This document shows, piece by piece, positions 1 to 64,000 of a DNA stretch of 64,000 nt. Each line of letters starts with the position of its first letter. Position 1 is the first letter of the stretch. Made by a program: the position numbers and the translations under genes. Origin of the DNA: Methanoculleus taiwanensis (GTDB taxonomy: Archaea > Halobacteriota > Methanomicrobia > Methanomicrobiales > Methanoculleaceae). The DNA lies in contig NZ_LHQS01000002.1 of the NCBI RefSeq assembly GCF_004102725.1, positions 62,001-126,000 of the forward strand, read 5' to 3'. Below the pieces are notes generated by a model that was not told where the DNA came from, ran no database searches, and saw nothing but the letters and a program-made list of their open reading frames with translations.

Positions 1-1
1 G

Positions 2-2029
2 GGTGAAGAGGCTTTTAGAAGAGCCCGGGAGGAGAATAAACCGATATTCCTCTCTATCGGCTACTCGACATGCCACTGGTGCCACGTCATGGCGCACGAG
101 TCCTTTGAAGACTCCCAGGTAGCAAAACTCCTTAACGACGTCTTCGTCTGCATCAAGGTCGACCGGGAGGAGCGCCCCGACCTCGATCAGATCTATATGA
201 CCGCCGCACATCTGCTGGCAGGCAGAGGCGGCTGGCCGCTCACCATCCTGATGACTCCGGAGAGAAAGCCGTTCTTTGCTGCGACCTACATCCCGAAAGA
301 GAGTCGGTACGGCATGACCGGTATGCTCGACCTGATCCCCCGCATCCATCGCGCCTGGATATCGCAGCAGAGCGACCTCGAAGAGGCCGGAAGCAGTGTT
401 ATCGAGGCTATAGAAAAGGTGGCGAGTACTTCGGGCGGGGAGGAACTCGGCATGGGAGTTCTCGACGAAGCCTACACAACCCTGCTCCGGAGTTTCGATG
501 CGGATCACGGCGGTTTCGGGAGCGCCCCGAAGTTCCCGTCGCCGCAGAATCTGCTCTTCCTCCTGCGCTACGCAAATCGGACCGGGGCGGAGCCTGCCGC
601 TGCCATGGTGGAAAAGACTCTCCGCGCCATGCAGCAGGGCGGCATATACGACCATATCGGGTTTGGCTTCCACCGCTATTCGATCGACGCGGAGTGGTTC
701 GTACCGCACTTTGAGAAGATGCTCTACGACCAGGCGCTGCTCGTGATGGCCTATGTCGAGGCGTACCTGGCGTTCGGTGACGAAGCGTTCCGTCGGACGG
801 CGGAGGAGACGATCACCTACGTCCTCCGGGATATCGCCGATCCGGCGGGCGGGTTTTACGCTGCCGAGGATGCGGACAGCGAGGGGGTCGAAGGGAAGTT
901 TTACCTCTGGACCGTGGACGAAGTCCGCGAGGTGCTCGGGGAGGAGGATGCCGGGCGGTTTGTGCGGATATTCGATATGCGGCAGGCCGGGAACTTCTTT
1001 GGAGAGGCAACCGGGGAGAGGACGGGAACCAACATTCTCCATATGCGACGGCCGCTTCGGGCTTGGGCTGCCGAGTTCGGGATGACGGAGGATGACCTCT
1101 CCCGGTTCGTCGAGTCGGCACGCCGGAGGCTCTTTGAAGCCCGGAAGCAGCGTGTCCGTCCCGGGAAGGACGACAAGATCCTGACCGACTGGAACGGGCT
1201 GATGATCGCCGCACTCGCAAAGGCCGCACGGGCTTTCTCCTCCGGCGAGTATAGTGACGCCGCCGAGAAGGCTGCGACGTTTGTGCTCACCCACCTGCGT
1301 GGACCCGACGGCCGCCTCCTCCACCGGTACCGGGAAGGGGATGCCGGGATAACGGCAACGGCCGCCGACTACGCCTTTCTGATCTGGGGGCTCCGGGAAC
1401 TCTACGAGACGACGTTCCGGGTGGACTATCTCACCGCCGCAGTCGAGCTCGCGGCCGATCTGGTCGCGCACTACCGGGACAGTGACCGGGACGGTTTCTA
1501 TACGATGCCGGAGGATGCGGAGGATGTGCCGGTCAGGCAGAAAGAGGTCTACGACGGGGCGGTGCCGTCGGCAAACAGCGTCGCCATGCTCGACCTTCTC
1601 ATCCTCGGGAGGATGACGGCCAATCTCGAGTTTGAGGAGATCGCCTGCCGCACCGGACGGGCATTCTCCGGTGTCGTCCGTTCGATGCCGGCGGCCCATA
1701 CGTTCCTCCTGATCGGGCTCGAATTTGCGATAGGTTCGAACTACGAGGTGATCATTGCCGGCCGTCCCGGCGCCGGCGATACCGACGCGCTGATCCGGGC
1801 ACTCCGGGGGAAGTTCATCCCGAATGCGGTCGTCCTCTTCCGGCCTGCCGGTGAGGAGTCGCCTGCCATCGCCTCGGTAGCCCCCTTCACGCAGGATAGC
1901 ATTCCGCTCGACGACCGGGCGACGGCGTACGTCTGCACGAACTACGCCTGCGACATCCCGACGACCGATCCCGATGAGATGCTCTCGCTGCTCAGGGTGG
2001 AGGGGGAAGCGCCTCTGCCGCGAAGGTGA
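2..2029 (+). CDS. DUF255 / YyaL-like thioredoxin-fold protein, 5' truncated by window
   Basis: The reading frame is open from base 2, so the N-terminus lies outside the window; 675 residues are visible. The internal ATG at 89 is not the real start, because the conserved CHWCH motif (visible residues 24-28, the hallmark of the DUF255/spermatogenesis-associated protein 20 family) lies upstream of it. The N-terminal part is a thioredoxin-like domain; the rest has the (alpha/alpha) toroid look of N-acylglucosamine-2-epimerase-like folds, with the family-typical stretch GGIYDHIGFGFHRYS and FEKMLYDQA. Family members are cytosolic, of uncertain substrate, probably redox or sugar related. The stop overlaps a possible upstream start of the following OsmC gene. 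Family call is firm, function is not known. Confidence 0.93.
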   Translation, partial: GEEAFRRAREENKPIFLSIGYSTCHWCHVMAHESFEDSQVAKLLNDVFVCIKVDREERPDLDQIYMTAAHLLAGRGGWPLTILMTPERKPFFAATYIPKESRYGMTGMLDLIPRIHRAWISQQSDLEEAGSSVIEAIEKVASTSGGEELGMGVLDEAYTTLLRSFDADHGGFGSAPKFPSPQNLLFLLRYANRTGAEPAAAMVEKTLRAMQQGGIYDHIGFGFHRYSIDAEWFVPHFEKMLYDQALLVMAYVEAYLAFGDEAFRRTAEETITYVLRDIADPAGGFYAAEDADSEGVEGKFYLWTVDEVREVLGEEDAGRFVRIFDMRQAGNFFGEATGERTGTNILHMRRPLRAWAAEFGMTEDDLSRFVESARRRLFEARKQRVRPGKDDKILTDWNGLMIAALAKAARAFSSGEYSDAAEKAATFVLTHLRGPDGRLLHRYREGDAGITATAADYAFLIWGLRELYETTFRVDYLTAAVELAADLVAHYRDSDRDGFYTMPEDAEDVPVRQKEVYDGAVPSANSVAMLDLLILGRMTANLEFEEIACRTGRAFSGVVRSMPAAHTFLLIGLEFAIGSNYEVIIAGRPGAGDTDALIRALRGKFIPNAVVLFRPAGEESPAIASVAPFTQDSIPLDDRATAYVCTNYACDIPTTDPDEMLSLLRVEGEAPLPRR

Positions 2030-2103
2030 CCACGCCCTCATCCCGGCATGAGGACAACGGTTATGACCTCTCACGGGTATGCCCGTCCGGTGGGGGGATC
2101 TGT

Positions 2104-2637
2104 GTGATAGACAACGGGGTTGCTATGGAGCGTGTCCGGATGACGGTGAACGCTCTCCGGAAGAACCCGGGTGAGGGGCTGCTGACGCTCTCCGGGGTTA
2201 CTGACTGGAATGAAGGGGCGCATTCGACCGGGCTTTTCCGGAATTTCGTCATCGCCGCCGACGAAACCGAAGATGTCGGGGGGACGAATAGGGGGCCGAA
2301 TCCGCCCGAACTCGTGCTTGCGGCGCTCGGCGCGTGCATCACGGTCGGGATCGCCTACAGCGCTGCCGAAGACGGGGTCGAGCTCCGTTCGATTGAGCTC
2401 GACGTTGAGGGAGATATCGATCTGAAAGGGTTCTTCAAGCGGGATCTGAACGCGGACGTCCGGCCGGGCTTCCAGGCCATCCGCGTGACCGTCTGGGTGG
2501 ATGCCGATGCGCCGCCCGGGAAGGTTGCGGAGATTGTCAGGCGGGGAGGAGAGGAGCGTTCTCCGGTCACCGATATGCTGGTCAATCCGGTGCCGGTCAC
2601 GGTGCGGCTTGAGCAGAAGGTGCCGGCGAAGCGGTGA
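2104..2637 (+). CDS. OsmC family protein
   Basis: A small alpha/beta protein of the OsmC/Ohr superfamily (peroxide detoxification in characterised members). The pattern NPPELVLAALGACITVGIAY carries the first conserved cysteine (GAC). The place where Ohr/OsmC enzymes have a second peroxidatic cysteine reads SPVTDMLVNPVPV here, so only one cysteine of the pair is obvious; the biochemical role is therefore uncertain. I chose the GTG at 2104 because a GGGGGG ribosome site lies just upstream and the family alignment begins soon after; an in-frame GTG at 2026 overlapping the previous stop would add 26 unlike-family residues, and an ATG at 2125 is also possible. It probably forms an operon with the DUF255 gene. 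Confidence 0.85.
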   Translation: MIDNGVAMERVRMTVNALRKNPGEGLLTLSGVTDWNEGAHSTGLFRNFVIAADETEDVGGTNRGPNPPELVLAALGACITVGIAYSAAEDGVELRSIELDVEGDIDLKGFFKRDLNADVRPGFQAIRVTVWVDADAPPGKVAEIVRRGGEERSPVTDMLVNPVPVTVRLEQKVPAKR

Positions 2638-2662
2638 GGTTTCAGAAGGTGGAGAGAGCTCT

Positions 2663-4033
2663 TTAGTCCCGGGTGAGGGAGTAGCCCGCTCCTTCCCAGC
2701 CGTACGTCCCGCCGAGCAGGTTGATGACGTCTTTGAATCCGTTCTTCTGGAGAATGCTCGCCCCGATGCTTCCCTTGTATCCGACATCGCAGTGCACGAC
2801 GATCCGTTTATCCTTCGGGACTTCGTCGAGTTTATCCTCGAGGTGCCCGACGTAGATGTGGTGCGACCCGGGAATGGAGCCGTCTCTCTCCCGGTGGGTG
2901 ACATCCCGCACGTCCAGGATGTAGATCGATGGGTCGTCCAGGTGGTCGTTGAGATCGTACGGCGACCAGGTGCCGTTTCTCTCGATCGGTTTTCCCTGCC
3001 GGAACCAGGCGGCAAACCCGGGTGCAAGGTAGCCGGTCAGATTGTCGTAGCCGAGCCGGATGAAGTGGCGGGTGACCTGATCGAGGTCGAGATTGAAGTC
3101 GTCGATGAGGATGATCGGGTCGTCGTAGTTCAGCAGGTAGCCCATGAACGCAGGGAGCCCTTCCCGCCAGATATTGATGCTTCCCGCGATGTGGCCGCCG
3201 GCAAAACTCGTCGGCGAGCGGATATCGACGATCTGCGTCGCCTGCTTCTGACCCTCGCCTATCTCCTGCGGTTTGAGCGCCGCAAGATGCGGGATGTTGT
3301 AGATAAGCGGCGGCCCCTGCAGGTTCAGTTCTTCCATCCTCCGAAAATACGGCGGCACGTAGAGTTGCTCCTGTTTTTTGTACTCCACAAACTCCGCTTT
3401 CGTCTTCTGGAGGAGCGGGGTGTGCTCTTTCTCATACCCGATGGTGGTGTACTCCCGGTCGCTGATATCGCCGCCGCAGACCGACCCTGCCCCGTGAGCC
3501 GGGCAGACGATCACATCGTCCCCGAGCGGGAGGATCTTCTCGTGGAGGCTGTCGTAGAGCATCCCCGACATCTCCTCCCGCAACTCCTCTCCGGCAAGGT
3601 CGGTTCGCCCCACGTCACCGGCAAAGAGTGCATCCCCGGTGAAGACCATGAACGGGTCGTCGGAGACGGAGGTGTCCGCAAGAACGAATGAGAGGCTCTC
3701 GGGCGTATGCCCCGGCGTCTCGAGCACCCTGAGCATGAGGGTGCCTATCGAGAAGGTGTCTCCTTCGGCAATAGCGTTCCCGTAGCCGAAACCCGCCTTC
3801 CTGCTATGGTGAATCAGCGCGCCGGTCGGGCGTGCGAGTTCCCGCGACCCGATAACGTAATCCTCGTTTCTATGCGTCTCGAAGATATGGGTGATCTCCA
3901 TGCCCCTGCTCTCTGCGATATTCGTGTACACCCGACAGTCGCGCCGCGGATCGATGACCGCAGCCTCCCGCCCCGAGCCGATCATGTACGAGTTGTGGGC
4001 GAGGAGTTCTGATACCACCTTTTCAAATAACAT
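2663..4033 (-). CDS. MBL-fold metallo-hydrolase with two rhodanese domains
   Basis: A 456-residue cytosolic protein: metallo-beta-lactamase fold at about 1-240, then two rhodanese domains. Later metal motifs are present (TPGHTPES, FTGDALFAGDVGRTDL, CPAHGAG), but the first, normally THxHxDH, reads THRNEDY at residues 53-59, so two histidines are missing. The first rhodanese domain has no active-site cysteine (ILIDD), while the second has HCDVGYKGS with a cysteine. By analogy with ETHE1/CstB-like proteins it may act in persulfide or sulfane-sulfur metabolism, but the altered metal site makes the oxygenase reaction doubtful. The ATG at 4033 has a strong GAGGTGGAG site; longer upstream extension is not family-like. 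It follows the acyl-CoA synthetase gene by 64 bases. Confidence 0.88.
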   Translation of the reverse strand: MLFEKVVSELLAHNSYMIGSGREAAVIDPRRDCRVYTNIAESRGMEITHIFETHRNEDYVIGSRELARPTGALIHHSRKAGFGYGNAIAEGDTFSIGTLMLRVLETPGHTPESLSFVLADTSVSDDPFMVFTGDALFAGDVGRTDLAGEELREEMSGMLYDSLHEKILPLGDDVIVCPAHGAGSVCGGDISDREYTTIGYEKEHTPLLQKTKAEFVEYKKQEQLYVPPYFRRMEELNLQGPPLIYNIPHLAALKPQEIGEGQKQATQIVDIRSPTSFAGGHIAGSINIWREGLPAFMGYLLNYDDPIILIDDFNLDLDQVTRHFIRLGYDNLTGYLAPGFAAWFRQGKPIERNGTWSPYDLNDHLDDPSIYILDVRDVTHRERDGSIPGSHHIYVGHLEDKLDEVPKDKRIVVHCDVGYKGSIGASILQKNGFKDVINLLGGTYGWEGAGYSLTRD

Positions 4034-4097
4034 AGACTCCACCTCATCCGGAACTGCTCCGATGTGCCGGGGGATGGTATATAGTTCTTCCGTACTG

Positions 4098-6218
4098 TCA
4101 GCGGGTCTGCTGGCGGGCGGCAGGCTCCCGCCACGTGCACTGCCCCTCGGAGGGCGGGTATACGTGGCCACCGTCGGGATTTTCGCCGCGGGCATCGAAG
4201 ATGCTGCCGACGGCCTTGAACGCGTCCTCGAGCTCCGAGAAGTTCGGGATGTTGCAGCTCCGGAGGATACGAAGGCCGCTCCTCATGCTGTCGCCGCCGA
4301 GAACGCACCCAACGACCATCTTATTGGTATGGCGCGAAAACCGGACGATCTCGTTCGCGAGGTGCGTCGGATTCGTGAGCATCGTCGGGACGGCGATGAC
4401 GAACGCGATATCCCAGAAGTCCTGGTGCCGGATCATGATATCGAAGACCGCCGCAAACCGGTCGACACCGGTATCCCCGAGGAGATCCATCGGGTTTGCG
4501 TGGTTCCAGCACTTGGGGAGGAACGAGTTGAGTTTGTCGCGGACTTCGTCCGGCAGGTCGACCATTGAAAGGCCGTACTTCTCGGCATAGTCCGAGGCGA
4601 GGACGCCGAACCCTCCGGCACTCGTGATCGCGATCGCCCGTTTCCCTTTCGGGTATCCCTCCGAGGCGAGGAGCTCTGCGAGCTGGAACGCTTCGCGGAG
4701 ATCGCTTGCCGGGATCACTCCCGCCTGCCGAAACGCCGCCATGTAGACGTCGTGGCTGCCTGCAAGCGAGCCGGTATGCGAGGAAGCCGCCTGTTTCCCT
4801 TTCTGCGACGAGCCCGATTTGATGACGATGACCGGCTTTTTCCCCGCGACCTCTTTCATGATCTTCATGAACGAGCGGCCGTTTTTGATCTCTTCGATGT
4901 AGAGGGTTATTGCGTGGGTCACGGGATGGTTCTCCGCGAATTTGAGGTACTGCTCGAATCCGAGATCGGCCTGGTTGCCGACGCTGAAGACGGCTGAAAA
5001 CCCGAGTTCCTCGGTCAGGCTCCAGTCGACGATAGTGGTGATGATCGCACCGCTCTGGGAGATGAAGGCGATGTGCCCGGGTTTTGGAGAGACCGGGTCG
5101 AAGGTCGCATTGATGCCCTGGTGGGGGAGCATGATCCCGAGGCAGTTCGGGCCGACGATCCTGATGCCGTAGGTGTCGGCGATACGGACGATCTCCTCCT
5201 CGAGTTTCCTTCCATCCTCGCTGGCCTCGCGGAAACCTGCTGTGACGATGACCGCAAGCCTGACGCCTTTCTTCCCGCACTCTTCCATGGTGGCGGGGAC
5301 ATACCGGGCGGGTACGGCGATGATGGCGCAGTCTACCGGGCCCGAGACGGCATCGAGTGAAGGGTAGACGTCCCGCCCGAAGAGTTCGGTGCGGTTCGGG
5401 TTGATGGGATACAGCTGTCCGGGGTATCCGAGGAGGTTTCTGAATACGGCGTACCCGACCTTTTTGGGGTTTGATGACGCTCCGATGACGGCGATGGACT
5501 GGGGGAAGAAGATCTCTTCAGGCACCTCGGCTATCGCCCGACCGCTTGTGGGCAGTGCAGCCTCGTTCATAATGATCCGGGCATCGACGACGCGGGCGCC
5601 CTTTTCATAGAGGATGACCGGGTTTAAATCGAACTCGTGCATTCCCGGACTGTCCGTGAAGATACGGGACATGCTGTCGATGATATCGACGAGCGCCTCT
5701 TCGTCTCTCGCCGTTTCGCCCCGGTAGCCCTGAATGAGGCGGTAGCCTTCGATCTCCCGGATCATCTCCCGTGCGTCGTCGCGGGAGATCGGCAGTACGC
5801 GGATCGAGACGTCGTGCAGGAGCTCGACGAGTTTGCCGCCGAGACCGAAGGTGATGATCTTCCCGAATGAAGGATCGGTCTTGCCGCCGATCAGCACCTC
5901 GAGGCCCGGCGGCATCTGTTTCTCGACGACGACGCCGGTTATCTCCGCTCCCGGTGCCCGGGAGGTGCTCTTCTCCATAATGTCGCGGAACGCCGCCTTT
6001 GCGTTCTCCGTCGTCTCGATACCGGTGATCACGCCTCCGACATCGCTTTTGTGAACGATCTGCGGAGAGATGACCTTCATGACGACCGGACGGCCGATGG
6101 ACTCTGCGGCCTCTGCAGCATCTTCGGCGCTCGTCACAAGGCGGTGCGGCGGTACCGGAATACCGCGTTTATCCAGCAGGTCGTATCCTTCAGTTTCACT
6201 CAGCATTCTTTCCGGCAT
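4098..6218 (-). CDS. ADP-forming acetate/acyl-CoA synthetase, fused beta-alpha
   Basis: 706 residues, expected to interconvert acyl-CoA, ADP and phosphate with acid, CoA and ATP in the cytosol. The ATP-grasp (beta) part is N-terminal (about 1-220, MKVISPQIVHKSDVGGV), followed by the CoA-binding Rossmann domain (about 235-360, IAVIGASSNPKKVG) and the succinyl-CoA-ligase-like domain with the phosphohistidine motif SSHTGS, His481. This beta-alpha order is the reverse of the commoner fused alpha-beta enzymes. The last 25 residues are rich in Arg, Gln and Pro and are not family-like. Start ATG has an AAGGGGGA site. Acyl specificity cannot be read from sequence. It lies upstream of the MBL-rhodanese gene and may be cotranscribed. 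Confidence 0.9.
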   Translation of the reverse strand: MPERMLSETEGYDLLDKRGIPVPPHRLVTSAEDAAEAAESIGRPVVMKVISPQIVHKSDVGGVITGIETTENAKAAFRDIMEKSTSRAPGAEITGVVVEKQMPPGLEVLIGGKTDPSFGKIITFGLGGKLVELLHDVSIRVLPISRDDAREMIREIEGYRLIQGYRGETARDEEALVDIIDSMSRIFTDSPGMHEFDLNPVILYEKGARVVDARIIMNEAALPTSGRAIAEVPEEIFFPQSIAVIGASSNPKKVGYAVFRNLLGYPGQLYPINPNRTELFGRDVYPSLDAVSGPVDCAIIAVPARYVPATMEECGKKGVRLAVIVTAGFREASEDGRKLEEEIVRIADTYGIRIVGPNCLGIMLPHQGINATFDPVSPKPGHIAFISQSGAIITTIVDWSLTEELGFSAVFSVGNQADLGFEQYLKFAENHPVTHAITLYIEEIKNGRSFMKIMKEVAGKKPVIVIKSGSSQKGKQAASSHTGSLAGSHDVYMAAFRQAGVIPASDLREAFQLAELLASEGYPKGKRAIAITSAGGFGVLASDYAEKYGLSMVDLPDEVRDKLNSFLPKCWNHANPMDLLGDTGVDRFAAVFDIMIRHQDFWDIAFVIAVPTMLTNPTHLANEIVRFSRHTNKMVVGCVLGGDSMRSGLRILRSCNIPNFSELEDAFKAVGSIFDARGENPDGGHVYPPSEGQCTWREPAARQQTR

Positions 6219-6394
6219 GGCTAATCCCCCTTAAGCATGGTTCTGCGGCGTTTCCACAGGGTCGACGGTTGCTTCCAGCAGAGCATTAACGATGCCACTA
6301 ATAATAGTTTCCGGCTCCGAATGCGCGGGATTCTGGATGCGCTCACACCCCGGTTCAGGCGGCGGAGATCCGTTATGGCAGGATGACGGCCGTC

Positions 6395-7579
6395 TCAGTT
6401 CTCCCGATCCGCGGCCAGCCACCAGAATGCTCCGATGGAGAGAAACGAGACGATCCCCGAGAAGAGAAAGACGCATGCTACTCCGGCAATATCCATCACC
6501 GCCCCGCAGATGAGTGGGGCGGCGACCATACCCACGCTCATTGCCGTGTTGAAAGCCCCCATCGCCGATCCCTGGCCTATCTCCCTGCCGGCGACGGTGA
6601 CGACCGCTGTTGCGGCCGGGACGGCGACCCCGCCGCCGAGGCCGACGATGGCCGAGGCGACCAGCAGAGCGGGAAAACCGGAGAGGTACGGGATGGCGAT
6701 GAGGCTTGCCGAGACCATCGCCGTTCCGAGGACGATCAGCAAAACCCGTCCGTAACGGTCTGCCAGTGTGCCGAAAGCGCGCTGGAGAAGAGCCGTTGAG
6801 AGAATACTGACCGAGATCAGGATCCCGATCTCGCTTGCAGAGAGGTCGAGGAGTGTTGCGGCGATGAGGGGGAGAAAGACCATGAACGTCCCGTTGGCAA
6901 AAGCGTTCATGACCCGGAAGAGGAGCACCGGCCGCATCGCCCTGTTGAGGAACGTCCTGAAGAGCGGTGTCCTGATCCGGAACGTCCCGCATGACTCAGG
7001 GAGGAGGAGCAGGCAGATCAGAAGGGAGATCCCGGAGAAGAAGGACATAGCAAGGAATACGGCATTCATCCCGGCGAGATCCTGCAGGACACCACCGATG
7101 AGCGGGCCAAGCCCCATCCCGAGAAAGAGGGCTATCATGAACGTGCCCATGTACCGCCCCTCCTCCCCGTGGGGTGCGAAGTCGGCGATATACGCCATGG
7201 CTATCGGGATTACCATGGCTGAAGCGAATCCGTGGAGCACCCGGACGGCCGTCAGCAGGTAGACCGAGTCTGCGGCGATGTAGGCCAGGGAGAGGAGGGT
7301 ATAGATGAGTAGACCGACGAGAATGAACGAGCGTCGTCCTCGCCGGTCGGAGAGGTTTCCAATGACCGGCATGAAGACGGCTCTCGATATGGCGAAACCG
7401 GAGAAGATGATCCCGATCCAGATGCCGCTCGCCCCCAGGCTCTCGGCGTAGAACGGCAGGAGCGGAACGATGATCCCGAGACCCAGCATGGCTGAGAAGA
7501 CCGATATGAAGAGGACGTTGAAGACGCGTGATGCTTCTCTGATCTTCTCCGCTGACTCTGTCCCTACCCTCTCCTCCAT
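6395..7579 (-). CDS. Major facilitator superfamily transporter
   Basis: 394 residues with about 12 hydrophobic segments and the MFS loop 2-3 signature (GNLSDRRGRRSFI) repeated in weaker form in the second half (GTLADRYGRVLL), as expected from the two six-helix halves. The N-terminus is cytoplasmic and charged (about 20 residues). The overall style is that of drug/metabolite efflux MFS proteins (TetA/YajR-like), but the substrate cannot be told. The ATG at 7579 has a GGAGCAGC site seven bases upstream. It stands alone between the acyl-CoA synthetase and a small membrane protein gene on the same strand; 176 bases without a gene separate it from the former. Confidence 0.9.
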   Translation of the reverse strand: MEERVGTESAEKIREASRVFNVLFISVFSAMLGLGIIVPLLPFYAESLGASGIWIGIIFSGFAISRAVFMPVIGNLSDRRGRRSFILVGLLIYTLLSLAYIAADSVYLLTAVRVLHGFASAMVIPIAMAYIADFAPHGEEGRYMGTFMIALFLGMGLGPLIGGVLQDLAGMNAVFLAMSFFSGISLLICLLLLPESCGTFRIRTPLFRTFLNRAMRPVLLFRVMNAFANGTFMVFLPLIAATLLDLSASEIGILISVSILSTALLQRAFGTLADRYGRVLLIVLGTAMVSASLIAIPYLSGFPALLVASAIVGLGGGVAVPAATAVVTVAGREIGQGSAMGAFNTAMSVGMVAAPLICGAVMDIAGVACVFLFSGIVSFLSIGAFWWLAADREN

Positions 7580-7773
7580 CGTGCTGCTCCGGATACCGGC
7601 AGTACGCCGTACTGAGATCTATTGCATCTCCCGAAACTTTGTTTCTTTTGGGGATGCCGAAAATGAGCCGGGGTGAAAGACCGACCCGGATCGATGCACT
7701 CGCAGGCAGGGTGTCGGTGGGAGATCCTGAGAAGAGGTATTCCGTCATCTCGCTGGCGGAGCATGACGCCTGC

Positions 7774-8196
7774 TCACATTTTTTTATCTTCCGGCATCTC
7801 CTGCATCTCTTTCCCGAGGAAATAACTCACGACGGTTCTGATGGTGACGAGGGCACCGAGCACGGCCAGATCCTGAAACGTCGGTTCGAGGATGGTCTTG
7901 AGGACATCGGCGGCCACGAAGAACTCAAGGCCGATCAGGATCCGTGTGGTGAAGACCGCCCTGATGTCGTGGTAGCTCAGCCACTGTATACGGGCCTCTC
8001 GTTTCAGGATCTGGTAGATCGCAATGAACCCTCCGTAGATGATAAAGAGCGCACCGAAGATGCCGAGCACCGACTCAATGATCGCGATAGCCTGTTCGAG
8101 CACCATGGTTCCGGGGAGCCATACGGGGAGCGGAAGGATAAGGTTTGTGCATGGTTGCATATCCAGAGATCGGTCGGATCCGGCTGTGTATGTCAC
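7774..8196 (-). CDS. DUF1622 family membrane protein
   Basis: A small integral membrane protein with three predicted helices: the first around the stretch IIESVLGIFGALFIIYGGFI, the second around TRILIGLEFFVAADVLKTI and the third around LVTIRTVVSYFLGKE. These match the DUF1622 family of bacteria and archaea, whose function is unknown. The frame opens with GTG at 8196; ATGs at 8160 and 8106 are alternatives, and 8106 would give the family-typical N-terminus just before the first helix. None has a clear ribosome site. It is divergent from the cation transporter gene that starts at 8266, with overlapping upstream DNA. Confidence 0.8.
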   Translation of the reverse strand: MTYTAGSDRSLDMQPCTNLILPLPVWLPGTMVLEQAIAIIESVLGIFGALFIIYGGFIAIYQILKREARIQWLSYHDIRAVFTTRILIGLEFFVAADVLKTILEPTFQDLAVLGALVTIRTVVSYFLGKEMQEMPEDKKM

Positions 8197-8265
8197 GGTA
8201 CAAAGACCTAAATGATAGCGGGAGAAAAGTCCCGGGTGCTGCGGAAGAGCTCTCTTGGTGATCGT

Positions 8266-9525
8266 ATGGAGAGGGATACTGAAGCGGACGGTATACTCGG
8301 TTCACCCGTCCGGCGGATGGCCGTCTATTCACTGGCACTCAATATCTCGCTGGTTTCCATCAAGTATCTGCTCTCGCTGGTCACGGGAAGTCTGGCGCTG
8401 CAGGCCGATGCGGTTCACTCACTCGTCGACGTCTTTGCGTCGATCGCCCTGATCCTTGGCCTCGTCATCTCGACGCGGAAGAGCCCCGAGTTCCCCTACG
8501 GCCTTTATAAAATTGAGAATGTCGTCTCGGTGATCATCGCACTGCTCCTCTTCCTGACTGCTTACGAGATCGTCCGGGAGGCGCTCTTCCGTGAAGGGGC
8601 GGCGGTAACATACGATCCGCTGGTACTTGCCGCAGTGGCGCTCCTGATTCCCGTGCCGTTCCTCTTCGGCCGGTACGAGATGCGTGTCGGCCGCCAGTAC
8701 AACTCTCCGAGCCTCGTTGCCGACGGGAATCAGTTCACGGCAGACGTCCTCTCATCAGCGATCGTCTTTGTTGCCCTGGTGGGGAGTGCGTCCGGCCTCC
8801 CTCTCGACCGGGTTGCCGCCGTCATCGTCGCACTCTTCATTCTGCGGGCGGGATGGGGCATCCTTATCTCCGGGATGCGGGTGCTCCTCGATGCATCGGT
8901 AGACCAAACGACGCTCGAGGCAGTTTCGAGGATCATCCTCGCCGAACCGGCGGTCACCGATCTCCGGCGCATCACCGGCCGCAACTCGGGCAGATACGTC
9001 TTTGTCGAGGCGGATGTCGCCTTCAGGATCGGCGATCTCGAGCAGGCGCACCGGATCACCGAGCGGATCAAGGAAAAGATACGGGATGCCATACCCCGTG
9101 TCGACCGGGTCGTCCTGCACCTTGAACCGTCATCATCGACGCATATGCGGTATGCCGTGGCACTCGGGGACGGCGGGGGCACGATCAGCCCTCACTTCGG
9201 TGAGGCCCCTTCGTTTGCCGTCGTCGAGATCGACCGTTCGTCCGGGAAGATCGAGGAGATGCGGTTCATAGCGAATCCCTATACCGGGGTCGAGAAGGGA
9301 AAAGGAATGCAGACGGCACGACGGCTCCTTGCCGAGAAGCCCGACGTCGTCGTCACCCGGGAGAGCATGGAGGGAAAAGGGCCGGCATACCTTTTTGCCG
9401 AGGCGGGGGTTGAGGTCGTCCGGACGGATATCCCGCTGCTCAAGGATTTCCTGCAGTCTCTCAGGCCTGAAGAGGGGCCGCAGGTGGATGGTTCCGCCTC
9501 TGCGGCGGACCTTCCGCAGGCGTGA
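8266..9525 (+). CDS. Cation diffusion facilitator fused to NifX/NafY-like domain
   Basis: 419 residues. Residues 1-300 form a CDF metal/proton antiporter: about six membrane helices, TM2 metal motif ADAVHSLVD and a cytoplasmic domain. The TM5 half-site, usually HxxxD, reads ADGNQFTAD, so the histidine is glutamine, which may shift metal preference. The last 115 residues (MRYAVALGDGGGTISPHFGEAPSF onwards) match the dinitrogenase iron-molybdenum cofactor domain (NifX/NifB C-terminal type), which binds iron-sulfur-type cofactors in its relatives. This suggests a transporter sensing or handling iron or a metal cluster, which is inference. The ATG at 8266 is chosen for its GGTGAT site and family length; 8212 is an in-frame alternative. 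Confidence 0.88.
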   Translation: MERDTEADGILGSPVRRMAVYSLALNISLVSIKYLLSLVTGSLALQADAVHSLVDVFASIALILGLVISTRKSPEFPYGLYKIENVVSVIIALLLFLTAYEIVREALFREGAAVTYDPLVLAAVALLIPVPFLFGRYEMRVGRQYNSPSLVADGNQFTADVLSSAIVFVALVGSASGLPLDRVAAVIVALFILRAGWGILISGMRVLLDASVDQTTLEAVSRIILAEPAVTDLRRITGRNSGRYVFVEADVAFRIGDLEQAHRITERIKEKIRDAIPRVDRVVLHLEPSSSTHMRYAVALGDGGGTISPHFGEAPSFAVVEIDRSSGKIEEMRFIANPYTGVEKGKGMQTARRLLAEKPDVVVTRESMEGKGPAYLFAEAGVEVVRTDIPLLKDFLQSLRPEEGPQVDGSASAADLPQA

Positions 9526-9531
9526 CAACGG

Positions 9532-9960
9532 TTACCCGCCGGGGGGAACCTCCGCTTTCAGGTGACGCTGCGCTTTCTTCACAACGTCCCGTGAATTTTT
9601 AAAGGTGATTGTCCTGATCGCCCGCTCGAACGGCAGCCATTGGTAGCCGATATGCTCGTCCGAGAGGAGCACCTCCCGCTTTCGTGTCTCCATCAGGTAG
9701 TAGACGACCTCCTTGTAGACGGTGCTTCCCCGGCGCCGGAAGAAATAGTGGATCTCCTCGCGAAACTCCGGGATGAACCACGCATCGACGATTCCTGTCT
9801 CTTCTTCGAGTTCCCGGAGCACGGTCTCCGTCTCTCTCTCCCCCCGCTTCCCGTGCCCTTTGACGAGATCCCAGTGGCCGGCCTCGTACTGCAGGAGCAG
9901 GTACTCGATCTCCCGGTCTTTGCGGAAGACGACGGCACCACAGGACTTCTCTTTGGGCAT
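9532..9960 (-). CDS. Nudix hydrolase, Ap4A hydrolase-like
   Basis: 142 residues holding one Nudix domain. The full Nudix box is present (GHGKRGE then RELEEETGI, residues about 34-57), giving the Mg-binding glutamates REXXEE. The N-terminus KSCGAVVFRK and the family-length C-terminus fit the diadenosine tetraphosphate pyrophosphatase (MutT/NUDT2-like) branch, which removes signalling dinucleotides or damaged nucleotides in the cytosol. It lies just downstream of the uracil-DNA glycosylase gene, 12 bases apart on the same strand, so the two are probably one operon with a nucleotide and DNA sanitation theme. Exact substrate is not decided by sequence. Confidence 0.92.
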   Translation of the reverse strand: MPKEKSCGAVVFRKDREIEYLLLQYEAGHWDLVKGHGKRGERETETVLRELEEETGIVDAWFIPEFREEIHYFFRRRGSTVYKEVVYYLMETRKREVLLSDEHIGYQWLPFERAIRTITFKNSRDVVKKAQRHLKAEVPPGG

Positions 9961-9972
9961 ACCGTGTATCTC

Positions 9973-10578
9973 CTACCGTGGCTCCGTGACTGTGAGTTCG
10001 TCCCGGATCGTCCGGAAATCCTCTTCGAGATCTGCCCTGTATGCGGGGTTGTAGAGGGCTGCCGCCGGGTGGAAGGTCGGGATGATCCGCACCTTCCGGC
10101 CGGCGAAGGTAACCGGAAAGACCTTTCCACGAATATCGGTGATCTTTTCAAACTCGATCGGCACCCGGGAGAGGATGTACCGGGTCGAGTGCCTCCCGAG
10201 TGTGACGATGATCTCGGGTTCGATCAGCCGGATCTGCTGATCGAGGTAGGGGGTGCAGATCTCGATCTCGCTCTCCCGCGGATCGCGGTTCTCGGGGGGG
10301 CGGTGTTTGACGATATTTGCGATGAATACGTCCGACCGGGTAAGCCCGATGCCGGCGAGGAGCCTCTCAAGGAGGGAGCCTGCACGACCGACGAACGGCC
10401 TGCCGGTGAGGTCTTCCTGCCTCCCCGGAGCCTCACCGATAAAGACCAGCTTCGCCGCAGGATTCCCTTCCCCCGGGACCGCGTTATGAGTATCCTTCCA
10501 GAGGGGGCATTTTCTGCATTCGCGTATCACTGAAGAGAGTTCGCCCATCTGCTCTCTCCGGTGTGTGCTCTCATCCAT
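9973..10578 (-). CDS. udg: Type-4 uracil-DNA glycosylase
   Basis: 201 residues of the family 4 uracil-DNA glycosylases, which excise uracil from DNA and carry a 4Fe-4S cluster. Motif A is GEAPGRQED (residues 48-56) and the C-terminal motif is HPAAAL. Three of the expected cluster cysteines are visible (C21 and C24 in CRKCP, and C108), but the third position, in the usual KCRPP, is histidine (H92, KHRPPENRDP). I use the ATG at 10578, which has a GAAGAG site; 10599 is an alternative. The promoter region is shared with trpF, which runs the other way. It is cotranscribed with the Nudix gene by spacing. Confidence 0.9.
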   Translation of the reverse strand: MDESTHRREQMGELSSVIRECRKCPLWKDTHNAVPGEGNPAAKLVFIGEAPGRQEDLTGRPFVGRAGSLLERLLAGIGLTRSDVFIANIVKHRPPENRDPRESEIEICTPYLDQQIRLIEPEIIVTLGRHSTRYILSRVPIEFEKITDIRGKVFPVTFAGRKVRIIPTFHPAAALYNPAYRADLEEDFRTIRDELTVTEPR

Positions 10579-10700
10579 ATGCTCTTCAATCACACTCATT
10601 CGCCAAACCATCTTATGTGTTGCGTTTCGGTTACCGACGATGCCATTCATCACCGATGGCGTCCAATCTGTCGGAAAGGAGAAGAGGGGTTGTGATCGGT

Positions 10701-11282
10701 ATGCGCGTGAAGATCTGTGGGGTAATGACGGTAGAGGATGCGGAGTATATCGTATCTCTCGGGGCGGATGCAATCGGCATGATCGTCTGCAGCGACTCGC
10801 CCCGCGAGATCACGCTACAGCAGGCGGCAGAGATCATCGGCGCCGTTGGTTCCCGGACGAGGACGGTCTGCGTCACCCACACCACCTCCGCGGAAGACCT
10901 CGAACGCATCCTCGCTCTCCGCCCCGCGGCCGTGCAAATCTCGCACGATTTCCCGCTCCCCGATCCCCGGGACGTGGCGTTCATCCGGGTCCTGATGCCC
11001 ACCGACCTGCCGCGGGGCGACTGCGATGCGGTGATTGTGGATGCGAGCCGCGGCACCGGACGGCTCTACGATCCCGCCTTTGCGCGGCGGATGGTCGAGG
11101 ATTCGCCCGTCCCGGTCGTCCTGGCCGGCGGGCTTTCGCCGGAGAACGTCGCCCTCGCGATCGATACCGTCCGCCCGTATGCGGTGGACGTCTGCTCGGG
11201 GCTCGAGTCCGCTCCCGGGGTCAAAGACCGGGAGAAGATCCGCTCGTTCATGCGGGCGTGCCGGAGCAGGCCTCCGGGATAG
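10701..11282 (+). CDS. trpF: Phosphoribosylanthranilate isomerase
   Basis: 194 residues forming a (beta/alpha)8 barrel. The N-terminal KICG carries the catalytic cysteine, VDASRGTG the general-acid aspartate region, and LAGGLSPENV then VDVCSGLESAPGVKD the phosphate-binding loops. It isomerises phosphoribosylanthranilate in tryptophan biosynthesis. No other trp gene is in the window, so this is an isolated trpF. The ATG at 10701 begins exactly at the family N-terminus; a GTG at 10692, better placed behind an AAGGAGAAGAGGGG site, would add three residues. It is divergent from the uracil-DNA glycosylase gene. Confidence 0.9.
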   Translation: MRVKICGVMTVEDAEYIVSLGADAIGMIVCSDSPREITLQQAAEIIGAVGSRTRTVCVTHTTSAEDLERILALRPAAVQISHDFPLPDPRDVAFIRVLMPTDLPRGDCDAVIVDASRGTGRLYDPAFARRMVEDSPVPVVLAGGLSPENVALAIDTVRPYAVDVCSGLESAPGVKDREKIRSFMRACRSRPPG

Positions 11283-11330
11283 GGTGGCGGTATCCGGTTT
11301 CGGCTTTCGCTGTCTTATCCGCGGAGCCCA

Positions 11331-11340
11331 CATTAAATAG
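11331..11340 (+). promoter_or_regulatory. Putative TATA box of lysS
   Basis: CATTAAATAG is the best TATA-like element upstream of lysS. A start of transcription about 25 bases on would give a leader of about 100 bases, unusual for this window, and places a perfect hairpin at its 5' end. Confidence 0.5.
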
Positions 11341-11366
11341 CAATGGCGTGGAATATGTATGGTATC

Positions 11367-11386
11367 GATCGCAGATGACTGCGATC
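11367..11386 (+). promoter_or_regulatory. Perfect 8-bp hairpin in lysS leader
   Basis: GATCGCAG and CTGCGATC are perfectly complementary around a four-base ATGA loop. It sits close to the inferred transcript start, about 80 bases upstream of the lysS ATG. It could protect the RNA end, control lysS or be an operator; nothing in the sequence decides this. Confidence 0.5.
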
Positions 11387-11463
11387 CGTTCCCTGCCCGG
11401 AGAGAGGGTTGCCGTGAAGGAGCCCGAGCACGGCTGCACGGTGAGAAGGGAGATGGTGACCCC

Positions 11464-13020
11464 ATGAATGACACGGACAATCTCTGTTTTGAGAGATCGA
11501 AGATAGATAAAATACAGGACCTGAGAGAACGCGGCGTTACGGTCTATCCGTATTCGTTCGACCGAAAGGACACGATAGAAGCGATCAAAGCCCGTTTCGA
11601 CGATGCGACCCATGAAAAGAGCGAGGATGCGGTCTCCACGGCAGGCCGGATCTATATCATCCGCCATCACGGGAAGACGATCTTTGCGGATATCGGCGAT
11701 GCGACCGGCAAGATCCAGCTCTACATCCGGAAGAACGATCTCGGCGAGGAGAAGTTCAATCTCTTCAAGGATTACTTCGACAACGGGGACATCATCGGGG
11801 TGACCGGCCACGTCTTCCGGACGAAGATGGGTGAACTGACTGTCTGGGTCGACGACATTGTGCTCCTTACAAAGTCGGTCTGCGCTCTCCCGGAGAAGTT
11901 CCACGGCCTCAAGAATGTCGAGACGCGATACCGGCAGCGGTATATCGACCTCATCATGAACGAAGAGAGCCGCGAGACGTTCAGGACGCGGAGCAGGATC
12001 ATCTCCCGCCTCCGCACGTTCCTGCTGGATCGCGACTTTCTGGAGTTCGAGACACCGACGCTGCAGCCGATCTACGGCGGCGCGAACGCACGGCCGTTCA
12101 CGACCTACCACAACTACCTCGAGCAGAAACTCTATCTCCGGATTGCGCCGGAACTCTACCTAAAGCGCCTCCTTGTCGGTGGATTCGACAAGGTCTTCGA
12201 GATCGCGAAGAACTTCCGGAACGAAGATATCGATACCAACCATAACCCCGAGTTCTCGATGGTCGAGATCTACGAGGCGTACCGGGACTATAATGATATG
12301 ATGGATCTCACCGAGGCGATCTTCTCAGAGCTCGCCGGCGAGATCTGCGGCTCGACGGAGATTCTATTCGAGGAGACGCCCCTCTCCTTCGAGCGGCCGT
12401 GGAAGCGGATGAGCATGGACGAGGCGGTGCGGGAGTATGCGGGAATCTCCGTCCGGGATCTCTCTATCGACGAACTCAGGGAGTTTGGACGAAAGCATAA
12501 CGTCGAGGGATACGAAGAGGCGACGACGTGGGGAGAGTTCCTCGTCCTCTTCTTCGAGCATTTCGCCGAAAAGCAGCTCATTCAGCCGACGTTTATCTAC
12601 GATTTTCCCCTTGAGAACTCGCCGCTTGCAAAGAAGCACCGCGAGCACGAGGGGCTGACCGAGCGGTTCGAGCTCTTTATCTATGGTATGGAGATGGCGA
12701 ACGGCTTTTCGGAGCTGAACGACCCGCTCGACCAGAAGGCACGGCTCGAGCTCCAGGACGCAAAGCGGCGCCGGGGCGACCTCGAGGCGCAGATGATCGA
12801 TTACGACTTCATCAATGCGCTCGGCTACGGGATGCCGCCGACCGGGGGTGTCGGTATCGGCATCGACCGGCTGGTGATGCTGCTGACCAACAAAAACTCC
12901 ATCAAGGAAGTTCTCCTCTTCCCGCAGATGAAGACACTTCAGCCGCGTGAAAAGGGAAACGAAAGTGAGATCGGGCAGGGTGACCTGCCCGTATGCGAGG
13001 ATGAAGGGAAGACGGCGTGA
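11464..13020 (+). CDS. lysS: Lysyl-tRNA synthetase, class II
   Basis: 518 residues. An N-terminal OB-fold anticodon-binding domain (about 55-150) is followed by the class II catalytic core with motif 2 (FRNEDIDTNHNPEFSMVE) and motif 3 (GVGIGIDRLVM). It charges tRNA-Lys with lysine using ATP in the cytosol. It is the bacterial-type class II enzyme, not the class I enzyme of many other methanogens. The ATG at 11464 follows GGTGACCCC and gives the family N-terminus; the frame stays open back to an ATG at 11359, which could add 35 residues. The small YwbE-like gene overlaps the 3' end. Confidence 0.96.
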   Translation: MNDTDNLCFERSKIDKIQDLRERGVTVYPYSFDRKDTIEAIKARFDDATHEKSEDAVSTAGRIYIIRHHGKTIFADIGDATGKIQLYIRKNDLGEEKFNLFKDYFDNGDIIGVTGHVFRTKMGELTVWVDDIVLLTKSVCALPEKFHGLKNVETRYRQRYIDLIMNEESRETFRTRSRIISRLRTFLLDRDFLEFETPTLQPIYGGANARPFTTYHNYLEQKLYLRIAPELYLKRLLVGGFDKVFEIAKNFRNEDIDTNHNPEFSMVEIYEAYRDYNDMMDLTEAIFSELAGEICGSTEILFEETPLSFERPWKRMSMDEAVREYAGISVRDLSIDELREFGRKHNVEGYEEATTWGEFLVLFFEHFAEKQLIQPTFIYDFPLENSPLAKKHREHEGLTERFELFIYGMEMANGFSELNDPLDQKARLELQDAKRRRGDLEAQMIDYDFINALGYGMPPTGGVGIGIDRLVMLLTNKNSIKEVLLFPQMKTLQPREKGNESEIGQGDLPVCEDEGKTA

Positions 13021-13201
13021 GGAGATCCGGCCGGGTATGACGGTCGAGATTGTCCAGAAGTGCGATCAACGGACAGGGAAGCGAACCCGGGGTGTCGTTG
13101 CGGCGATCCTGACGAACTCGGCGGAGCATCCCCACGGTATCAAGGTGCGGCTGCAGGACGGGCGGGTCGGCAGGGTGCAGGATATTCTCCCGGCCGAATA
13201 G
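13001..13201 (+). CDS. YwbE-like conserved protein (DUF2196)
   Basis: 66 residues, nearly collinear with the bacterial YwbE family: an N-terminal RREEIRPGMTVEIVQKCDQ, then TGKRTRGVVAAILTNS and HPHGIKVRLQDGRVGRVQ. The family is a small SH3-like beta barrel of unknown function, possibly nucleic-acid binding. The ATG at 13001 overlaps lysS by 20 bases with a GAGG directly before it, and its length matches the family; earlier in-frame starts would add unrelated residues. Translational coupling with lysS is likely. Confidence 0.85.
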   Translation: MKGRRREEIRPGMTVEIVQKCDQRTGKRTRGVVAAILTNSAEHPHGIKVRLQDGRVGRVQDILPAE

Positions 13202-13422
13202 CGCATTCCCCTGAACCGTTTCATTTTCTTTTCTGTTCGTCCGCTGACCCACGCTGCCCGGAAAGAAGTGTGCCTCGTGCAGATTCGGTTCCGGTGCATA
13301 GCCGTATCATCTATTTCCGGAGCGTTTCGCTATGCCGAAGTGGCTTTGGGCAATGAAAATCTCATGAACCCTCCTGCGGCTATGAGCCGAACCTCCGGGG
13401 CCGCTTCTCCGTGGTCACCGGT

Positions 13423-15312
13423 TCAGTTCTGCATCGCGGCTTTCCTCAGGGTGAACCGGATCGCAGCCCCGCGTTCCGGCTCGCCCGGTACCCGGTCTTC
13501 GACCCATATCCTGCCGCCGTAACGCTCGACGAGCATTCGGCAGATGTATAGCCCGAGACCCCGGCCGCTCTTCTCGCTGCCGCCTCTGGTGAAACGGCTG
13601 AAGAGCTGCCCTTTCATAGCGTCCGGAATACCAGGGCCGGTATCCTCGACCGTGACGCGGGCCTCGTCTTCGCGTTCTTCGACGCGGATGGTGATCTCGA
13701 GATCCTGGCCGCCGAATTTTGCGGCATTCCCGATAAGGTTCGTAAAGATCTCGGAGAGCAGACCGTCGGCGAGTACATGTACGTCCGTTCCGGCGTACCG
13801 GATTGAGGTGTCGGGGTGATGGCCGATCTCTGCCCGTATAACCTCGTCCAGTACAACGGGAGCGAGAGCGGCCCTCTCCTCGTGGATCTGCCGGATGGTG
13901 TTGACGTTTCTGATGATCTGGGTGCTCTTCTGAAGGCTCCGGTGCACCTTTTCCGTATACTCCCGTGGTTCACCCTCGAGTTCCTCCAGCAGCAGGTCGG
14001 CGTAGAGGCTGGCGGTGTTGGTCATATTGTTAATGTCGTGCGTCAGTACGTCCAGGTACAGGTTCGCCCGCTCCGTAGACTCCTGCAGATCGGCCGTCCG
14101 CTCCCGGACCTGCTCTTCAAGGGCGTCGCTGTACTCCCGGATCGTCTCCTCCGATTCTCTGATGCGCTGGATGGTCGACTTCAGGGTGCCCACCATCCTG
14201 TTGATGCTCTGTTCGAGCACCCTGACCTCCCGGGTCGCCGCGACCCGGATGGTGTGATCGAGGTCTCCGCGTGCAATAATCTCGATGTCATCGACGATCT
14301 CGGCGATAGGCCGTGTGAGTCTGCGCGTTACGACGAAGATTGCGGCGCTGCAGAGGACGATCGCCAGAAGTGCTATGGCTGTCCGGTAGAGAAGCAACTG
14401 ATCGAGTTGTTGCTCGATGAGTGCCGTATTATACGTCAGTTCGATGATGAGGCTCATGTCCGACGGATACCCGGGGTCTTTCAGGTCAATGAAGAGGTAA
14501 CGGATCAATTTGCCGCTACCGGTGTCCCGCACCTCGTAGTCCGACCGGGAGGGCAGGATCACCTCCGTCACAAGCCTCCTTGTCTCCGGGCTGGCTGTCG
14601 AAGCCGGTTCTCCGACTGGGTCCGCAAAGATGTTGTAGACCCTGATGGAGTCGAGGTACGGGTTGAGCGCGACGAGTTCCTGCAGATTCTCCATGGATCG
14701 TACCCTGTTCCGCTCATCGGCAAACGCTTCGGGGACAAAACCGAGTTCGAGGAGATAGCGGTGATCCGGGGTCGGCATGTACGCATATTTCCGGATCTGC
14801 CCGGTCGACTGCTTGTAGACGACCCGGTCGGCGGTGAAAGAATCTCCTAGGCGCAGCGCCGTGATATCGGCATAAAAATCGGGAATCTTCTTGAAGTCGA
14901 GCCCCTGATCGGGCGGGTAGGTGGTGTACTCGACAACGCCGCTCTCGTTGATGACGTAGAGATCGATCGTCCCACCCATCTTCTCCTTGATCCCCGCGAG
15001 ATCCATCTCCGCAGGATCGCCGCCTGTCCGGTTGTACTCCTGGAGGAAGAGCGTAAAACCGGTCTTGAGCCTGTCGTTGAGAGCGTCGTCGAAGAGCTTT
15101 AACCCCGCATCGGCGTTTACGACGGATGCGCGTATGCTCTCCTCCGTAACGTTCTGCAGGGTTGCGAGATCCGAGGTCATCCTCTCCTGTTCCTGGAAGT
15201 AATCGTGGATAGAGATGGCTCCTATCGTGGGGATGACGATGAGGAGGATGGCCAGGATGAAGATATAGGTGAACGGCCAGTCTTTTTGGTCAGCATTCGT
15301 GGTTCTTGTCAT
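13423..15312 (-). CDS. Membrane sensor histidine kinase 1
   Basis: 629 residues. TM1 at about 13-35, an extracellular Cache-like sensor at about 40-300 (INESGVVEYTTYPPD, YAYMPTPDHRYLLELG), TM2 at about 308-329, HAMP at 330-385, a coiled coil, then the kinase. The H-box is LYLDVLTHDINN with His425; the N box has N529, and DTGPGIP and GRGLGLYI are the ATP-lid motifs. It is presumed to sense an extracellular small ligand and phosphorylate an unknown regulator; no receiver gene is nearby. It is one of three tandem paralogues, 235 bases downstream of kinase 2, and is the most diverged in the HAMP region. Confidence 0.92.
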   Translation of the reverse strand: MTRTTNADQKDWPFTYIFILAILLIVIPTIGAISIHDYFQEQERMTSDLATLQNVTEESIRASVVNADAGLKLFDDALNDRLKTGFTLFLQEYNRTGGDPAEMDLAGIKEKMGGTIDLYVINESGVVEYTTYPPDQGLDFKKIPDFYADITALRLGDSFTADRVVYKQSTGQIRKYAYMPTPDHRYLLELGFVPEAFADERNRVRSMENLQELVALNPYLDSIRVYNIFADPVGEPASTASPETRRLVTEVILPSRSDYEVRDTGSGKLIRYLFIDLKDPGYPSDMSLIIELTYNTALIEQQLDQLLLYRTAIALLAIVLCSAAIFVVTRRLTRPIAEIVDDIEIIARGDLDHTIRVAATREVRVLEQSINRMVGTLKSTIQRIRESEETIREYSDALEEQVRERTADLQESTERANLYLDVLTHDINNMTNTASLYADLLLEELEGEPREYTEKVHRSLQKSTQIIRNVNTIRQIHEERAALAPVVLDEVIRAEIGHHPDTSIRYAGTDVHVLADGLLSEIFTNLIGNAAKFGGQDLEITIRVEEREDEARVTVEDTGPGIPDAMKGQLFSRFTRGGSEKSGRGLGLYICRMLVERYGGRIWVEDRVPGEPERGAAIRFTLRKAAMQN

Positions 15313-15547
15313 GAGCCGGGACAGACGGGGGCGGGGTCTGGAGGCGCCATCCGGTATCGCTACAGCGAATATCGCCGGTGTGAGCAGTCCGCCAGGGCAG
15401 GGAAGCTCCCTGCTATCATAGCCCGGTATAGTATCTCACCGGTTTAACACTTCCTGCCCGCGGAAGATCCCTGCCGCTCCCTTCCTGCGTCGAGAAGGGG
15501 CAATCCCCCGATGTCCCTATCCAGCGCCGCTCTCTGGTGACGGGGAG

Positions 15548-17440
15548 TTAGTCCCCGGTCGGCTTTTTCAGGGTAAACCGGACTGCAGCTCCGCATTCCT
15601 GCCTGCCCGGCACCCGGTCCTCAGCCCATATCCTGCCGCCGTAGCGCTCGACGAGCATCCGGGAGATGTACAGTCCGAGTCCTTTCCTGCTTCCGGCCTC
15701 TGCACCCTTTCTGAACCGGTTGAAGAGCACTTCTTTCAGATCATCGGCTATTCCGGGACCGGTATCCTCAATCGAGATGAGGACGGTCTCTTCCATCTCT
15801 TCGATGCGAATGGTGACGGTCACGGCGTCACCGCCGAACTTGACCGCGTTCCCGATCAGGTTGGCGAAGACCTCGGCGAGGAGCTCGTCGGCGTATACGG
15901 TGATCGGGCGTGGTTCGTAGCGGATAGCCGCTGCCGGATAACTGGTGATCTCCATCCTGACGATCCGATCGAGATCGACTGCCTTGAGCGGTACCCCCTC
16001 CTCCTGCGCCTTTCTGATCGTCGATACGCGGTCGATGATGTCGCTGCTTACCTGCAGCCTCTGGAGCAGTTTCTCCGCATGGGCATGCCGTTCTCCCTGC
16101 AGCATCTCGGTGAGAAGGGCGGCATAGCCGAGGGTGACGGCGTTGGCATTATTGACGTCGTGGATAAGGATGTCGAGGTAGAGGTTTGCCTCCTGATTGG
16201 AGCGTTCGAGTTCTGCCTTCCGTTCCCTGACCTGCTCCTCGAGGTGCTCGCTGTGCTTGTGTATTCTCTGTTCGGAGGCTCTGAGCCGCTCAATATGCGC
16301 TTTTAAGGCGGCGACCATCGTGGTGATGCTCCGCTCGAGCCTGACGAACTCCGCCCCGCCCGACGCCCGGATCGGGTGGTCGAGATCCCCATGGGCGATC
16401 GCATCGACGTCGTCCGCTATATCGCGGATTGGCCGGGTGATACGCTTTGCGACGGGGAAGGCAACCCCCGCGGTCAGCATGATGGCGACAAGAGCGAGGA
16501 GCAGGTGGTGCATCCGTGTCTGGAACAACGCATCTGCGAGAGGTGCGGTGGTGTAGGTCATCTCGACGACGCCGTTCATCGCGAGCGCATATTCCTGGTC
16601 GCTGCGGTCGATGTAGATGAACCGGGTGAGTGTGCCGTTCTCCGGATCGATCATCTCGACGGTGTTTTTATCCCGGAGCACGGTTGCCACGATAGGCAGG
16701 GCTCCAAAATGATCGGTCGATACTCCCTCGCGTTCCACGGTTGCCTGCAGTCCGAATTCGTTGAAGATCCTGATGCCGAGCAGGTTCGGGTTCAGTGCCA
16801 GCGTCTCGTCGACGATGGACGTATACCTGAGTTCGTTGAAGTACGGCGAGTTCTCCGGGAGCGTCGTGCTGAGTTCGAGGAGGTAGCGGTGATCAGGTGT
16901 CGGCATGTAAGCATACTTCCATACACGTCCGGTATCGGATTCCCGTACCGTCCGCTCGGCGGAGAAGGTCTCCCCGAGGCGCAGCGCCGTAATGGACGCA
17001 TAGTACTCCGGATAATCCCTGAAATCGAGCAGGAGATCCGGCTCATAGGTCGTGTACTCAATAACCCCGCTCTCGTTGATGATGTAGAGATCCATATCGC
17101 CGCCGAGCTCCGCTCTGACCGCTGCCAGGTTCATCGCCGCCGGGTTCCGGCCGGATCGTTCGTACTCCTCGAGGAACGGCGAAAATCCCTGCTCCACCCT
17201 CCGGTCAAGAGAGGTGTCGTAGAGCTTGCGCCCGGTATCGATCAGGTGTATCGACTGGCCGATGCTCTTCTCCGTCTGCTCCTGCAGGAGGAGGTAATTT
17301 GCGACGAGCTCGTTTTCGACCTCCCGGTCGTCCATCACCGAGATGAAACCGACGATGGGAAGGGTGATCAGGATGATCGCACAGAGCAGGTACCAGGAGA
17401 AGGAGGGCGGTTCCCGACTTTCCATGCTCTTCTTCGTCAT
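15548..17440 (-). CDS. Membrane sensor histidine kinase 2
   Basis: 630 residues with the same plan as its neighbours: TM1 about 14-35, Cache-like extracellular domain to about 305, TM2 about 311-331, HAMP about 332-385, coiled coil, H-box LYLDILIHDVNN (His427) and HATPase_c (NLIGNAVKFGG, DTGPGIA, GLGLYIS). Its start codon overlaps the stop of kinase 3 as ATGA, so the two are translationally coupled. The HAMP segment is almost identical in DNA to that of kinase 3 while the sensor parts differ widely, implying ligand diversification with a shared output. No response regulator is adjacent. Confidence 0.92.
   Translation of the reverse strand: MTKKSMESREPPSFSWYLLCAIILITLPIVGFISVMDDREVENELVANYLLLQEQTEKSIGQSIHLIDTGRKLYDTSLDRRVEQGFSPFLEEYERSGRNPAAMNLAAVRAELGGDMDLYIINESGVIEYTTYEPDLLLDFRDYPEYYASITALRLGETFSAERTVRESDTGRVWKYAYMPTPDHRYLLELSTTLPENSPYFNELRYTSIVDETLALNPNLLGIRIFNEFGLQATVEREGVSTDHFGALPIVATVLRDKNTVEMIDPENGTLTRFIYIDRSDQEYALAMNGVVEMTYTTAPLADALFQTRMHHLLLALVAIMLTAGVAFPVAKRITRPIRDIADDVDAIAHGDLDHPIRASGGAEFVRLERSITTMVAALKAHIERLRASEQRIHKHSEHLEEQVRERKAELERSNQEANLYLDILIHDVNNANAVTLGYAALLTEMLQGERHAHAEKLLQRLQVSSDIIDRVSTIRKAQEEGVPLKAVDLDRIVRMEITSYPAAAIRYEPRPITVYADELLAEVFANLIGNAVKFGGDAVTVTIRIEEMEETVLISIEDTGPGIADDLKEVLFNRFRKGAEAGSRKGLGLYISRMLVERYGGRIWAEDRVPGRQECGAAVRFTLKKPTGD
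16275..16441. repeat. Copy 1 of near-identical HAMP-coding segment
   Basis: This 167-base segment of kinase 2 aligns without gaps to 18197-18363 in kinase 3 with five mismatches by eye (about 97% identity). It encodes the HAMP domain and start of the coiled coil. Flanking parts of the two genes are far less alike. Confidence 0.85.
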
Positions 17441-19371
17441 TCCCTGCTCACCTCGGCGCCGTCATCCGGTTGTGGCTCTCCCCGGTTAAGGGTGAACCGG
17501 AACGCCGCCCCCTCTCCCGGTCTGCCCGGCACCCGTTCTCCCGTCCATATCCTGCCGCCATAGCGCTCGATGAGCATCCGGCAGATGTAAAGGCCAAGAC
17601 CGCTGCCGCTCGCTCTGCTGTTCCCCCGCCTGAACCGGTTGAAGATTGTTTCCTTCAGGTCTTCAGGGATACCTGGGCCGGTGTCCTCGACTGAGACACG
17701 GATGGTCTTTTCCTGCTCCTCGACCCTTATCGCGATCGTAATGCCGGTTCCACCGAACTTGACGGCATTGCCGAGGAGATTGGTGAATATTACCGGGAGG
17801 AGTTCGTCGGCGAGGACGTACGCATCCGTTCCCGTGTAACTGATTGCGGCACAGGGATAGTGGCCGATCTCGCTTCGGATGATCCCGTCTAGATCGATAC
17901 TCCTCAGGGGGAGACGGGTCTCTCGGATTCTCCGTATGGTGCTGACGTTTCTCAGTATCTGGGCGCTCTTCTCGAGCCCTTTCCTGACGTTCTTGACGTA
18001 TACCTCTTCGGGCTCTCCAGCGACCTCGGAGAGGAGAAGGTCTGCGTACAGGCTTGCGACATTATTGGCGTTGCTGATGTCGTGGGTCATGATGTCGAGG
18101 TACAGGTTGACCTTCTCGCTGCTCCTCTGCAGGTCTGCCGTCCGCTCCCTGACCTGCTCCTCGAGGTGCTCGCTGTGCTCACGCTCTTTCTGCTCCGAGG
18201 CTCTGAGCCGCTCGATATGCGCTTTTAAGGCGGTGACCATCGTGGTGATGCTCCGCTCGAGCCTGACGAACTCCACCCCGCCCGACGCCCGGATCGGGTG
18301 GTCGAGATCCCCATGGGCGATCGCATCGACGTCATCCGCCATATCGCGGATTGGCCGGGTGATCCGGTGGGCTGCGATGAGCGTCAGCTCGACGGTGAGG
18401 AGGAGCGCTATCAAGGCGATGAGGGCATGCGTGAACAGCAGGCGATCGAGCTGCTCTGCGGCGAGCTTCGTGTTGTAGGCAAGCTCGACGATCAGGCTCG
18501 TATCCGCGCCGTAATCAGGGCTTGTCAGGTCGACAAATATAAACCGGACCGCATCTCCCGTTGTTCCGTTGACAAGTTCGAGATCCCGCTTCTGCTCGTA
18601 TGCCTGCATGACCATGGCATGCCGGGCGTCCTCATCGGGCACCGTCTCTTTGGTGACCTGTTTTCCGCGGCTGTTGAAGATCCGGAGACTGTCGATGTTC
18701 GGGTTGAGTTCGATCACCCGTGCGACGGTATCTTTGTACTTCAGCATCGAGCGGTACTTCTGAAACTCGGATTCTGCAAGCCCGAGTTCGAGGAGATAGC
18801 GGCGGTCGGGCGTCGGCATGTACGCGTATTTTCGCAGTGCCCCGGTTGAGATCTCGTTGACGATCCGATCCGCTGCAAAGTCGCCGTTCTGCCGGAGGTC
18901 GGTGATGTACTCGTAGAAGTAGGGGATCGTTGTAAAGTCAAATCCGAGATCTGGTTTGAATGTGGTATACTCGATAACACCGCTTTCGTTGATGATGTAG
19001 AGATCCACAACCCCGCCGAGCTTTGTTTTCACGGCTTCAAGATCCATCCGGGCAGGGTCGCCGCCGGCACGTTCATACTCGGCGAGGACTGGCGTGAATC
19101 CTTCCCGCATTTCCTGTGTCAGGCTGTCGTCGAAGTGCCGGAGGCCGGTGTCGACGAGCGCGATGGAGAGGAGAATGCTCCGTTCGGTCTGGTTCTGGAG
19201 CATTCTGTCATTCGCTGCCTGCTGCTGCTCGACTCCGGCATAGTCTATGTAGGAGATGAGCACGACGACCGGGATCAGTACCAGCAGGATGGCGATGATC
19301 AGGTAGTGAGTAAAGGAGAGCGGCCGTGTTGTAGGTGTCCCGTCGTCCTTCATCTGCATCTCACCCGGCAT
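17437..19371 (-). CDS. Membrane sensor histidine kinase 3
   Basis: Up to 644 residues; the first gene of the pair with kinase 2. TM1 (HYLIIAILLVLIPVVVLISY) precedes a Cache-like extracellular domain, then TM2 near residue 315-335, HAMP, coiled coil, H-box LYLDIMTHDISN and HATPase_c (NLLGNAVKFGG, DTGPGIP, GLGLYIC). Three in-frame ATGs lie at the start: 19371, 19359 and 19353; the last has a GGTGAG site at good spacing and is the most likely. A strong AT-rich promoter with an inverted repeat lies 47-80 bases upstream. Ligand and partner regulator are unknown. Confidence 0.92.
   Translation of the reverse strand: MPGEMQMKDDGTPTTRPLSFTHYLIIAILLVLIPVVVLISYIDYAGVEQQQAANDRMLQNQTERSILLSIALVDTGLRHFDDSLTQEMREGFTPVLAEYERAGGDPARMDLEAVKTKLGGVVDLYIINESGVIEYTTFKPDLGFDFTTIPYFYEYITDLRQNGDFAADRIVNEISTGALRKYAYMPTPDRRYLLELGLAESEFQKYRSMLKYKDTVARVIELNPNIDSLRIFNSRGKQVTKETVPDEDARHAMVMQAYEQKRDLELVNGTTGDAVRFIFVDLTSPDYGADTSLIVELAYNTKLAAEQLDRLLFTHALIALIALLLTVELTLIAAHRITRPIRDMADDVDAIAHGDLDHPIRASGGVEFVRLERSITTMVTALKAHIERLRASEQKEREHSEHLEEQVRERTADLQRSSEKVNLYLDIMTHDISNANNVASLYADLLLSEVAGEPEEVYVKNVRKGLEKSAQILRNVSTIRRIRETRLPLRSIDLDGIIRSEIGHYPCAAISYTGTDAYVLADELLPVIFTNLLGNAVKFGGTGITIAIRVEEQEKTIRVSVEDTGPGIPEDLKETIFNRFRRGNSRASGSGLGLYICRMLIERYGGRIWTGERVPGRPGEGAAFRFTLNRGEPQPDDGAEVSRE
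18197..18363. repeat. Copy 2 of near-identical HAMP-coding segment
   Basis: The partner of 16275-16441, inside kinase 3, separated by 1922 bases. The same region of kinase 1 (around 14195-14330) is clearly diverged, so the similarity is not simply strong constraint on all HAMP domains of this type. Confidence 0.85.
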
Positions 19372-19417
19372 CTCTTCCCGGATACGCCCCTCCAGGAGGG
19401 CCGCATTCTCCAGTCAT

Positions 19418-19440
19418 GATAGATTTATTTCTATCTATTT
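19418..19440 (-). promoter_or_regulatory. Promoter region of kinase 3-2 operon with inverted repeat
   Basis: An AT-rich block in GC-rich surroundings. GATAGA-TTTATT-TCTATC is a perfect 6-6-6 inverted repeat (19418-19435) that overlaps the likely TATA element on the minus strand, so it could be an operator as well as a promoter. Confidence 0.5.
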
Positions 19441-19564
19441 AGGCCGTGTGGTTTGCCTGTTGAGATTGGGATTTCGCGGTATAAGACTTCTCGAATCGCG
19501 CCCCCGGTGATGCCGGGGTGTTTCCGGAGGGGAGTCGATCGGATCAGTGCGGGCGCTCGTGAGA

Positions 19565-19608
19565 AAACCCATTGAAAAAGGGATTGGGGAGCCTTCGGAA
19601 CGGCTCCC
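19565..19608 (-). terminator. Terminator of thermosome gene
   Basis: Reading the minus strand downstream of the thermosome stop, GGGAGCC and GGCTCCC form a perfect seven-bp stem with an eight-base loop (19587-19608), followed by AATCCCTTTTTC and then GGGTTTTC. This is an intrinsic-type terminator. Confidence 0.6.
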
Positions 19609-19638
19609 GATAGTGGTTGTATTGTGGTCTTGCGGGGT

Positions 19639-21303
19639 TTACATCATGCCGGGCATGCCGCCCATGCCGCCCATGCCGCCCATTGCGGCCATCTCTTCGG
19701 GGCTGGGTCCGCCGCCGCCGCCCATCTTGGAGGCAGCGATGACGTCGTCGATCCGGAGGATCATGACGGCTGCTTCGGCTGCGCTCGCGACCGCCTGGGT
19801 CTTGACCCGGAGGGGCTCGACGACGCCTGCCTTGAGCATGTCGTCGGCCTTGCCTTCGAAGACGTTGAGACCCATGAACCTGGCGTTCTTGCCGCCCTTC
19901 TCGTGGGCTGCACGGAGTGCGACGAGCATGTCGATCGGGTCGAGACCGGCGTTCTCCGCGAGCGTGCGCGGGATGATCTCAAGGGCGTTTGCGAACGCCT
20001 CGATGGCGAGCTGAGCCCGGCCGCCGACGCTGGCCGCATAGTCCCGGAGCCGGAGCGAGAGCTCGATCTCGGGTGCGCCGCCGCCGGCGACGAACTTCTT
20101 GTCCTCGACGGCAACGCTGACCACACGGAGTGCGTCTTCGATGGCGCGGTCGAGCTCGTCGACGACGTGCTCGGTGCCGCCGCGGATGATGATCGAGACC
20201 GCCTTCGGGTTCTCGCACTCGGTGACGAAGATCATCTCTTCGCCGGAGACCTTCTTCTCCTCGACAACGCCTGCCTTTCCGAGTTCCTCGGGGGCGATGG
20301 CGTCGATGCTGCTGACGACGGATGCGCCGGTTGCACGGGCGAGTTTCTCCATGTCGCTCTTCTTGACACGGCGGACCGCGAAGATGCCTGCCTTTGCGAG
20401 GTAGTGCTGGGCGATGTCGTCGATACCCTTCTGGCAGAAGAGGACGTTCGCGTTGCTCGCGACGACCTTGTCGACGATGCCGCGGATCATCCGCTCTTCC
20501 TCATCGAGGAACATCTGAAGCTGGTCGGGGCTCGTGATGCTGATCTCGGCGTCGACCTCGGTCTTCTTGAACTCGACTGCTGCGTTGAGGAGCAGAATCC
20601 GGGCGTTCTCGACCTTGCGGGGCATGGCGGGGTGGACGCGCTCCTTGTCGACGATCATGCCTTCGATGATCTCGGAAGCCTCGATGGAGCCGCCGACCTT
20701 CTTCTCGACCTTGACAAAGTCGGTGTCGACGGTGCCGTCTGCATCGGCGACCATGGTGATTGCCTTGACGACGAGATCGGTGAGTTTCTCCTTTGCCGCC
20801 TCTGCACCCTTGCCGGTCATGGCGGTGTCGGCGATCTTGCGGAGCATCTCGACCTCGGTCGGCTTGACATCGATCGCAATATCCTTGAGGATCTCCTGTG
20901 CCTTATCTGCTGCCATGCGGTAGCCGTGGGCGATGACGGTGGGGTGCACGTCCTGCTCGAGGAGGTCCTCGGCACGCTTCAGGAGTTCGCCTGCAACGAC
21001 AACTGCGGTGGTGGTACCGTCGCCGACCTCATCGTCCTGAGTCTTGGCGATCTCGACCATCATCTTTGCCGCGGGGTGCTCGATATCCATCTCCTTGAGG
21101 ATGGTTACCCCGTCGTTGGTGATGACGACGTCACCGATGGTGTCGACGAGCATCTTGTCCATGCCCTTCGGACCGAGCGTTGTCCGAACAGCACTCGCAA
21201 CGGCCTTTGCTGCTGAAATGTTTGCTCCCTGTGCGTCACGACCGCGGGTACGCTGGCTACCCTCTTTCAGAATGAAAATTGGTTGTCCTCCTAAACTTGA
21301 CAT
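19639..21303 (-). CDS. Thermosome subunit (group II chaperonin)
   Basis: 554 residues of the archaeal CCT/thermosome family, an ATP-driven double-ring folding machine in the cytosol. Equatorial ATP motifs are [11 protein letters not shown] and GDGTTTAVV; the apical and second equatorial parts follow in order, including [19 protein letters not shown] and GGGAPEIEL. The C-terminus ends in GGM repeats ([14 protein letters not shown]), as in other thermosomes, encoded by a short tandem repeat. The ATG at 21303 has a GGTGAT site at proper spacing; the ATG at 21312 is less likely. A clear TATA promoter lies about 45 bases upstream. The adjacent upstream gene is a COG1395 regulator on the same strand. 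Confidence 0.98.
19645..19685. repeat. Short tandem repeat encoding GGM tail
   Basis: Repeats of the nine-base unit GCCCATGCC (with small variations) encode the Gly-Gly-Met C-terminal tail of the thermosome on the minus strand. Confidence 0.7.
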
Positions 21304-21344
21304 TGCTATCACCGTTGTTAAGCGATAGAAATGTAGGTTTGTGG

Positions 21345-21358
21345 TTCTATATAAAATT
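21345..21358 (-). promoter_or_regulatory. TATA box of thermosome gene
   Basis: On the minus strand the sequence AAAATTTTATATAG is a strong archaeal BRE/TATA element about 45-50 bases before the start codon, giving a leader of about 20-25 bases with the GGTGAT ribosome site. Confidence 0.7.
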
Positions 21359-21360
21359 TT

Positions 21361-22272
21361 CTAGTCTTGAATCATATCGATGAGTTCCGAGCCCTCTTCA
21401 AGGGAGTGAAGATGCTCTTCTCCGATGAGAAGCGTTTTCCCGATCTTTTTCCGTTTTTTATAGTCTGTTATGACGCAGACTGCATGGGTTCTCGTTATCT
21501 GCGAGATGTTTCCGATAAGGGAAGCGCGCTTGACGATCTTCTGCGCCGATCCGTACGCGGTCAGGATCGTATGCTCTTCAAAGAGCACGAGCGCCTGGAA
21601 CGGTGCCTGCCGCATGGCATGAATCTCCATGCCCATCCTCTCGAGATCGGTGAGAGCGTCGGCCCTGGTCTGGTCCGGTACATCCTCGGCCGGCGTGTGG
21701 TAATCGACGATGTCGATCGATTCGACGAGGGATGCGTTGAAGAGCTCTTCGAGTTTGATGGCGATATCGAGTGTCGTGCCCATCCCGCTCTCATATTTGC
21801 TGATAGTCCGCCGCGAAACGCCGAGTTTCGATGCAAGGTCGCCGAGCGACATCTGTGAACGCTCCCGCATCTGGCGGATCAGGTCGCCCTTGATCCTGAC
21901 GTAGAGTCCTCCGGGGGATGCATAGACCATCGGGGAGATACCTTCGGTAAAATAATCGTACAGCGTCTCGGGGCTGATGGCGAAGAGGCCGTACCGGAGG
22001 TAGACGACGCCACGCTCGAGCTCCGCATCCCGTGCCCGCTCACCGACGATGAGGGGCGTTGCGCCTATGTAGCGTGCGATCTGGTTGAGATCGAAGGCGA
22101 TATCGGCACTCACACTGTCGATATGGGAGACTACCTTGATGATGAGGAGCGTATCGCCGCGTTTTCCGATGAGATCAAAGCTCCGGGGGCGGATGTTGCA
22201 CCGTTCCGATACATCGTACCCCGCAAGGAGCATGATACTGACGACCATCTGTGGTAGACGATCCTGTGACAT
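21361..22272 (-). CDS. COG1395 HTH-type transcriptional regulator
   Basis: 303 residues. The N-terminal 115 residues resemble a nuclease-like/restriction-fold domain without obvious active site (DLIGKRGDTLLIIKVV, reminiscent of PD-(D/E)XK proteins; inference), followed by a Cro/CI helix-turn-helix at about 130-185 (MSLGDLASKLGVSRRTISKYESG) and a C-terminal domain of about 100 residues. This is the archaeal COG1395 family of putative regulators; its targets are unknown. The start follows a short leader. Its stop is only about 57 bases upstream of the thermosome start, and the thermosome TATA overlaps its 3' end, so chaperonin transcription is separate or partly read-through. Confidence 0.9.
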   Translation of the reverse strand: MSQDRLPQMVVSIMLLAGYDVSERCNIRPRSFDLIGKRGDTLLIIKVVSHIDSVSADIAFDLNQIARYIGATPLIVGERARDAELERGVVYLRYGLFAISPETLYDYFTEGISPMVYASPGGLYVRIKGDLIRQMRERSQMSLGDLASKLGVSRRTISKYESGMGTTLDIAIKLEELFNASLVESIDIVDYHTPAEDVPDQTRADALTDLERMGMEIHAMRQAPFQALVLFEEHTILTAYGSAQKIVKRASLIGNISQITRTHAVCVITDYKKRKKIGKTLLIGEEHLHSLEEGSELIDMIQD

Positions 22273-22284
22273 TTCCCGTAAGAA

Positions 22285-22312
22285 TCGATATAGTGTGAGA
22301 ACAATATAAAAT
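22285..22312. promoter_or_regulatory. Overlapping divergent promoters, COG1395 gene and tiaS
   Basis: The 48-base gap holds two TATA-like elements: TCGATATA (22285-22292) for tiaS on the plus strand, and, on the minus strand, TTTTATATT (22303-22311) for the COG1395 gene. Each lies about 30-35 bases from its start codon, so the promoters overlap and may interfere. Confidence 0.55.
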
Positions 22313-22320
22313 AGAAGGTT

Positions 22321-23553
22321 ATGCGGATCGGGATCGATGACACGGATTCGCCGGCAGGCATGTGCACGACATACCTCGGAGCCGTGCTGATCCGCCGCCT
22401 CGGGGATATCGGCATCCGTGTCCGGGAGGCACGGCTCGTCCGCTTAAACCCGAATGTGATCTACAAGACACGGGGGAACGCGGCGATCTGCCTTGAGGCT
22501 GAAGGGGATGCCGGGCGCGCTTTCTCCGTCGCCTGCGCGTGTGTCGAGGAGCTTGCGGAGTTTGCCGCGGAAGGAACCAATCCCGGGGTGGTGGTCGCAG
22601 AATGCATCCCTCCTCCCGATTTCTACTATGCCGCGCTTCGGAGTTTCTGCACAATCGACGATGCCTGCAGGGTGCTTGAGGATGCCGGTGCACGTTACCG
22701 CGGCTACAAGAACCGGCGCGGGCTGATTGGTGCGACGGCGGCAGTTGCGAGCGACCTCCCTGACCGCACCTACGAACTGCTGGCGTACCGAAAGCAGGAC
22801 CGGTGGGGTACCCCGCGGCAGGTGGAGAAGGTCAGTCTCTTTCGTGCGGAGGCGGCGACGTATCCGCATACCTGGGACTCGGTCGACCGCGAGAACGGTG
22901 TGGTTGTCTGCGTTCCGCATACGCCCGATCCGGTGCTCTTCGGCATCCGCGGCGAGAGTCCTGCCTGGGTTATGCGGGCACGGGAGTATGTCGTCTCCGA
23001 AGAACCGGCCTGTGAGGCTGTCTACGTCACCAACCAGGGCACGGACGCTCATCTTCTCGCGGGATCGATCGGCGATCTGGTTGAGGGGCACTCATACCTC
23101 GCCCGGGGGCGGATCGCCGCCGAACCGGTGACCGGCATCGGCGGTCACGTCTCGGTCCTGCTCGAAGATAGGGAGGATGCCGTCCGCTGCATGGCCTATG
23201 AGCCGACCAAGCAGTTCCGGAGTATTGTCAGGCAGCTTCTTCCCGGGGACGAGGTGATCGTTGCCGGGAGTTTCAAGGGCGGCAGTATCAACCTTGAGAA
23301 GATCGGTATCCGCTCTCTCGCCGATGCGGCTGCCCTCCGACCGCCTCTCTGTGCGACCTGCGGGAAGCGGATGACCAGTGCAGGGAAGGAGAAAGGCTAC
23401 AAGTGCAGGACCTGCAGTGCACGGGCGGATGAACCCGAAAGGTTTTTCCCGCCCCGCGGGGTGCAACCGGGGTGGTATGAAGTGCCCCCGACGGCACGGC
23501 GCCACCTTGCAAAACCGCTGGTGCGGGGGGCTCCGGATAATCCCGTGGCCTGA
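22321..23553 (+). CDS. tiaS: tRNA(Ile2) 2-agmatinylcytidine synthetase
   Basis: 410 residues matching TiaS, which attaches agmatine to C34 of tRNA-Ile(CAU) with ATP so that it reads AUA codons; an essential archaeal tRNA modification. The N-terminus MRIGIDDTDSPAGMCTTYLG is the family signature, GYKNRRGLIGATAAVAS is in the kinase-like domain, an OB-fold follows (about 250-330), and the C-terminus has a zinc ribbon CATC...CRTC (about residues 342-362). Start is fixed by the family. It is divergent from the COG1395 gene and has its own TATA element. Confidence 0.96.
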   Translation: MRIGIDDTDSPAGMCTTYLGAVLIRRLGDIGIRVREARLVRLNPNVIYKTRGNAAICLEAEGDAGRAFSVACACVEELAEFAAEGTNPGVVVAECIPPPDFYYAALRSFCTIDDACRVLEDAGARYRGYKNRRGLIGATAAVASDLPDRTYELLAYRKQDRWGTPRQVEKVSLFRAEAATYPHTWDSVDRENGVVVCVPHTPDPVLFGIRGESPAWVMRAREYVVSEEPACEAVYVTNQGTDAHLLAGSIGDLVEGHSYLARGRIAAEPVTGIGGHVSVLLEDREDAVRCMAYEPTKQFRSIVRQLLPGDEVIVAGSFKGGSINLEKIGIRSLADAAALRPPLCATCGKRMTSAGKEKGYKCRTCSARADEPERFFPPRGVQPGWYEVPPTARRHLAKPLVRGAPDNPVA

Positions 23554-23640
23554 CCGGTGTTTTCGTTCCGTGCTGCCGGGGGCATCTCGTCCCGGCATCG
23601 TTGCTCCGGGAGGGCTTGCCTGAAGGTGTCAAGTGAAAAA

Positions 23641-23672
23641 GACTGACTTATTTAACTTATTCTTATTTTAAT
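23641..23672 (+). promoter_or_regulatory. AT-rich promoter of putative ncRNA
   Basis: About 30 bases almost without G or C (TTATTTAA and TTATTTTAAT elements) stand out from GC-rich surroundings and resemble archaeal BRE/TATA elements for a transcript starting at about 23677-23695. Confidence 0.55.
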
Positions 23673-23679
23673 GTGAATT

Positions 23680-23960
23680 GGCTAATCAAGTATGGTGATC
23701 CCGGAACGGGTGTACGTGATGAAACGGTCGGAACGTTCTATCGTCCGGCGCGGGACGGATCGGAGCCGATGACTGACGATCTCCGGGGCATGATGCCCGG
23801 GTGGGTGCAGAGAAGGCCGAATGCCCTCCGGAAACTCTTCCGGTGGCCTCCTCTGCACCTGCCCATCAAGAGATGGTTCGTTCCAAACTCAATATTCCCG
23901 GTGCGGTGTAGACGGGATCGCCCCGTGCCGGGTGCCAACATCTCCTGTTGACACCCCTTT
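23680..23960 (+). ncRNA. Putative structured non-coding RNA
   Basis: In the 540 bases between tiaS and the acetyltransferase gene there is a transcript-like unit: AT-rich promoter, about 270 GC-rich bases, and a terminator. Bases 23799-23818 pair with 23845-23864 in 19 of 20 positions (two G-U), and the enclosed loop contains a further perfect hairpin, CCGGAA-ACTC-TTCCGG (23828-23843). Other local hairpins include GGGCAT/ATGCCC near 23787 and ACGGG/CCCGT near 23915. A GTG-initiated frame of 92 codons (23673-23951) exists but has no ribosome site and a Trp/Arg/Pro-rich composition. I do not recognise RNase P, SRP or another known RNA. Confidence 0.5.
23931..23960 (+). terminator. Terminator of putative ncRNA
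   Basis: GTGCCAACA and TGTTGACAC form a nine-position stem with one mismatch around TCTCC, followed by CCCTTTTTT, an intrinsic-type terminator. Confidence 0.6.
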
Positions 23961-24093
23961 TTTCGATTTGATTCACTCGCGTTCTGCGCCTCTCCCCCTC
24001 TCTCTGGGGATAGTTTGATCCTTCTCCCTGTCCTGCCCGGAACGGGGCATCGCCGGCGGAATAAAAAAAGGAGAGGTGCGGTTACCGCTCGCT

Positions 24094-24606
24094 TTAGAGC
24101 TCGTAGACTTTTGTCCCCTCTTCCGCTCCGTCACCGCTGAGCTGAAAGCCGTTCTTCTCAAGAACCCGGATCGATGCCGTGAGATGGGGGTAGGTATGAG
24201 CGATGATCCGCCTGCCCGGATACGCGTGCCGTATCCGGGCAAGGAGGCCTCGAACACCTTCCGTGGCGTACCCGCGGTGCTGGTGCTCCCGCGCGACGGA
24301 GTAGCCGATCTCGAGAGTTCCATCGTCGTGCACCAGGAGCCCGCCGTTTCCGACGAGCGTTCGCGGTACTGCCTCGCCCTCTCGTGTCACCCAGTAGTAG
24401 GTCTCGACGCGGGGGGTCGCTTCGCTGAGCCGCTCGATAAACTCCTCGAGAACTTCAGGTGTCACCTCGTCCGGCGGCCAGGATGCCGGAATCCGGGCAT
24501 CGAGTGCAATGCCCAGCGACTGGCGGTCGAAGCGATCACAGGTCAGGAGCTCGACCGTTGCCGGTATGAGTTCCATTCGTTCGGTCCGTATGCAGACAGG
24601 TTTCAT
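24094..24606 (-). CDS. GNAT N-acetyltransferase, RimJ/RimL-like
   Basis: 170 residues. The acetyl-CoA binding signature is HQHRGYATEGVRGLLARI (about residues 108-125), and the later strand-helix pattern SIRVLEKNGFQLSGDG fits the RimJ/RimL branch of GNAT proteins, which acetylate protein N-termini or small molecules. N-terminal RTERMELIPAT is typical of the branch. The substrate is unknown. It stands alone, facing the putative RNA locus, with 278 bases before the deoxyhypusine synthase gene in the other direction. Confidence 0.9.
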   Translation of the reverse strand: MKPVCIRTERMELIPATVELLTCDRFDRQSLGIALDARIPASWPPDEVTPEVLEEFIERLSEATPRVETYYWVTREGEAVPRTLVGNGGLLVHDDGTLEIGYSVAREHQHRGYATEGVRGLLARIRHAYPGRRIIAHTYPHLTASIRVLEKNGFQLSGDGAEEGTKVYEL

Positions 24607-24884
24607 ACGTGGTCAACACTTTCCAGTAGTCGTATGGCAGGCGTGCGCCCGCAGCGAGGCGACCCGGTTCGTGAGGCGGAAGATCTCCTTAACGGTTCAG
24701 AAGCCGTCGAACCTCTCTTCTCCGGCCGCATGCGGGCAACAGTGGTCGGGAGCGAAGGTTCAACCATGGCATCACCGAAGGAAAATCTCTGCGCCTGCAA
24801 TAAATACTCGTCGCCCTCCCGGAGACGGTGTTATCGTTTATTGGGTATGAACGCCAATCCTCTAGTGAACTGGTGCAATTCATC

Positions 24885-25820
24885 ATGACCATACACTGCG
24901 GGGATGCGGTAGAGCAGGCAGAGATTCGCCCCGGGATGACGGTCGGCGAACTCATGGACGAGCTCGGCCGGGCGGGCGCCTACAATGCCGGGTCGCTCTG
25001 GAAGGCAGCGGGTATTTACGAACGGATGCTCCGTGACGAGGAGGCAACACGGTTCTTCGGGCTTGCCGGCGCTATGGTGCCCGCGGGCATGGGGGGTATC
25101 GTCTCGGATCTGATCCGGCGGGGGCATATCGACGTTCTCGTCTCCACCGGTGCCAACCTCACGCACGATATCATCGAGGCGATAGGGTGCCGTCACTACC
25201 ACGGCACCGCAGCCTGTTCCGACATTGAGCTCCGCGAAGAGGAGATCAACCGGATCTACGACGTCTTCCTCCCGAACGAAGCGTTCATCCGTTTCGAAGC
25301 GTTTCTGCAGGATGTCTTCGGCGAGCTCGAGGAGGGTTCCGTCGTCTCGATCAGCGATCTCCTGCGGGCGATCGGCGGGCGCCTGGAGAGCGGCATCCTT
25401 GCGGCGGCGGCAGAGAAAGAGATCCCGGTATACTGTCCTGCTATTCAGGACTCGATGATCGGGCTCCAGTACTGGCTCTTTTCCCAGACGCACCGTGTGG
25501 TTGTGGATGCCTTCGCCGATATGCCGGCACTGCTCGACCGCTGCTTTACGGCGGAGCGTGCGGGTGCGCTGCTCGTCGGCGGGGGTGTACCGAAGAACTA
25601 CATCCTCCAGAGCATGCTCATGACCGAGAAAGGCTTTGAGTACGCCGTCCAGCTGACGGGTGACCGGCCCGACCTCGGCGGCCTCTCCGGGGCGACACTC
25701 GACGAAGCCCGCTCCTGGGGAAAGATCACCGAAGAGGCGACAGCCGCGACCGTATACGGCGATGCCACGATCAATCTGCCGCTGCTCGTCGCGGCGGTGC
25801 TCGAGAGGCTGGAAGCATGA
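24885..25820 (+). CDS. dys: Deoxyhypusine synthase
   Basis: 311 residues. It transfers the aminobutyl group of spermidine to a lysine of aIF5A using NAD, the first step of hypusination. The active-site lysine is K280 in the motif SWGKITEEA, and the NAD-binding parts STGANLTHD and LLVGGGVPKNYILQ are present. The ATG at 24885 gives the family N-terminus; the frame is open back to 24828 without family likeness. A TATA-like AATAAATAC element lies near 24798-24806. It overlaps pyrF by four bases (ATGA), so the two are coupled, although their pathways are unrelated. Confidence 0.95.
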   Translation: MTIHCGDAVEQAEIRPGMTVGELMDELGRAGAYNAGSLWKAAGIYERMLRDEEATRFFGLAGAMVPAGMGGIVSDLIRRGHIDVLVSTGANLTHDIIEAIGCRHYHGTAACSDIELREEEINRIYDVFLPNEAFIRFEAFLQDVFGELEEGSVVSISDLLRAIGGRLESGILAAAAEKEIPVYCPAIQDSMIGLQYWLFSQTHRVVVDAFADMPALLDRCFTAERAGALLVGGGVPKNYILQSMLMTEKGFEYAVQLTGDRPDLGGLSGATLDEARSWGKITEEATAATVYGDATINLPLLVAAVLERLEA

Positions 25821-26455
25821 CCGAACTCATCCTCGCCCTTGATGTCCTCGACCGGAAATCGGCGATTGCAATAGCAGAGGCCTCTGCCCCTCACGTCGAC
25901 GCGATTAAGATCGGGTATCCGCTGGTTCTCGCCGCAGGCCTCGGGATCGCCCGCGACCTCGGCGGCCTCGGCCTTCCGCTGATCGCCGATTTCAAGGTGG
26001 CCGATATCCCGAACACGAACCGCCTGATCTGCGAACAGGTCTTCGCGGCAGGATTCGATGCGATCATCGCACACGGATTCACCGGTTCCGATGCCGCGCG
26101 GGCATGCGTTGCAGCGGCGCACGAGACCGGCGGGGCGTGCTATATCGTTGCCGAGATGAGCCACCCCGGGGCGACCGAGTTCTTCCACGGGGGCACCGCC
26201 GAACGGCTTGCCGAGCTCGCGGTCACATCGCGTGCGGACGGTATCATCGCACCGGCAACCCGGCCGGAACGGATCGCGGTTCTCCGCGGGATCATCGGCA
26301 GCCGGACGATCTACTCTCCGGGTGTCGGGGCTCAGGGAGGCGACCCCGCGGTGGTGGCACGGCTGGTCGACGGTGTGATCGTCGGAAGAAGTATCTACGA
26401 GGCGCCCGACCCGGCCGCCGAGGCTGAACGTTACGCTGCCCGTATCCGCCAGTGA
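25817..26455 (+). CDS. pyrF: Orotidine-5'-phosphate decarboxylase
   Basis: 212 residues of the archaeal OMP decarboxylase family, last step of UMP synthesis. The catalytic array DxKxxD is ADFKVADIPNT (residues about 56-66), and the phosphate-binding C-terminal SPGVGAQGGD and DGVIVGRSIY motifs are intact, so a normal (beta/alpha)8 barrel is expected. The start overlaps the stop of the deoxyhypusine synthase gene by four bases. Nothing odd is seen. Confidence 0.96.
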   Translation: MTELILALDVLDRKSAIAIAEASAPHVDAIKIGYPLVLAAGLGIARDLGGLGLPLIADFKVADIPNTNRLICEQVFAAGFDAIIAHGFTGSDAARACVAAAHETGGACYIVAEMSHPGATEFFHGGTAERLAELAVTSRADGIIAPATRPERIAVLRGIIGSRTIYSPGVGAQGGDPAVVARLVDGVIVGRSIYEAPDPAAEAERYAARIRQ

Positions 26456-26555
26456 TGAGTATTCCGTTCCGATCCCGTCGGTGCACCCGCACTGACGGGG
26501 ATGACGAACCCTATGAGTTGCCTGAGGCGGATGCGGAGATGAGGACTTCTGAAGA

Positions 26556-26564
26556 TTTTAAATA
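26556..26564 (+). promoter_or_regulatory. TATA box, leaderless promoter of RNR-like zinc protein gene
   Basis: TTTTAAATA is centred 26 bases before the ATG at 26586, the distance at which archaeal transcription starts, so the mRNA is probably leaderless; no ribosome site is seen. Confidence 0.65.
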
Positions 26565-26585
26565 CCGTCCTGCATAAGTGATAGT

Positions 26586-26948
26586 ATGAACTGGAGCCCA
26601 CAGCAGCGAACAATTGTAGAAAAGTATCAGAGGCTCGAGGATATCCCCGTTGAGGAGCGGAGATACAAATGCCATACCTGTCACTTTGTTGTGGACGAAA
26701 TGCCCTGCCCCCACTGCGGCGAGACGCACCTTGAGATCATGTGCCCGCTCGATCACTGCTCCTGCCATCACACCATCGTCGAGCGGATTGAGTACTGTCC
26801 GCTCTGCGGCCGTGCCGTATGTCCGGAGTGCGGCAGTCACGACGTCGTCCAGATAAGCAGAGTGACCGGCTACATGCAGGACGTTGCTGGCTGGAATGCG
26901 GGGAAACAGCAGGAACTGAAGGACCGGGTTCACTACTCCGCCGTATGA
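26586..26948 (+). CDS. Stand-alone class III RNR-like zinc and glycyl-radical module
   Basis: 120 residues with eleven cysteines. Residues 71-96 run CPLC, CPECG, then SRVTGY, the same order and spacing as the zinc site and glycyl-radical loop at the very C-terminus of anaerobic ribonucleotide reductase NrdD, and the end (GWNAGKQQELKDRVHY) also matches NrdD C-termini. Gly95 would be the radical residue. The roughly 600-residue catalytic barrel is missing; instead the N-terminus has extra cysteine pairs (C29/C32, C41/C44, C53/C58/C60). It could be a small partner or repair piece for an RNR elsewhere, like YfiD for pyruvate formate-lyase, or a zinc protein of another role. It overlaps the cbiZ start (ATGA). 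Confidence 0.75.
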   Translation: MNWSPQQRTIVEKYQRLEDIPVEERRYKCHTCHFVVDEMPCPHCGETHLEIMCPLDHCSCHHTIVERIEYCPLCGRAVCPECGSHDVVQISRVTGYMQDVAGWNAGKQQELKDRVHYSAV

Positions 26949-27823
26949 GATACTTTCTTCGGGATACCACTCTTTTTCTTCGGGGAGCTTTTCGGGCGGC
27001 AAGCACCGGCCCCGGTGGCGGCTTTGCCAGGGTCACGACAATCTTCAACCACGCCGTTCCGAAGAACTTCGACCCTGCAGATGTTTCCCGGTACATGGGC
27101 GGGATCGTTACCGAACAGGGTTTTTCAAACGAATATTTCGGGCTGCTGACGGCAGTCCCGATGTGGAACCTCTGTATCCTTCAGTATGACTTTATCACGG
27201 TCTTCGTCACTGCCGCGGTGACCAACAGAAATCCCGACCCGCCCCATACAATTAACGTCGTCGTCTCGTCCCGGGAGGGTATGGCCGATGCGGCGCTCCT
27301 CGAGACGATCATCACGGTGACGGAAGCGAAAGCAGAGGCGCTCCGGTCTATGGGGCATGCATTCACCGGCACGACGACCGATGCCGTGGTGGTTGCGTGT
27401 GAGGGTGACGCCCCTCTGCATGAGTTTGCCGGTACGCTGACCGAGGTTGGCCGGCGCGTCTACGCGGCGGTGCTCTTCGGCGTTCAGGAGGCACTGAAAC
27501 GCGAGGAAGGTGCGGTGCATCGGAGTCGCCCTTCGTTCTTCATCTTCAGCAGGTACGGCGGAGAGCACTGGGTGGAGTGGATGCCCGAAGCGTGTCCGTA
27601 CTATCCCTGCCACTTCGAAGGGCAGCGGTGTGATTTCTGCTACTGCCCGTACTATCCGTGCAAGGATGAGACGCTCGGTGAATGGGTGGAGAGTTCCAGC
27701 GGCGGAAAGGTCTGGGCGTGCACGAAGTGCCTGCTCCTGCATATTCCGGAAGTAGCGGAGTATGTAAAAAGAAATCCGGAAGCGTCACTCACCGAAGTGA
27801 AGCGCTTTTCGGATAGTCTCTGA
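26945..27823 (+). CDS. cbiZ: Adenosylcobinamide amidohydrolase CbiZ fused to cysteine-rich small domain
   Basis: 292 residues. Residues about 1-205 match CbiZ, which cleaves adenosylcobinamide to adenosylcobyric acid in corrinoid salvage; the signature is GGGFARVTTIFNHAVPKNFD. The last 75 residues hold CPYYPCHFEGQRCDFCYCPYYPC and a later CTKC, the zf-like cysteine-rich small domain (PF04071 type), rarely linked to CbiZ in my knowledge. The start overlaps the previous stop by four bases and gives a sensible N-terminus. Coupling to an RNR-like module is suggestive, as class II RNRs need adenosylcobalamin, but this link is inference. Confidence 0.88.
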   Translation: MRYFLRDTTLFLRGAFRAASTGPGGGFARVTTIFNHAVPKNFDPADVSRYMGGIVTEQGFSNEYFGLLTAVPMWNLCILQYDFITVFVTAAVTNRNPDPPHTINVVVSSREGMADAALLETIITVTEAKAEALRSMGHAFTGTTTDAVVVACEGDAPLHEFAGTLTEVGRRVYAAVLFGVQEALKREEGAVHRSRPSFFIFSRYGGEHWVEWMPEACPYYPCHFEGQRCDFCYCPYYPCKDETLGEWVESSSGGKVWACTKCLLLHIPEVAEYVKRNPEASLTEVKRFSDSL

Positions 27824-27829
27824 AATGTA

Positions 27830-28024
27830 TTATTTCTCGGGTATTCCGAGCGCCTCGAGCATCTCGCCGAGCGGGATCCCGTGTGCCTGAGCCGCTTCCC
27901 TGACGGTTTCGTTGTTTGCAATGGCACACCCGAGGCAACCCATACCGAACCGGAAGAGAACCTGTGCAGACTCCGGTTTTTCACGCAGGAGTTCTGCAAT
28001 CGTGCTGTCTGCTGTTACTGCCAT
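27830..28024 (-). CDS. DUF1858 domain protein
   Basis: 64 residues, almost entirely a DUF1858 domain: STIAELLREKPESAQVLFRFGMGCLGCAIANNETVREAAQAHG. The CLGC pair is the conserved feature. In ScdA/YtfE-type proteins the related domain accompanies iron-sulfur repair; alone its role is unknown, perhaps a small redox or iron-sulfur partner. It converges on cbiZ with only six bases between the stops. No strong ribosome site is visible. Confidence 0.88.
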   Translation of the reverse strand: MAVTADSTIAELLREKPESAQVLFRFGMGCLGCAIANNETVREAAQAHGIPLGEMLEALGIPEK

Positions 28025-28236
28025 GCCATTTTTATTGTTGTTCCCGGTATATTATACGTTCGAGTGAATCCTCGCTACATAGGGAAACGGGAGCAAATTG
28101 TCCGTTGCTAGTTCCCGGCAGCCCGTGACGGCGGTGTCCGGCCATCCTGAAACGGAACCTCCGCCGAATTCATTTTCGCACCGCGCAGCCGTACGTTAAT
28201 ACTCTCACACACCCATATACACACTGGAGATGTAGT

Positions 28237-29463
28237 ATGACATTGTCTGAAGTAGCTGAAAGAATCTCCCAGAAAATTGAAGCAAAAGGTGTTTCTGTCG
28301 ACCGGCAGAAGGTCGAATCCAAACTCCGGCGCCTCGTTGACGAGTTCGGTGTCAATCTCGCCGAAGCCGAGCGGACGGTTATGAGCGACCTTGCCCGCGA
28401 ACATAAACTGACCGGCGTCGGCGGCACCTCGACCGAGATGCACCGGATCCATGATCTTGTGCCCGGAGAATGGGTGACGATCGAGGGCAAGATCGTCGCG
28501 CTGAGCCCGTCCCCCTCCCCGTCGATCGCGCAGAACGGCATCATCGCCGACTCGTCGGGCGCCATCCGGTTCGTCGCCTGGAGCCGCGGCAACCCTCCCG
28601 AGATGGAGTACGGGCAGTGGTATCGGATCGAGTCCGCCGTCATCAACGAGTACCGGGGTGCGCCAAACCTGACGATCCATTCCGGGACGACCATCTCGAC
28701 CGTGGAGAGCGACGTGCCGCTCATCCCGTCGATCACCCCGATTGCCGAGCTCAGGCCGGGAGTCGGCAGCGTCCGGGCGAAGACGGTGCAGGACTGGGAT
28801 GTTACCCACGACCGGATGCTTCAGACCGGGCTTCTCGGTGACGAGACCGGGACTATCAAGTTCGTCATCTGGAAAGAAGACGGCAAAGAGAAACTCGAAC
28901 CCGATACCGTCTATAACATCTACTACGCCGTTGTCGATGAGTACAACGGCAGGCTCTCCCTCACACTGAACTCCGCGATGTACATCGCAGACGAGGGCGA
29001 TATCGAGGTCGGGAGGAACGATACCGGAGCTTCGGGCGTTATCGTCCACGTCGCTCCTGGTTCCGGGCTTATCAAGCGCTGCCCCGTCGAAGGGTGCAAC
29101 CGGACGCTCTCCCGGCAGAACTACTGCCCCGTGCACGAGATCCAGCCGAACTTCCGCTACGACCTGCGTCTGAAGGCCGTGCTCGACGATGGAACCCGTG
29201 CCAGAAATATCCTCATCCAGCGTGATATCGTCGAGGAGCTTGCCTCCCTCACTCTGGAGGAGGCGATCGAGGTTGCGGAGAATAACCCTCTCGGGATGGA
29301 TGAGGTGTTCATCCGGGTCTCGAATGCCGTTCTCGGGCGCTACTATACCTGCGGTGGCAACGAGTTCGACGGGCGACTGCTGGTGAACCGGTGTGCTCCC
29401 ATGACCTTCGACCCGGCGGAACTTGCTCTACTGCTGAACCGTGCCGGAGGTGAAACAGCATGA
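28237..29463 (+). CDS. rpa: Replication protein A, multi-OB-fold single-strand DNA-binding protein
   Basis: 408 residues. Two clear OB folds lie at about 70-165 and 175-270, followed by a zinc finger (CPVEGCNRTLSRQNYCPVH, about residues 287-305) and a C-terminal third fold, the plan of euryarchaeal RPA. It coats single-stranded DNA in replication and repair. A GGAGATGTAGT ribosome site precedes the ATG, and GTTAATAC at about 28194-28201 is a likely TATA element. The next gene overlaps by four bases, and the pair is the usual RPA/RPA-associated protein operon. Confidence 0.95.
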   Translation: MTLSEVAERISQKIEAKGVSVDRQKVESKLRRLVDEFGVNLAEAERTVMSDLAREHKLTGVGGTSTEMHRIHDLVPGEWVTIEGKIVALSPSPSPSIAQNGIIADSSGAIRFVAWSRGNPPEMEYGQWYRIESAVINEYRGAPNLTIHSGTTISTVESDVPLIPSITPIAELRPGVGSVRAKTVQDWDVTHDRMLQTGLLGDETGTIKFVIWKEDGKEKLEPDTVYNIYYAVVDEYNGRLSLTLNSAMYIADEGDIEVGRNDTGASGVIVHVAPGSGLIKRCPVEGCNRTLSRQNYCPVHEIQPNFRYDLRLKAVLDDGTRARNILIQRDIVEELASLTLEEAIEVAENNPLGMDEVFIRVSNAVLGRYYTCGGNEFDGRLLVNRCAPMTFDPAELALLLNRAGGETA

Positions 29464-30029
29464 ACCGCCGACAGATCTCCTACGAACGTGAGCCCGCACG
29501 CAGGGTCTTTGCATCGGAGCTCCGCGAGACACGCGTCCAGTTCAAGGAAGGCGAGGACGAAAAGAGTCCGACCTATGTCCTCCTCCCGAGCGGAGTCCGG
29601 GCGAATCGTATCCTCATCGTCGGGACACTCACCGAGAAGCAGCGGCAGGGTGACCAGAACATCTTCTACCGCGGCCGGGTCGCCGACCCGACCGGTCCGT
29701 TCTTCATCATGGCCGGTTCGTATCAGCCTGAGGCGATGCAGCAGATTGCCAGGATCGAACCTCCGGCATTCGTCGCGGTCGTCGGCAAACCCAATATCTT
29801 CGAGACGCCCGATGGGAAGTCTCTCCTCTCCATCCGTGTTGAGTCGATATCCGTCGTCGACCGGGAAACTCGCGATCTCTGGGTGCTCGATACCGCCCGG
29901 GATACGCTTGACCGTATCGATGCGATGGGAACGACCGAGGATTCACAGAGAGCGCAGGAAGAGTATAGCATAAAGCCTGAGCTCTACCGGAAGATGGTAT
30001 ACGACGCACTCTCCCAGATCCACCTCTAG
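29460..30029 (+). CDS. RPA-associated protein (COG3390)
   Basis: 189 residues, the COG3390 partner found next to euryarchaeal RPA genes. An OB fold is suggested at about 48-135 (ANRILIVGTLTEKQRQGDQNIFYRGRVADPTGPFFIMAG), followed by a helical tail (KPELYRKMVYDALSQ). In relatives such as those of Haloferax the RPA-associated proteins function with their cognate RPA in DNA repair. Start overlaps the rpa stop (ATGA), indicating coupled translation. Confidence 0.93.
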   Translation: MNRRQISYEREPARRVFASELRETRVQFKEGEDEKSPTYVLLPSGVRANRILIVGTLTEKQRQGDQNIFYRGRVADPTGPFFIMAGSYQPEAMQQIARIEPPAFVAVVGKPNIFETPDGKSLLSIRVESISVVDRETRDLWVLDTARDTLDRIDAMGTTEDSQRAQEEYSIKPELYRKMVYDALSQIHL

Positions 30030-30116
30030 ATCCAGGATTCTTCCCCTCCCCTTTTTCGGCACCGCTCCCTCTCCGCCCGGGTGGAAAAGCCGGCTGCGAT
30101 GCCTGCTGTTCAGCGG

Positions 30117-30770
30117 TTAATCGCTGCTCTCGAGCTCGGAGTCTGCCCTGGTTCCTTTCCACTCGCCTTTGAGCTCGGGATAGTCGGTGAGAATCTTGCT
30201 GACCGTGCTTCTGCTGACGTCGAACATCCTGCAGATCTGGCTGATGCTCGTGCCCGCCTGCCGGATGGTGAGCAGCGCCTCGATCTGCCCCTCATTGAGT
30301 GCCTTCGGCCTTCCGATTGTCTTTCTTCCTTTTCGGAGCGTCTTCTTCACGCTGGTTGCCGGCACCTTCTGGACGGTGTCCCGGTACTGATCCATAAATT
30401 CGAGGAAGTTGCCGATGGATTCCTGTCGCTGCTCCGGGTCATCCGTCGCACCAAAGAAGTCTTTTGTGGCGCAGTAGACGGTATATTCCGCATCATTCAA
30501 TGCTTTGAGTGCCTGGAGACAGTGATCCGGATTCTTCGCAAAGTCGCAGAGATTATAGAGAATAATGGTGTTTTGCCCCTGTGCGCAGCAGTAATCCAGC
30601 ATCTCCTGGTATGACTCGCGCTTCTCGGGGGGGACTGCGTTCATCCGGTGGTCGTGGTAGATCCTGGTGATATTAAATCGATATTTACAGAAGTTCTCGA
30701 CTTCACCTTTCTGAACCTCTAAATCCCCCTTTCTTTTTGTATTTAGATACACGACTGCATCTTTTTTCAT
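30117..30770 (-). CDS. Serine-recombinase-like DNA-binding protein lacking catalytic residues
   Basis: 217 residues. The N-terminal half is laid out like a serine resolvase catalytic domain (VVYLNTKRKGDLEVQKGEVENFC), but the YxRVS motif reads YLNTK, so the catalytic serine and first arginine are missing, and the later DRLxR motif reads CDFAKN. The C-terminal 65 residues are an intact Hin-type helix-turn-helix (GRPKALNEGQIEALLTIRQAGTSISQICRMFDVSRSTVSKIL). It probably binds DNA as a regulator or structural protein and cannot recombine. The TATA element CATAAATAG near 30798 implies a leaderless mRNA. It converges on the RPA operon; no inverted repeats or partner transposase are seen. Confidence 0.85.
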   Translation of the reverse strand: MKKDAVVYLNTKRKGDLEVQKGEVENFCKYRFNITRIYHDHRMNAVPPEKRESYQEMLDYCCAQGQNTIILYNLCDFAKNPDHCLQALKALNDAEYTVYCATKDFFGATDDPEQRQESIGNFLEFMDQYRDTVQKVPATSVKKTLRKGRKTIGRPKALNEGQIEALLTIRQAGTSISQICRMFDVSRSTVSKILTDYPELKGEWKGTRADSELESSD

Positions 30771-30903
30771 TCGCCAAATGGTATTGTATACTACTATTTA
30801 TGATTTCCGAAGAAGCGCGGCAGTTCTCCCCTGACAGAGCTCCGGGGGGCCGGTGGAGCGTTCCTGGGTGGTATTCTGCAGAAAAAAGGTATGTATTCCT
30901 GAA

Positions 30904-31569
30904 TTACCGGGAACTCCATTTCTCCACAACGTCTTTGCCCTCGATGAAGACAAGGCCGTGCTTGCGGGCGTATGCCTTCGCGTCCTCCTTTGAGAGTGCA
31001 CACCCTGTCTCGTCGTCGAGCATCTCGCAGACCGTGACCGCCGGTGTTACTCCGGCAAGTTCGGCGAGAGCGATGGAGAGCTCGGTCTGCCCGCACCGCT
31101 CATCGAGCAGCCGGTCGGCAGCCCGCAGGAGCGGGACGTGCCCGGGCGTCCGGAACGAAGCGCCGAAGTTCGTGCCGCCGCCGTTGAGGGAACGCTTCAC
31201 CTGTTCGGCGACGGCCCGTATTGTAAGCGAACGATCGTTGTCGGTTATGCCGGTGAACGTCTCCCGGTGGTTGACCCAGAGAGAGAAGGAGGAGTGACTC
31301 TTCGGATCGTAGGGAATATCTCCGTCTCTCTCGACGAGGTTGCCTGACCCGAGGATCTCCCTCGCAAACGGGAGTCCGAGTCTCTTCGCTGCCTCGGGGT
31401 GGACGGCGGTGCAGATCAGGCCGCCTGCATCCTTCCGCATCTGCCGCACATGGGCGGGAGTCACCGCATCCGCCAGAATCGTAAGGTCAGTCTCCCGTTC
31501 CCGATCGTCAAAATCATACAGCAGAATGAATTCGCCGTTTGCCAGTGCTCGTAGTGCTTCATGCATCAT
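30904..31569 (-). CDS. ribB: 3,4-dihydroxy-2-butanone 4-phosphate synthase
   Basis: 221 residues. It converts ribulose 5-phosphate to dihydroxybutanone phosphate and formate for riboflavin synthesis. The acidic loop DFDDRERETDL (residues 19-29) and SFRTPGHVPLL are present. The metal/substrate histidine normally in GHTE is glutamine here (GQTE, Q161), which deserves attention. ATG at 31569 has a GGTGGAG site; the next codon is also ATG. The start overlaps the 3' end of ribK by 11 bases, so the two riboflavin genes are translationally coupled and share the ribK promoter. Confidence 0.93.
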   Translation of the reverse strand: MMHEALRALANGEFILLYDFDDRERETDLTILADAVTPAHVRQMRKDAGGLICTAVHPEAAKRLGLPFAREILGSGNLVERDGDIPYDPKSHSSFSLWVNHRETFTGITDNDRSLTIRAVAEQVKRSLNGGGTNFGASFRTPGHVPLLRAADRLLDERCGQTELSIALAELAGVTPAVTVCEMLDDETGCALSKEDAKAYARKHGLVFIEGKDVVEKWSSR

Positions 31570-32230
31570 AGGTAATCTCCACCTCGACGGTATCGTTATC
31601 GGTGAGCGAAAGCTCCTTCCTAAGCTCGCATCCGGCGATAACCTCGATGATATCTTCAGGGTAGTGTGTTCGTGTCGGGACGACGATCGCACAGGGGTGC
31701 CCTCCTATCCGGCATGGTAGGGCATATGCGCCGCCGAAAGTTCTGTTGTCGGCGGTAAAACCGTCGATATCTATCCAGTGCCGCGTGTCGAGTTCTTTTC
31801 GCACCTGAATGCTGAGTGGGTTGAGCCGTATATTCAGGGTGCCGGGGTATGGTTCGAACCCGAGTTTCTCTGCAAACTGTTCGCGGTAATGGGGTATGCT
31901 CATGTAGTAGCGTCCTTCTCCAAGGCCGCTTATTACAGTGCCCGCAAGAGTATGGCGTTCTTTCTTCCGGCTGAATATCCGTGCATACTCGGTGTACTCC
32001 CGCTTGAGCTCGCTCTCACCTTGCGGCGTGACGGCGACGTACTGGCCGTCCGGTCGAAGCGACCTCGTGATCAGATTCTGGCGTTCGAGTGAGATGAGGC
32101 GGCGGGAGGCGGTCTGGGGGCTGATATCCAGCGATTTCCCGAATGTCTGGGATGACATCCATATCGGCCCGCTGCATCCGCCAAGCAGGGCGATCGCTTT
32201 GAGGCACTGCAGATCTTCTGCCACGACCAT
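31559..32230 (-). CDS. ribK: CTP-dependent riboflavin kinase with N-terminal winged helix (RbkR type)
   Basis: 223 residues. Residues about 5-90 form a winged helix-turn-helix (WMSSQTFGKSLDISPQTASRRLISLERQNLITRSL), and 95-223 the archaeal CTP-dependent riboflavin kinase barrel (GTVISGLGEGRYYMSIPHY, PYPGTLNIRLN). Such bifunctional proteins (RbkR) make FMN and also regulate riboflavin genes. The ATG at 32230 is preferred over a TTG at 32239. The minus-strand TATA element is 28 bases upstream, so the mRNA is probably leaderless, and an imperfect inverted repeat lies between TATA and start, as an autoregulatory operator would. Confidence 0.93.
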   Translation of the reverse strand: MVVAEDLQCLKAIALLGGCSGPIWMSSQTFGKSLDISPQTASRRLISLERQNLITRSLRPDGQYVAVTPQGESELKREYTEYARIFSRKKERHTLAGTVISGLGEGRYYMSIPHYREQFAEKLGFEPYPGTLNIRLNPLSIQVRKELDTRHWIDIDGFTADNRTFGGAYALPCRIGGHPCAIVVPTRTHYPEDIIEVIAGCELRKELSLTDNDTVEVEITYDA

Positions 32231-32262
32231 ATGTATCAAAATTGAGATGCATACTATATATG
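32231..32262 (-). promoter_or_regulatory. ribK-ribB promoter with candidate operator
   Basis: The minus-strand TATA is CATATATAG (32254-32262). Between it and the start codon lies ATGTATC, eight bases, GATGCAT (32231-32252), an inverted repeat with one mismatch. A repressor bound here would block transcription initiation. Confidence 0.5.
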
Positions 32263-32332
32263 GGTTGTCATCTCTGCCTGCCCCGGCACGTCCGGCGGAT
32301 CCCTTTCGTGAAATGTCGATATGCCATACGCT

Positions 32333-32345
32333 AATTTTTTAAGTA
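32333..32345 (+). promoter_or_regulatory. TATA region of mevalonate operon, flanked by inverted repeat
   Basis: AATTTTTTAAGTA is centred 27 bases before the ATG at 32366, so the mRNA is likely leaderless. It is enclosed by perfect 7-bp inverted repeats ATGCCAT (32321-32327) and ATGGCAT (32361-32367), the latter including the start codon. Confidence 0.5.
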
Positions 32346-32365
32346 TCGGTGCCAACCTAGATGGC

Positions 32366-33076
32366 ATGAAATCCGGATTGCGTCATCAGCTTGCCGAGAA
32401 AATGGCGGGTGAGATTACGCTTTCGGACTCTCCCGGGAAGGCTTTGAAGAAATGGCGGATGAGTTTCAATATTCCTCAGGGAATACTGGCAGATCGCCTC
32501 GGAGTCTCTCCTTCAGTTATCAGCGACTATGAAAGTGGACGTCGAAAGAGTCCCGGAACGGCCATTGTCGGAAAGATCGTCGATACCATCCTGAATATCG
32601 ACGAGGACAACGGCAGCAAGTACATCAACAAATTTGCAAAAATTCTGTACAGTGAATTTGACGAAGACGTCATCTACGACATCCACGAGTATGCATCACC
32701 CGTTGCCCTCGAAGATTTTTCAAAGGCCATCGACTGCACCTGTCTCTGCGGTTCGATGGATCAGACGATCTTCGGGTATACGATCATCAACAGCCTGAAT
32801 GCAATCCTGCAACTCTCGTCAAGCGAGTTCAACCGGATCTATGGATGGAGTACCGAACGGGCGCTGATATTCACCGACGTCTCCAACGGAAAATCTCCGA
32901 TGGTGGCGATCCGGGTCACGCCGTTCAAACCCCGCTGCGTCATCCTGCAGGGGATAACCTCCGAACTGGTGCATCCGCTGATACCGAGGCTTGCAGAGAA
33001 GGACAGGATTACCGTGCTGTGCACACGAATGGATGTCGAGACGATCATCAGTTCCTTACGAGGAGAGTTATGGTAG
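32366..33076 (+). CDS. COG1709-type HTH regulator of mevalonate operon
   Basis: 236 residues. A Cro/CI-type helix-turn-helix lies at about 30-75 ([33 protein letters not shown]); the remaining 150 residues are a C-terminal domain with the conserved stretch [21 protein letters not shown], which may bind a ligand. This is the archaeal COG1709 family. The ATG at 32366 is chosen from TATA spacing; an in-frame ATG at 32321 lies upstream of the TATA element. The stop overlaps the HMG-CoA synthase start by seven bases, so it is the first gene of the operon and its natural candidate regulator, which is inference. Confidence 0.88.
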
Positions 33077-34122
33077 GCATATATTCATACGGTGTCTACA
33101 TCCCGCGATTCAGGATTAAGATCCCCGAGATCGCGCGGGTGTGGGGCGCCAACGCAGACGACATTACAAAAGGGCTCGGCGTCTTTGAAAAGTCCGTCCC
33201 CGATATGGACGAGGACACCGCCACGATCGCCGTCGAGGCGTCACGGGCGGCAATGCGGCGGAGAAAGATTGATCCAGCGAAGATCGGTGCGATCTACGTC
33301 GGGAGCGAATCGCACCCGTACGCCGTCAAACCCACTGCCTGCACGGTCGGCGAGGCGATAGGCGCGACGCCGTACATGACCGCTGCCGACTACGAGTTTG
33401 CCTGCAAGGCCGGAACCGCCGCGATTCAGACCTGTATGGGTCTTGTCAAGAGCGGGATGGTGACCTTCGGGATGGCCGTTGGTGCTGACGTTGCCCAGGG
33501 GGCACCCGGCGACGCGCTCGAGTACACCGCCGCGGCCGGCGGAGCTGCATTCGTGCTCGGAGAGAACGACCCAATAGCCGTCATCAACCACACCTGTTCG
33601 TTCACCACCGATACGCCGGACTTCTGGCGGCGTGAAGGGCAGAACTTCCCCCGGCACGGCGGGCGGTTCACCGGCGATCCCGGATACTTCAAGCACGTCC
33701 AGGGGGCTGCACGCCTGATGCTCGAGCAGATGGGAAAAGAACCTTCCGACTACGACTATGCGGTTTTCCATCAGCCGAATGCGAAGTTCCCGCAGCGCGT
33801 GGCGAAGATGCTTGGGTTTACCGGAGAGCAGATCAAGCCGGGGCTCGTCGTCCCGCGGCTCGGCAACACCTACAGCGGTGCGTCCATGGTAGGCCTTGCG
33901 GCGACGCTCGATATCGCAGAACCGGGTGACCGGATCTTCGTGACCTCGTTCGGGTCGGGTGCCGGGAGCGACGCTTTTGATATCGAGGTGACCGACGCCA
34001 TCGCATCGGACTCGTTCGACCGGGATTGCGCTCCTTCCGTCGAGAAACTCCTCGCAAATCCCACGTATGTCGACTATGCACTGTATGCCAAGCACAAAGG
34101 AAAGATCGTGATGCAGCGATGA
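33070..34122 (+). CDS. Archaeal hydroxymethylglutaryl-CoA synthase
   Basis: 350 residues, thiolase-fold. The nucleophilic cysteine is in the motif [12 protein letters not shown], with the glutamate in the preceding part and histidine in [20 protein letters not shown] closes the site. It condenses acetoacetyl-CoA with acetyl-CoA to HMG-CoA for archaeal lipid isoprenoids. The start ATG has an AGGAGAG site and overlaps the regulator stop. It overlaps the thiolase start (ATGA). Archaeal HMG-CoA synthase, thiolase and DUF35 protein are known to form one complex that channels acetoacetyl-CoA, matching this gene order. Confidence 0.95.
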
Positions 34123-35282
34123 GAGACGTAGCAGTAATCGGGGTCGGATGTACGGAGTTCGGCGAACACTGGAGCACATCGTTCCGAAACCTCTTCGTGG
34201 AGGCCGGAGCGCTGGCGCTTGAGGATGCCGGCGTAACGGGCGAGCAGATTGACGCGCTCTACGTTGGAAACATGAGCGCCGGCAGGTTCGTCGAGCAGGA
34301 GCATATCGGAGCACTCATTGCCGACTACGCGGGTCTTGCCAGCAACCATGCCGCTTCGACACGTGTCGAGGCTGCGTGTGCCTCGGGCGGCCTTGCGTTC
34401 CGGCAGGCTGTTACCGCTGTCGCGAGCGGGATGGAGGATATCGTTGTCGCGGCCGGCGTCGAGAAGATGACGGACGTCGGGACGGGTGCGAGCGTCGATA
34501 CGCTCGCCGGTGCAGCGGACCGTGAGTGGGAAGGGTTCGCCGGTGCGACGTTCCCCGGCCTCTATGCCATGATCGCGAACAACTACATGCACCGCTACTC
34601 CCTCACCCGGGAGCAGCTTGCACAGGTAGCGGTGAAGAACCACGACAACGGCGTCCACAATCCGATTGCCCAGTTCCGGCAGCGGATCACGATTGATACC
34701 GTGCTGAACTCGTCGCTCGTTGCCGACCCGCTCCGCCTCTTTGACTGTTCGCCGATCACGGACGGTGCTGCGGCGGTCGTCGTGGTGCCGCTCGAACGCG
34801 CCCGCGAGTTCACCGACTCCCCGGTGCGGGTGCTCGCGAGCGCCCAGGCGAGCGATACGATCGCGCTCCACGACCGTCGCGACATCTCGACGCTCGATGC
34901 TACGGTCGCCGCCGGCCGCCGCGCGTTTGCGCAGGCGAAGCTGAAACACAGCGACATCGATCTGGTCGAGGTGCACGACTGCTTCACCATCGCAGAGATC
35001 TGCGCCATCGAGGATCTCGGGTTCTGCGCCAAGGGCGAGGCCGGGAAACTCACCGAAGAGGGTGTCACGGCTCTCGGCGGGGCGCTCCCGGTGAATACGA
35101 GCGGCGGTCTGAAGGCCTGCGGCCACCCCGTCGGGGCGACCGGGATCAAGCAGATCTACGAGATTGTCCAGCAGATCCGCGGTGAAGCCGGAGGACGGCA
35201 GGTGGACGCGAATATCGGTATGGCGCATAACGTCGGCGGCACCGGTGCTACGGTTGTCGTCCACATCCTCGGAGGGTGCTAG
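34119..35282 (+). CDS. Acetyl-CoA C-acetyltransferase (archaeal thiolase)
   Basis: 387 residues. The acylated cysteine is in [14 protein letters not shown], and the C-terminal catalytic motifs are HDCFTIAE and [14 protein letters not shown]. It makes acetoacetyl-CoA from two acetyl-CoA at the entry to the mevalonate pathway. The gene overlaps its upstream and nearly abuts its downstream partner, with one base between its stop and the DUF35 start. Nothing is missing compared with family members. Confidence 0.95.
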
Positions 35283-35283
35283 A

Positions 35284-35676
35284 ATGTCGGTATCACGGTT
35301 CTGGAGAAAGATTCCGCAGCGGTATAACCTCATCGGAACGGTCTGCACCACCTGTGGGCGGCACTTCTACCCGCCCCGGTCGCTCTGTCCCGACTGCCGC
35401 CGCGGCGGGAAGATCATCGACCACCAGTTCAAGGGAGACGGCGAGGTCGTCACCTACACGGTCATCCGGACGGCGAGCGACCAGTTCGACAGCGCCACCC
35501 CCTATGTCCTTGCCATTGTCAAACTCGACGAGGGGCCGAACCTCACCGCACAGATCGTATGCACCCCCGACGAGGCGCATATCGGGATGCGGGTGAAAAG
35601 CGTCTTCCGCCGTATCGCCGCCGACGGCGAGAGCGGCGTCATTCACTACGGGACGAAGTTCGTCCCGGCAGAATAA
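35284..35676 (+). CDS. DUF35 zinc-ribbon OB-fold protein of thiolase/HMG-CoA synthase complex
   Basis: 130 residues. A rubredoxin-like zinc ribbon with C21, C24, C35 and C38 (CTTC, CPDC) precedes an OB fold (GEVVTYTVIRTASDQFD). In the characterised archaeal complex this protein bridges thiolase and HMG-CoA synthase and helps shuttle the CoA intermediate. It is the last gene of the operon, and the ATG at 35284 directly follows the thiolase stop. It faces trm5, whose stop is five bases away. Confidence 0.94.
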   Translation: MSVSRFWRKIPQRYNLIGTVCTTCGRHFYPPRSLCPDCRRGGKIIDHQFKGDGEVVTYTVIRTASDQFDSATPYVLAIVKLDEGPNLTAQIVCTPDEAHIGMRVKSVFRRIAADGESGVIHYGTKFVPAE

Positions 35677-35680
35677 CTCC

Positions 35681-36610
35681 TCATTCTTCTTTTTCGATGC
35701 GGATATCGTAGACCGCATGCCATTTCCCGGGCGAATACGTCCTGACCTCCTGCTCGCGGACGTCACCGACCGGCAGAGCATCGATCAGCGGCAGGAACTC
35801 GCCGGGCTGCTCCTGCAGGGCGTAGAGATGGATCCACCCGCCGTCCCGGCAGAGGTTCGCCGCTGCCGTGAGGAACTGCGGTGCTGCGAGGGGCAGGTTC
35901 ATGATGATCCGGTCCAGGGGCGGCATGCCGATACGGTCGAGGTGTCCCGCATCTGCGAGGATGGGTATCACGTTCCCGGTGCGGTTGAGAGCGAGGTTTC
36001 GGATCATCAGATGGACGGCATCGGGGTTTAAGTCGGCGGCGAAGACGACCCGCGCCCGTCGCGCTAGGGTGATCGCAAACGGCCCGACGCCGGCGAACAT
36101 ATCAAGGATGCACTCGCCCTCCTGCACAAGCGAGAGCAGCCGCTGCCGCTCGGTGGAGAGGCGTGCCGAGAAGTAGGCGAGGCCGAGATCGAGGTCGAAC
36201 CGGAGGCCGTACTCCGTATAGCGGGTCTTCGTGGTGGGAGTGCCTGCAAGAACGGTATAGCGGCGCGTCCGGTATTCCCCTTCGACCGCGCTCTCGGGAA
36301 GAAGGACGGTGTGGAGCGACGGCCGCGATGCGAGCAGCCGCTCTGCACCGGCGGGGTCTTCCTCCTGCATAATCGCGATACCGCCGATGAGTTCATGCCG
36401 CGGGAGTTCGACCCGTTCCGGGAACGCCTCGAACTCGCACTCCCGGGCTCCCTCGCAGGGCTCGACGACGGGCAGGAGGAGGAGTTCCCCTTCCATCCTC
36501 GGTTTCAGCGTCCGATCCAGCATGCCGTCTCCGGCCAGGCGGCGTCGCGCCGCTTCGGCATCTCCTCTCGCCACGGCGATACACCATTGCGTCCTTCCGA
36601 TACGAACCAC
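35681..36610 (-). CDS. trm5: tRNA (guanine37-N1)-methyltransferase, Trm5 family
   Basis: 309 residues, class I SAM methyltransferase. SAM motif I is DMFAGVGPFAI (about residues 169-179), motif II FAADLNPDAVHLM, motif IV MNLPLAAPQF, where the family has NxP. An N-terminal D1/D2 region precedes it. It methylates N1 of G37 next to the anticodon, preventing frameshifts. The GTG start at 36610 has a GAGGACTG site. It is divergent from HMG-CoA reductase with only 25-34 bases between start codons, so the promoters overlap. Confidence 0.92.
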   Translation of the reverse strand: MVRIGRTQWCIAVARGDAEAARRRLAGDGMLDRTLKPRMEGELLLLPVVEPCEGARECEFEAFPERVELPRHELIGGIAIMQEEDPAGAERLLASRPSLHTVLLPESAVEGEYRTRRYTVLAGTPTTKTRYTEYGLRFDLDLGLAYFSARLSTERQRLLSLVQEGECILDMFAGVGPFAITLARRARVVFAADLNPDAVHLMIRNLALNRTGNVIPILADAGHLDRIGMPPLDRIIMNLPLAAPQFLTAAANLCRDGGWIHLYALQEQPGEFLPLIDALPVGDVREQEVRTYSPGKWHAVYDIRIEKEE

Positions 36611-36644
36611 CAGTCCTCTTTATCTTTGAGACCTAATGGTATTC

Positions 36645-37853
36645 ATGGATGATTATCTCGAGCGCATCAGGAGTGGTTCCCTGAAACTCTATGCCCTGGA
36701 GAAAGAACTCGGTGCCGACGAGGCTGTCCGGGTACGTCGGGAGTATATCGAATCCGAGAGCGGGGCAGACCTCGCGGCGCTCGGTTCGTTCACGATCCCG
36801 ATCGACCAGGCGGTCAGAAAAAATATCGAGAATATGATCGGTGCGGTGCAGGTGCCGGTCGGCGTCGCAGGGCCGCTCGCCGTTCACGGCGAGTATGCAA
36901 AGTCGTCGTACTACCTTCCCCTGGCGACGACCGAGGGAGCGCTCGTGGCGTCGGTGAACCGGGGATGTTCGCTTATCACCCGTGCAGGCGGGGCGGACGT
37001 GCGGATCATGCGCGACGGCATGACCCGGGCGCCGGTCTTTGCCGCTCGCGACATCATCCACGCCCGGGAGATCGTCACCTGGGTGGAGGAGCATGTGAGT
37101 GAGATACGGGAGGCGGCCGAGAGCACGACCTCGCACGGCAAACTCTTCGATATCGTCCCCTACGTCGCCGGAACCAGTGTCTTTCTCCGGATGGAGTTCG
37201 ACACCAAGGACGCCATGGGGATGAATATGGTTACGATAGCCTCGGCAAAGGTCGGCGAGCTCGTCGAGCGGGAGACCGGCGCCCGTCTCGTCGCCCTCTC
37301 CGGCAATATGTGCACCGATAAAAAACCTGCAGCGATCAACGTGGTCAAAGGGCGGGGCAAGACGGTCGTTGCGGGGGTGAAACTCTCCGACGATCTCATC
37401 GCAACTCTCCTCAAGACCGATGCCGAGACGCTTGCAGCCGTCAACTACCGCAAAAACCTCGTCGGTTCCGCCCGCGCGGCCTCGCTCGGGTTCAACGCCC
37501 AGGCGGCCAACGTCGTCGCGGCCGTCTTCATCGCCTGCGGGCAGGACGCCGCGCACGTCGTTGAGGGGAGTACCTGCATCACGACGGTCGAGAAGATGGA
37601 CGGGGGAGCGTACGTCGCAGTGACCCTGCCGTCGCTCCCGGTCGGCACGGTCGGCGGCGGGACGGGTCTTGCGACCCAGCGCGAGTGCCTCGAGCTTCTG
37701 GGCGTCCACGGCGGCGGCACCCCGGCAGGCGCCAACGCACGGACGTTTGCCGAGATCGTGGCGGCAGGAGTTCTTGCCGGCGAACTCTCCCTGCTCGGTG
37801 CCCTTGCGGCCCAGCACCTCGCCCGCGCTCACCAGGAACTCGGCCGGGGATAA
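36645..37853 (+). CDS. hmgA: Hydroxymethylglutaryl-CoA reductase (NADPH), class I
   Basis: 402 residues. The four catalytic residues are in the motifs TTEGALVASVNRG (Glu), TDKKPAAIN (Lys), GQDAAHV (Asp) and HLARAHQ (His near the C-terminus); NADPH-binding GTVGGGT is also present. It reduces HMG-CoA to mevalonate, the step after the nearby synthase operon; trm5 lies between on the opposite strand. The ATG at 36645 begins the usual N-terminus; an in-frame ATG at 36636 would add three residues. TATA element CTTTATCTT near 36617 suggests a very short leader. Confidence 0.96.
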   Translation: MDDYLERIRSGSLKLYALEKELGADEAVRVRREYIESESGADLAALGSFTIPIDQAVRKNIENMIGAVQVPVGVAGPLAVHGEYAKSSYYLPLATTEGALVASVNRGCSLITRAGGADVRIMRDGMTRAPVFAARDIIHAREIVTWVEEHVSEIREAAESTTSHGKLFDIVPYVAGTSVFLRMEFDTKDAMGMNMVTIASAKVGELVERETGARLVALSGNMCTDKKPAAINVVKGRGKTVVAGVKLSDDLIATLLKTDAETLAAVNYRKNLVGSARAASLGFNAQAANVVAAVFIACGQDAAHVVEGSTCITTVEKMDGGAYVAVTLPSLPVGTVGGGTGLATQRECLELLGVHGGGTPAGANARTFAEIVAAGVLAGELSLLGALAAQHLARAHQELGRG

Positions 37854-37863
37854 CCTCTCTCTT

Positions 37864-38328
37864 TTAAAACCGGAACCACTTCATCATGACCAGGGCATCT
37901 TCGCCGTTTCCGTAGTAATTGGCGACGGTAAAGACCTCCTGGTACCCGAGCCGCCGGTAAAACTGCTGTGCGCCGGTGTTCGAGACCCTGACTTCGAGCT
38001 GCACGCCGGTCGCGCCTTCGAGTGCGAACTGCTGCTCAAGCCTCCTGACGAGCAGGGCTCCGATACCCTGCCCTCTGCACGCAGGAGTGACGGCAAGGTT
38101 CATGATATGCCCGTAGAGTTCCTCGCCGGTATCTTCAAGGCCGCCGGCTATGAATCCGGTCACCTGGCCGTTTTCCCCTGCGACGAAGAACGCCCCGGGA
38201 TAGATGGCAAGCGCCTCGTGCAGTGTCCGTTCATCCCAGGGGTCGGGAAAGGCTTCCCGCTCGATCGCTACGATCTCATCGATGTCGGCAGGCCGTGCCC
38301 TGCGAATGGTGTGTTCTTGTGATGGCAT
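37864..38328 (-). CDS. rimI: Ribosomal-protein-alanine N-acetyltransferase
   Basis: 154 residues of the GNAT superfamily, RimI/Ard1-like. The acetyl-CoA loop is ACRGQGIGALLVRRLE (about residues 83-98), followed by LEVRVSNTGAQQFYRRLGYQ. In archaea such enzymes acetylate many protein N-termini. The ATG at 38328 gives the family N-terminus (IRRARPADIDEIVAIE). It shares a palindromic AT-rich promoter region with the DUF1015 gene, which runs the other way, and converges on hmgA. Confidence 0.92.
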   Translation of the reverse strand: MPSQEHTIRRARPADIDEIVAIEREAFPDPWDERTLHEALAIYPGAFFVAGENGQVTGFIAGGLEDTGEELYGHIMNLAVTPACRGQGIGALLVRRLEQQFALEGATGVQLEVRVSNTGAQQFYRRLGYQEVFTVANYYGNGEDALVMMKWFRF

Positions 38329-38361
38329 GGATGGTGGCGTCTTCTCCCCCTCTCCTGCTTT

Positions 38362-38382
38362 GGATATCCGATATACTATAGT
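38362..38382. promoter_or_regulatory. Bidirectional promoter, rimI and DUF1015 gene
   Basis: GATATACTATAGTG is nearly self-complementary (ACTATAGT is a perfect palindrome) and can serve as a TATA element on both strands: transcript starts would fall near 38345 for rimI and near 38400 for the DUF1015 gene. Confidence 0.5.
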
Positions 38383-38425
38383 GTCAGAGAACAAAATAGT
38401 AGGCACGGAACGAGTGGCGGTCTTC

Positions 38426-39685
38426 ATGGTAAGGATCTATCGATTTGCCGGAGTTCATCCGGAACAGGAATTTTCAGCCAGCATCCCGGCGGTGCCCTAC
38501 GATGTCGTGACGGCGGAAGAGGCAAGAGCGTGTATTGAGAAGAACCCACTGAGTTTTCTGCGGGTAAGCAGGCCCGATGCCGAGCTCCCCGGCATCCCGG
38601 CGAACGACGATCGCGTCTACCAGCGGGCGGCCGAGATCTTCGGCCGGATGAATGCGGACGGGCTTTTCGTGCGTGATTCGGAGCCGGGTCTCTATGTCTA
38701 CCGGGCCGTGCAGGAGGGTGAGGAGTTCATCGGTCTCGTCTGCTGTGTCTCGACCGCAGATTACGAGAACCGGAGTATCCGCAGGCATGAACTGACGCGG
38801 TACGACAAGGAGGAGGATCGTACCCGGCATATCGACGCAGTCAACGCGAACACGGGTCTTGTATTTCTGCTCTATCGGGATACCGGCGAGATATTCCCCT
38901 ATATCACGTCGCTGATCCCGGAGATCGAACCCGACGGTAGCACGATGACCGATCAGGGGGTGTTGCACGAGATCTACCGGATCAGTGACGAGGCCTCCCT
39001 CACCCGGCTTGAAGATCTCTTCGCCGGTATCTCCGAACTTTACATCGCCGACGGCCACCACCGTGCAAAGTCTGCGGTGAACGTGGTGGAACGGCGTCGT
39101 GCCGAGGGGCGGTTCACGGAGGAGTCGGAGCGGTTCATGGTCGTGCTCTTCGCACATAACCGCGTCGACATCCATGGATACAGCCGCCTCGTCACCGATC
39201 TTGCCGGGAATACTCCGGAAGAGTTCCTCGGGAAACTCGCTGAGTCGTGGGAGATCACCCCCTACGGTGCAATCGACGGCTCGGCCTACCAGATTCCGCC
39301 GAAGACGTCGGCGGACGTGCCGATGCACGTCATGCACCTGTACCTTGACGGAACGTGGTACGAGCTCGCACGCCCGGTCAGGGCACCTGAAGACCTGATC
39401 GGCTCGCTCGACGTGAGCGTTCTGCAGAGCGATGTCATGGAAGCCCTTCTCGGTATCAGCGACCCGCGCGCCGATTCCCGCCTCCACTACATGGGGGGAG
39501 CAAAGCCGCTCTCCGCACTTGCGGAGATGGTAGACTCGGGCCAGTTCGCCTTCGCTGTCGCCATGCAGCCGGTGAAGATCGAGACCGTCCTTGCCATCGC
39601 CGACAGGGACGGGGTAATGCCGCCCAAATCTACCTGGTTTGAGCCGAAGCTCCTGAGCGGGCTCGTCATCCACTCCCTCGACTGA
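38426..39685 (+). CDS. DUF1015 family protein
   Basis: 419 residues matching DUF1015 (COG4198), a widespread family of unknown function. Family motifs include AVPYDVVTAEEAR, NPLSFLRVSRP and ADGHHRAKSA, the last suggesting a metal or phosphate site. The protein appears cytosolic without membrane segments or signal peptide. ATG at 38426 is used; a GTG four codons earlier (38414) is possible. A bidirectional TATA element is about 50 bases upstream. T-rich CTTTTTTCTG shortly after the stop may terminate the transcript. Confidence 0.9.
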   Translation: MVRIYRFAGVHPEQEFSASIPAVPYDVVTAEEARACIEKNPLSFLRVSRPDAELPGIPANDDRVYQRAAEIFGRMNADGLFVRDSEPGLYVYRAVQEGEEFIGLVCCVSTADYENRSIRRHELTRYDKEEDRTRHIDAVNANTGLVFLLYRDTGEIFPYITSLIPEIEPDGSTMTDQGVLHEIYRISDEASLTRLEDLFAGISELYIADGHHRAKSAVNVVERRRAEGRFTEESERFMVVLFAHNRVDIHGYSRLVTDLAGNTPEEFLGKLAESWEITPYGAIDGSAYQIPPKTSADVPMHVMHLYLDGTWYELARPVRAPEDLIGSLDVSVLQSDVMEALLGISDPRADSRLHYMGGAKPLSALAEMVDSGQFAFAVAMQPVKIETVLAIADRDGVMPPKSTWFEPKLLSGLVIHSLD

Positions 39686-39913
39686 TATACCCTCATCGCT
39701 CTTTTTTCTGCGGCGATACCGCCGTCCCGCACGACGCGCCGGTTCACCCGGCAGAGCTTTGATCAGATCGGCACCGCCCGAGCCGGAGGGCTGAGTGTTG
39801 AATCTTTCGCGCATCCCGGAAAAACCGTATATCCTATGGTTCGTCCCCCGATATCGGTAAATAATCTTTCTTTTTCCCAATGAGCCTTAATCTGCGACTA
39901 TCCAATGATCTGG

Positions 39914-39925
39914 TTATTTATATTA
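39914..39925 (+). promoter_or_regulatory. TATA box of pilin-like cassette
   Basis: TTATTTATATTA lies about 32 bases before the first ATG of the six-gene cassette and is the only strong promoter seen for it. The gap upstream to the DUF1015 gene (265 bases) shows no other feature. Confidence 0.6.
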
Positions 39926-39950
39926 CCTCTATACAATGAACTGACTGTAG

Positions 39951-40535
39951 ATGAACGTTAGAGGGGCCATCCCGTTTCTCACGGCAGTTATCGTCATTAT
40001 TTGCTGCACCTCCGGGTGTACCGACTCTCAGGCGGCGGTATCGCTGCCGTCGGGCGTTGAGGGGGGTGTTACCGATATCACCTCCGATGGCCCGGATACG
40101 AAGGTGAGGCTCGATGAGGCACTCGCAGCGCTCGATGCATGGCAGGCCGATCTTCCGCCTGGCGACTCCGTCGCCGCCGTATACCAGGTTCTGGGTGCCG
40201 GTGTCGAGACCGACGGCCGGGCGCGCGGCTGGGTGCTCGGGGTCAGGCAGGGGGATACACCGCGCTGGCTCGCCTACGGTCGGGAGGGAATACAGAAGAT
40301 CTCCTTATCCGCTCCGCTGCCTGCGGAAGAGATCGCCTTTCCGGATGTGGTGATGCCCGAAGGTCTGTACGAGCAAAACCGGATGGTAATAGATGATACT
40401 CTCAGGCGGCACGGAACCGACACCGCTGATCTTGCCCTTACGGCAGGGGAGTACGTGCTGACAATCCGCTCCGGTGCGGAGTTTGAAACGCTGGTCTTCC
40501 GGGCGGCGACCGGGGAGGCGATACCATCGGTATGA
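39951..40535 (+). CDS. Lipoprotein, first gene of pilin-like cassette
   Basis: 194 residues. A hydrophobic signal ends in a lipobox (TSGC, Cys23), so the protein is probably anchored outside the membrane by a lipid. The mature part has no domain I recognise. It contains an aromatic-poor, acidic sequence with the stretch RGWVLGVRQGDTPRWLAYGREGI, somewhat like small beta-rich substrate-binding modules. Its stop overlaps the start of the next gene as ATGA, and it shares the promoter at 39914. It probably serves the surface structure made by the following genes, which is inference from position. Confidence 0.8.
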   Translation: MNVRGAIPFLTAVIVIICCTSGCTDSQAAVSLPSGVEGGVTDITSDGPDTKVRLDEALAALDAWQADLPPGDSVAAVYQVLGAGVETDGRARGWVLGVRQGDTPRWLAYGREGIQKISLSAPLPAEEIAFPDVVMPEGLYEQNRMVIDDTLRRHGTDTADLALTAGEYVLTIRSGAEFETLVFRAATGEAIPSV

Positions 40536-41548
40536 ACGGTGATGACGGCTCGATGTCGCTTGACTTCCTGGCCGGGTTTACCATCTTCATGCTCGCGCTG
40601 ATCATCGTGGTCAGCCTTGTTCCCGGCCTTCTGGTCGGCCTGCAGAGCAGCGGCATCGACTACGATGCCGTCGCATACCGGACGGGCGTCATTCTGGTCG
40701 AAGATCCGGGTTGGCCGCTCTATCCGGCATGGGAACAGTACGGCGCGGCGGATAAGGATAAGATCGAACGGATCGGGCTTGCGGTATCCCGTGAGACGCC
40801 GAATATCCTCTTATCCGAAAAAGTAAATGCTTTATTCGACGCCGGTCTCTTCTCCTATCCGGACGACTACCACGGCCGGGTCATCTTCGGTGACTATCCC
40901 TACTCCTTCAACATCTCGCTGACGAGGTCGGATGGGTCGGTGCCGCAGTTCGTCGGGGCGGAGCGGCCGTCCGGGTACGGCTACATCCGCCGTGTCGTCA
41001 TGATCAAGGAGCCAGCCAATCTGACGGTCAACTGTATGAATCCGGATTATCTGGCGAACCCTTCAGAGGCAACACAGACCTTCACGGTGCAGCTGGACTA
41101 CTCAGAGTTGCTCGATCCGACGATCGGCTCTGCGTACCAGATCGATCCGCGAGCTGAGCCGGTTATCGTTAGTATCACGAACTTCGGCGCCTCTCTGAAC
41201 GGCACCAGTCCCGACCCGACGCTCCGGAAGGTGCGCCTCTCCAAGAACGGCGTGACGCTCAATCTGCCCGATTACACGGTTCTGGATCCCGCGAAGTATC
41301 AGCTCTCCGTTGATGGAGCTCCGGTCAACCTCACTCCGGGGCTGCCGGTCACAGGGAGCATCGATCTGCGCCTCGAACCTGCGTGGCTGGCGACGCTCCC
41401 CCTCGATCAGAACAGCATCCTCGGTGTCACCTATACGTTCGACGATTCGCCTCCGCGGACACTGCTTTCGGGCACACACCTCTATGACTATGACAACACG
41501 ACCCGACCGGTGCTCGCCCGAGGCGCCCTGGAGGTGGCGGTATGGTAA
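40532..41548 (+). CDS. Pilin-like membrane-anchored protein, long (DUF7287-like)
   Basis: 338 residues. The start, DDGSMSLDFLAGFTIFMLALIIV, resembles class III (archaeal pilin) N-termini: short charged lead, then one hydrophobic segment that could pack as a pilin stalk. The N-terminal part is like the archaeal DUF7287 group (recalled, not checked). The large extracellular part (about 45-338) is beta-rich with Asn-X-Thr/Ser sites and no recognised enzyme motif. It overlaps both neighbours, four bases upstream and seven downstream. Confidence 0.8.
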   Translation: MNGDDGSMSLDFLAGFTIFMLALIIVVSLVPGLLVGLQSSGIDYDAVAYRTGVILVEDPGWPLYPAWEQYGAADKDKIERIGLAVSRETPNILLSEKVNALFDAGLFSYPDDYHGRVIFGDYPYSFNISLTRSDGSVPQFVGAERPSGYGYIRRVVMIKEPANLTVNCMNPDYLANPSEATQTFTVQLDYSELLDPTIGSAYQIDPRAEPVIVSITNFGASLNGTSPDPTLRKVRLSKNGVTLNLPDYTVLDPAKYQLSVDGAPVNLTPGLPVTGSIDLRLEPAWLATLPLDQNSILGVTYTFDDSPPRTLLSGTHLYDYDNTTRPVLARGALEVAVW

Positions 41549-42051
41549 ACGATTCTGGACAACTCTATACGATGGAAGGCGTCGCGGCAGGGCTTGTTAT
41601 GATCATAACCGCGTACTTCGTCCTGAACACGACGAGCATCTACACGCCGGGCGATACCCACATCACCGATATGCAGCTTGAACAGCTCGCGAGCGACGCG
41701 CTTGCGATGATGGATACGCCGGAGGCTGAAGGTGCCGAGAGTCCGTTGCATTCGTTCGTCCGTTTGAATGACGGAGCCGGATTTCGGACGATGTTCCTCG
41801 ATTGCTGTAAGCTGCGGGCAGGAGGCATCGACGACAATCTGCACATGAATGCTACCATCTTCTATTGTGACCGATCCCACGACGAGATCAAGAGTTACTC
41901 GTTCGGGCTGTCCGACGTCGCGACCGGGAGAGAATCCGCCGTCCGTGTGAGCCGATGGGTGCAGCTGAATACACGCCCATCTGGTGCACCGGGTACGGTG
42001 AGCAACCAGTACCCTGTACTTCTCGTGGAGGTGCTCGTATGGCGGGGCTGA
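41542..42051 (+). CDS. Pilin-like protein (DUF7288-like)
   Basis: 169 residues. The N-terminus NDSGQLYTMEGVAAGLVMIITAYFVL is a short polar leader and one hydrophobic helix, matching in style the archaeal DUF7288 group with its conserved TxEGVAA motif. The exported part includes a pair of cysteines in DCCKL and ends in YPVLLVEVLVWRG. A role as a minor pilin is likely but not proven. It overlaps the preceding gene by seven and the following by 13 bases. Confidence 0.8.
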   Translation: MVNDSGQLYTMEGVAAGLVMIITAYFVLNTTSIYTPGDTHITDMQLEQLASDALAMMDTPEAEGAESPLHSFVRLNDGAGFRTMFLDCCKLRAGGIDDNLHMNATIFYCDRSHDEIKSYSFGLSDVATGRESAVRVSRWVQLNTRPSGAPGTVSNQYPVLLVEVLVWRG

Positions 42052-42434
42052 ACGAAGAGGGGCAGTGGATCGTGCTCATGGGGCTGCTTGTTGCCATTGG
42101 GATGTTCTTCCTCGCGTTGATCATCAACCAGTCGGCACTCGTCGGGCAGACGACGGCCGAGAGCGTCCTTGAGTTCCCGAAGAGCGATATCCGCGACCTG
42201 CGCAGCGAGATGGACGACCTGGTCGGGGTATTGAGACCCCTCTCTTCCGGAACTCAAAGCACTGTCCTGAATGTTGTCAGGGACGACATTAGCGCCCTTT
42301 CTCTCGCTCGTAAAAATGCCGTCGTCGATTTCTCGCTAACAGGCCCCGAGGATGTCGCAGGGGTGCTGTACTACCGGACAGAATTTCACTACAACAACGG
42401 GGTGACCGCGTATGACGAGACCGCATACTTCTGA
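42039..42434 (+). CDS. Pilin-like protein, short (cassette gene 4)
   Basis: 131 residues. GLNEEGQWIVLMGLLVAIGMFFLALIIN is a charged lead plus single membrane helix like that of type IV pilin-like proteins, and the following 100 residues look helical then beta-rich. It has the same architecture as its neighbours but no obvious sequence similarity beyond the helix. It overlaps the previous gene by 13 bases and the next by 23, so the four-gene run is strictly coupled. Confidence 0.8.
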   Translation: MAGLNEEGQWIVLMGLLVAIGMFFLALIINQSALVGQTTAESVLEFPKSDIRDLRSEMDDLVGVLRPLSSGTQSTVLNVVRDDISALSLARKNAVVDFSLTGPEDVAGVLYYRTEFHYNNGVTAYDETAYF

Positions 42435-42849
42435 CGACGGCGTCACGAATTTGATGGAGTACCTGACCTTTTCGGGTGTTCTCCTCATCCTGCTGGTGGT
42501 GGTCATGATCACCGTCAACGCCGTCTTCATGGAGGGGCCGGCCGATACCCTGCAGTATCACGCCTTCGTAGATATCGGCAACGGCATCAGTACCCGTATC
42601 GTGGACATGTACGTCATTGCCCCTGCCAACGGAAGCATCTCCACCCGTTTCGATATCCCCGACGATGTTGCGGGGCGGGACTACCTGGTGGAAGCGACTC
42701 TCTCGGGATCCGATCAGCAGATCCTGGTGAGCAGCGGTGATATCCGGAGCCGCATCTCGGTCGCCGGTATCGGGGCGACGATGGGCGTGACCGGGAATAC
42801 GACCGGAGCCGGGTGGAACATCATCGAGTATGACTGGAAAGGGTTTTAG
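42412..42849 (+). CDS. Pilin-like protein (cassette gene 5)
   Basis: 145 residues. A polar N-terminus (RPHTSDDGVTNLMEYLTFSG) is followed by a hydrophobic helix (VLLILLVVVMITVNAVF). The exterior domain has the pattern NGSISTRFDIPDDVAGRDYLVEATLSGSDQQ, a beta-sandwich-like composition reminiscent of archaeal pilin-like DUF7266 proteins. Start codon ATG overlaps gene 4 by 23 bases; 12 bases with an AGGAGG ribosome site separate it from gene 6. Confidence 0.8.
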   Translation: MTRPHTSDDGVTNLMEYLTFSGVLLILLVVVMITVNAVFMEGPADTLQYHAFVDIGNGISTRIVDMYVIAPANGSISTRFDIPDDVAGRDYLVEATLSGSDQQILVSSGDIRSRISVAGIGATMGVTGNTTGAGWNIIEYDWKGF

Positions 42850-42861
42850 GAGGAATACGCT

Positions 42862-43632
42862 GTGAAGGAAATGAACGATAGAGCGGTCTCCGAGGCGATC
42901 GGATTTATCCTGATCCTCGGTGTGATGGTCAGCAGCATCGCCCTGGTGACCCTCTACGGATACCCGTTGCTCCTCAAAGAGCAGAGCAATACGGATGTCC
43001 GGAACATGGAACGGGGGATGATTATCCTTCAGAACGATGTCAAGAGCCTCTGCTACAAGACCGTCCCGTACGAGGAGACGACGCTGCAGGTGAGCGGCGG
43101 GACACTATCGGTGGTGGATGCGGGTGCGTCGCCGTCATCCTTCAGTATCAGTACTCTGGATGGTTACTCTACCGGAGATATGCCTCTCGGGAAGCTTACG
43201 TATTACTCAGATCGTGGTTCTGAAGTGATTGTCCTTGAGAATGGTGCCGTTCTGACCCGCCAGGACGGGCAGGCCGGTTCGACCATCCTTGCCGAACCAA
43301 GGTGGTTCTACGACGATCAGACGAAGACACTGGTTGTCTTCGTGATAGAGCTTGATGCAGGTGAGGCGATCTCGACGAGCGGCATGAGCACCGTCAGGAT
43401 GGGTCTCGCTTCGTCTCCGGCAACCGACGTAAACACGAGTGTCGGGGCATCGACGACGGTCAGCGTGGTATACACGCCCGATCCTGACGATGATTACTCG
43501 ACCGGCTGGAAGAATTACCTGACGGGAACCCTGGGGATGGCCGAGACCGCACCAGGATCGAACATCTATACGCTCCCGGATGTCAGAACGCTCATCGTGA
43601 AATCCTACGCCGTCACTGTGTACGGTATCTAG
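42862..43632 (+). CDS. Archaeal type IV pilin-like protein (DUF7289-like)
   Basis: 256 residues. The N-terminus NDRAVSEAIGFILILGVMVSSIALV closely resembles archaeal type IV pilins (the RAVSxxIG motif before the H-domain), the clearest evidence that the cassette is pilin related. The extracellular domain is beta-rich and Ser/Thr-rich and contains TGEAISTSG-like and VVYTPDPDDDY stretches. GTG at 42862 is eight bases after AGGAGG; an ATG at 42871 would remove three residues. It is the last gene of the cassette; convergent aIF1A follows. Confidence 0.85.
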   Translation: MKEMNDRAVSEAIGFILILGVMVSSIALVTLYGYPLLLKEQSNTDVRNMERGMIILQNDVKSLCYKTVPYEETTLQVSGGTLSVVDAGASPSSFSISTLDGYSTGDMPLGKLTYYSDRGSEVIVLENGAVLTRQDGQAGSTILAEPRWFYDDQTKTLVVFVIELDAGEAISTSGMSTVRMGLASSPATDVNTSVGASTTVSVVYTPDPDDDYSTGWKNYLTGTLGMAETAPGSNIYTLPDVRTLIVKSYAVTVYGI

Positions 43633-43729
43633 ACGATACTCTTTTTCTACCGGCGGTGGCCTCTGCCCGGCTGTGTCGCTGTGTATCTCTTCAAAAAAGA
43701 ATTAAAATCGAAGGATTTGTTGGGTATCG

Positions 43730-44065
43730 TCAGAGATACCTGTTTTTGCGGAGCCACTCGATCTGCGGTTTGGTGTATCGGTAGATGATATCACACTTCT
43801 CGTCCTGAAAACTCCAGGGTACGACAATGAGGACGTCTCCTTCCCGAATCCAGACTTTCTTTTTGATCTTGCCTTTGATCCTCCCCGTTCGCGTGACGCC
43901 GTCGAAGCAGCGCACTTTGATGTGGTTCGCACCGAGCATCAACTCTGCGCTTCCGAACGTCTCCCTGTTTCGCTTGTTCGGGAGCCGTACACGAATGATC
44001 TCTTCCCCTTCTCCCCCTGCCCCGGCAGCGGGTTTCTTCCTCTCGTTCTCGGTCAGGACATCCAC
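43730..44065 (-). CDS. Translation initiation factor aIF1A
   Basis: 111 residues of the eIF1A family. The OB-fold core carries IIRVRLPNKRNRETFGSAELMLGANHIKVRC and RIKGKIKKKVWIREGDVLIVVPW, followed by a charged end (RYTKPQIEWLRKNRYL). It works at the A site of the small ribosomal subunit during initiation. The start is a GTG at 44065, right after CAGGGA; no ATG exists near. The minus-strand TATA element AATATATATC at 44139-44149 would give a leader of about 53 bases. Confidence 0.95.
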   Translation of the reverse strand: MDVLTENERKKPAAGAGGEGEEIIRVRLPNKRNRETFGSAELMLGANHIKVRCFDGVTRTGRIKGKIKKKVWIREGDVLIVVPWSFQDEKCDIIYRYTKPQIEWLRKNRYL

Positions 44066-44303
44066 TCCCTGATAGTGTAGAGCCGCAGATTTTGTGCAAG
44101 CGTTCAGGCTCGTCAAACGTACTCGTGTGTCTTCAATGGATATATATTCGTTCGGTAGGCGAGCAGGGAACCTGGTTTGCACGCCCTCCTGCAGTTCTTT
44201 CCCGCCACTCCCGATCGTTCGGCTCCGGAGGCTACGTCCTGCCGGCACCCGTCCGGACGATGGGTTTTTCGGCTGCAGAAGAAGAGTGTACGTGGTTATT
44301 CCC

Positions 44304-44996
44304 ATGCATTGCGTTGAGTGGATCTATCACGAACTCTACGGGCGCTACGGACCGCAGGGATGGTGGCCGCTTCTCGACTATGGGGGGGAGAGAGAGCCTG
44401 CGAAGACCGGAAGCCGGCGGGGCTATCACCCGCTCCGCTACGACCTGCCGGAGACCCGGACGCAGACCTTCGAGGTCTGTGCCGGGGCAATCCTGACGCA
44501 GAATACGAACTGGATGAATGTAGAGCGGGCGCTTCTGGATCTCCGGAGCCTCGGCGCTCTCGATCCGCTACGGCTCGTCAGACTCGATGATGCGACTCTG
44601 AAAGAAGCCGTGAGATCGGCGGGATACTACAACCAGAAATCGCGATACTTGCGGGAGTTTGCAGACTTTTTCCTCTCGCTCGGCACGAAGGCTCCTGCCC
44701 GGGAAGAACTCCTCGAGATCCGTGGGATCGGGCGGGAGACGGCGGACTCGATGCTCCTCTATGCCTTTCACGTCCCGATATTCGTGGTCGATGCCTACAC
44801 CCGGCGCATATTCGGAAATCTCGGGCTCATCGAGGAGAAGGTCGGGTACGATCGGATCCGGGATCTCGTCGAAGAGAACCTCCCGCCTGCTCTTCCCGTT
44901 TACCAGGAGTACCACGCCCTCCTCGTCGAACACGCGAAGCGCTACTATCGGAAAGGCGCCGATCGCCGTGCCTGTCCGCTTCTTGCATGCCGGTAG
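44304..44996 (+). CDS. Endonuclease III-related HhH-GPD DNA glycosylase (COG2231-like)
   Basis: 230 residues. The helix-hairpin-helix reads EIRGIGRETADSMLLYA, with Glu where the bifunctional enzymes have the catalytic lysine, and VVDAYTRRI keeps the conserved aspartate, so a monofunctional base excision glycosylase is expected. The FeS tail is short: only the two cysteines of ACPLLACR are seen, so the usual four-cysteine cluster is not complete. ATG at 44304 is used; a GTG at 44292 is possible. It is divergent from aIF1A and alone otherwise. Confidence 0.9.
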   Translation: MHCVEWIYHELYGRYGPQGWWPLLDYGGEREPAKTGSRRGYHPLRYDLPETRTQTFEVCAGAILTQNTNWMNVERALLDLRSLGALDPLRLVRLDDATLKEAVRSAGYYNQKSRYLREFADFFLSLGTKAPAREELLEIRGIGRETADSMLLYAFHVPIFVVDAYTRRIFGNLGLIEEKVGYDRIRDLVEENLPPALPVYQEYHALLVEHAKRYYRKGADRRACPLLACR

Positions 44997-45099
44997 CAGA
45001 AATCCCGGATTTCCGGCTCTCCTGTCTTTGCTGCGTATTGTTACTCACGGGCAGGAGCGCTTTATACCTCTAAGCGGGCATACTGCGAACGGAGAGATC

Positions 45100-45573
45100 A
45101 TGGTGAGGATACGGATCGTATACTACTCCTGGCAGGGGCATACGAGGACGGTAGCGACGGCGCTGGCAGAGCTGCTTGGTGCGGAACTGCAGAGGATAGA
45201 GGCCGTCTCCGAGTCGGGCATGTTTGGGAAAGCAATGAGAGCCATGCTCGGGATGAGGGCGGCGATACGGCCGCTCGATGCCAGTCTCGGCGATGTCGAT
45301 CATCTCATCGTTGCAACGCCTGTCTGGGCGCAGAAAGTTCCGCCCTACGTCAACGAGTATCTCGCCGGGCTTGTGAACTGCTCCGGAAAACCGTTCTCGG
45401 TGCTCGTGGAGATGAAGGGTTCGGGGGCGGAGAGCGCCATTCGTGCGGTCAGAGACCGGCTTACGAAGAAAGGGATGCGTTTTGTCTCCTCCGCCGTTAC
45501 CCTCGAGGATGAGGTGGATGCCGGAACCTACGGCCGGAAGATCGAGGAGTTTGCGAAAGCGATCCTGCAGTGA
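45100..45573 (+). CDS. Flavodoxin family protein
   Basis: 157 residues. The N-terminal VYYSWQGHTRTVATALAELLG is an FMN phosphate-binding loop, and ATPVWAQKVPPYVNEYL is the second flavin loop, so an FMN-binding flavodoxin-like electron carrier is expected in the cytosol. The start has GGAGAGATC before ATG, and CTTTATACC at 45059-45067 is a likely TATA element giving a short leader. It converges on the transglutaminase-like gene. Redox partner is unknown. Confidence 0.92.
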   Translation: MVRIRIVYYSWQGHTRTVATALAELLGAELQRIEAVSESGMFGKAMRAMLGMRAAIRPLDASLGDVDHLIVATPVWAQKVPPYVNEYLAGLVNCSGKPFSVLVEMKGSGAESAIRAVRDRLTKKGMRFVSSAVTLEDEVDAGTYGRKIEEFAKAILQ

Positions 45574-45588
45574 TGGAAGCAACGGTTG

Positions 45589-46131
45589 TCAGAGGTATCC
45601 TATGAGCTGGAATATGGGCTGCAGGCAGACCCCGTCGCCGATCTTCACGCACCGGATCTCATCTCTCCCTTCGTATGCGCCGAGCGTCCGGCCGCCGTCG
45701 ATCTCGACCCAGTCGTGAATGGCGACGGCGGTTTCGCGGAACTCAAGGTGGAGAGCGGCGCTCTTGAATCGCTTTGTATCCCAGATCATGATCCCGTGAA
45801 CGGGCCTGGCTTTGACGCCGTTCTCGTTAAGTATCTCCACGCGAAGCAGGGCGAGATCCGTGCAGTCGCCGATCCGGTTCTTCAGGGTCGTATCGATACC
45901 GACCGGGAAGAGTCGCGGTCGCCCGTCGATGTAGCGGCGGGTTTCGGTCTCGACCCTCCGTATGATCTCGTCGGGGGGAGCTCCCGGGGTTGCTACGGCA
46001 GCAATGGCTGTCGGAACGGTGGCATCGGGGGGGCTGCCTGCATTCTCTAGGCCGATACTCGGACAGATGAGCACTCCCTGCGGAGTGATGAGTGAGATGA
46101 GGAGGATTGCTGACAGAAGGCTCACGATCAC
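45589..46131 (-). CDS. Exported transglutaminase-like protein
   Basis: 180 residues. A hydrophobic signal segment (VSLLSAILLISLITPQGVLI) is followed by a transglutaminase-like core: RIGDCTDLALLRV holds the catalytic cysteine, HDWVEIDG the histidine, and the C-terminal GAYEGRDEIR the likely aspartate. Exported proteins of this type act as proteases or transglutaminases on surface components; the target is unknown. Start codons are GTG at 46131 or 46125; no ATG is near. The AT-rich region upstream suggests a leaderless promoter. Confidence 0.82.
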   Translation of the reverse strand: MIVSLLSAILLISLITPQGVLICPSIGLENAGSPPDATVPTAIAAVATPGAPPDEIIRRVETETRRYIDGRPRLFPVGIDTTLKNRIGDCTDLALLRVEILNENGVKARPVHGIMIWDTKRFKSAALHLEFRETAVAIHDWVEIDGGRTLGAYEGRDEIRCVKIGDGVCLQPIFQLIGYL

Positions 46132-46520
46132 GGTACTGCTCAGGTATTTTAATATCTATGAATGTATTAAAAAGTTATTATTTTATTTTTCAGAAATTTC
46201 CTGCTATATTTTAATAATTACTCGAAATCTGCCTATTTTGCCCCTATGCTCTCTTGGATCTGGATGGCTCTTGTATCGTGACTGATACGGTGCCTGAAGG
46301 GTGCTCCGGGGGTTTCTGAAGGTCAATTCAGAAATGCGGTGAAAATTGGTGGCGTAATGCGAGGTAGTGTCTGATGTTTTATAATGGAGATTTCGGAAAG
46401 GAAGTCGCCTCTGCAGGGAAAAATGGCATGATATCATATTTTTCCAATCCTGCGCGTTGTGTGGGACGAGTGACGGATCCTCTGTGCGGTATTCTCCTGC
46501 TGGTACGGGTGACGTCTCTC
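46132..46520. other. AT-rich intergenic region with an 8-bp inverted repeat
   Basis: 389 bases without a supportable gene. The first 130 bases are strikingly AT-rich (runs such as TTATTATTTTATTTTT) and hold the promoter of the transglutaminase-like gene (TTAAAATACC on the minus strand near 46150). TTTCTGAA-GGTCAA-TTCAGAAA (46313-46334) is a perfect inverted repeat. Nothing else is recognised. Confidence 0.6.
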
Positions 46521-47744
46521 CTATCGTCCGGATATCCGGCGTGCGGCAAGGGCTGCTGTGGAGAATGCCGCCTGCAGATTATAGCCCCCCGTATCGCCGT
46601 CGATGTCAAGGACTTCGCCGATGCAGTAGAGATGCGGTACCAGTCTCGACTCCATGGTCTTTGGATTGATCTCGGCGAGGGAAACCCCTCCCCGCGTGAC
46701 CATGGCCTCATCGAAGCCGGCAAGGTTCTCCACGGTGAACGGGTATTCCGCGACTGATGTTATGAGTGTACTCCGTGCCTTCTTCGAGAGGTTGGCACCG
46801 TTCAGGTCAGGCGGGATTTCGGCGAGTTCGACCAGTTTTTTTGCGAACCGTTCGGGCAGGGGGAGCTCGGCAAGAGCGGTCTTCACGAGGCGGTTACCGT
46901 TTGCCGCAATGGTTGCGGTCACGGTACTCCTGATCGCGTCCTGATTCATCCCCGGGAGAAATGCTACCTTCAGCTGATCACCGGGACGGATGTACCGCGA
47001 GAGATCGAGGATACCGGGACCTGATAGACCCGTATGCGTCAACAGGAGGTCGCCCGTATGCTGGCGGATCTTTTTCCCGCCCCTGAAGAGTGCTATTGAT
47101 AGGTCGCTGAACGATATGCCCGCAAGATCGGTGAACGGGTACTCCCTGATATATACTGCCGCGAGGGCGGGAGCAATCTCCGTGATTGTATGCCTGAGCT
47201 GCCCTGCAAGGGTGTACCCATCTCCGGATGAACCGGTGATCGGGTAGGAGGCGCCTCCGGTTGCGATAACGAGGGTATCCGCACGCATCGTGTTCGCATC
47301 GGACTGAACGATGAAATCCCCGTCCTCGCGTGCGACGTGGTGCACGGGTTCGCTACAGCGGATCCCGACTCCCTGCCGCTCGCATTCTCTCTGGAGGACG
47401 GCAAGGATATCCGAGGATCTCCGTGATGCCGGGAAGACTTTCCCGCCGGGTTCTGCCCGCATCCCGAGCCCGTGCTCTTCGAAGAATGCGATGAGATTCC
47501 GGTTCGTGAAGTTCAGGAGTGCAGGCCGGAGGAACGCTCCATGCTCCCCGTAATGTGAAAAAAAGTCGGTTATCTCGCCGTCGTGGGTGAGGTTGCACTG
47601 TCCCGATCCGGCGAGAAGGAGTTTTCTGCCGCAGGAGCGTTTCTTCTCAAGCACGATCACCCTTCGCCCGTCTCCTGCTGCCTGCAGGGCGCAAAAGAGT
47701 CCGGCAGGGCCGCCTCCGATGATAATAGTGGTATCTCCCGTCAT
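46521..47744 (-). CDS. FAD-dependent oxidoreductase, HI0933/BaiN family
   Basis: 407 residues. FAD-binding IIGGGPAGLFCALQAA is at the N-terminus, and the family motifs RKLLLAGSGQCNLT, LVIATGGASYP and GEVLDIDGDTGGYNLQ are all present. Members are flavoproteins whose reactions are mostly unknown (BaiN reduces bile acid intermediates in gut clostridia). Full length for the family. It lies 36 bases downstream of the degenerate RNase III-like gene on the same strand, so they may be cotranscribed, and both are bracketed by AT-rich DNA. Confidence 0.93.
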   Translation of the reverse strand: MTGDTTIIIGGGPAGLFCALQAAGDGRRVIVLEKKRSCGRKLLLAGSGQCNLTHDGEITDFFSHYGEHGAFLRPALLNFTNRNLIAFFEEHGLGMRAEPGGKVFPASRRSSDILAVLQRECERQGVGIRCSEPVHHVAREDGDFIVQSDANTMRADTLVIATGGASYPITGSSGDGYTLAGQLRHTITEIAPALAAVYIREYPFTDLAGISFSDLSIALFRGGKKIRQHTGDLLLTHTGLSGPGILDLSRYIRPGDQLKVAFLPGMNQDAIRSTVTATIAANGNRLVKTALAELPLPERFAKKLVELAEIPPDLNGANLSKKARSTLITSVAEYPFTVENLAGFDEAMVTRGGVSLAEINPKTMESRLVPHLYCIGEVLDIDGDTGGYNLQAAFSTAALAARRISGR

Positions 47745-47780
47745 GCCGCTCGCCTCACGCCGCCGGTTTCCCGCCGTGAT

Positions 47781-48560
47781 TCATACTAACCGTTCGTGCC
47801 CGGTCCTCATAGCAGTAGCCGTCACGCTCCTCTCCGGCCGACCGCCGGAGGTATCCCACGCCCTGTCACGGAGCAGCGGCACTGCCGCTTCAAGGGCATC
47901 GCGCCCTCCTTCCAGGTAGAGGGCACCGAAGACTGCCTGGACGAGGGTTGCCCTCTCTCGCGCACGTTCCTCTCCGGTCGAACGAGGGCGGTACCCGAGA
48001 CCGATGGCATTCTCGAATAGTTTCCAGTGGTCACAGAGTGCAAGGTGGCTTTCAAACAGTGCAGATGCATCGAGTCGCGTATCGGATTCTCCGGGGGAGG
48101 TAAAAGCGCCTTTGATCGCTCCCGGCACCACCCGGAGCCGCAGCGTGACGTCGCCGATGAGGGCGAGCGCACTTGCATCGCCCGGCATCTTTGCGAGCAT
48201 GAAGATATCCCGTGCAGGCACCGGCAGGTCGGCTTCCGGCAGTGTATTGAGGATGCCGAGGAAAAGGCGTTTCGTAGTGGTATCCACAAGGATCCGTATG
48301 AGGGGATTCGTATCTTTGAAGGTATACCCAAGATCCGTCTCGATAGCAGGGATGATTCTCCGGTTTACGTTCTCGATCTGTGACTGCAGGTGATCTATCT
48401 CTCTGATCCACGCTTTTATGCGTCTCAGCCTTCGCGTTCTTCTTTTTGTCCGGCGGCATCCGGGCAGATACCATGCAGTGTACCGGTGCACGAGGCCTTC
48501 CCTGATCGCCGTGAGTGTATCGTTGACTGCAATCGGGTACACCATGAATGCATCAGCCAT
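47781..48560 (-). CDS. RNase III-like protein with lost catalytic residues
   Basis: 259 residues. The central and C-terminal parts follow the RNase III fold: LGYTFKDTNPLIRILVDTT (the LGY-F plus ALTHxS region), ASALALIGDVTLRL (where active enzymes read LEFLGD), and ATLVQAVFGALYLEGG (where they read DxxEAxxGALYLDGG). The glutamate before LGD is alanine, the later catalytic Asp and Glu appear as Thr/Leu and Gln, leaving only one Asp. The N-terminal 90 residues are basic (RRTKRRTRRLRR) and may bind RNA. It has no C-terminal dsRNA-binding domain that I can see. A structural RNA-binding role is possible; assignment is by eye and moderate. Confidence 0.65.
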   Translation of the reverse strand: MADAFMVYPIAVNDTLTAIREGLVHRYTAWYLPGCRRTKRRTRRLRRIKAWIREIDHLQSQIENVNRRIIPAIETDLGYTFKDTNPLIRILVDTTTKRLFLGILNTLPEADLPVPARDIFMLAKMPGDASALALIGDVTLRLRVVPGAIKGAFTSPGESDTRLDASALFESHLALCDHWKLFENAIGLGYRPRSTGEERARERATLVQAVFGALYLEGGRDALEAAVPLLRDRAWDTSGGRPERSVTATAMRTGHERLV

Positions 48561-48731
48561 ACTGTGTAGTGTGGCAGTGCTCCGTCACCAATGTTTGCAT
48601 TTTACTCTTTTTTTATATTAATTATTTTAACTTAACCTCTTCGGCAGGACGAGCGCTATACCTGAAGGCTTTCCGGTGCGTTTCGTGCTGCAACGGCAAT
48701 ACATGCGCAGCCTGCAATTTCATCCTAATAA

Positions 48732-48772
48732 TTAAATAGTATTAAATATATTGCCCGGCGCCCTCCGGAGGG
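48732..48772 (+). promoter_or_regulatory. Promoter and ribosome site of fasciclin gene
   Basis: TTAAATA elements at 48732-48738 and 48742-48748 form the promoter. CCCTCCGGAGGG (48761-48772) is a perfect palindrome that contains the GGAGGG ribosome site and could mask it by base pairing. Confidence 0.55.
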
Positions 48773-48778
48773 ATTGTA

Positions 48779-49330
48779 ATGAATCGATTAAAGACGACAA
48801 GATGGTGCCTTCTTGCTCTTGTGGCTATTCTGGCCATCTGTATGGCAGCACCCGCCTGCACCGCCTGTCCGGAACAGGCCGGGGCAGAACCTGCGCAGAC
48901 AACCGGAAATATCGTCGAACTGGCTTCCGGTGTGGATGATCTCTCCACGCTGGTGACGGCGGTTCAGGCTGCCGACCTCGTGGAGACGCTCAGTGCCGAA
49001 GGGCCGTACACGGTCTTTGCCCCGACGAACGAGGCGTTTGATGAGCTCCCGGATGGGGTTTTAGAGGACCTCCTTGCTAATCCCGACGAACTGGCGGGCG
49101 TCCTCACCTACCATGTGGTGGAAGGCATCTACTGCGCCTCGGATCTTGCGGATATCGACACCCTCACGACGGTTCAGGGTGACGAGATCAGGATCTCCAC
49201 CACTGACGACGGTGTTATGATCAACGATGCAATGGTCATTGATGCGAACATTGATGCGTCCAACGGCGTCGTCCATGTCATCGACGGTGTGCTGATCCCG
49301 CCGGTGACGCCGGACGATATGCAGTGCTGA
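48779..49330 (+). CDS. Exported fasciclin-domain protein
   Basis: 183 residues. A signal peptide (about residues 1-30, with Cys27 and Cys30 near its end) is followed by one fasciclin (FAS1) domain: the motifs YTVFAPTNEAFDELP, LTYHVVEG and NGVVHVIDGVLIPP are typical. Such proteins act in cell adhesion or surface assembly. The ribosome site GGAGGG is strong. It stands alone, upstream of a LEA-like lipoprotein gene. Genes around it are mostly exported or membrane proteins. Confidence 0.93.
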   Translation: MNRLKTTRWCLLALVAILAICMAAPACTACPEQAGAEPAQTTGNIVELASGVDDLSTLVTAVQAADLVETLSAEGPYTVFAPTNEAFDELPDGVLEDLLANPDELAGVLTYHVVEGIYCASDLADIDTLTTVQGDEIRISTTDDGVMINDAMVIDANIDASNGVVHVIDGVLIPPVTPDDMQC

Positions 49331-49438
49331 AGCAGACCGGCATCAGGTCTCTGCCGGTACGACGGAGCGGAGCGATCCGGCGACCACCCGCTCCGTATCT
49401 CCGACATCTTTTTCGTGTTTCGCATCCCTGTGACCTGC

Positions 49439-49903
49439 ATGATGGGGCGGGCGGTTTTTCTTCTTCTCATCTCCATTGCCGCCATTGCTGCGGCAGGCTG
49501 CACGGCGCCACCCGTGTACGAACAGCCGGACATTGCAGTCGACGGGATCGCCGTCGAAAATGTTTCGCTTTCACGTATCAATCTCGTGCTCCGGCTCACC
49601 ATTACGAACCCGAATCCGGTAGGCGCTACGCTTGAGAATCTCTCGTTCGATATCTACTTTCTGGAGGGCGATCGGCAGCGGTTCCTCGCGCATGGAGAGC
49701 AGGGGGGCTTTACGATCCGACCTGATGGCGACACAACCGTCGCCGTTCCCGTGACCGTCGACAACATCCGGCTCGTGACGGCTCTCCTCCGGCTCCTCGA
49801 GGACGGCGCGGTCACCTTCCGGGTGAGCGGTTCGGGCACGCTCGATTTCTATATCACCTCGTTTGACGTCCCGTTCGACCGCACCGTCGAGGTGCGGCTG
49901 TAG
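49439..49903 (+). CDS. LEA14/WHy-domain lipoprotein
   Basis: 155 residues. A hydrophobic leader ending in AAGC (Cys about 21) is a lipobox. The following part, LVLRLTITNPNPVGATLENLSFDIYF, is the Asn-Pro-Asn-Pro strand pattern of the water-stress LEA2/WHy beta-sandwich family. In archaea this family is widespread with unknown function, possibly desiccation or envelope stability. Two adjacent ATGs (49439 and 49442) are possible starts; a GTG at 49415 gives a longer frame without a signal-like beginning. Confidence 0.85.
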   Translation: MMGRAVFLLLISIAAIAAAGCTAPPVYEQPDIAVDGIAVENVSLSRINLVLRLTITNPNPVGATLENLSFDIYFLEGDRQRFLAHGEQGGFTIRPDGDTTVAVPVTVDNIRLVTALLRLLEDGAVTFRVSGSGTLDFYITSFDVPFDRTVEVRL

Positions 49904-49933
49904 CCCGGCGGAGGTGGGACGACCCCCCTCTCT

Positions 49934-50488
49934 CTACCGGCGCACCGAGTATCCCGCCCGCCTTACAATCCTGATCATCTCCGCTTCCCAGGCCGCATCT
50001 TCAGGCTCGTGCATCGTCCGAACTTCCTTCTCCCAGACTTCTGCGAGGACGGGGTCGTCGGCGGCGAGATGCCGCGAACCCATAATCCTCCCCGCCCGCG
50101 TTCCGGTGCCGTCGACGATCAGCAGGCGCCAGCACGAAAAGTCCCTGCAGATCTCGGGACGGGTGGCGTGGACGATGCAGCAGACTCTCCGGTTTTCGGG
50201 ATCTTTCCGGAGAAACGGGCAGGCTTCCGGGCGCTCTTTGAAGATGCCCTTCTCCGGGTAGAGGTGTATTTTATCGGCATCGATGCAGACCGGCGTCTTC
50301 TCCCCGGTATACACGTTCCGGATCAGGAACCGGTACCCGCCGTACTCTTCTGCAATGACGTGCACCTGCCCGAGGTGACTGCAGCACTCGCCGCACTGGA
50401 TGCATTCGAAACCCACGTTCTTCTCCTCCCTCGATACGATAGCGTATCTGCCTGCATGGTACCTCTCCCGGGATCGATATACATGCAT
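49934..50488 (-). CDS. YkgJ-type cysteine cluster protein
   Basis: 184 residues. Cysteines are in the family arrangement: CIQCGECC near residues 29-36, then CPFL, CCIVHATRPEIC and FSCW. The YkgJ/CxxCxxCC family binds zinc or an iron-sulfur cluster and has no settled function. The ATG at 50488 is three bases after ACGGAGCA. It is downstream of the prenyltransferase gene on the same strand, 33 bases apart, and probably belongs to its transcript. Confidence 0.87.
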   Translation of the reverse strand: MHVYRSRERYHAGRYAIVSREEKNVGFECIQCGECCSHLGQVHVIAEEYGGYRFLIRNVYTGEKTPVCIDADKIHLYPEKGIFKERPEACPFLRKDPENRRVCCIVHATRPEICRDFSCWRLLIVDGTGTRAGRIMGSRHLAADDPVLAEVWEKEVRTMHEPEDAAWEAEMIRIVRRAGYSVRR

Positions 50489-50520
50489 TGCTCCGTGCCG
50501 CACCGGAGCATGAATGCCCT

Positions 50521-51468
50521 TCAGATGCCGATTGCAACCAGGAGGAAATACAGCGCAACCAGTCCGGTGAAGAGAAAATATGCCATGATATTCGTGGTTG
50601 CATAGCGTATGGCGGTTGATCGTTCGGTGCACCGGGCGGCATACCCCCGGAGGGCGGCAGCGAGCGGAATAGCCGATATCGCGGCGAGCGGCCAGAAGTT
50701 TATCGGTGCGAAGAGACCCGTGGCCGCATACAGGGTGATAACCAGCGTTGCGGAGATTGCCGCGAGAGCGATGATCCGAAAACCATACGCTCTCCCTCTT
50801 CTGACGATCATTGTCGGTTTCCCCCCTGCGATATCCCCTTCCATATCGGGGATCTCGACACTGGTGATAAAGACGAGTCCGTAGAGGAAGAACGGCACGC
50901 TGTATGCAAAAAAGGCAGGATCAAGCGTTCCCATCGCCACAAAGTATCCCGCTCCCGGCATGAGGAGGCCGAAGGTGATCATATTGGTTATCTCTCCGAG
51001 GCCGTTGTATGCGAGTCTCAGGGGAGGCGCGGTGTAGAACCAGCCGAGGAGATTTCCACCAATGGCGAATAGGAGGAAGTACGAGGGAAATTCGTAGATG
51101 GTCAGGAAGACGTACCCGAGCAGGATGGAAAGACCCATCAGTGCAACGGCCGCCCACTTCGCGTACGGCCTGAGTGCGGGATTCTCTGCAAGAACCCCGC
51201 TCCCGCCGGAGATGCCGGTCGGTTCGCCGAACAGGTCGGCATCGGCATCAAAGTAGTCGTTGCTGTAATGTACCGAGAGATGGGCTGCGGCCATTGCGGT
51301 GTAGCCGAGGAGGAACTGGGCGAAGGAGAAATCAGCCCCCATGAGCAGTGCAAAGAGTGCTCCTCCGAGGAACGGGATAAATCCCGAGAGAAGGAAGGGA
51401 TATCGCCCGAGCCGGATGAATTGCACGAAGGTCTGAAGCGTCCTCCTGTCGACTTCCTGCCTGTACAC
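50521..51468 (-). CDS. UbiA family prenyltransferase
   Basis: 315 residues with about nine membrane segments. The two prenyl-diphosphate magnesium motifs are present: NDYFDADADLF (about residues 79-89) and DMEGDIAGGKPT (about 211-222). It attaches a polyprenyl chain to an aromatic or other acceptor in the membrane; by size and motif it is like MenA or geranylgeranylglyceryl phosphate prenyltransferases, but the acceptor is not evident. The minus-strand TATA GTATATATTC lies 28 bases before the ATG at 51468, so the mRNA is probably leaderless. Confidence 0.9.
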   Translation of the reverse strand: MYRQEVDRRTLQTFVQFIRLGRYPFLLSGFIPFLGGALFALLMGADFSFAQFLLGYTAMAAAHLSVHYSNDYFDADADLFGEPTGISGGSGVLAENPALRPYAKWAAVALMGLSILLGYVFLTIYEFPSYFLLFAIGGNLLGWFYTAPPLRLAYNGLGEITNMITFGLLMPGAGYFVAMGTLDPAFFAYSVPFFLYGLVFITSVEIPDMEGDIAGGKPTMIVRRGRAYGFRIIALAAISATLVITLYAATGLFAPINFWPLAAISAIPLAAALRGYAARCTERSTAIRYATTNIMAYFLFTGLVALYFLLVAIGI

Positions 51469-51691
51469 GGCAGCAGGTCAGGATGAACCTGAATATATAC
51501 TTTTTCCGGACGCAGGATCTGGCCGTTCTGGAGAACGGATGACCGTCTTTCCGGCCGGAAAACCGGTTCGGTTCCGAACGGTTGTCTGCACCGGCAGGAG
51601 CATGGCTGATTTTTATATGCCGATCCGGATTATCCTGAAAAGTTGTTAATCTATCACCGACAGATGTACTACCCATACCAAGGGACAGATT

Positions 51692-52246
51692 ATGGAGAAA
51701 GTCAAGATACCGGATAGTCCGGCACCTCTCGTCCAGCAGCGGAACCAGAGCGTAATAGAGAGCATCTTCGAGCGAATTCTCTGGAATTCACGGTTTATCG
51801 TTCTGCTCGGCGTGATCTTCGGAGCGCTCAGTGCAATTGTTCTCTTCATTGCCGGTTCTCTGGAAGTTTTCAACATACTCACGGAGTATATCGTAACGGA
51901 TAGCCACCTGACCCACGAGGATATCCTGATCGCAATCATCGGGGCGGTTGACTTCTACCTGATCGGTCTCGTGCTGCTCATCTTCAGTTTCGGCATTTAC
52001 GAGCTCTTCATCTCGGAGATAGATATCGCACGGAAGGATGATTCGTTCGGGAGCATCCTTGAAGTCTCCAGTCTCGACGACCTGAAGAACAAGATCATCA
52101 AGGTGATCATCATGGTGCTGATCGTCAGTTTCTTCCAGCGTATTCTCACCATGCAGTTCACCACGTCGATGGATATGCTGGCCATGGCGATCTCGATCGG
52201 CGTCATCTGTATCGGCGTCTATTTCCTGGGGCGCCACCATGTCTAA
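51692..52246 (+). CDS. YqhA-like (UPF0114) membrane protein
   Basis: 184 residues, four membrane helices in the pattern of UPF0114/YqhA: FIVLLGVIFGALSAIVLFIAG, IGAVDFYLIGLVLLIFSFGIYELF, IKVIIMVLIVSFFQ and MLAMAISIGVICIGVYFLG. The motif SRFIVLLGV at the first helix is family-typical. Function is not known. TTTTTATATG at 51610-51619 is a likely TATA element about 75 bases upstream, and a clear terminator follows the stop, so it forms a single-gene transcript. Confidence 0.9.
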   Translation: MEKVKIPDSPAPLVQQRNQSVIESIFERILWNSRFIVLLGVIFGALSAIVLFIAGSLEVFNILTEYIVTDSHLTHEDILIAIIGAVDFYLIGLVLLIFSFGIYELFISEIDIARKDDSFGSILEVSSLDDLKNKIIKVIIMVLIVSFFQRILTMQFTTSMDMLAMAISIGVICIGVYFLGRHHV

Positions 52247-52266
52247 CCTTTTTTAAAGGTCTTTTT
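52246..52266 (+). terminator. Terminator of YqhA-like gene
   Basis: ACCTTT-TTT-AAAGGT is a perfect six-bp stem with a three-base loop, directly followed by CTTTTTC; the stem begins at the end of the stop codon. Confidence 0.7.
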
Positions 52267-52372
52267 CAACTTCAAAGCCGCCCCTTTGCTCGTGCCTGGC
52301 GGCACCGCGTAGGGCGGGGAGGCAATAACTTTACGATGGATGCAGTCCTGTCGGGAGACGGAGGGATCTTTT

Positions 52373-52792
52373 GTGAATGAGGATTTTCCTGCACCGGAAG
52401 AGGGTATGCTGCTCACGGTGCTGCTCATCGTCGAGGATATCGATCGTTCGCGCACGTTTTACCGGGATGTGCTGGGGGCGACGGTGGTGCGTGAGCGTGA
52501 CCCGTGCGTCATGCGTTTTCTGAACAGCTGGCTCATCATCAATGTGGGAGGAGGGCCGACCGAGGATAAGCCGGAGGTGACGATGGCACCGCCACGAGAC
52601 CCGAACCTTACCGCCAGTGCGTTGAATATCAGGGTGGCTGATATTCACGCAGTCTACGGTGAGTGGCGGAGGCGGGGCGCCGACTTCTTAACGCCGCCTA
52701 TCGACCGTGGTGTCGAGATTCGGTGCTACATCCGCGACCCGGACGGGCACCTGATTGAGGTCGGGCAGACGACGGGGCTCCTTGAGTCATAG
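52373..52792 (+). CDS. Glyoxalase/VOC superfamily protein
   Basis: 139 residues, two beta-alpha-beta-beta-beta halves. LLIVEDIDRSRTFYRDVLGATVV opens the first half, and RCYIRDPDGHLIEV the second with the metal-type glutamate at its end. VOC proteins include glyoxalase, resistance proteins and dioxygenases, so the activity is open. The GTG at 52373 has a GGAGGGATC site; the frame is also open to an ATG at 52340 that would add eleven residues. It stands alone behind the YqhA terminator. Confidence 0.87.
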   Translation: MNEDFPAPEEGMLLTVLLIVEDIDRSRTFYRDVLGATVVRERDPCVMRFLNSWLIINVGGGPTEDKPEVTMAPPRDPNLTASALNIRVADIHAVYGEWRRRGADFLTPPIDRGVEIRCYIRDPDGHLIEVGQTTGLLES

Positions 52793-52904
52793 TCCTGTTT
52801 TCTCCGCCGGGCACTCCTCCGTATGCGCCGGCTCGGGAAGTGCCCAAACACTTATGCGTCATAACCTGCACCAGACGCCCCGCTCCTGCAGGGCGAGGGG
52901 GGAG

Positions 52905-53030
52905 ATGATGAAAGCCATTCTGTTTGTCTTTGCCACTGCCCTGCTGCTGGCATCTCTGGCCGGCCTTTCGTGTGCCCGGCTGATGAACCAGACCCGGAAT
53001 CAGACTATGGGAGGGCAGGGAGGCTCCTGA
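52905..53030 (+). CDS. Small secreted or membrane peptide, 41 residues
   Basis: The frame begins ATG ATG directly after a GGGGGGAG ribosome site. KAILFVFATALLLASLAGLSCA is a signal-like hydrophobic helix, and the rest (RLMNQTRNQTMGGQGGS) is polar with N-glycosylation-like NQT repeats. It is too short to place in a family. The good ribosome site and signal shape support a real gene, but homologues would be needed to be sure. The second ATG (52908) has more normal spacing. Confidence 0.5.
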   Translation: MMKAILFVFATALLLASLAGLSCARLMNQTRNQTMGGQGGS

Positions 53031-53070
53031 CTTCCTCTACCCCTCCCCGTCTGCTCTCGCCGCTGCCGTC

Positions 53071-53529
53071 TTATTCTGCTTCCAGCCGGTAGAGTGAACC
53101 TTCCCGGACGATCTGCCGCTCTGCCGTCGCAAGCGTCCTTCCCGTCTCATTCTCCTCGATGGTAACGGCGACCCGGACCGCTGCAGGTTCTTCGCCCGGC
53201 TGCCCGGGATGGTACGTCCAGTAGACGGTCGCGTCTTCGGTTACCGCATCGGCGCCGAGGGGCGTTACCCGGTAATCCGGGGGTGTCCAGATGACGAATT
53301 CACCGTAGTCGGCCGTCCAGTGATAGGTAGCGGAATCTTCTGCGGAGCCTGTGTAGTACACCGCAAGTTCAATCCCGACGGTATGCGACATCGCGGGGGA
53401 GTATGCGGTCGTGTTTGAGGAGATGGCCACGGTCTCCTCCTGTGGGGCGGTTATGCATCCGCAGATGATTGCGGAAGCCGCGAGGATGAGCAGGATGCCC
53501 GGAGACACGTGATGACGGCAGATGTGCAT
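53071..53529 (-). CDS. Predicted lipoprotein, unknown function
   Basis: 152 residues. The N-terminus HICRHHVSPGILLILAASAIICGC ends in a lipobox-like ICGC. The exterior part is beta-rich with Thr/Tyr, contains VAISSNTTAYSPAMSHTVGIELAVYYTG and several Asn-X-Thr sites, and has no motif I recognise. The ATG at 53529 has GGAGGT nine bases upstream; 53553 is an alternative without a site. It lies downstream of the NTF2-like gene on the same strand, with 80 bases between. Confidence 0.75.
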   Translation of the reverse strand: MHICRHHVSPGILLILAASAIICGCITAPQEETVAISSNTTAYSPAMSHTVGIELAVYYTGSAEDSATYHWTADYGEFVIWTPPDYRVTPLGADAVTEDATVYWTYHPGQPGEEPAAVRVAVTIEENETGRTLATAERQIVREGSLYRLEAE

Positions 53530-53609
53530 GGTATCTCTACCTCCGGTGAGCACTGCGGGTGGATAATCGTAGCGATCTGTTGCTTCTGCCGAGTGATTCT
53601 ATGGCTTTC

Positions 53610-54383
53610 TTAGCCTCTTTCCCCGGGAGGCGATATGTCGTCGTAGATCCTCGCGGCAGCGAGTCGCCCGTTCCCTGAAAGCTCGTACACCGCCATGCCC
53701 GCTTGCGGGGGGAGTGCCTCAGTTCCCCATCGGTCGCAGGTATACTCGACAGCGCACCGGGTGCCGTCGAAGGTCGCCGTGCAGTGGGTGAGCGAGATCC
53801 CTCCGTCTGCGAGGATCTCGCTGTAAAATGCTCTGAGGCCCTCGACTCCCTCGTGCCTGAACCCCGCCCCGCTCGGTTCGCGTGCGTATCCGTCCTCTTC
53901 GAAGAGGGTGAGCACTGCCTCCGTATCGCCCCTTTTGAGTGCGGCCGTATACGCCCTGACTATTGCAGGCTCCACAAGATCCGCGGCAGGAACGATGATC
54001 GGCGGCCGGATGCGGTGCCGTCCCCTGAGTGGCCAGCTGCTGTAGTAGACCCGGATCATCGAGACGGCATCGGCCGTGCGATCTGCAGCGACGGCGATAG
54101 GAATCACGACAGGGGTGCCGCCCCGGTGAAGGGTGAGCAGGAACTCCGCGACGATCCGCTCACCGGTTGCGGTGATCGCGAAGAGCTCCGCTCGTGCTTT
54201 TTCTTCGCTGAGAAGGCGGCGCTGCTCGTCGATGAATCCGGCAAACGCTCTTCTTCCTCTGATCTCGCCATGCAGGGGGGTATTGATCCGTGGCTCTCCT
54301 GCAAAGAGGCTCTCGAACGATCCGGGTCTGCCGTTGACGAGCCGCATGAAGCAGTGCGTGATCGCCGTTGCCACTCTCTCCAT
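53610..54383 (-). CDS. Tandem NTF2/SnoaL-like protein
   Basis: 257 residues made of two probable SnoaL/NTF2-like cone folds: the first around residues 5-120 (HCFMRLVNGRPGSFESLFAGEPRINTPLHGEIRG), the second around 135-250 (IVRAYTAALKRGDTEAVLTLFEEDGYAREPSG). Both begin with the typical helix and 'A-x-x-x-G-D-x-x-x-x-x-x-x-F-x-x-D' pattern. Such folds bind small hydrophobic substrates; the ligand is unknown. No signal peptide is seen. Confidence 0.78.
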   Translation of the reverse strand: MERVATAITHCFMRLVNGRPGSFESLFAGEPRINTPLHGEIRGRRAFAGFIDEQRRLLSEEKARAELFAITATGERIVAEFLLTLHRGGTPVVIPIAVAADRTADAVSMIRVYYSSWPLRGRHRIRPPIIVPAADLVEPAIVRAYTAALKRGDTEAVLTLFEEDGYAREPSGAGFRHEGVEGLRAFYSEILADGGISLTHCTATFDGTRCAVEYTCDRWGTEALPPQAGMAVYELSGNGRLAAARIYDDISPPGERG

Positions 54384-54461
54384 GGATCTCCTGTCCGGGT
54401 TCGCGGAGGTTACAAAGGTATCCCCTGCCGGGTTATGTCCGCTTCCGTGCCCTGGATCTCT

Positions 54462-54839
54462 TCAGTCAGGTTGATTCCTTGAAAAGATCCGCCGTACACC
54501 CTTCGATGCGAGAAATATGACTCCCATCGCCCAGACCGCGAAGAAATCCCCGGCTACAAACCAGAGCGTCCGTTCGGGGTATACCGTATCCCGCACATTC
54601 TTCACCGAGAAGTAGGCGAGCGCCATCCAGACCGCCGCAACAAGCGACTGGCCGACGACCGAGAGCCAGAGCTCAAGGGTGGCGAATATCAGGCACATGA
54701 GGGTGGAGAGAATGGCGGTGAAGAGTGCGGAGAAGAAGTTTAGCACGATACCGCGGGAGACGACGTCGCGGAGCTGCGGAAGGAGCATGACCGAGAAGAG
54801 GATTGTGATCACCGTTATTCCGATATCCTGCCAGCTCAT
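54462..54839 (-). CDS. Small four-helix membrane protein, unknown
   Basis: 125 residues with about four hydrophobic stretches (IGITVITILFSVMLLP, IVLNFFSALFTAILSTLMCLIFATLEL, VGQSLVAAVWMALAYF and TLWFVAGDFFAVWAMGVIFLA). I do not recognise the family. The ATG is at 54839 with no strong ribosome site. TATA-like ATGTATACATA lies near 54868-54880 on the minus strand. It is downstream of the 400-base gap before the transporter gene. Confidence 0.7.
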   Translation of the reverse strand: MSWQDIGITVITILFSVMLLPQLRDVVSRGIVLNFFSALFTAILSTLMCLIFATLELWLSVVGQSLVAAVWMALAYFSVKNVRDTVYPERTLWFVAGDFFAVWAMGVIFLASKGVRRIFSRNQPD

Positions 54840-55239
54840 CTGCCATCACCCGTCGCTGCACGGCCACGTATGTATGTATACATCTACCTGCGGCCTTATC
54901 AGACCAGCATGTTGGTGACGGTGGGATGACCGGGAGATTCCTCTGCGAACCTTTAACTGAAGGATCTGCCGTCCCGGCGAGGTGGGACGCCGCGCGTCTT
55001 CATGCCCGGGAGGATACGGTAGGGTGGTGCAGTGCCGTGGATCTGCAGTCCGGTACGATCCGGTGGCAGGTCGTTTTCTGATGGACTGTGGTGCGCCTCG
55101 CCGTGTGGCTGTGCATTTTTTTGGGAATATCAGTGCACAGTTGGTGCGGCAATTATGAAATTGATAAATAGGGGGCACCACAAATGTGATCCTGTTGGTG
55201 CAGCTGAGTCTCAATCCGCCGTGCCAGAAGAGGAAACAT
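54840..55239. other. Intergenic region with satP promoter and inverted repeat
   Basis: 400 bases without a gene. It contains the TATA element of the transporter gene (GATAAATAG, 55163-55171), and upstream of it a perfect seven-bp inverted repeat CTGTGCA (55109-55115) and TGCACAG (55134-55140) around an AT-rich spacer. Near 54868-54880 lies ATGTATACATA-like DNA for the other direction. Confidence 0.5.
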
Positions 55240-55830
55240 ATGAATCAGATAGACGATACGAGTAGAAACAGCATCTTCCTCGTTGATGACACAGCAAATC
55301 CTGCACCGCTCGGGCTTTGTGCGTTCGGTATGACGACCATGGCACTGAGCCTGCATAACGTCGGCGTCATTGCCCTCGGGAGTCCCATCCTCGCGATGGC
55401 TCTTCTCTATGGAGGCATCGCCCAGATCATCGCCGGTATCCTGGAATGGAAGAAGAACAACACCTTCGGCTTTGTCACGTTCGTGAGTTTCGGGTTCTTC
55501 TGGGTATCCTTCGCCGCGATTGCAATGCTCCCGATCCTCGGCCTTGCGAAGGCGCCGGGACCCGTTGAGCTTGCCGCATTCCTCAGTGTCTGGGGTCTCT
55601 TTGCCGTAGGGCTTTTCATCTGCACCTTCAAGATGCACCGTATCCTGCAGGTTACGTTCCTTGCGGTCGTGCTGCTGGTTGCCCTCCTGATCGCGGCGGA
55701 TCTCACTGGAAATGCCTTCATCCTGACCCTCGGCGGACTAACGGGACTCGTTGCAGGAGGACTTGCGCTCTACATCGGCCTTGGACAGATCATCAATGAG
55801 GTCTACGGCGAGCGGATTGTTCCGGTGTAA
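55240..55830 (+). CDS. GPR1/FUN34/YaaH (SatP-like) acetate transporter
   Basis: 196 residues with six membrane helices. The N-terminal signature NPAPLGLCAFGMTTM and the helix 5/6 pattern fit the acetate/succinate-proton symporter family. In a methanogen it would take up or release acetate, useful as carbon source. The ATG at 55240 follows AGAAGAGGAAACAT; a frame from 55186 would add 18 residues not found in the family. Two upstream signals (TATA and inverted repeat) suggest regulated expression. Confidence 0.93.
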   Translation: MNQIDDTSRNSIFLVDDTANPAPLGLCAFGMTTMALSLHNVGVIALGSPILAMALLYGGIAQIIAGILEWKKNNTFGFVTFVSFGFFWVSFAAIAMLPILGLAKAPGPVELAAFLSVWGLFAVGLFICTFKMHRILQVTFLAVVLLVALLIAADLTGNAFILTLGGLTGLVAGGLALYIGLGQIINEVYGERIVPV

Positions 55831-55887
55831 CCCCGAAGAACACTTTTTTTCGAGAGTATTACAGTTCATTCCCCTCCCGGAACAGTC

Positions 55888-56676
55888 CTATAAGCTCCGC
55901 CGGATCTCACGTTCAAGAATTGCGAAGAAGGCATCCCGTGCCCGCCTCTCATGCCACGGTGCATGACCGCATGCATCGAGCAGGATGAACCGGAAGTCAG
56001 CGAGCACCCGGGAGAGGGGTTCGCGCACGCCTGCTGCCGGGTGGGGATCGTGGTCGCCGTGGATTGCGATTACGGGGCAGCGAATGTTTTTGCCGAGTGC
56101 CAGAAGTTCTCCACTGCTTCGGAGACTCCTTGCCTCCTCCCATACGCTGCGGTTGATAGCGGGCTGGTACTCGAGCACCTCATCGTCGTGCGGCAGGGGA
56201 TCGCAGGCGTCTGCCGCCGCCATCAGTTCCCCGAACCTCGCGAAGGCTTTACCGTTCTGTTCGATTGCGGGATCGCTGAACTTCTCTGCGAGAGCCAGTG
56301 CCTCGCTTCGTTCGCCGTCACTGAGCCGCAAAAGCCGGGTTGCCATGATCGCTCCGGCATACCGTTCTTCGAACGGGGCGCTTCCGACGAGGATGAGTTT
56401 TCCCACCAGTCCCGGGTACCGGGCGGCGGTGATGAACCCGAGGATCGCGCCCCAGGAGTGCCCGATGAGCGTGACGGGCGGCTCGGCATGCTCAATAAGC
56501 ACTTCGGCGAGTTCCTGCACCTGTCCGTCGAGCGTCGCCGCTGTCTGGAGCGGTTCGAGGATGCCCGCATAGGTGGAGAGAGCCCAGGCTACCGGCGCCA
56601 TCTCACCCGGCGCTCCGGGCCCGCCGTGAACGACGGCGACGGTGTAGGGCGGTCTTCCGTAGGTTCGGAGTTTCAT
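55888..56676 (-). CDS. Alpha/beta hydrolase
   Basis: 262 residues. The oxyanion region is HGGPGAPG, the nucleophile elbow is LIGHSWGAI (Ser about 74), the catalytic aspartate is in HGDHDPHP and the histidine in ACGHAPWHE. The HGGPG motif is typical of proline iminopeptidases and related hydrolases, but other esterases share it. Cytosolic. It stands alone, converging on satP. Confidence 0.9.
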   Translation of the reverse strand: MKLRTYGRPPYTVAVVHGGPGAPGEMAPVAWALSTYAGILEPLQTAATLDGQVQELAEVLIEHAEPPVTLIGHSWGAILGFITAARYPGLVGKLILVGSAPFEERYAGAIMATRLLRLSDGERSEALALAEKFSDPAIEQNGKAFARFGELMAAADACDPLPHDDEVLEYQPAINRSVWEEARSLRSSGELLALGKNIRCPVIAIHGDHDPHPAAGVREPLSRVLADFRFILLDACGHAPWHERRARDAFFAILEREIRRSL

Positions 56677-56903
56677 GGACGGTTTCTCCTTGCGGTGACG
56701 GATGATATCGCCCCTGCAGCCATATCACTCTTCTGACCCGTTTCCGGCGGATCGGGACGGTTGTTCTCACCCGGGGAGGCCTTCGGCAGGAAGAACGACA
56801 CGTTCATCACTGCCCGGCATGAAAGGAGATGAGGCACCCCGCGATCCCGCTGCACGAGCGCCGGATGATGGGCGGGTGCAGCAGTCCCAGATGATGGTGC
56901 ATC

Positions 56904-57518
56904 ATGAACGATACCATGGAATACCCGGGAGCACTCGATCTGAAAGAAGCCGTGAAGTCAGGCAACCGCGATGCGATCTACGCCGCCCTCCATGAGGTGC
57001 TCCTCTATAAATCGGTATGTCGTGCGACGCCCGGGCTCCTCGATACAGTCGCGGTAGCACTCGATCAGGATTACAAGGTAGCATACATGGCGCTTCAGAT
57101 CCTGCACGATGCCGCGATCAGGCAGCGGGTTCTGCCGACCGATGGTGAAGCGTTTGCCCGGCAGCTCAAAAGTGTCGTCCTGCGGTTCCGGGACACGCCC
57201 GAGAGCCGCCCGATCGTTCGGCATGCGCTTCATGTGCTGGCGTCAATGGGTGACGACGGCGTCATCGAGCAGCTGGTGTACGATGCACCCCGCTTTGACG
57301 GCGGGATCGTACGGAAGGAGGAGTACTGCTACCCTGTCATGGTGGCTCTCGTCGTGCAGAACGATGAAGACCTCGCCCTGCTACAGGAGGCTCTGGCAAA
57401 TCGGGGAGACCTGCGGGCTGCAGAAGCGATCCGGGAGATCAGGGAATATGCACGAGACCCTGAGGGGTATAGAGAGAACGTGAGAGAAGCGCAGCACCGG
57501 GACGTCGATATCTTCTGA
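56904..57518 (+). CDS. HEAT-repeat-like helical protein, unknown
   Basis: 204 residues, nearly all helical by composition, with repeated patterns such as LDTVAVALDQDYKVAYMALQILHDAAI and RHALHVLASMGDDGVIEQLVYD that resemble HEAT or PBS-lyase-like repeats. There is no catalytic motif or membrane segment, so a scaffold role is likely. The ATG at 56904 lies near two other possible starts; the upstream region is GC-rich with no clear TATA. Confidence 0.75.
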   Translation: MNDTMEYPGALDLKEAVKSGNRDAIYAALHEVLLYKSVCRATPGLLDTVAVALDQDYKVAYMALQILHDAAIRQRVLPTDGEAFARQLKSVVLRFRDTPESRPIVRHALHVLASMGDDGVIEQLVYDAPRFDGGIVRKEEYCYPVMVALVVQNDEDLALLQEALANRGDLRAAEAIREIREYARDPEGYRENVREAQHRDVDIF

Positions 57519-57624
57519 TGTACCGCGGTGTACCGGCAGAAGCGCACCCACCGCTCCCGATGCTCTTCTGCCTGTGGAGGCACAACGACTAAATAGCCCA
57601 ACGGTTACGTTCCGTCGGATTTTC

Positions 57625-58254
57625 ATGACCGATCGATCACCCGCCGCTCTGCGCTGCCGGATGCTTGCAGGGGCACTGCTCTTTGGCGTCGGTGTACTGG
57701 CCCTGATGGGGATCATCACTGCTGAGTCTCTCTATCCCGGGTACAGCACGTCGCTGAATGCGATAAGCGATCTCGGTGCCACGATGCCGCCGGGGAGCAT
57801 CATCGTCGAACCCTCCGCAACTATTTTCAACATAACGATGATGGTCTCCGGTCTCCTGACACTCGCCGCCGCGTACTGCATTCACCGCGCTTTTGGGCAA
57901 CTCGTCGTCACCGTCCCGCTCGTCCTCTTTGGGCTCGGCGTCCTCGGTGTCGGCATCTTCCCCGGGAATTATGGTACGGTGCATGCCCTCTTCGCCCTCC
58001 TTGCCTTTTCAGCCGGCGGGGTTGCCGCCGTTGCCGCCTACCGGGTCGAGACCCCGCCGCTCCGGTACTTCTCGGTGGCGCTCGGGGCGATATCGCTTAC
58101 TGATCTCGCCCTCTACTTCATCCTCGGTGATGCGAGCCCGTTTGCCATCCTCGGCATCGGAGGGCTTGAGCGGTGGATTGCTTATCCCATCCTCGTATGG
58201 GTCACCGGGTTTGGCGGCTACCTGATGGGCCGGTCATCACCGGATACCCGGTGA
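57625..58254 (+). CDS. DUF998 membrane protein
   Basis: 209 residues with six hydrophobic segments. LLFGVGVLALMGIITAE opens the family-like core, and the conserved Asn-rich pattern NAISDLGATMPPGS follows, typical of DUF998 (PF06197) proteins. Function unknown. The ATG at 57625 is preferred; the frame is open to 57574 without family residues. GACTAAATAG near 57588-57597 is a likely TATA element. Confidence 0.85.
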   Translation: MTDRSPAALRCRMLAGALLFGVGVLALMGIITAESLYPGYSTSLNAISDLGATMPPGSIIVEPSATIFNITMMVSGLLTLAAAYCIHRAFGQLVVTVPLVLFGLGVLGVGIFPGNYGTVHALFALLAFSAGGVAAVAAYRVETPPLRYFSVALGAISLTDLALYFILGDASPFAILGIGGLERWIAYPILVWVTGFGGYLMGRSSPDTR

Positions 58255-58370
58255 TGCAGCGGTGCTCCGGGTATCCGGTGCGCCGGGGGGCAGGCAGTAG
58301 GTGGAGGGCAGCCTGCCGGGGACGAGTCCGGGAGCAACCTATAAGGTCACCGTCGGAAGATCAGTCCTCC

Positions 58371-59153
58371 ATGTCACGGGACGAACATGGAGCGCGCTCT
58401 TTCTCACCGGCGACGATGCTCGGTATCGCACTGGCGGTCTACCTTTTCTGGACACTGGCCACCTATCTGCTGGAAGGGAGAGTGAACCTCCTGATCAGTG
58501 GTGACCCCGTCGGTCGCCTGACCTATGCAGTCATTGCGAATCTCCTGATCGGAACGGTACTCGCCCTGTACATCATGAACCTGTTCTGGAAATCGGGCGG
58601 TATCTCCCGGGAGGAGTTCGGGTTCCAGCCGGCAAAACGGACGCTCGTCTCGCTCATCGGAGCATTCGTTCTCGGCCTTCTCATCTTCGTCCTGCAGTCC
58701 CCGAAATCGCTCGATCCGGTGGTTGTGCTCAACGTCTTTGCGCAGGTCTTCACAACCTCCACGGCGGAGATCCTCGTTGTCTATGCGCTCGTCGGGGTGA
58801 CGGGAGTCTGCCTGACGCGATCGCTCGGCAGGATCCCCTCTCTGATTGTGGGAATCGCGCTTGCATCGGTCCTCTTCGGGGCATACCACATCGCACACAG
58901 CCCGCCCTTCAACACGCTCTCCCTGATCCTGCTGCTCACTCTCATTGGGGTTATCACCGGTGTATTCTTCTTCCTCGTCCGGGAGATCTACTCAACAATT
59001 GTGTTTCATAACTTTCTGGCTCTCTTCGGCGTCATGCAGAACGCCGATCCGGCGAACTTTCAGGCGCCGAACGCGCTCCTGCTCGGGATGATGGTGGTCA
59101 CCGTGGCGGTTCTCGTAGTTACGGAGAGATATCTCTTTCGAGGCCGGCCGTGA
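58371..59153 (+). CDS. CPBP-like intramembrane protease family protein
   Basis: 260 residues with about eight membrane segments. The CPBP (Abi/Rce1-like) family has an EExxR motif and two histidine sites; here the first motif is reduced (STAEILVVYALVG, one Glu, no Arg), while YHIAHSPPFNTLSL and TIVFHNFLALFGV keep the histidines. The protein may be a weak or inactive relative. ACCTATAAGG at 58338-58347 is a likely TATA element close to the ATG at 58371. It stands alone between the DUF998 gene and a tRNA. Confidence 0.78.
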   Translation: MSRDEHGARSFSPATMLGIALAVYLFWTLATYLLEGRVNLLISGDPVGRLTYAVIANLLIGTVLALYIMNLFWKSGGISREEFGFQPAKRTLVSLIGAFVLGLLIFVLQSPKSLDPVVVLNVFAQVFTTSTAEILVVYALVGVTGVCLTRSLGRIPSLIVGIALASVLFGAYHIAHSPPFNTLSLILLLTLIGVITGVFFFLVREIYSTIVFHNFLALFGVMQNADPANFQAPNALLLGMMVVTVAVLVVTERYLFRGRP

Positions 59154-59292
59154 ACGGGTGTTGATACGCCTGCATGATGCTGTCGCCCGGTGTATCGGCA
59201 GAGAAGCCCCTTGCGATTGATACTTCATACCGATCGCGCCGTGCAGTTATGGACGAAAGAATCAATTATCCCACTCAAATCTCAAAAAGGAG

Positions 59293-59375
59293 TGCGAGGA
59301 GCCGGATTTGAACCGACGAACCCCTACGGGAGATGATCTTGAGTCACCCGCCTTTGGCCGCTTGGCTATCCTCGC
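59293..59375 (-). tRNA. tRNA-Leu (anticodon CAA)
   Basis: On the minus strand the 83-nt sequence folds as a class II tRNA: acceptor GCGAGGA pairs with TCCTCGC, the D-arm is AGCCAAGCGGCCAAAGGC, the anticodon loop is CTCAAGA with anticodon CAA, a long variable arm follows, and the T-arm carries GGTTCAAATCC. Discriminator A, as for leucine; CCA is not encoded. A TATA-like CCAATAGTATAG is near 59425-59437 upstream. Confidence 0.95.
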
Positions 59376-59536
59376 TCCGGGTAAATGCACAACGAGGGTT
59401 GTGCACTTCCCCATAAGAACGTGCGTCTATACTATTGGAAGCGGAGGGTTATGAGCTTGGCGGAAGATGGCCTTCGGCATCCGGCATACCCGGAACCGGG
59501 AGCATGCCACCCGCATCCCCCTCTTCCCCGCTGCCG

Positions 59537-59812
59537 TCAGTATGCAAGGGAGATCCCGAGAAGATTCAGCACGACGATGAGAACCACCCCGAGCACCCCG
59601 CCGATTGCACTGATCAGGATGGTTATCAGGTTTATCGGGATATCAGGGCGACCGAAGATGCTCATCAGATTGAAGATATTGATGAGGTAAATCAGGATCA
59701 CCCCGATGATTGCGTTGATCACAAGAGCGATGCCGCTCCGCAGAATTCTGAAGAGCAGGGCAACGATGATGATGATCAGGATAAGGGCGAGAAGCCCTGC
59801 AAGGAGACTCAT
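59537..59812 (-). CDS. BofA-like membrane protein
   Basis: 91 residues, mostly three hydrophobic helices (LLAGLLALILIIIIVALLF, IALVINAIIGVILIYLINI and LITILISAIGGVLGVVLIVVLNLLGI) with the family-typical NAIIGV. Archaeal and bacterial BofA/pro-sigmaK-processing-inhibitor-like proteins have no known role outside sporulation, so the function here is unknown. It lies next to the DP2 gene on the same strand with 88 bases between; the two are unlikely to be linked functionally. Confidence 0.88.
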   Translation of the reverse strand: MSLLAGLLALILIIIIVALLFRILRSGIALVINAIIGVILIYLINIFNLMSIFGRPDIPINLITILISAIGGVLGVVLIVVLNLLGISLAY

Positions 59813-59900
59813 AGTCCTCGCAAGTGCCCTGCAAGGTATTGAAGCTTCGGGAGGGGCGGAGGGTGAAGAGGATACCCCTCGTCTTCATCGCCCGATCTGT

Positions 59901-62900
59901 TCACATAAAGTCCGCAAGCCCGAGCTGCTGTTCTGCCGGCGTGCCGAAGGTCGACTCGATGGACATATCGATGACGCGCACCCGCTGTTTCGTGTACTCG
60001 GAGATCGCGTAGGTCTCGCAGATCTCCCGGGAAACGGCGAGGTACTTCTTCACCGAGCCTTCATGGACCGTGGCGATGACGTTCCCCTTGCACTTGGTGC
60101 ACTTCCCTGCAAGCGGCATCCGCCGGTACTTCGAGTTGCATTTCGTGCATCGGAGTTTCTGCTTCGAGAACGCGTTGAGGTTTCCCATCAGGTCTCGGAT
60201 GAAGTGGGTATTTAAGACCCGCTCGGCGACGTCGTCCGCATCCACCGCTCTGATCTTCTTGGCGAGCGTCAGTTCCGCCTCGAGTTTCTCGAGCATTGTG
60301 CCGAGGATGGTATAGGTGGAGACGAGGGGCCCTGCCGAGATATCGCTTGTCGGGTGCGTAAAAAGGAACCCTTCGATCTGGGCGGGAGTGCCGAGCCTCC
60401 GCTCAACCCGGTCGATGAGTTTGTCGAGGTCTTTCGGGTGGGTGTAGTTCAGTGCGGCGAGGTAGAATTCAAGCGGATAGTGGTCGCCGACATCGACGTT
60501 ATGGCTCTCTTTATCGACCTCGGCGGGATCGAGACGGGTGGTGAGGACGAGCGGGGCGTCCATTGTCCCGCCCCGGGTCTCCGGGAGGTACGAGCGCGAG
60601 AAGTTGATCAGGCCGTCGAGGAGGAGCATGACGCAGTCCTCGTCACCGTCGCATTGGCCGGTGAAGATCCCGTTCGCGACGAGCGTATGGGTGTCGGCGA
60701 CCGTGAGGCAGTAAACCCGGTCTTCGAGCGCCCTGACGATCTCCCGGCCGGTGATCTCGTCGCAGATCGGCATAGTTCCCTCGATCACCGGTATGCGGTC
60801 GCCGATATTCACCTCTTGAGCGGAGATCCTGCGGAGGTAGTCCGTATCCCAGACAAGCATGGTATGGTCGGATGTTACCGTGAGGAGCCTCCCGCGTTTT
60901 GTCTCGAAGCGTATCAGGTGTGCCGGCGCACGGTGCACCGAGACCGATGTGATCTTCTTCATCCTGACTGTGCCCTGCGGATCGATGCTCCTCGTAAAGA
61001 AGGTCCTCGCCGGGTCGGAGTAGAACGTCCCCTGGTGATCGAGACCGGGGTTGCTGATATCGAAGTTCTCGACGACGAACTGCCGGATGGGCACCGTTGC
61101 CCATGCCCTGCCGTCGAAGACTTCGATCTCCGTATCGCCCGCAAAGCAGTTTCGCCGTTTTGCAGCATGGAAGAAGGGGTGGCCGTAGCCGACACCGGCC
61201 TTCGAAAACCCGATCACCCGGGCAAGGACACCTGCGCTCGTGTGGGGGGCAAGCCCCATGACGAGGTGCCCGGGAAGGTCGTTCCGGTCGGTGATCCGGT
61301 AAAACGGTTCAAGGCCGTAGAATTTCTCCAGGAGTTCATCGATAAACTTGGCCACGCGGATAAGCCACGCGGCGCAGTCTTCCGAGACGAGGATGTCCTG
61401 GTGGCGCAGCTCGAGAACCTGAGAGCGTTCGGTGAGTTCCGCACCGTATATGTCGTGGGTATACCCGAGGCTCGCGAGTTTCTCGATGGAGACGCCGACC
61501 TCGTCCGGCCGGAAGTGGGTGAGCGGGAGGTCGATCATATCATACCGGGACGTACCGTCTTTGAAGACGTAGAGCTCGTTCGTCGCCCGCAGAATCCCTT
61601 TCTCGATCGGCTCCACCGGCCGGTCGCGGGAGATAAGCCCCTTGACGCCTTTCAGAAGCGAAACCGCGCTCTCCCGCATACCGAGCCGGGCGAGGGCGGC
61701 AGCGTACTCCGCCTTGACGTTCACCGTCACCTTCTGGAGGCAGACGGCGGCCGCACCGCAGGCCGGGCAGAGGAGTTCCTTCGTCTCCCGCTCGCACCGG
61801 GGACAGCGGAAGACCGGGACGGTGTGCCCGCCGCAGTCGCAGAGGTTCTTGTACGTCCGTGTGCCGCAGGCGGTGCAGCGGCGGTCACCGACCTCAATCT
61901 CGATCTGTCCGCCATCGGTATTCGACCGGTGCTTGTAGGAGATCGCCTCCTGGAACGACCGGCGGGAGCCGCCGGCATCGCCGATGGGGAAGAGCGAGTG
62001 GGGTGGCGGCTTCATCTCGCGGGCCTTGGATTTGCCGGGTCTGCCCATTCTTCCGCCGATCCTGGTGCCGGCACGGGATCGAAGCCGAAACCCGGAGAGG
62101 TGCATCACGAGCCCGAGCGAATCGTCGGTGGGAGCGTCTGTCCAGGTCTCCCGTTTCCGGAGCTGGAGCGTCAGGCCGAGGCAGGTGAGCAGCACCAGAT
62201 ACTCGCCGATGACTATCCGGTCGCCCTCTATGCGGTGAAAGACGAGGAGTTCTTCAAGGATAGCCTTTGCATCCGGGGTATTCGGCAGTTTCAGCGCCCC
62301 GTCCTCGATCACCCCGCTTTCGGCAACCCGGTCGGCAAGGGTGGCGATGTTGGCCGGGGTGATATCGTCCCAGAGGTAGGTGTAGTCCGGGTGGAGGTAC
62401 GCCCCGTCGAGGGCAAACTCGATCGCCTCCATCTCGTTCTCGGGGTGGCGGACGCCGCCCTCCTGCAGCCACCACTCCTCACAGTAGCAGGGCGGCATCA
62501 GCGGGTGATTGTTCTCGAGGAACTCTCCGTAGCTGATGAGGATCTCACCGATGTCGATGATGTCCTCCACCTGTGACGCAAGAGAACGTGCTTTCGCCGC
62601 ATCGTCGATCCGCAGAACCTCGCCGCTCTTCAGCCTGACGGTCGGGCCCTGGATGGAGTCTACCGGCACAATCCCGGCGGCTTTTCCCGGCCGTTCGATC
62701 TTCATCTGCGTGCCGACGGCAAGGAAATCACCGAGGATATGAAGGGTTGCAGGGTGGAGGCCTGCGGCGGCAAACCCGGTATTCCGCGAACGGCCGAACC
62801 GGAGGCGAAACCCGCCCTTCCTCATCGGGTAGGAGAAGACCGGCCGGCCGCCGATGAGGTCGCGGAGGTATTTATCCTTCGGTTTAACGGCAGCGCCTTT

Positions 62901-63782
62901 GTCGTCGTCGCTGCTGCTCGTTGTCGCCCCGCCGATCAGCTCCTCGAGCCAGTCCCAGCCCTCCATCTTCATCTTCCGGACGTTCTTTAAGACCTTCGGG
63001 GCTTTGAGCGCGAGCCCCTCCGCGACGACGAGCGCCATCCCGCCCCGCACCGTATTCGTCTCCACCCGTTCGAGGTTCCGGTAGCCGCTCACCTCCTGCT
63101 GTTCCGTCGGCTCACCGTCGATGCAGACGGGGCAGTTAGTGATGATCATCCGCAGTTCCTTCTCGCTCGGGAGGTACTGCAGGCTCATGATATTGTTGTA
63201 CTGCCGGATCTCCTCGATGTACCGCTCGACCTCTTCGGGGCGGGGGATATAGCGGTTGATCCCGAGTGCCTGCCGGACGTAGTCCCCGACGAGGACGGAG
63301 AGCGCCTGAGCGGTTCCGCCAGCACTCCGGATGGGTCCCGCATAGTAGATCTTGAGATACTCCGTCCCGTCGTCGTTCTTGCCGAGGGCAACCTTCCCGA
63401 TACCCTCGGTGGGGGCGGCCACGACCCCCTCCGTCAGCAGCGCCATCGATGCCCTGATGGCGTGGTCGAGGATCTCCTCCGTCGTCGTCTCACCGAAGGT
63501 TCGCTTTACAAAATCGTCGCCTATCTTGAGAGCGGCCTCTTCACGCGACATCTGCTGCTCAAGCTCCCGGAGACGTGCAGCGACACCCGTGTAACCGAGA
63601 AGCGCCTCCACGCGATCGGCAAGGTCGCTTGCGATGGGAATTTCGGGCTCCACGGCGGGATCGAGGCCGCGGGAGCGTGCGGCTCGCGCAACCGCCATCG
63701 CGGATTGCAGTCCGGAGTCGAGCCGGTTGAAATACACCCCAAGCGCCGGTGAGAACTCCATACCATTCTGATGGGCATTCAC
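59901..63782 (-). CDS. polC: DNA polymerase D large subunit DP2, with mini-intein
   Basis: 1293 residues, of which 165 are an intein; mature protein 1128. DP2 is the catalytic large subunit of the euryarchaeal replicative polymerase. Two clusters of zinc sites are seen: [21 protein letters not shown] with CPRC and CPAC before the catalytic region, and [22 protein letters not shown] near the end. The catalytic motif [11 protein letters not shown] holds the aspartates and is interrupted after the Asn by the intein, as in other DP2 inteins. Host residues continue with [20 protein letters not shown]1 is not in the window. Start ATG matches the family N-terminus. Confidence 0.97.
60654..61148 (-). 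mobile_element. Mini-intein in DP2 (no homing endonuclease)
   Basis: 165 residues, codons 879-1043 of the gene. It starts with Cys1 in [13 protein letters not shown] (block A), has TSDHTMLVW (block B, with the conserved His), continues with the block F region [15 protein letters not shown], and ends in FTGQ before Cys+1 of the host (CDGDED). The C-terminal residue is Gln and not Asn, and the penultimate is Gly and not His, which is recorded for some DP2 inteins. No LAGLIDADG endonuclease is present. It must splice out for the polymerase to be active. Confidence 0.9.
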
Positions 63783-63855
63783 CGATTTATCATTTCGGAA
63801 TCTGACTGAGGGAAAGATGAGAGAACTGAAAGCGGAAGTTTGGTCAGGCAGCCCG

Positions 63856-64000
63856 CTACCGCTCTTCTTTCAGTGCATCGGTCAGCGGTTTTGCCCCGGG
63901 CTCCCCCATCTTCCAGAGGATCAGTGCGGCACATGTCTGGATCTTCGGGTCGGGGTGGTTTATCACACCGGTGAGCGGCTTGACCGCCGGTTCGCCGATG
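63856..64000 (-). CDS. HEAT/PBS-lyase-repeat protein, C-terminal end only
   Basis: The stop is a TAG at 63856-63858 and the frame is open to the window edge, so 47 C-terminal residues are seen. They show two repeat-like units with the pattern [31 protein letters not shown] then [15 protein letters not shown], typical of HEAT_PBS repeats. Such repeats act in protein-protein contact; the rest of the gene lies outside. It is upstream of DP2 on the same strand. Confidence 0.8.

Follow-up and report, generated by a model that had tools for sequence, protein, structure and literature searches.

The window, by which is meant the whole stretch of 64,000 nucleotides that was analysed, holds between a putative tiaS gene and a convergent acetyltransferase gene an intergenic unit that is almost certainly a conserved gene for a non-coding RNA. 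For all comparisons, 'Methanoculleus' designates the genus group g3, and the window is placed together with G037 (Methanoculleus sp. FWC-SCC1) in its sister genus. The features of the locus, in window coordinates, are the following:

22321..23553, + strand: putative tiaS (tRNA-Ile2 agmatidine synthetase), upstream neighbour and position marker, named from the original prediction and the sequence context
23641..23693, + strand: AT-rich presumed promoter island, 26% GC, 83% identical to G037 compared with 60% for the preceding intergenic stretch
about 23649, + strand: TATA-like box 1, CTTATTTAAC, recognized from the sequence
23663-23672, + strand: TATA-like box 2, TTATTTTAAT, its first base about 31 nt before GGTGATCCC
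23694..23963, + strand: structured non-coding RNA gene of about 270 nt, as judged from same-place homologs, covariation, 88% identity to G037 and no Rfam match
23694..23702, + strand: P1 5' strand GGUGAUCCC, predicted very 5' end of the RNA, paired in 34/34 sequences
23799..23864, + strand: central long hairpin with 19/20 outer pairs and an inner 6-bp hairpin
23898..23931, + strand: H4 hairpin CCGGUGCGG / CCGUGCCGG, arms 23898-23906 / 23923-23931, loop containing the P1 3' strand (pseudoknot)
23914..23922, + strand: P1 3' strand GGGAUCGCC (GGGAUCAUC in Methanoculleus), pairing with the P1 5' strand
23930..23956, + strand: H5 hairpin with its exposed loop AUCUCCU at 23940-23946, based on the fold and on the loop AUCYCCU in 34/34 sequences
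23958..23963, + strand: T6 run, presumed transcription terminator from the sequence, with a T-run retained in relatives
24094..24606, - strand: putative GNAT-type acetyltransferase gene, convergent with the RNA, named from the original prediction and sequence features

As had been predicted, an AT-rich island (23641-23694, 26% GC) is directly followed on its 3' side by a GC-rich stretch of about 270 bases (61% GC), and the unit closes with a hairpin and six Ts. The spacing of TATA-like box 2 to GGTGATCCC places the predicted transcript start at about 23692-23695. Methanoculleus homologs, in which the RNA comprises about 300-320 nt compared with about 270 nt in the window, possess TTTATAAT as a TATA-like box at a fixed or similar distance; their predicted start falls on GGTGATCCC, and they finish in a T-run. 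The 3' end of the RNA reads GGGUGcCAACAUCUCCUGUUGaCACCC-C-T6 (23930-23963); its hairpin is real, carries one mismatch and is absent from the list of a simple terminator scan. While the neighbours of the RNA vary across genomes, the RNA stays, with the TATA-like box at a conserved distance and the T-run at its end. At the sequence level, the RNA has a promoter and a terminator of its own, independent of the neighbouring genes, and it is from these signals that we infer its transcription.

The locus folds at -126.1 kcal/mol compared with -106.1 +/- 5.4 kcal/mol for dinucleotide-preserving shuffles (z -3.7; 0/200 shuffles as strong). The arms 23799-23818 and 23845-23864, for which 19 paired positions out of 20 had been claimed, reach this number with two G-U pairs included (17/20 are Watson-Crick pairs) and enclose the likewise announced second perfect six-bp hairpin, CCGGAA/TTCCGG at 23828-23833 and 23838-23843, with the entire central hairpin folding at -44.9 kcal/mol. 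In G037 this hairpin contains 3-nt insertions on both arms with the pairing preserved, and the single A-C mismatch is repaired. Overlooked at first were P1 (23694-23702 with 23914-23922) and the hairpin formed by 23898-23906 and 23923-23931, here called H4.

A nucleotide-level match was obtained in one of 40 genomes of the family, namely G037 (86%), the other genome of the window's genus, where the diverged homolog is located at the same position downstream of tiaS. Since the RNA is 87.6% identical between the two genomes (94.5% in the 3' domain) as compared with 60% for the flank before and 43% for the flank after the RNA and 52% for the fourfold-degenerate sites of tiaS, the comparison indicates that purifying selection acts on the RNA itself. 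With tiaS as a position marker and the downstream sequence read, nearly all of the 35 Methanoculleus genomes were found to possess a diverged RNA at this position, oriented alike. From 32 Methanoculleus sequences, with the window and G037 left out, a covariance model was built for the 3' domain; it identified the window locus as the best match within the 64 kb, with a score of 28.1 bits (E 9e-5) compared with 11.5 bits for the next match, and scored G037 at 33.3 bits. Applied to 232 genomes of the order, the model recovered nearly all Methanoculleus genomes and G037, with one copy each, and missed the window genome's own copy in the whole-genome search, so that diverged members might exist elsewhere. 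The gapped motif GATCRYCCCRYGYCGN{6,22}CATCYCCTGT occurs once each in 33 of these 232 genomes, all in the two genera, and read backwards as a control gave zero matches in the same genomes. The exact motif is absent from G017 and G019, which score 80-84 bits with the model, and in G020 the RNA copy is interrupted by the contig end.

Weak model matches in G132, inside a MutS-like reading frame, and in G172, without the invariant GGGAUC loop, were rejected, and two motif matches labelled Gemmatimonadetes and Chloroflexi, with at most 11 bits in the model, were considered chance. Positions 23765-23800 are 84-92% similar to the antisense of a FEPGIMTPEMVGHRR stretch in a 2-isopropylmalate/citramalate synthase-type gene of several other families (best E 6e-6 per genome); with the segment GC-rich and unconserved in G037 and 232 genomes scored, this similarity was judged to be chance. 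In G005 (L029 1055-1387), a direct repeat of about 14 nt, GCCCGGACCGGTCC, is located in the variable 5' domain, and it is absent in the near relative G004.

Beyond the two genera, no homolog was detected in the other genera of the order with a model that is not fully sensitive at whole-genome scale, G001, G038 and the incomplete G039 of the same family yielded no copy, and none was present downstream of tiaS in 18 genomes from five other families, in which deoxyhypusine synthase, where next to tiaS, is mostly directly adjacent. The common lineage of Methanoculleus and its sister genus would be where this single-copy gene arose, in the stretch separating tiaS from deoxyhypusine synthase. In one Methanoculleus genome, G003 (99% complete), the gap from tiaS to deoxyhypusine synthase measures only 127 nt, and a copy was not found elsewhere either. 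As G003 groups in the tree with the RNA-bearing G017 (support 96/88), this absence represents a loss, and the RNA is consequently not essential in this species. G003 (L118 / L045, RNA lost) and its sister G017 (RNA kept) thereby offer a natural knock-out comparison. The two genes on either side, tiaS and deoxyhypusine synthase, are neighbours in many other Methanomicrobiales examined, and in the window (22321-25820) the RNA and, as in its genus, the GNAT gene lie between them.

The structure was evaluated on 34 sequences. As RNAalifold on the full alignment without a pseudoknot confused the 3' end, domain-wise folding and a test of P1 as a pseudoknot were used instead. The resulting structure of 78 pairs has 89.5% of its cells paired compared with 34-42% when slid by 1-3 columns, and its covariation score is 0.158 compared with at most 0.075 in the slid control. 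Changes on both sides were observed in 29 pairs compared with 16.8 +/- 2.6 in shuffles; of the two controls, one ignores and the other keeps the relatedness of the sequences. P1, formed by GGUGAUCCC with GGGAUCAUC (GGGAUCGCC in the window), pairs in 34/34 sequences, with pair 2 realized as G-U (30), A-U (2) or G-C (2) and pair 3 as U-A or U-G; because the P1 3' strand sits in the H4 loop, P1 and H4 together constitute a pseudoknot. Between the genera, H4 changes from CCGACACGG/CCGUGUCGG in Methanoculleus to CCGGUGCGG/CCGUGCCGG in the window's genus with all pairs kept, through A-U to G-C on both sides, C-G to U-G and A-U to G-U. This near-invariant P1/H4 core is the most conserved part of the RNA. 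The H5 loop AUCYCCU, present in 34/34 sequences, is the only clearly unpaired element common to both genera; in the window's genus H5 also serves as the terminator stem, and in Methanoculleus a distinct, strongly covarying terminator hairpin of 11 bp lies 3' of H5.

Homologs in G037 and nearly all Methanoculleus and the detected covariation are what the original prediction had proposed to look for. That the structure arose by chance in GC-rich intergenic sequence, or that the locus is a pseudogene in decay, for which the negative result of the simple terminator scan might speak, has hardly any probability left given the homologs in more than 30 genomes, the covariation and the purifying selection; the comparative evidence refutes it.

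Would the locus instead encode a protein? That the RNA is the mRNA of a small protein, or has a dual function, with the 5' GGUGAUC as a Shine-Dalgarno sequence followed by GUG in Methanoculleus, is unlikely. GGUGAUCCCGUG is retained in nearly all Methanoculleus copies, and runs free of stops over at least 80% of the RNA are found in 28/34 sequences compared with about 12 in simple shuffles, an excess that is inflated by relatedness, recurs on the minus strand (23 compared with 11 in simple shuffles) and likely is explained by shared descent and GC-rich composition. The open frames across the RNA, however, differ between species and end at different places; the GUG frame reaches its stop after between 8 and more than 80 codons across the sequences, and the GUG is missing in the window's genus. 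Indels do not obey a multiple of three: taken modulo 3, the lengths from one P1 strand to the other fall into all three classes (10/8/14). The frame of 92 codons starting with GTG that had been noticed in the window is present there and is broken by a 1-nt deletion in its nearest relative G037. No conserved coding frame and no codon-like conservation were thus found in the sequences compared.

Another possibility is that the RNA serves in cis, as a riboswitch-like leader or attenuator of deoxyhypusine synthase downstream, or is what remains of the leader of a lost gene. Both tiaS and deoxyhypusine synthase are tied to agmatine/polyamine use, in Methanoculleus deoxyhypusine synthase is co-directional and located about 100-250 nt downstream of the RNA, and the RNA ends in a terminator hairpin, all of which would suit a leader. 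The hypusine pathway itself is treated in PMC5178350. On the other hand, the RNA is not always a same-strand 5' leader of deoxyhypusine synthase: in both genomes of the window's genus the opposite-strand acetyltransferase gene intervenes, with the RNA equally conserved, and an element that is conserved upstream of deoxyhypusine synthase and belongs to that gene persists in genomes that possess the RNA, that lack it (G003) and in which it is separated. Such a leader is therefore very unlikely, and the earlier suggestion that the RNA could be the leader of something lost is disfavoured by the TATA-like box and terminator that the RNA possesses itself and, in the window's genus, by the opposite-strand acetyltransferase gene that precedes the next gene on the strand of the RNA. 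The upstream element of deoxyhypusine synthase, GGTGTTATCGT...ATGAACGCCAAT...CTGGTG at about 24828-24888, is common to Methanoculleus regardless of the RNA.

Most likely, judged from the sequence features, the RNA is an independently transcribed, non-essential trans-acting sRNA, whose action we infer from its conserved loop. Transcription would start from the archaeal promoter of the gene at GGUGAUCCC and end at the T-run terminator, upon which P1 would tie the 5' end of the RNA to the 3' domain via the H4 loop, lock a compact body and, as a pseudoknot, protect the 5' end. H5 would expose the loop AUCYCCU, which is complementary to AGGRGAU, and this C-rich loop might pair with such purine-rich ribosome-binding sites of target mRNAs and block their translation. 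In these genera the 16S tail reads GGAUCACCUCCU. Speaking against this mechanism, AGGAGAT itself precedes 0/56 long open reading frames of the window, although GGAG-type sites are common there. The masking of ribosome-binding sites is a tentative proposal, which we hold at somewhat below even odds, and a conserved non-coding RNA gene acting in this way, both together, is given a probability of roughly 0.42.

The large body and the near-invariant H4/P1 core exceed the needs of a simple antisense loop, and the RNA could be part of a protein-bound RNP. Accepting the same gene, it is possible, if rather doubtful, that the RNA is a scaffold or decoy for a protein, RNA polymerase or the ribosome, with the P1/H4 pseudoknot as putative binding site. 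It is this core that is most conserved rather than a single-stranded seed, the 5' end GGUGAUCC (23694-23701) exactly complements the 16S 3' end GGAUCACC (as seen in G037 and G004; a search of the window's assembly did not yield it), and the P1 3' strand GGGAUCAUCC resembles the 16S rRNA tail. Two species with the 5' end GAUGAUCCC lose the rRNA match but keep P1, which argues that intramolecular pairing is what selection keeps, and the loss in G003 speaks against a universal housekeeping part. A related scenario, to which we attach very little probability, would hold the 5' end, a perfect Shine-Dalgarno sequence, in the pseudoknot by means of the internal mimic of the 16S tail and release it to ribosomes, in the manner of a trans-acting, translation-responsive switch; if true, this would represent a new class of genus-wide archaeal RNA.

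Neither the locus nor six relatives matched Rfam 15, relaxed thresholds giving only chance matches, and no non-coding RNA of Methanoculleus was found in the open-access literature. The archaeal RNase P RNA (RF00373) is similar in size, structured and pseudoknotted, but the locus does not match above the gathering threshold and the genome's RNase P RNA is encoded elsewhere (G000:C3:27545-27867, 221 bits). The archaeal SRP RNA (RF01857), also structured, of about 300 nt and with its own promoter, gave no match at the gathering or the relaxed threshold, and ARAGORN and Rfam indicated no tRNA or tmRNA at the locus, the only tRNA of the window being tRNA-Leu at 59292-59375; the three known classes had rightly been set aside in the original prediction. 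As to the C/D or H/ACA guide sRNAs, Rfam gave no match either, and the one C-box-like sequence noted, GUGAUGA at about 23717, is changed to GUGACGG in G037. The proposal of a new archaeal family is upheld by the same-place homologs, the covariation and the missing Rfam match, and on this comparative basis a new non-coding RNA family of Methanoculleus and its sister genus is well supported as a candidate for Rfam. Among the hydrogenotrophic methanogens of biogas plants and sediments Methanoculleus is dominant, and a single-copy RNA with a covarying pseudoknotted core in nearly every species provides an entry point to RNA regulation in Methanomicrobiales.

Likened by description only, the intergenic sRNAs of Haloferax volcanii such as sRNA132 are archaeal as well, and their deletion is reported to give a phenotype (PMC6560208). 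Closest in description is the trans-acting sRNA154 of Methanosarcina mazei (also sRNA41 and sRNA162), the RNA of a methanogen with its own intergenic gene, genus-level conservation and a stable looped fold; its loop 2 carries an anti-RBS sequence, masks the ribosome-binding site and represses glnA2 (PMC5867862). The likeness is one of description, and the RNA reported here differs in that it is pseudoknotted, belongs to another order and has no Rfam match. Intergenic structured sRNAs are thus already known in methanogens, and it is this architecture and this family that are new.
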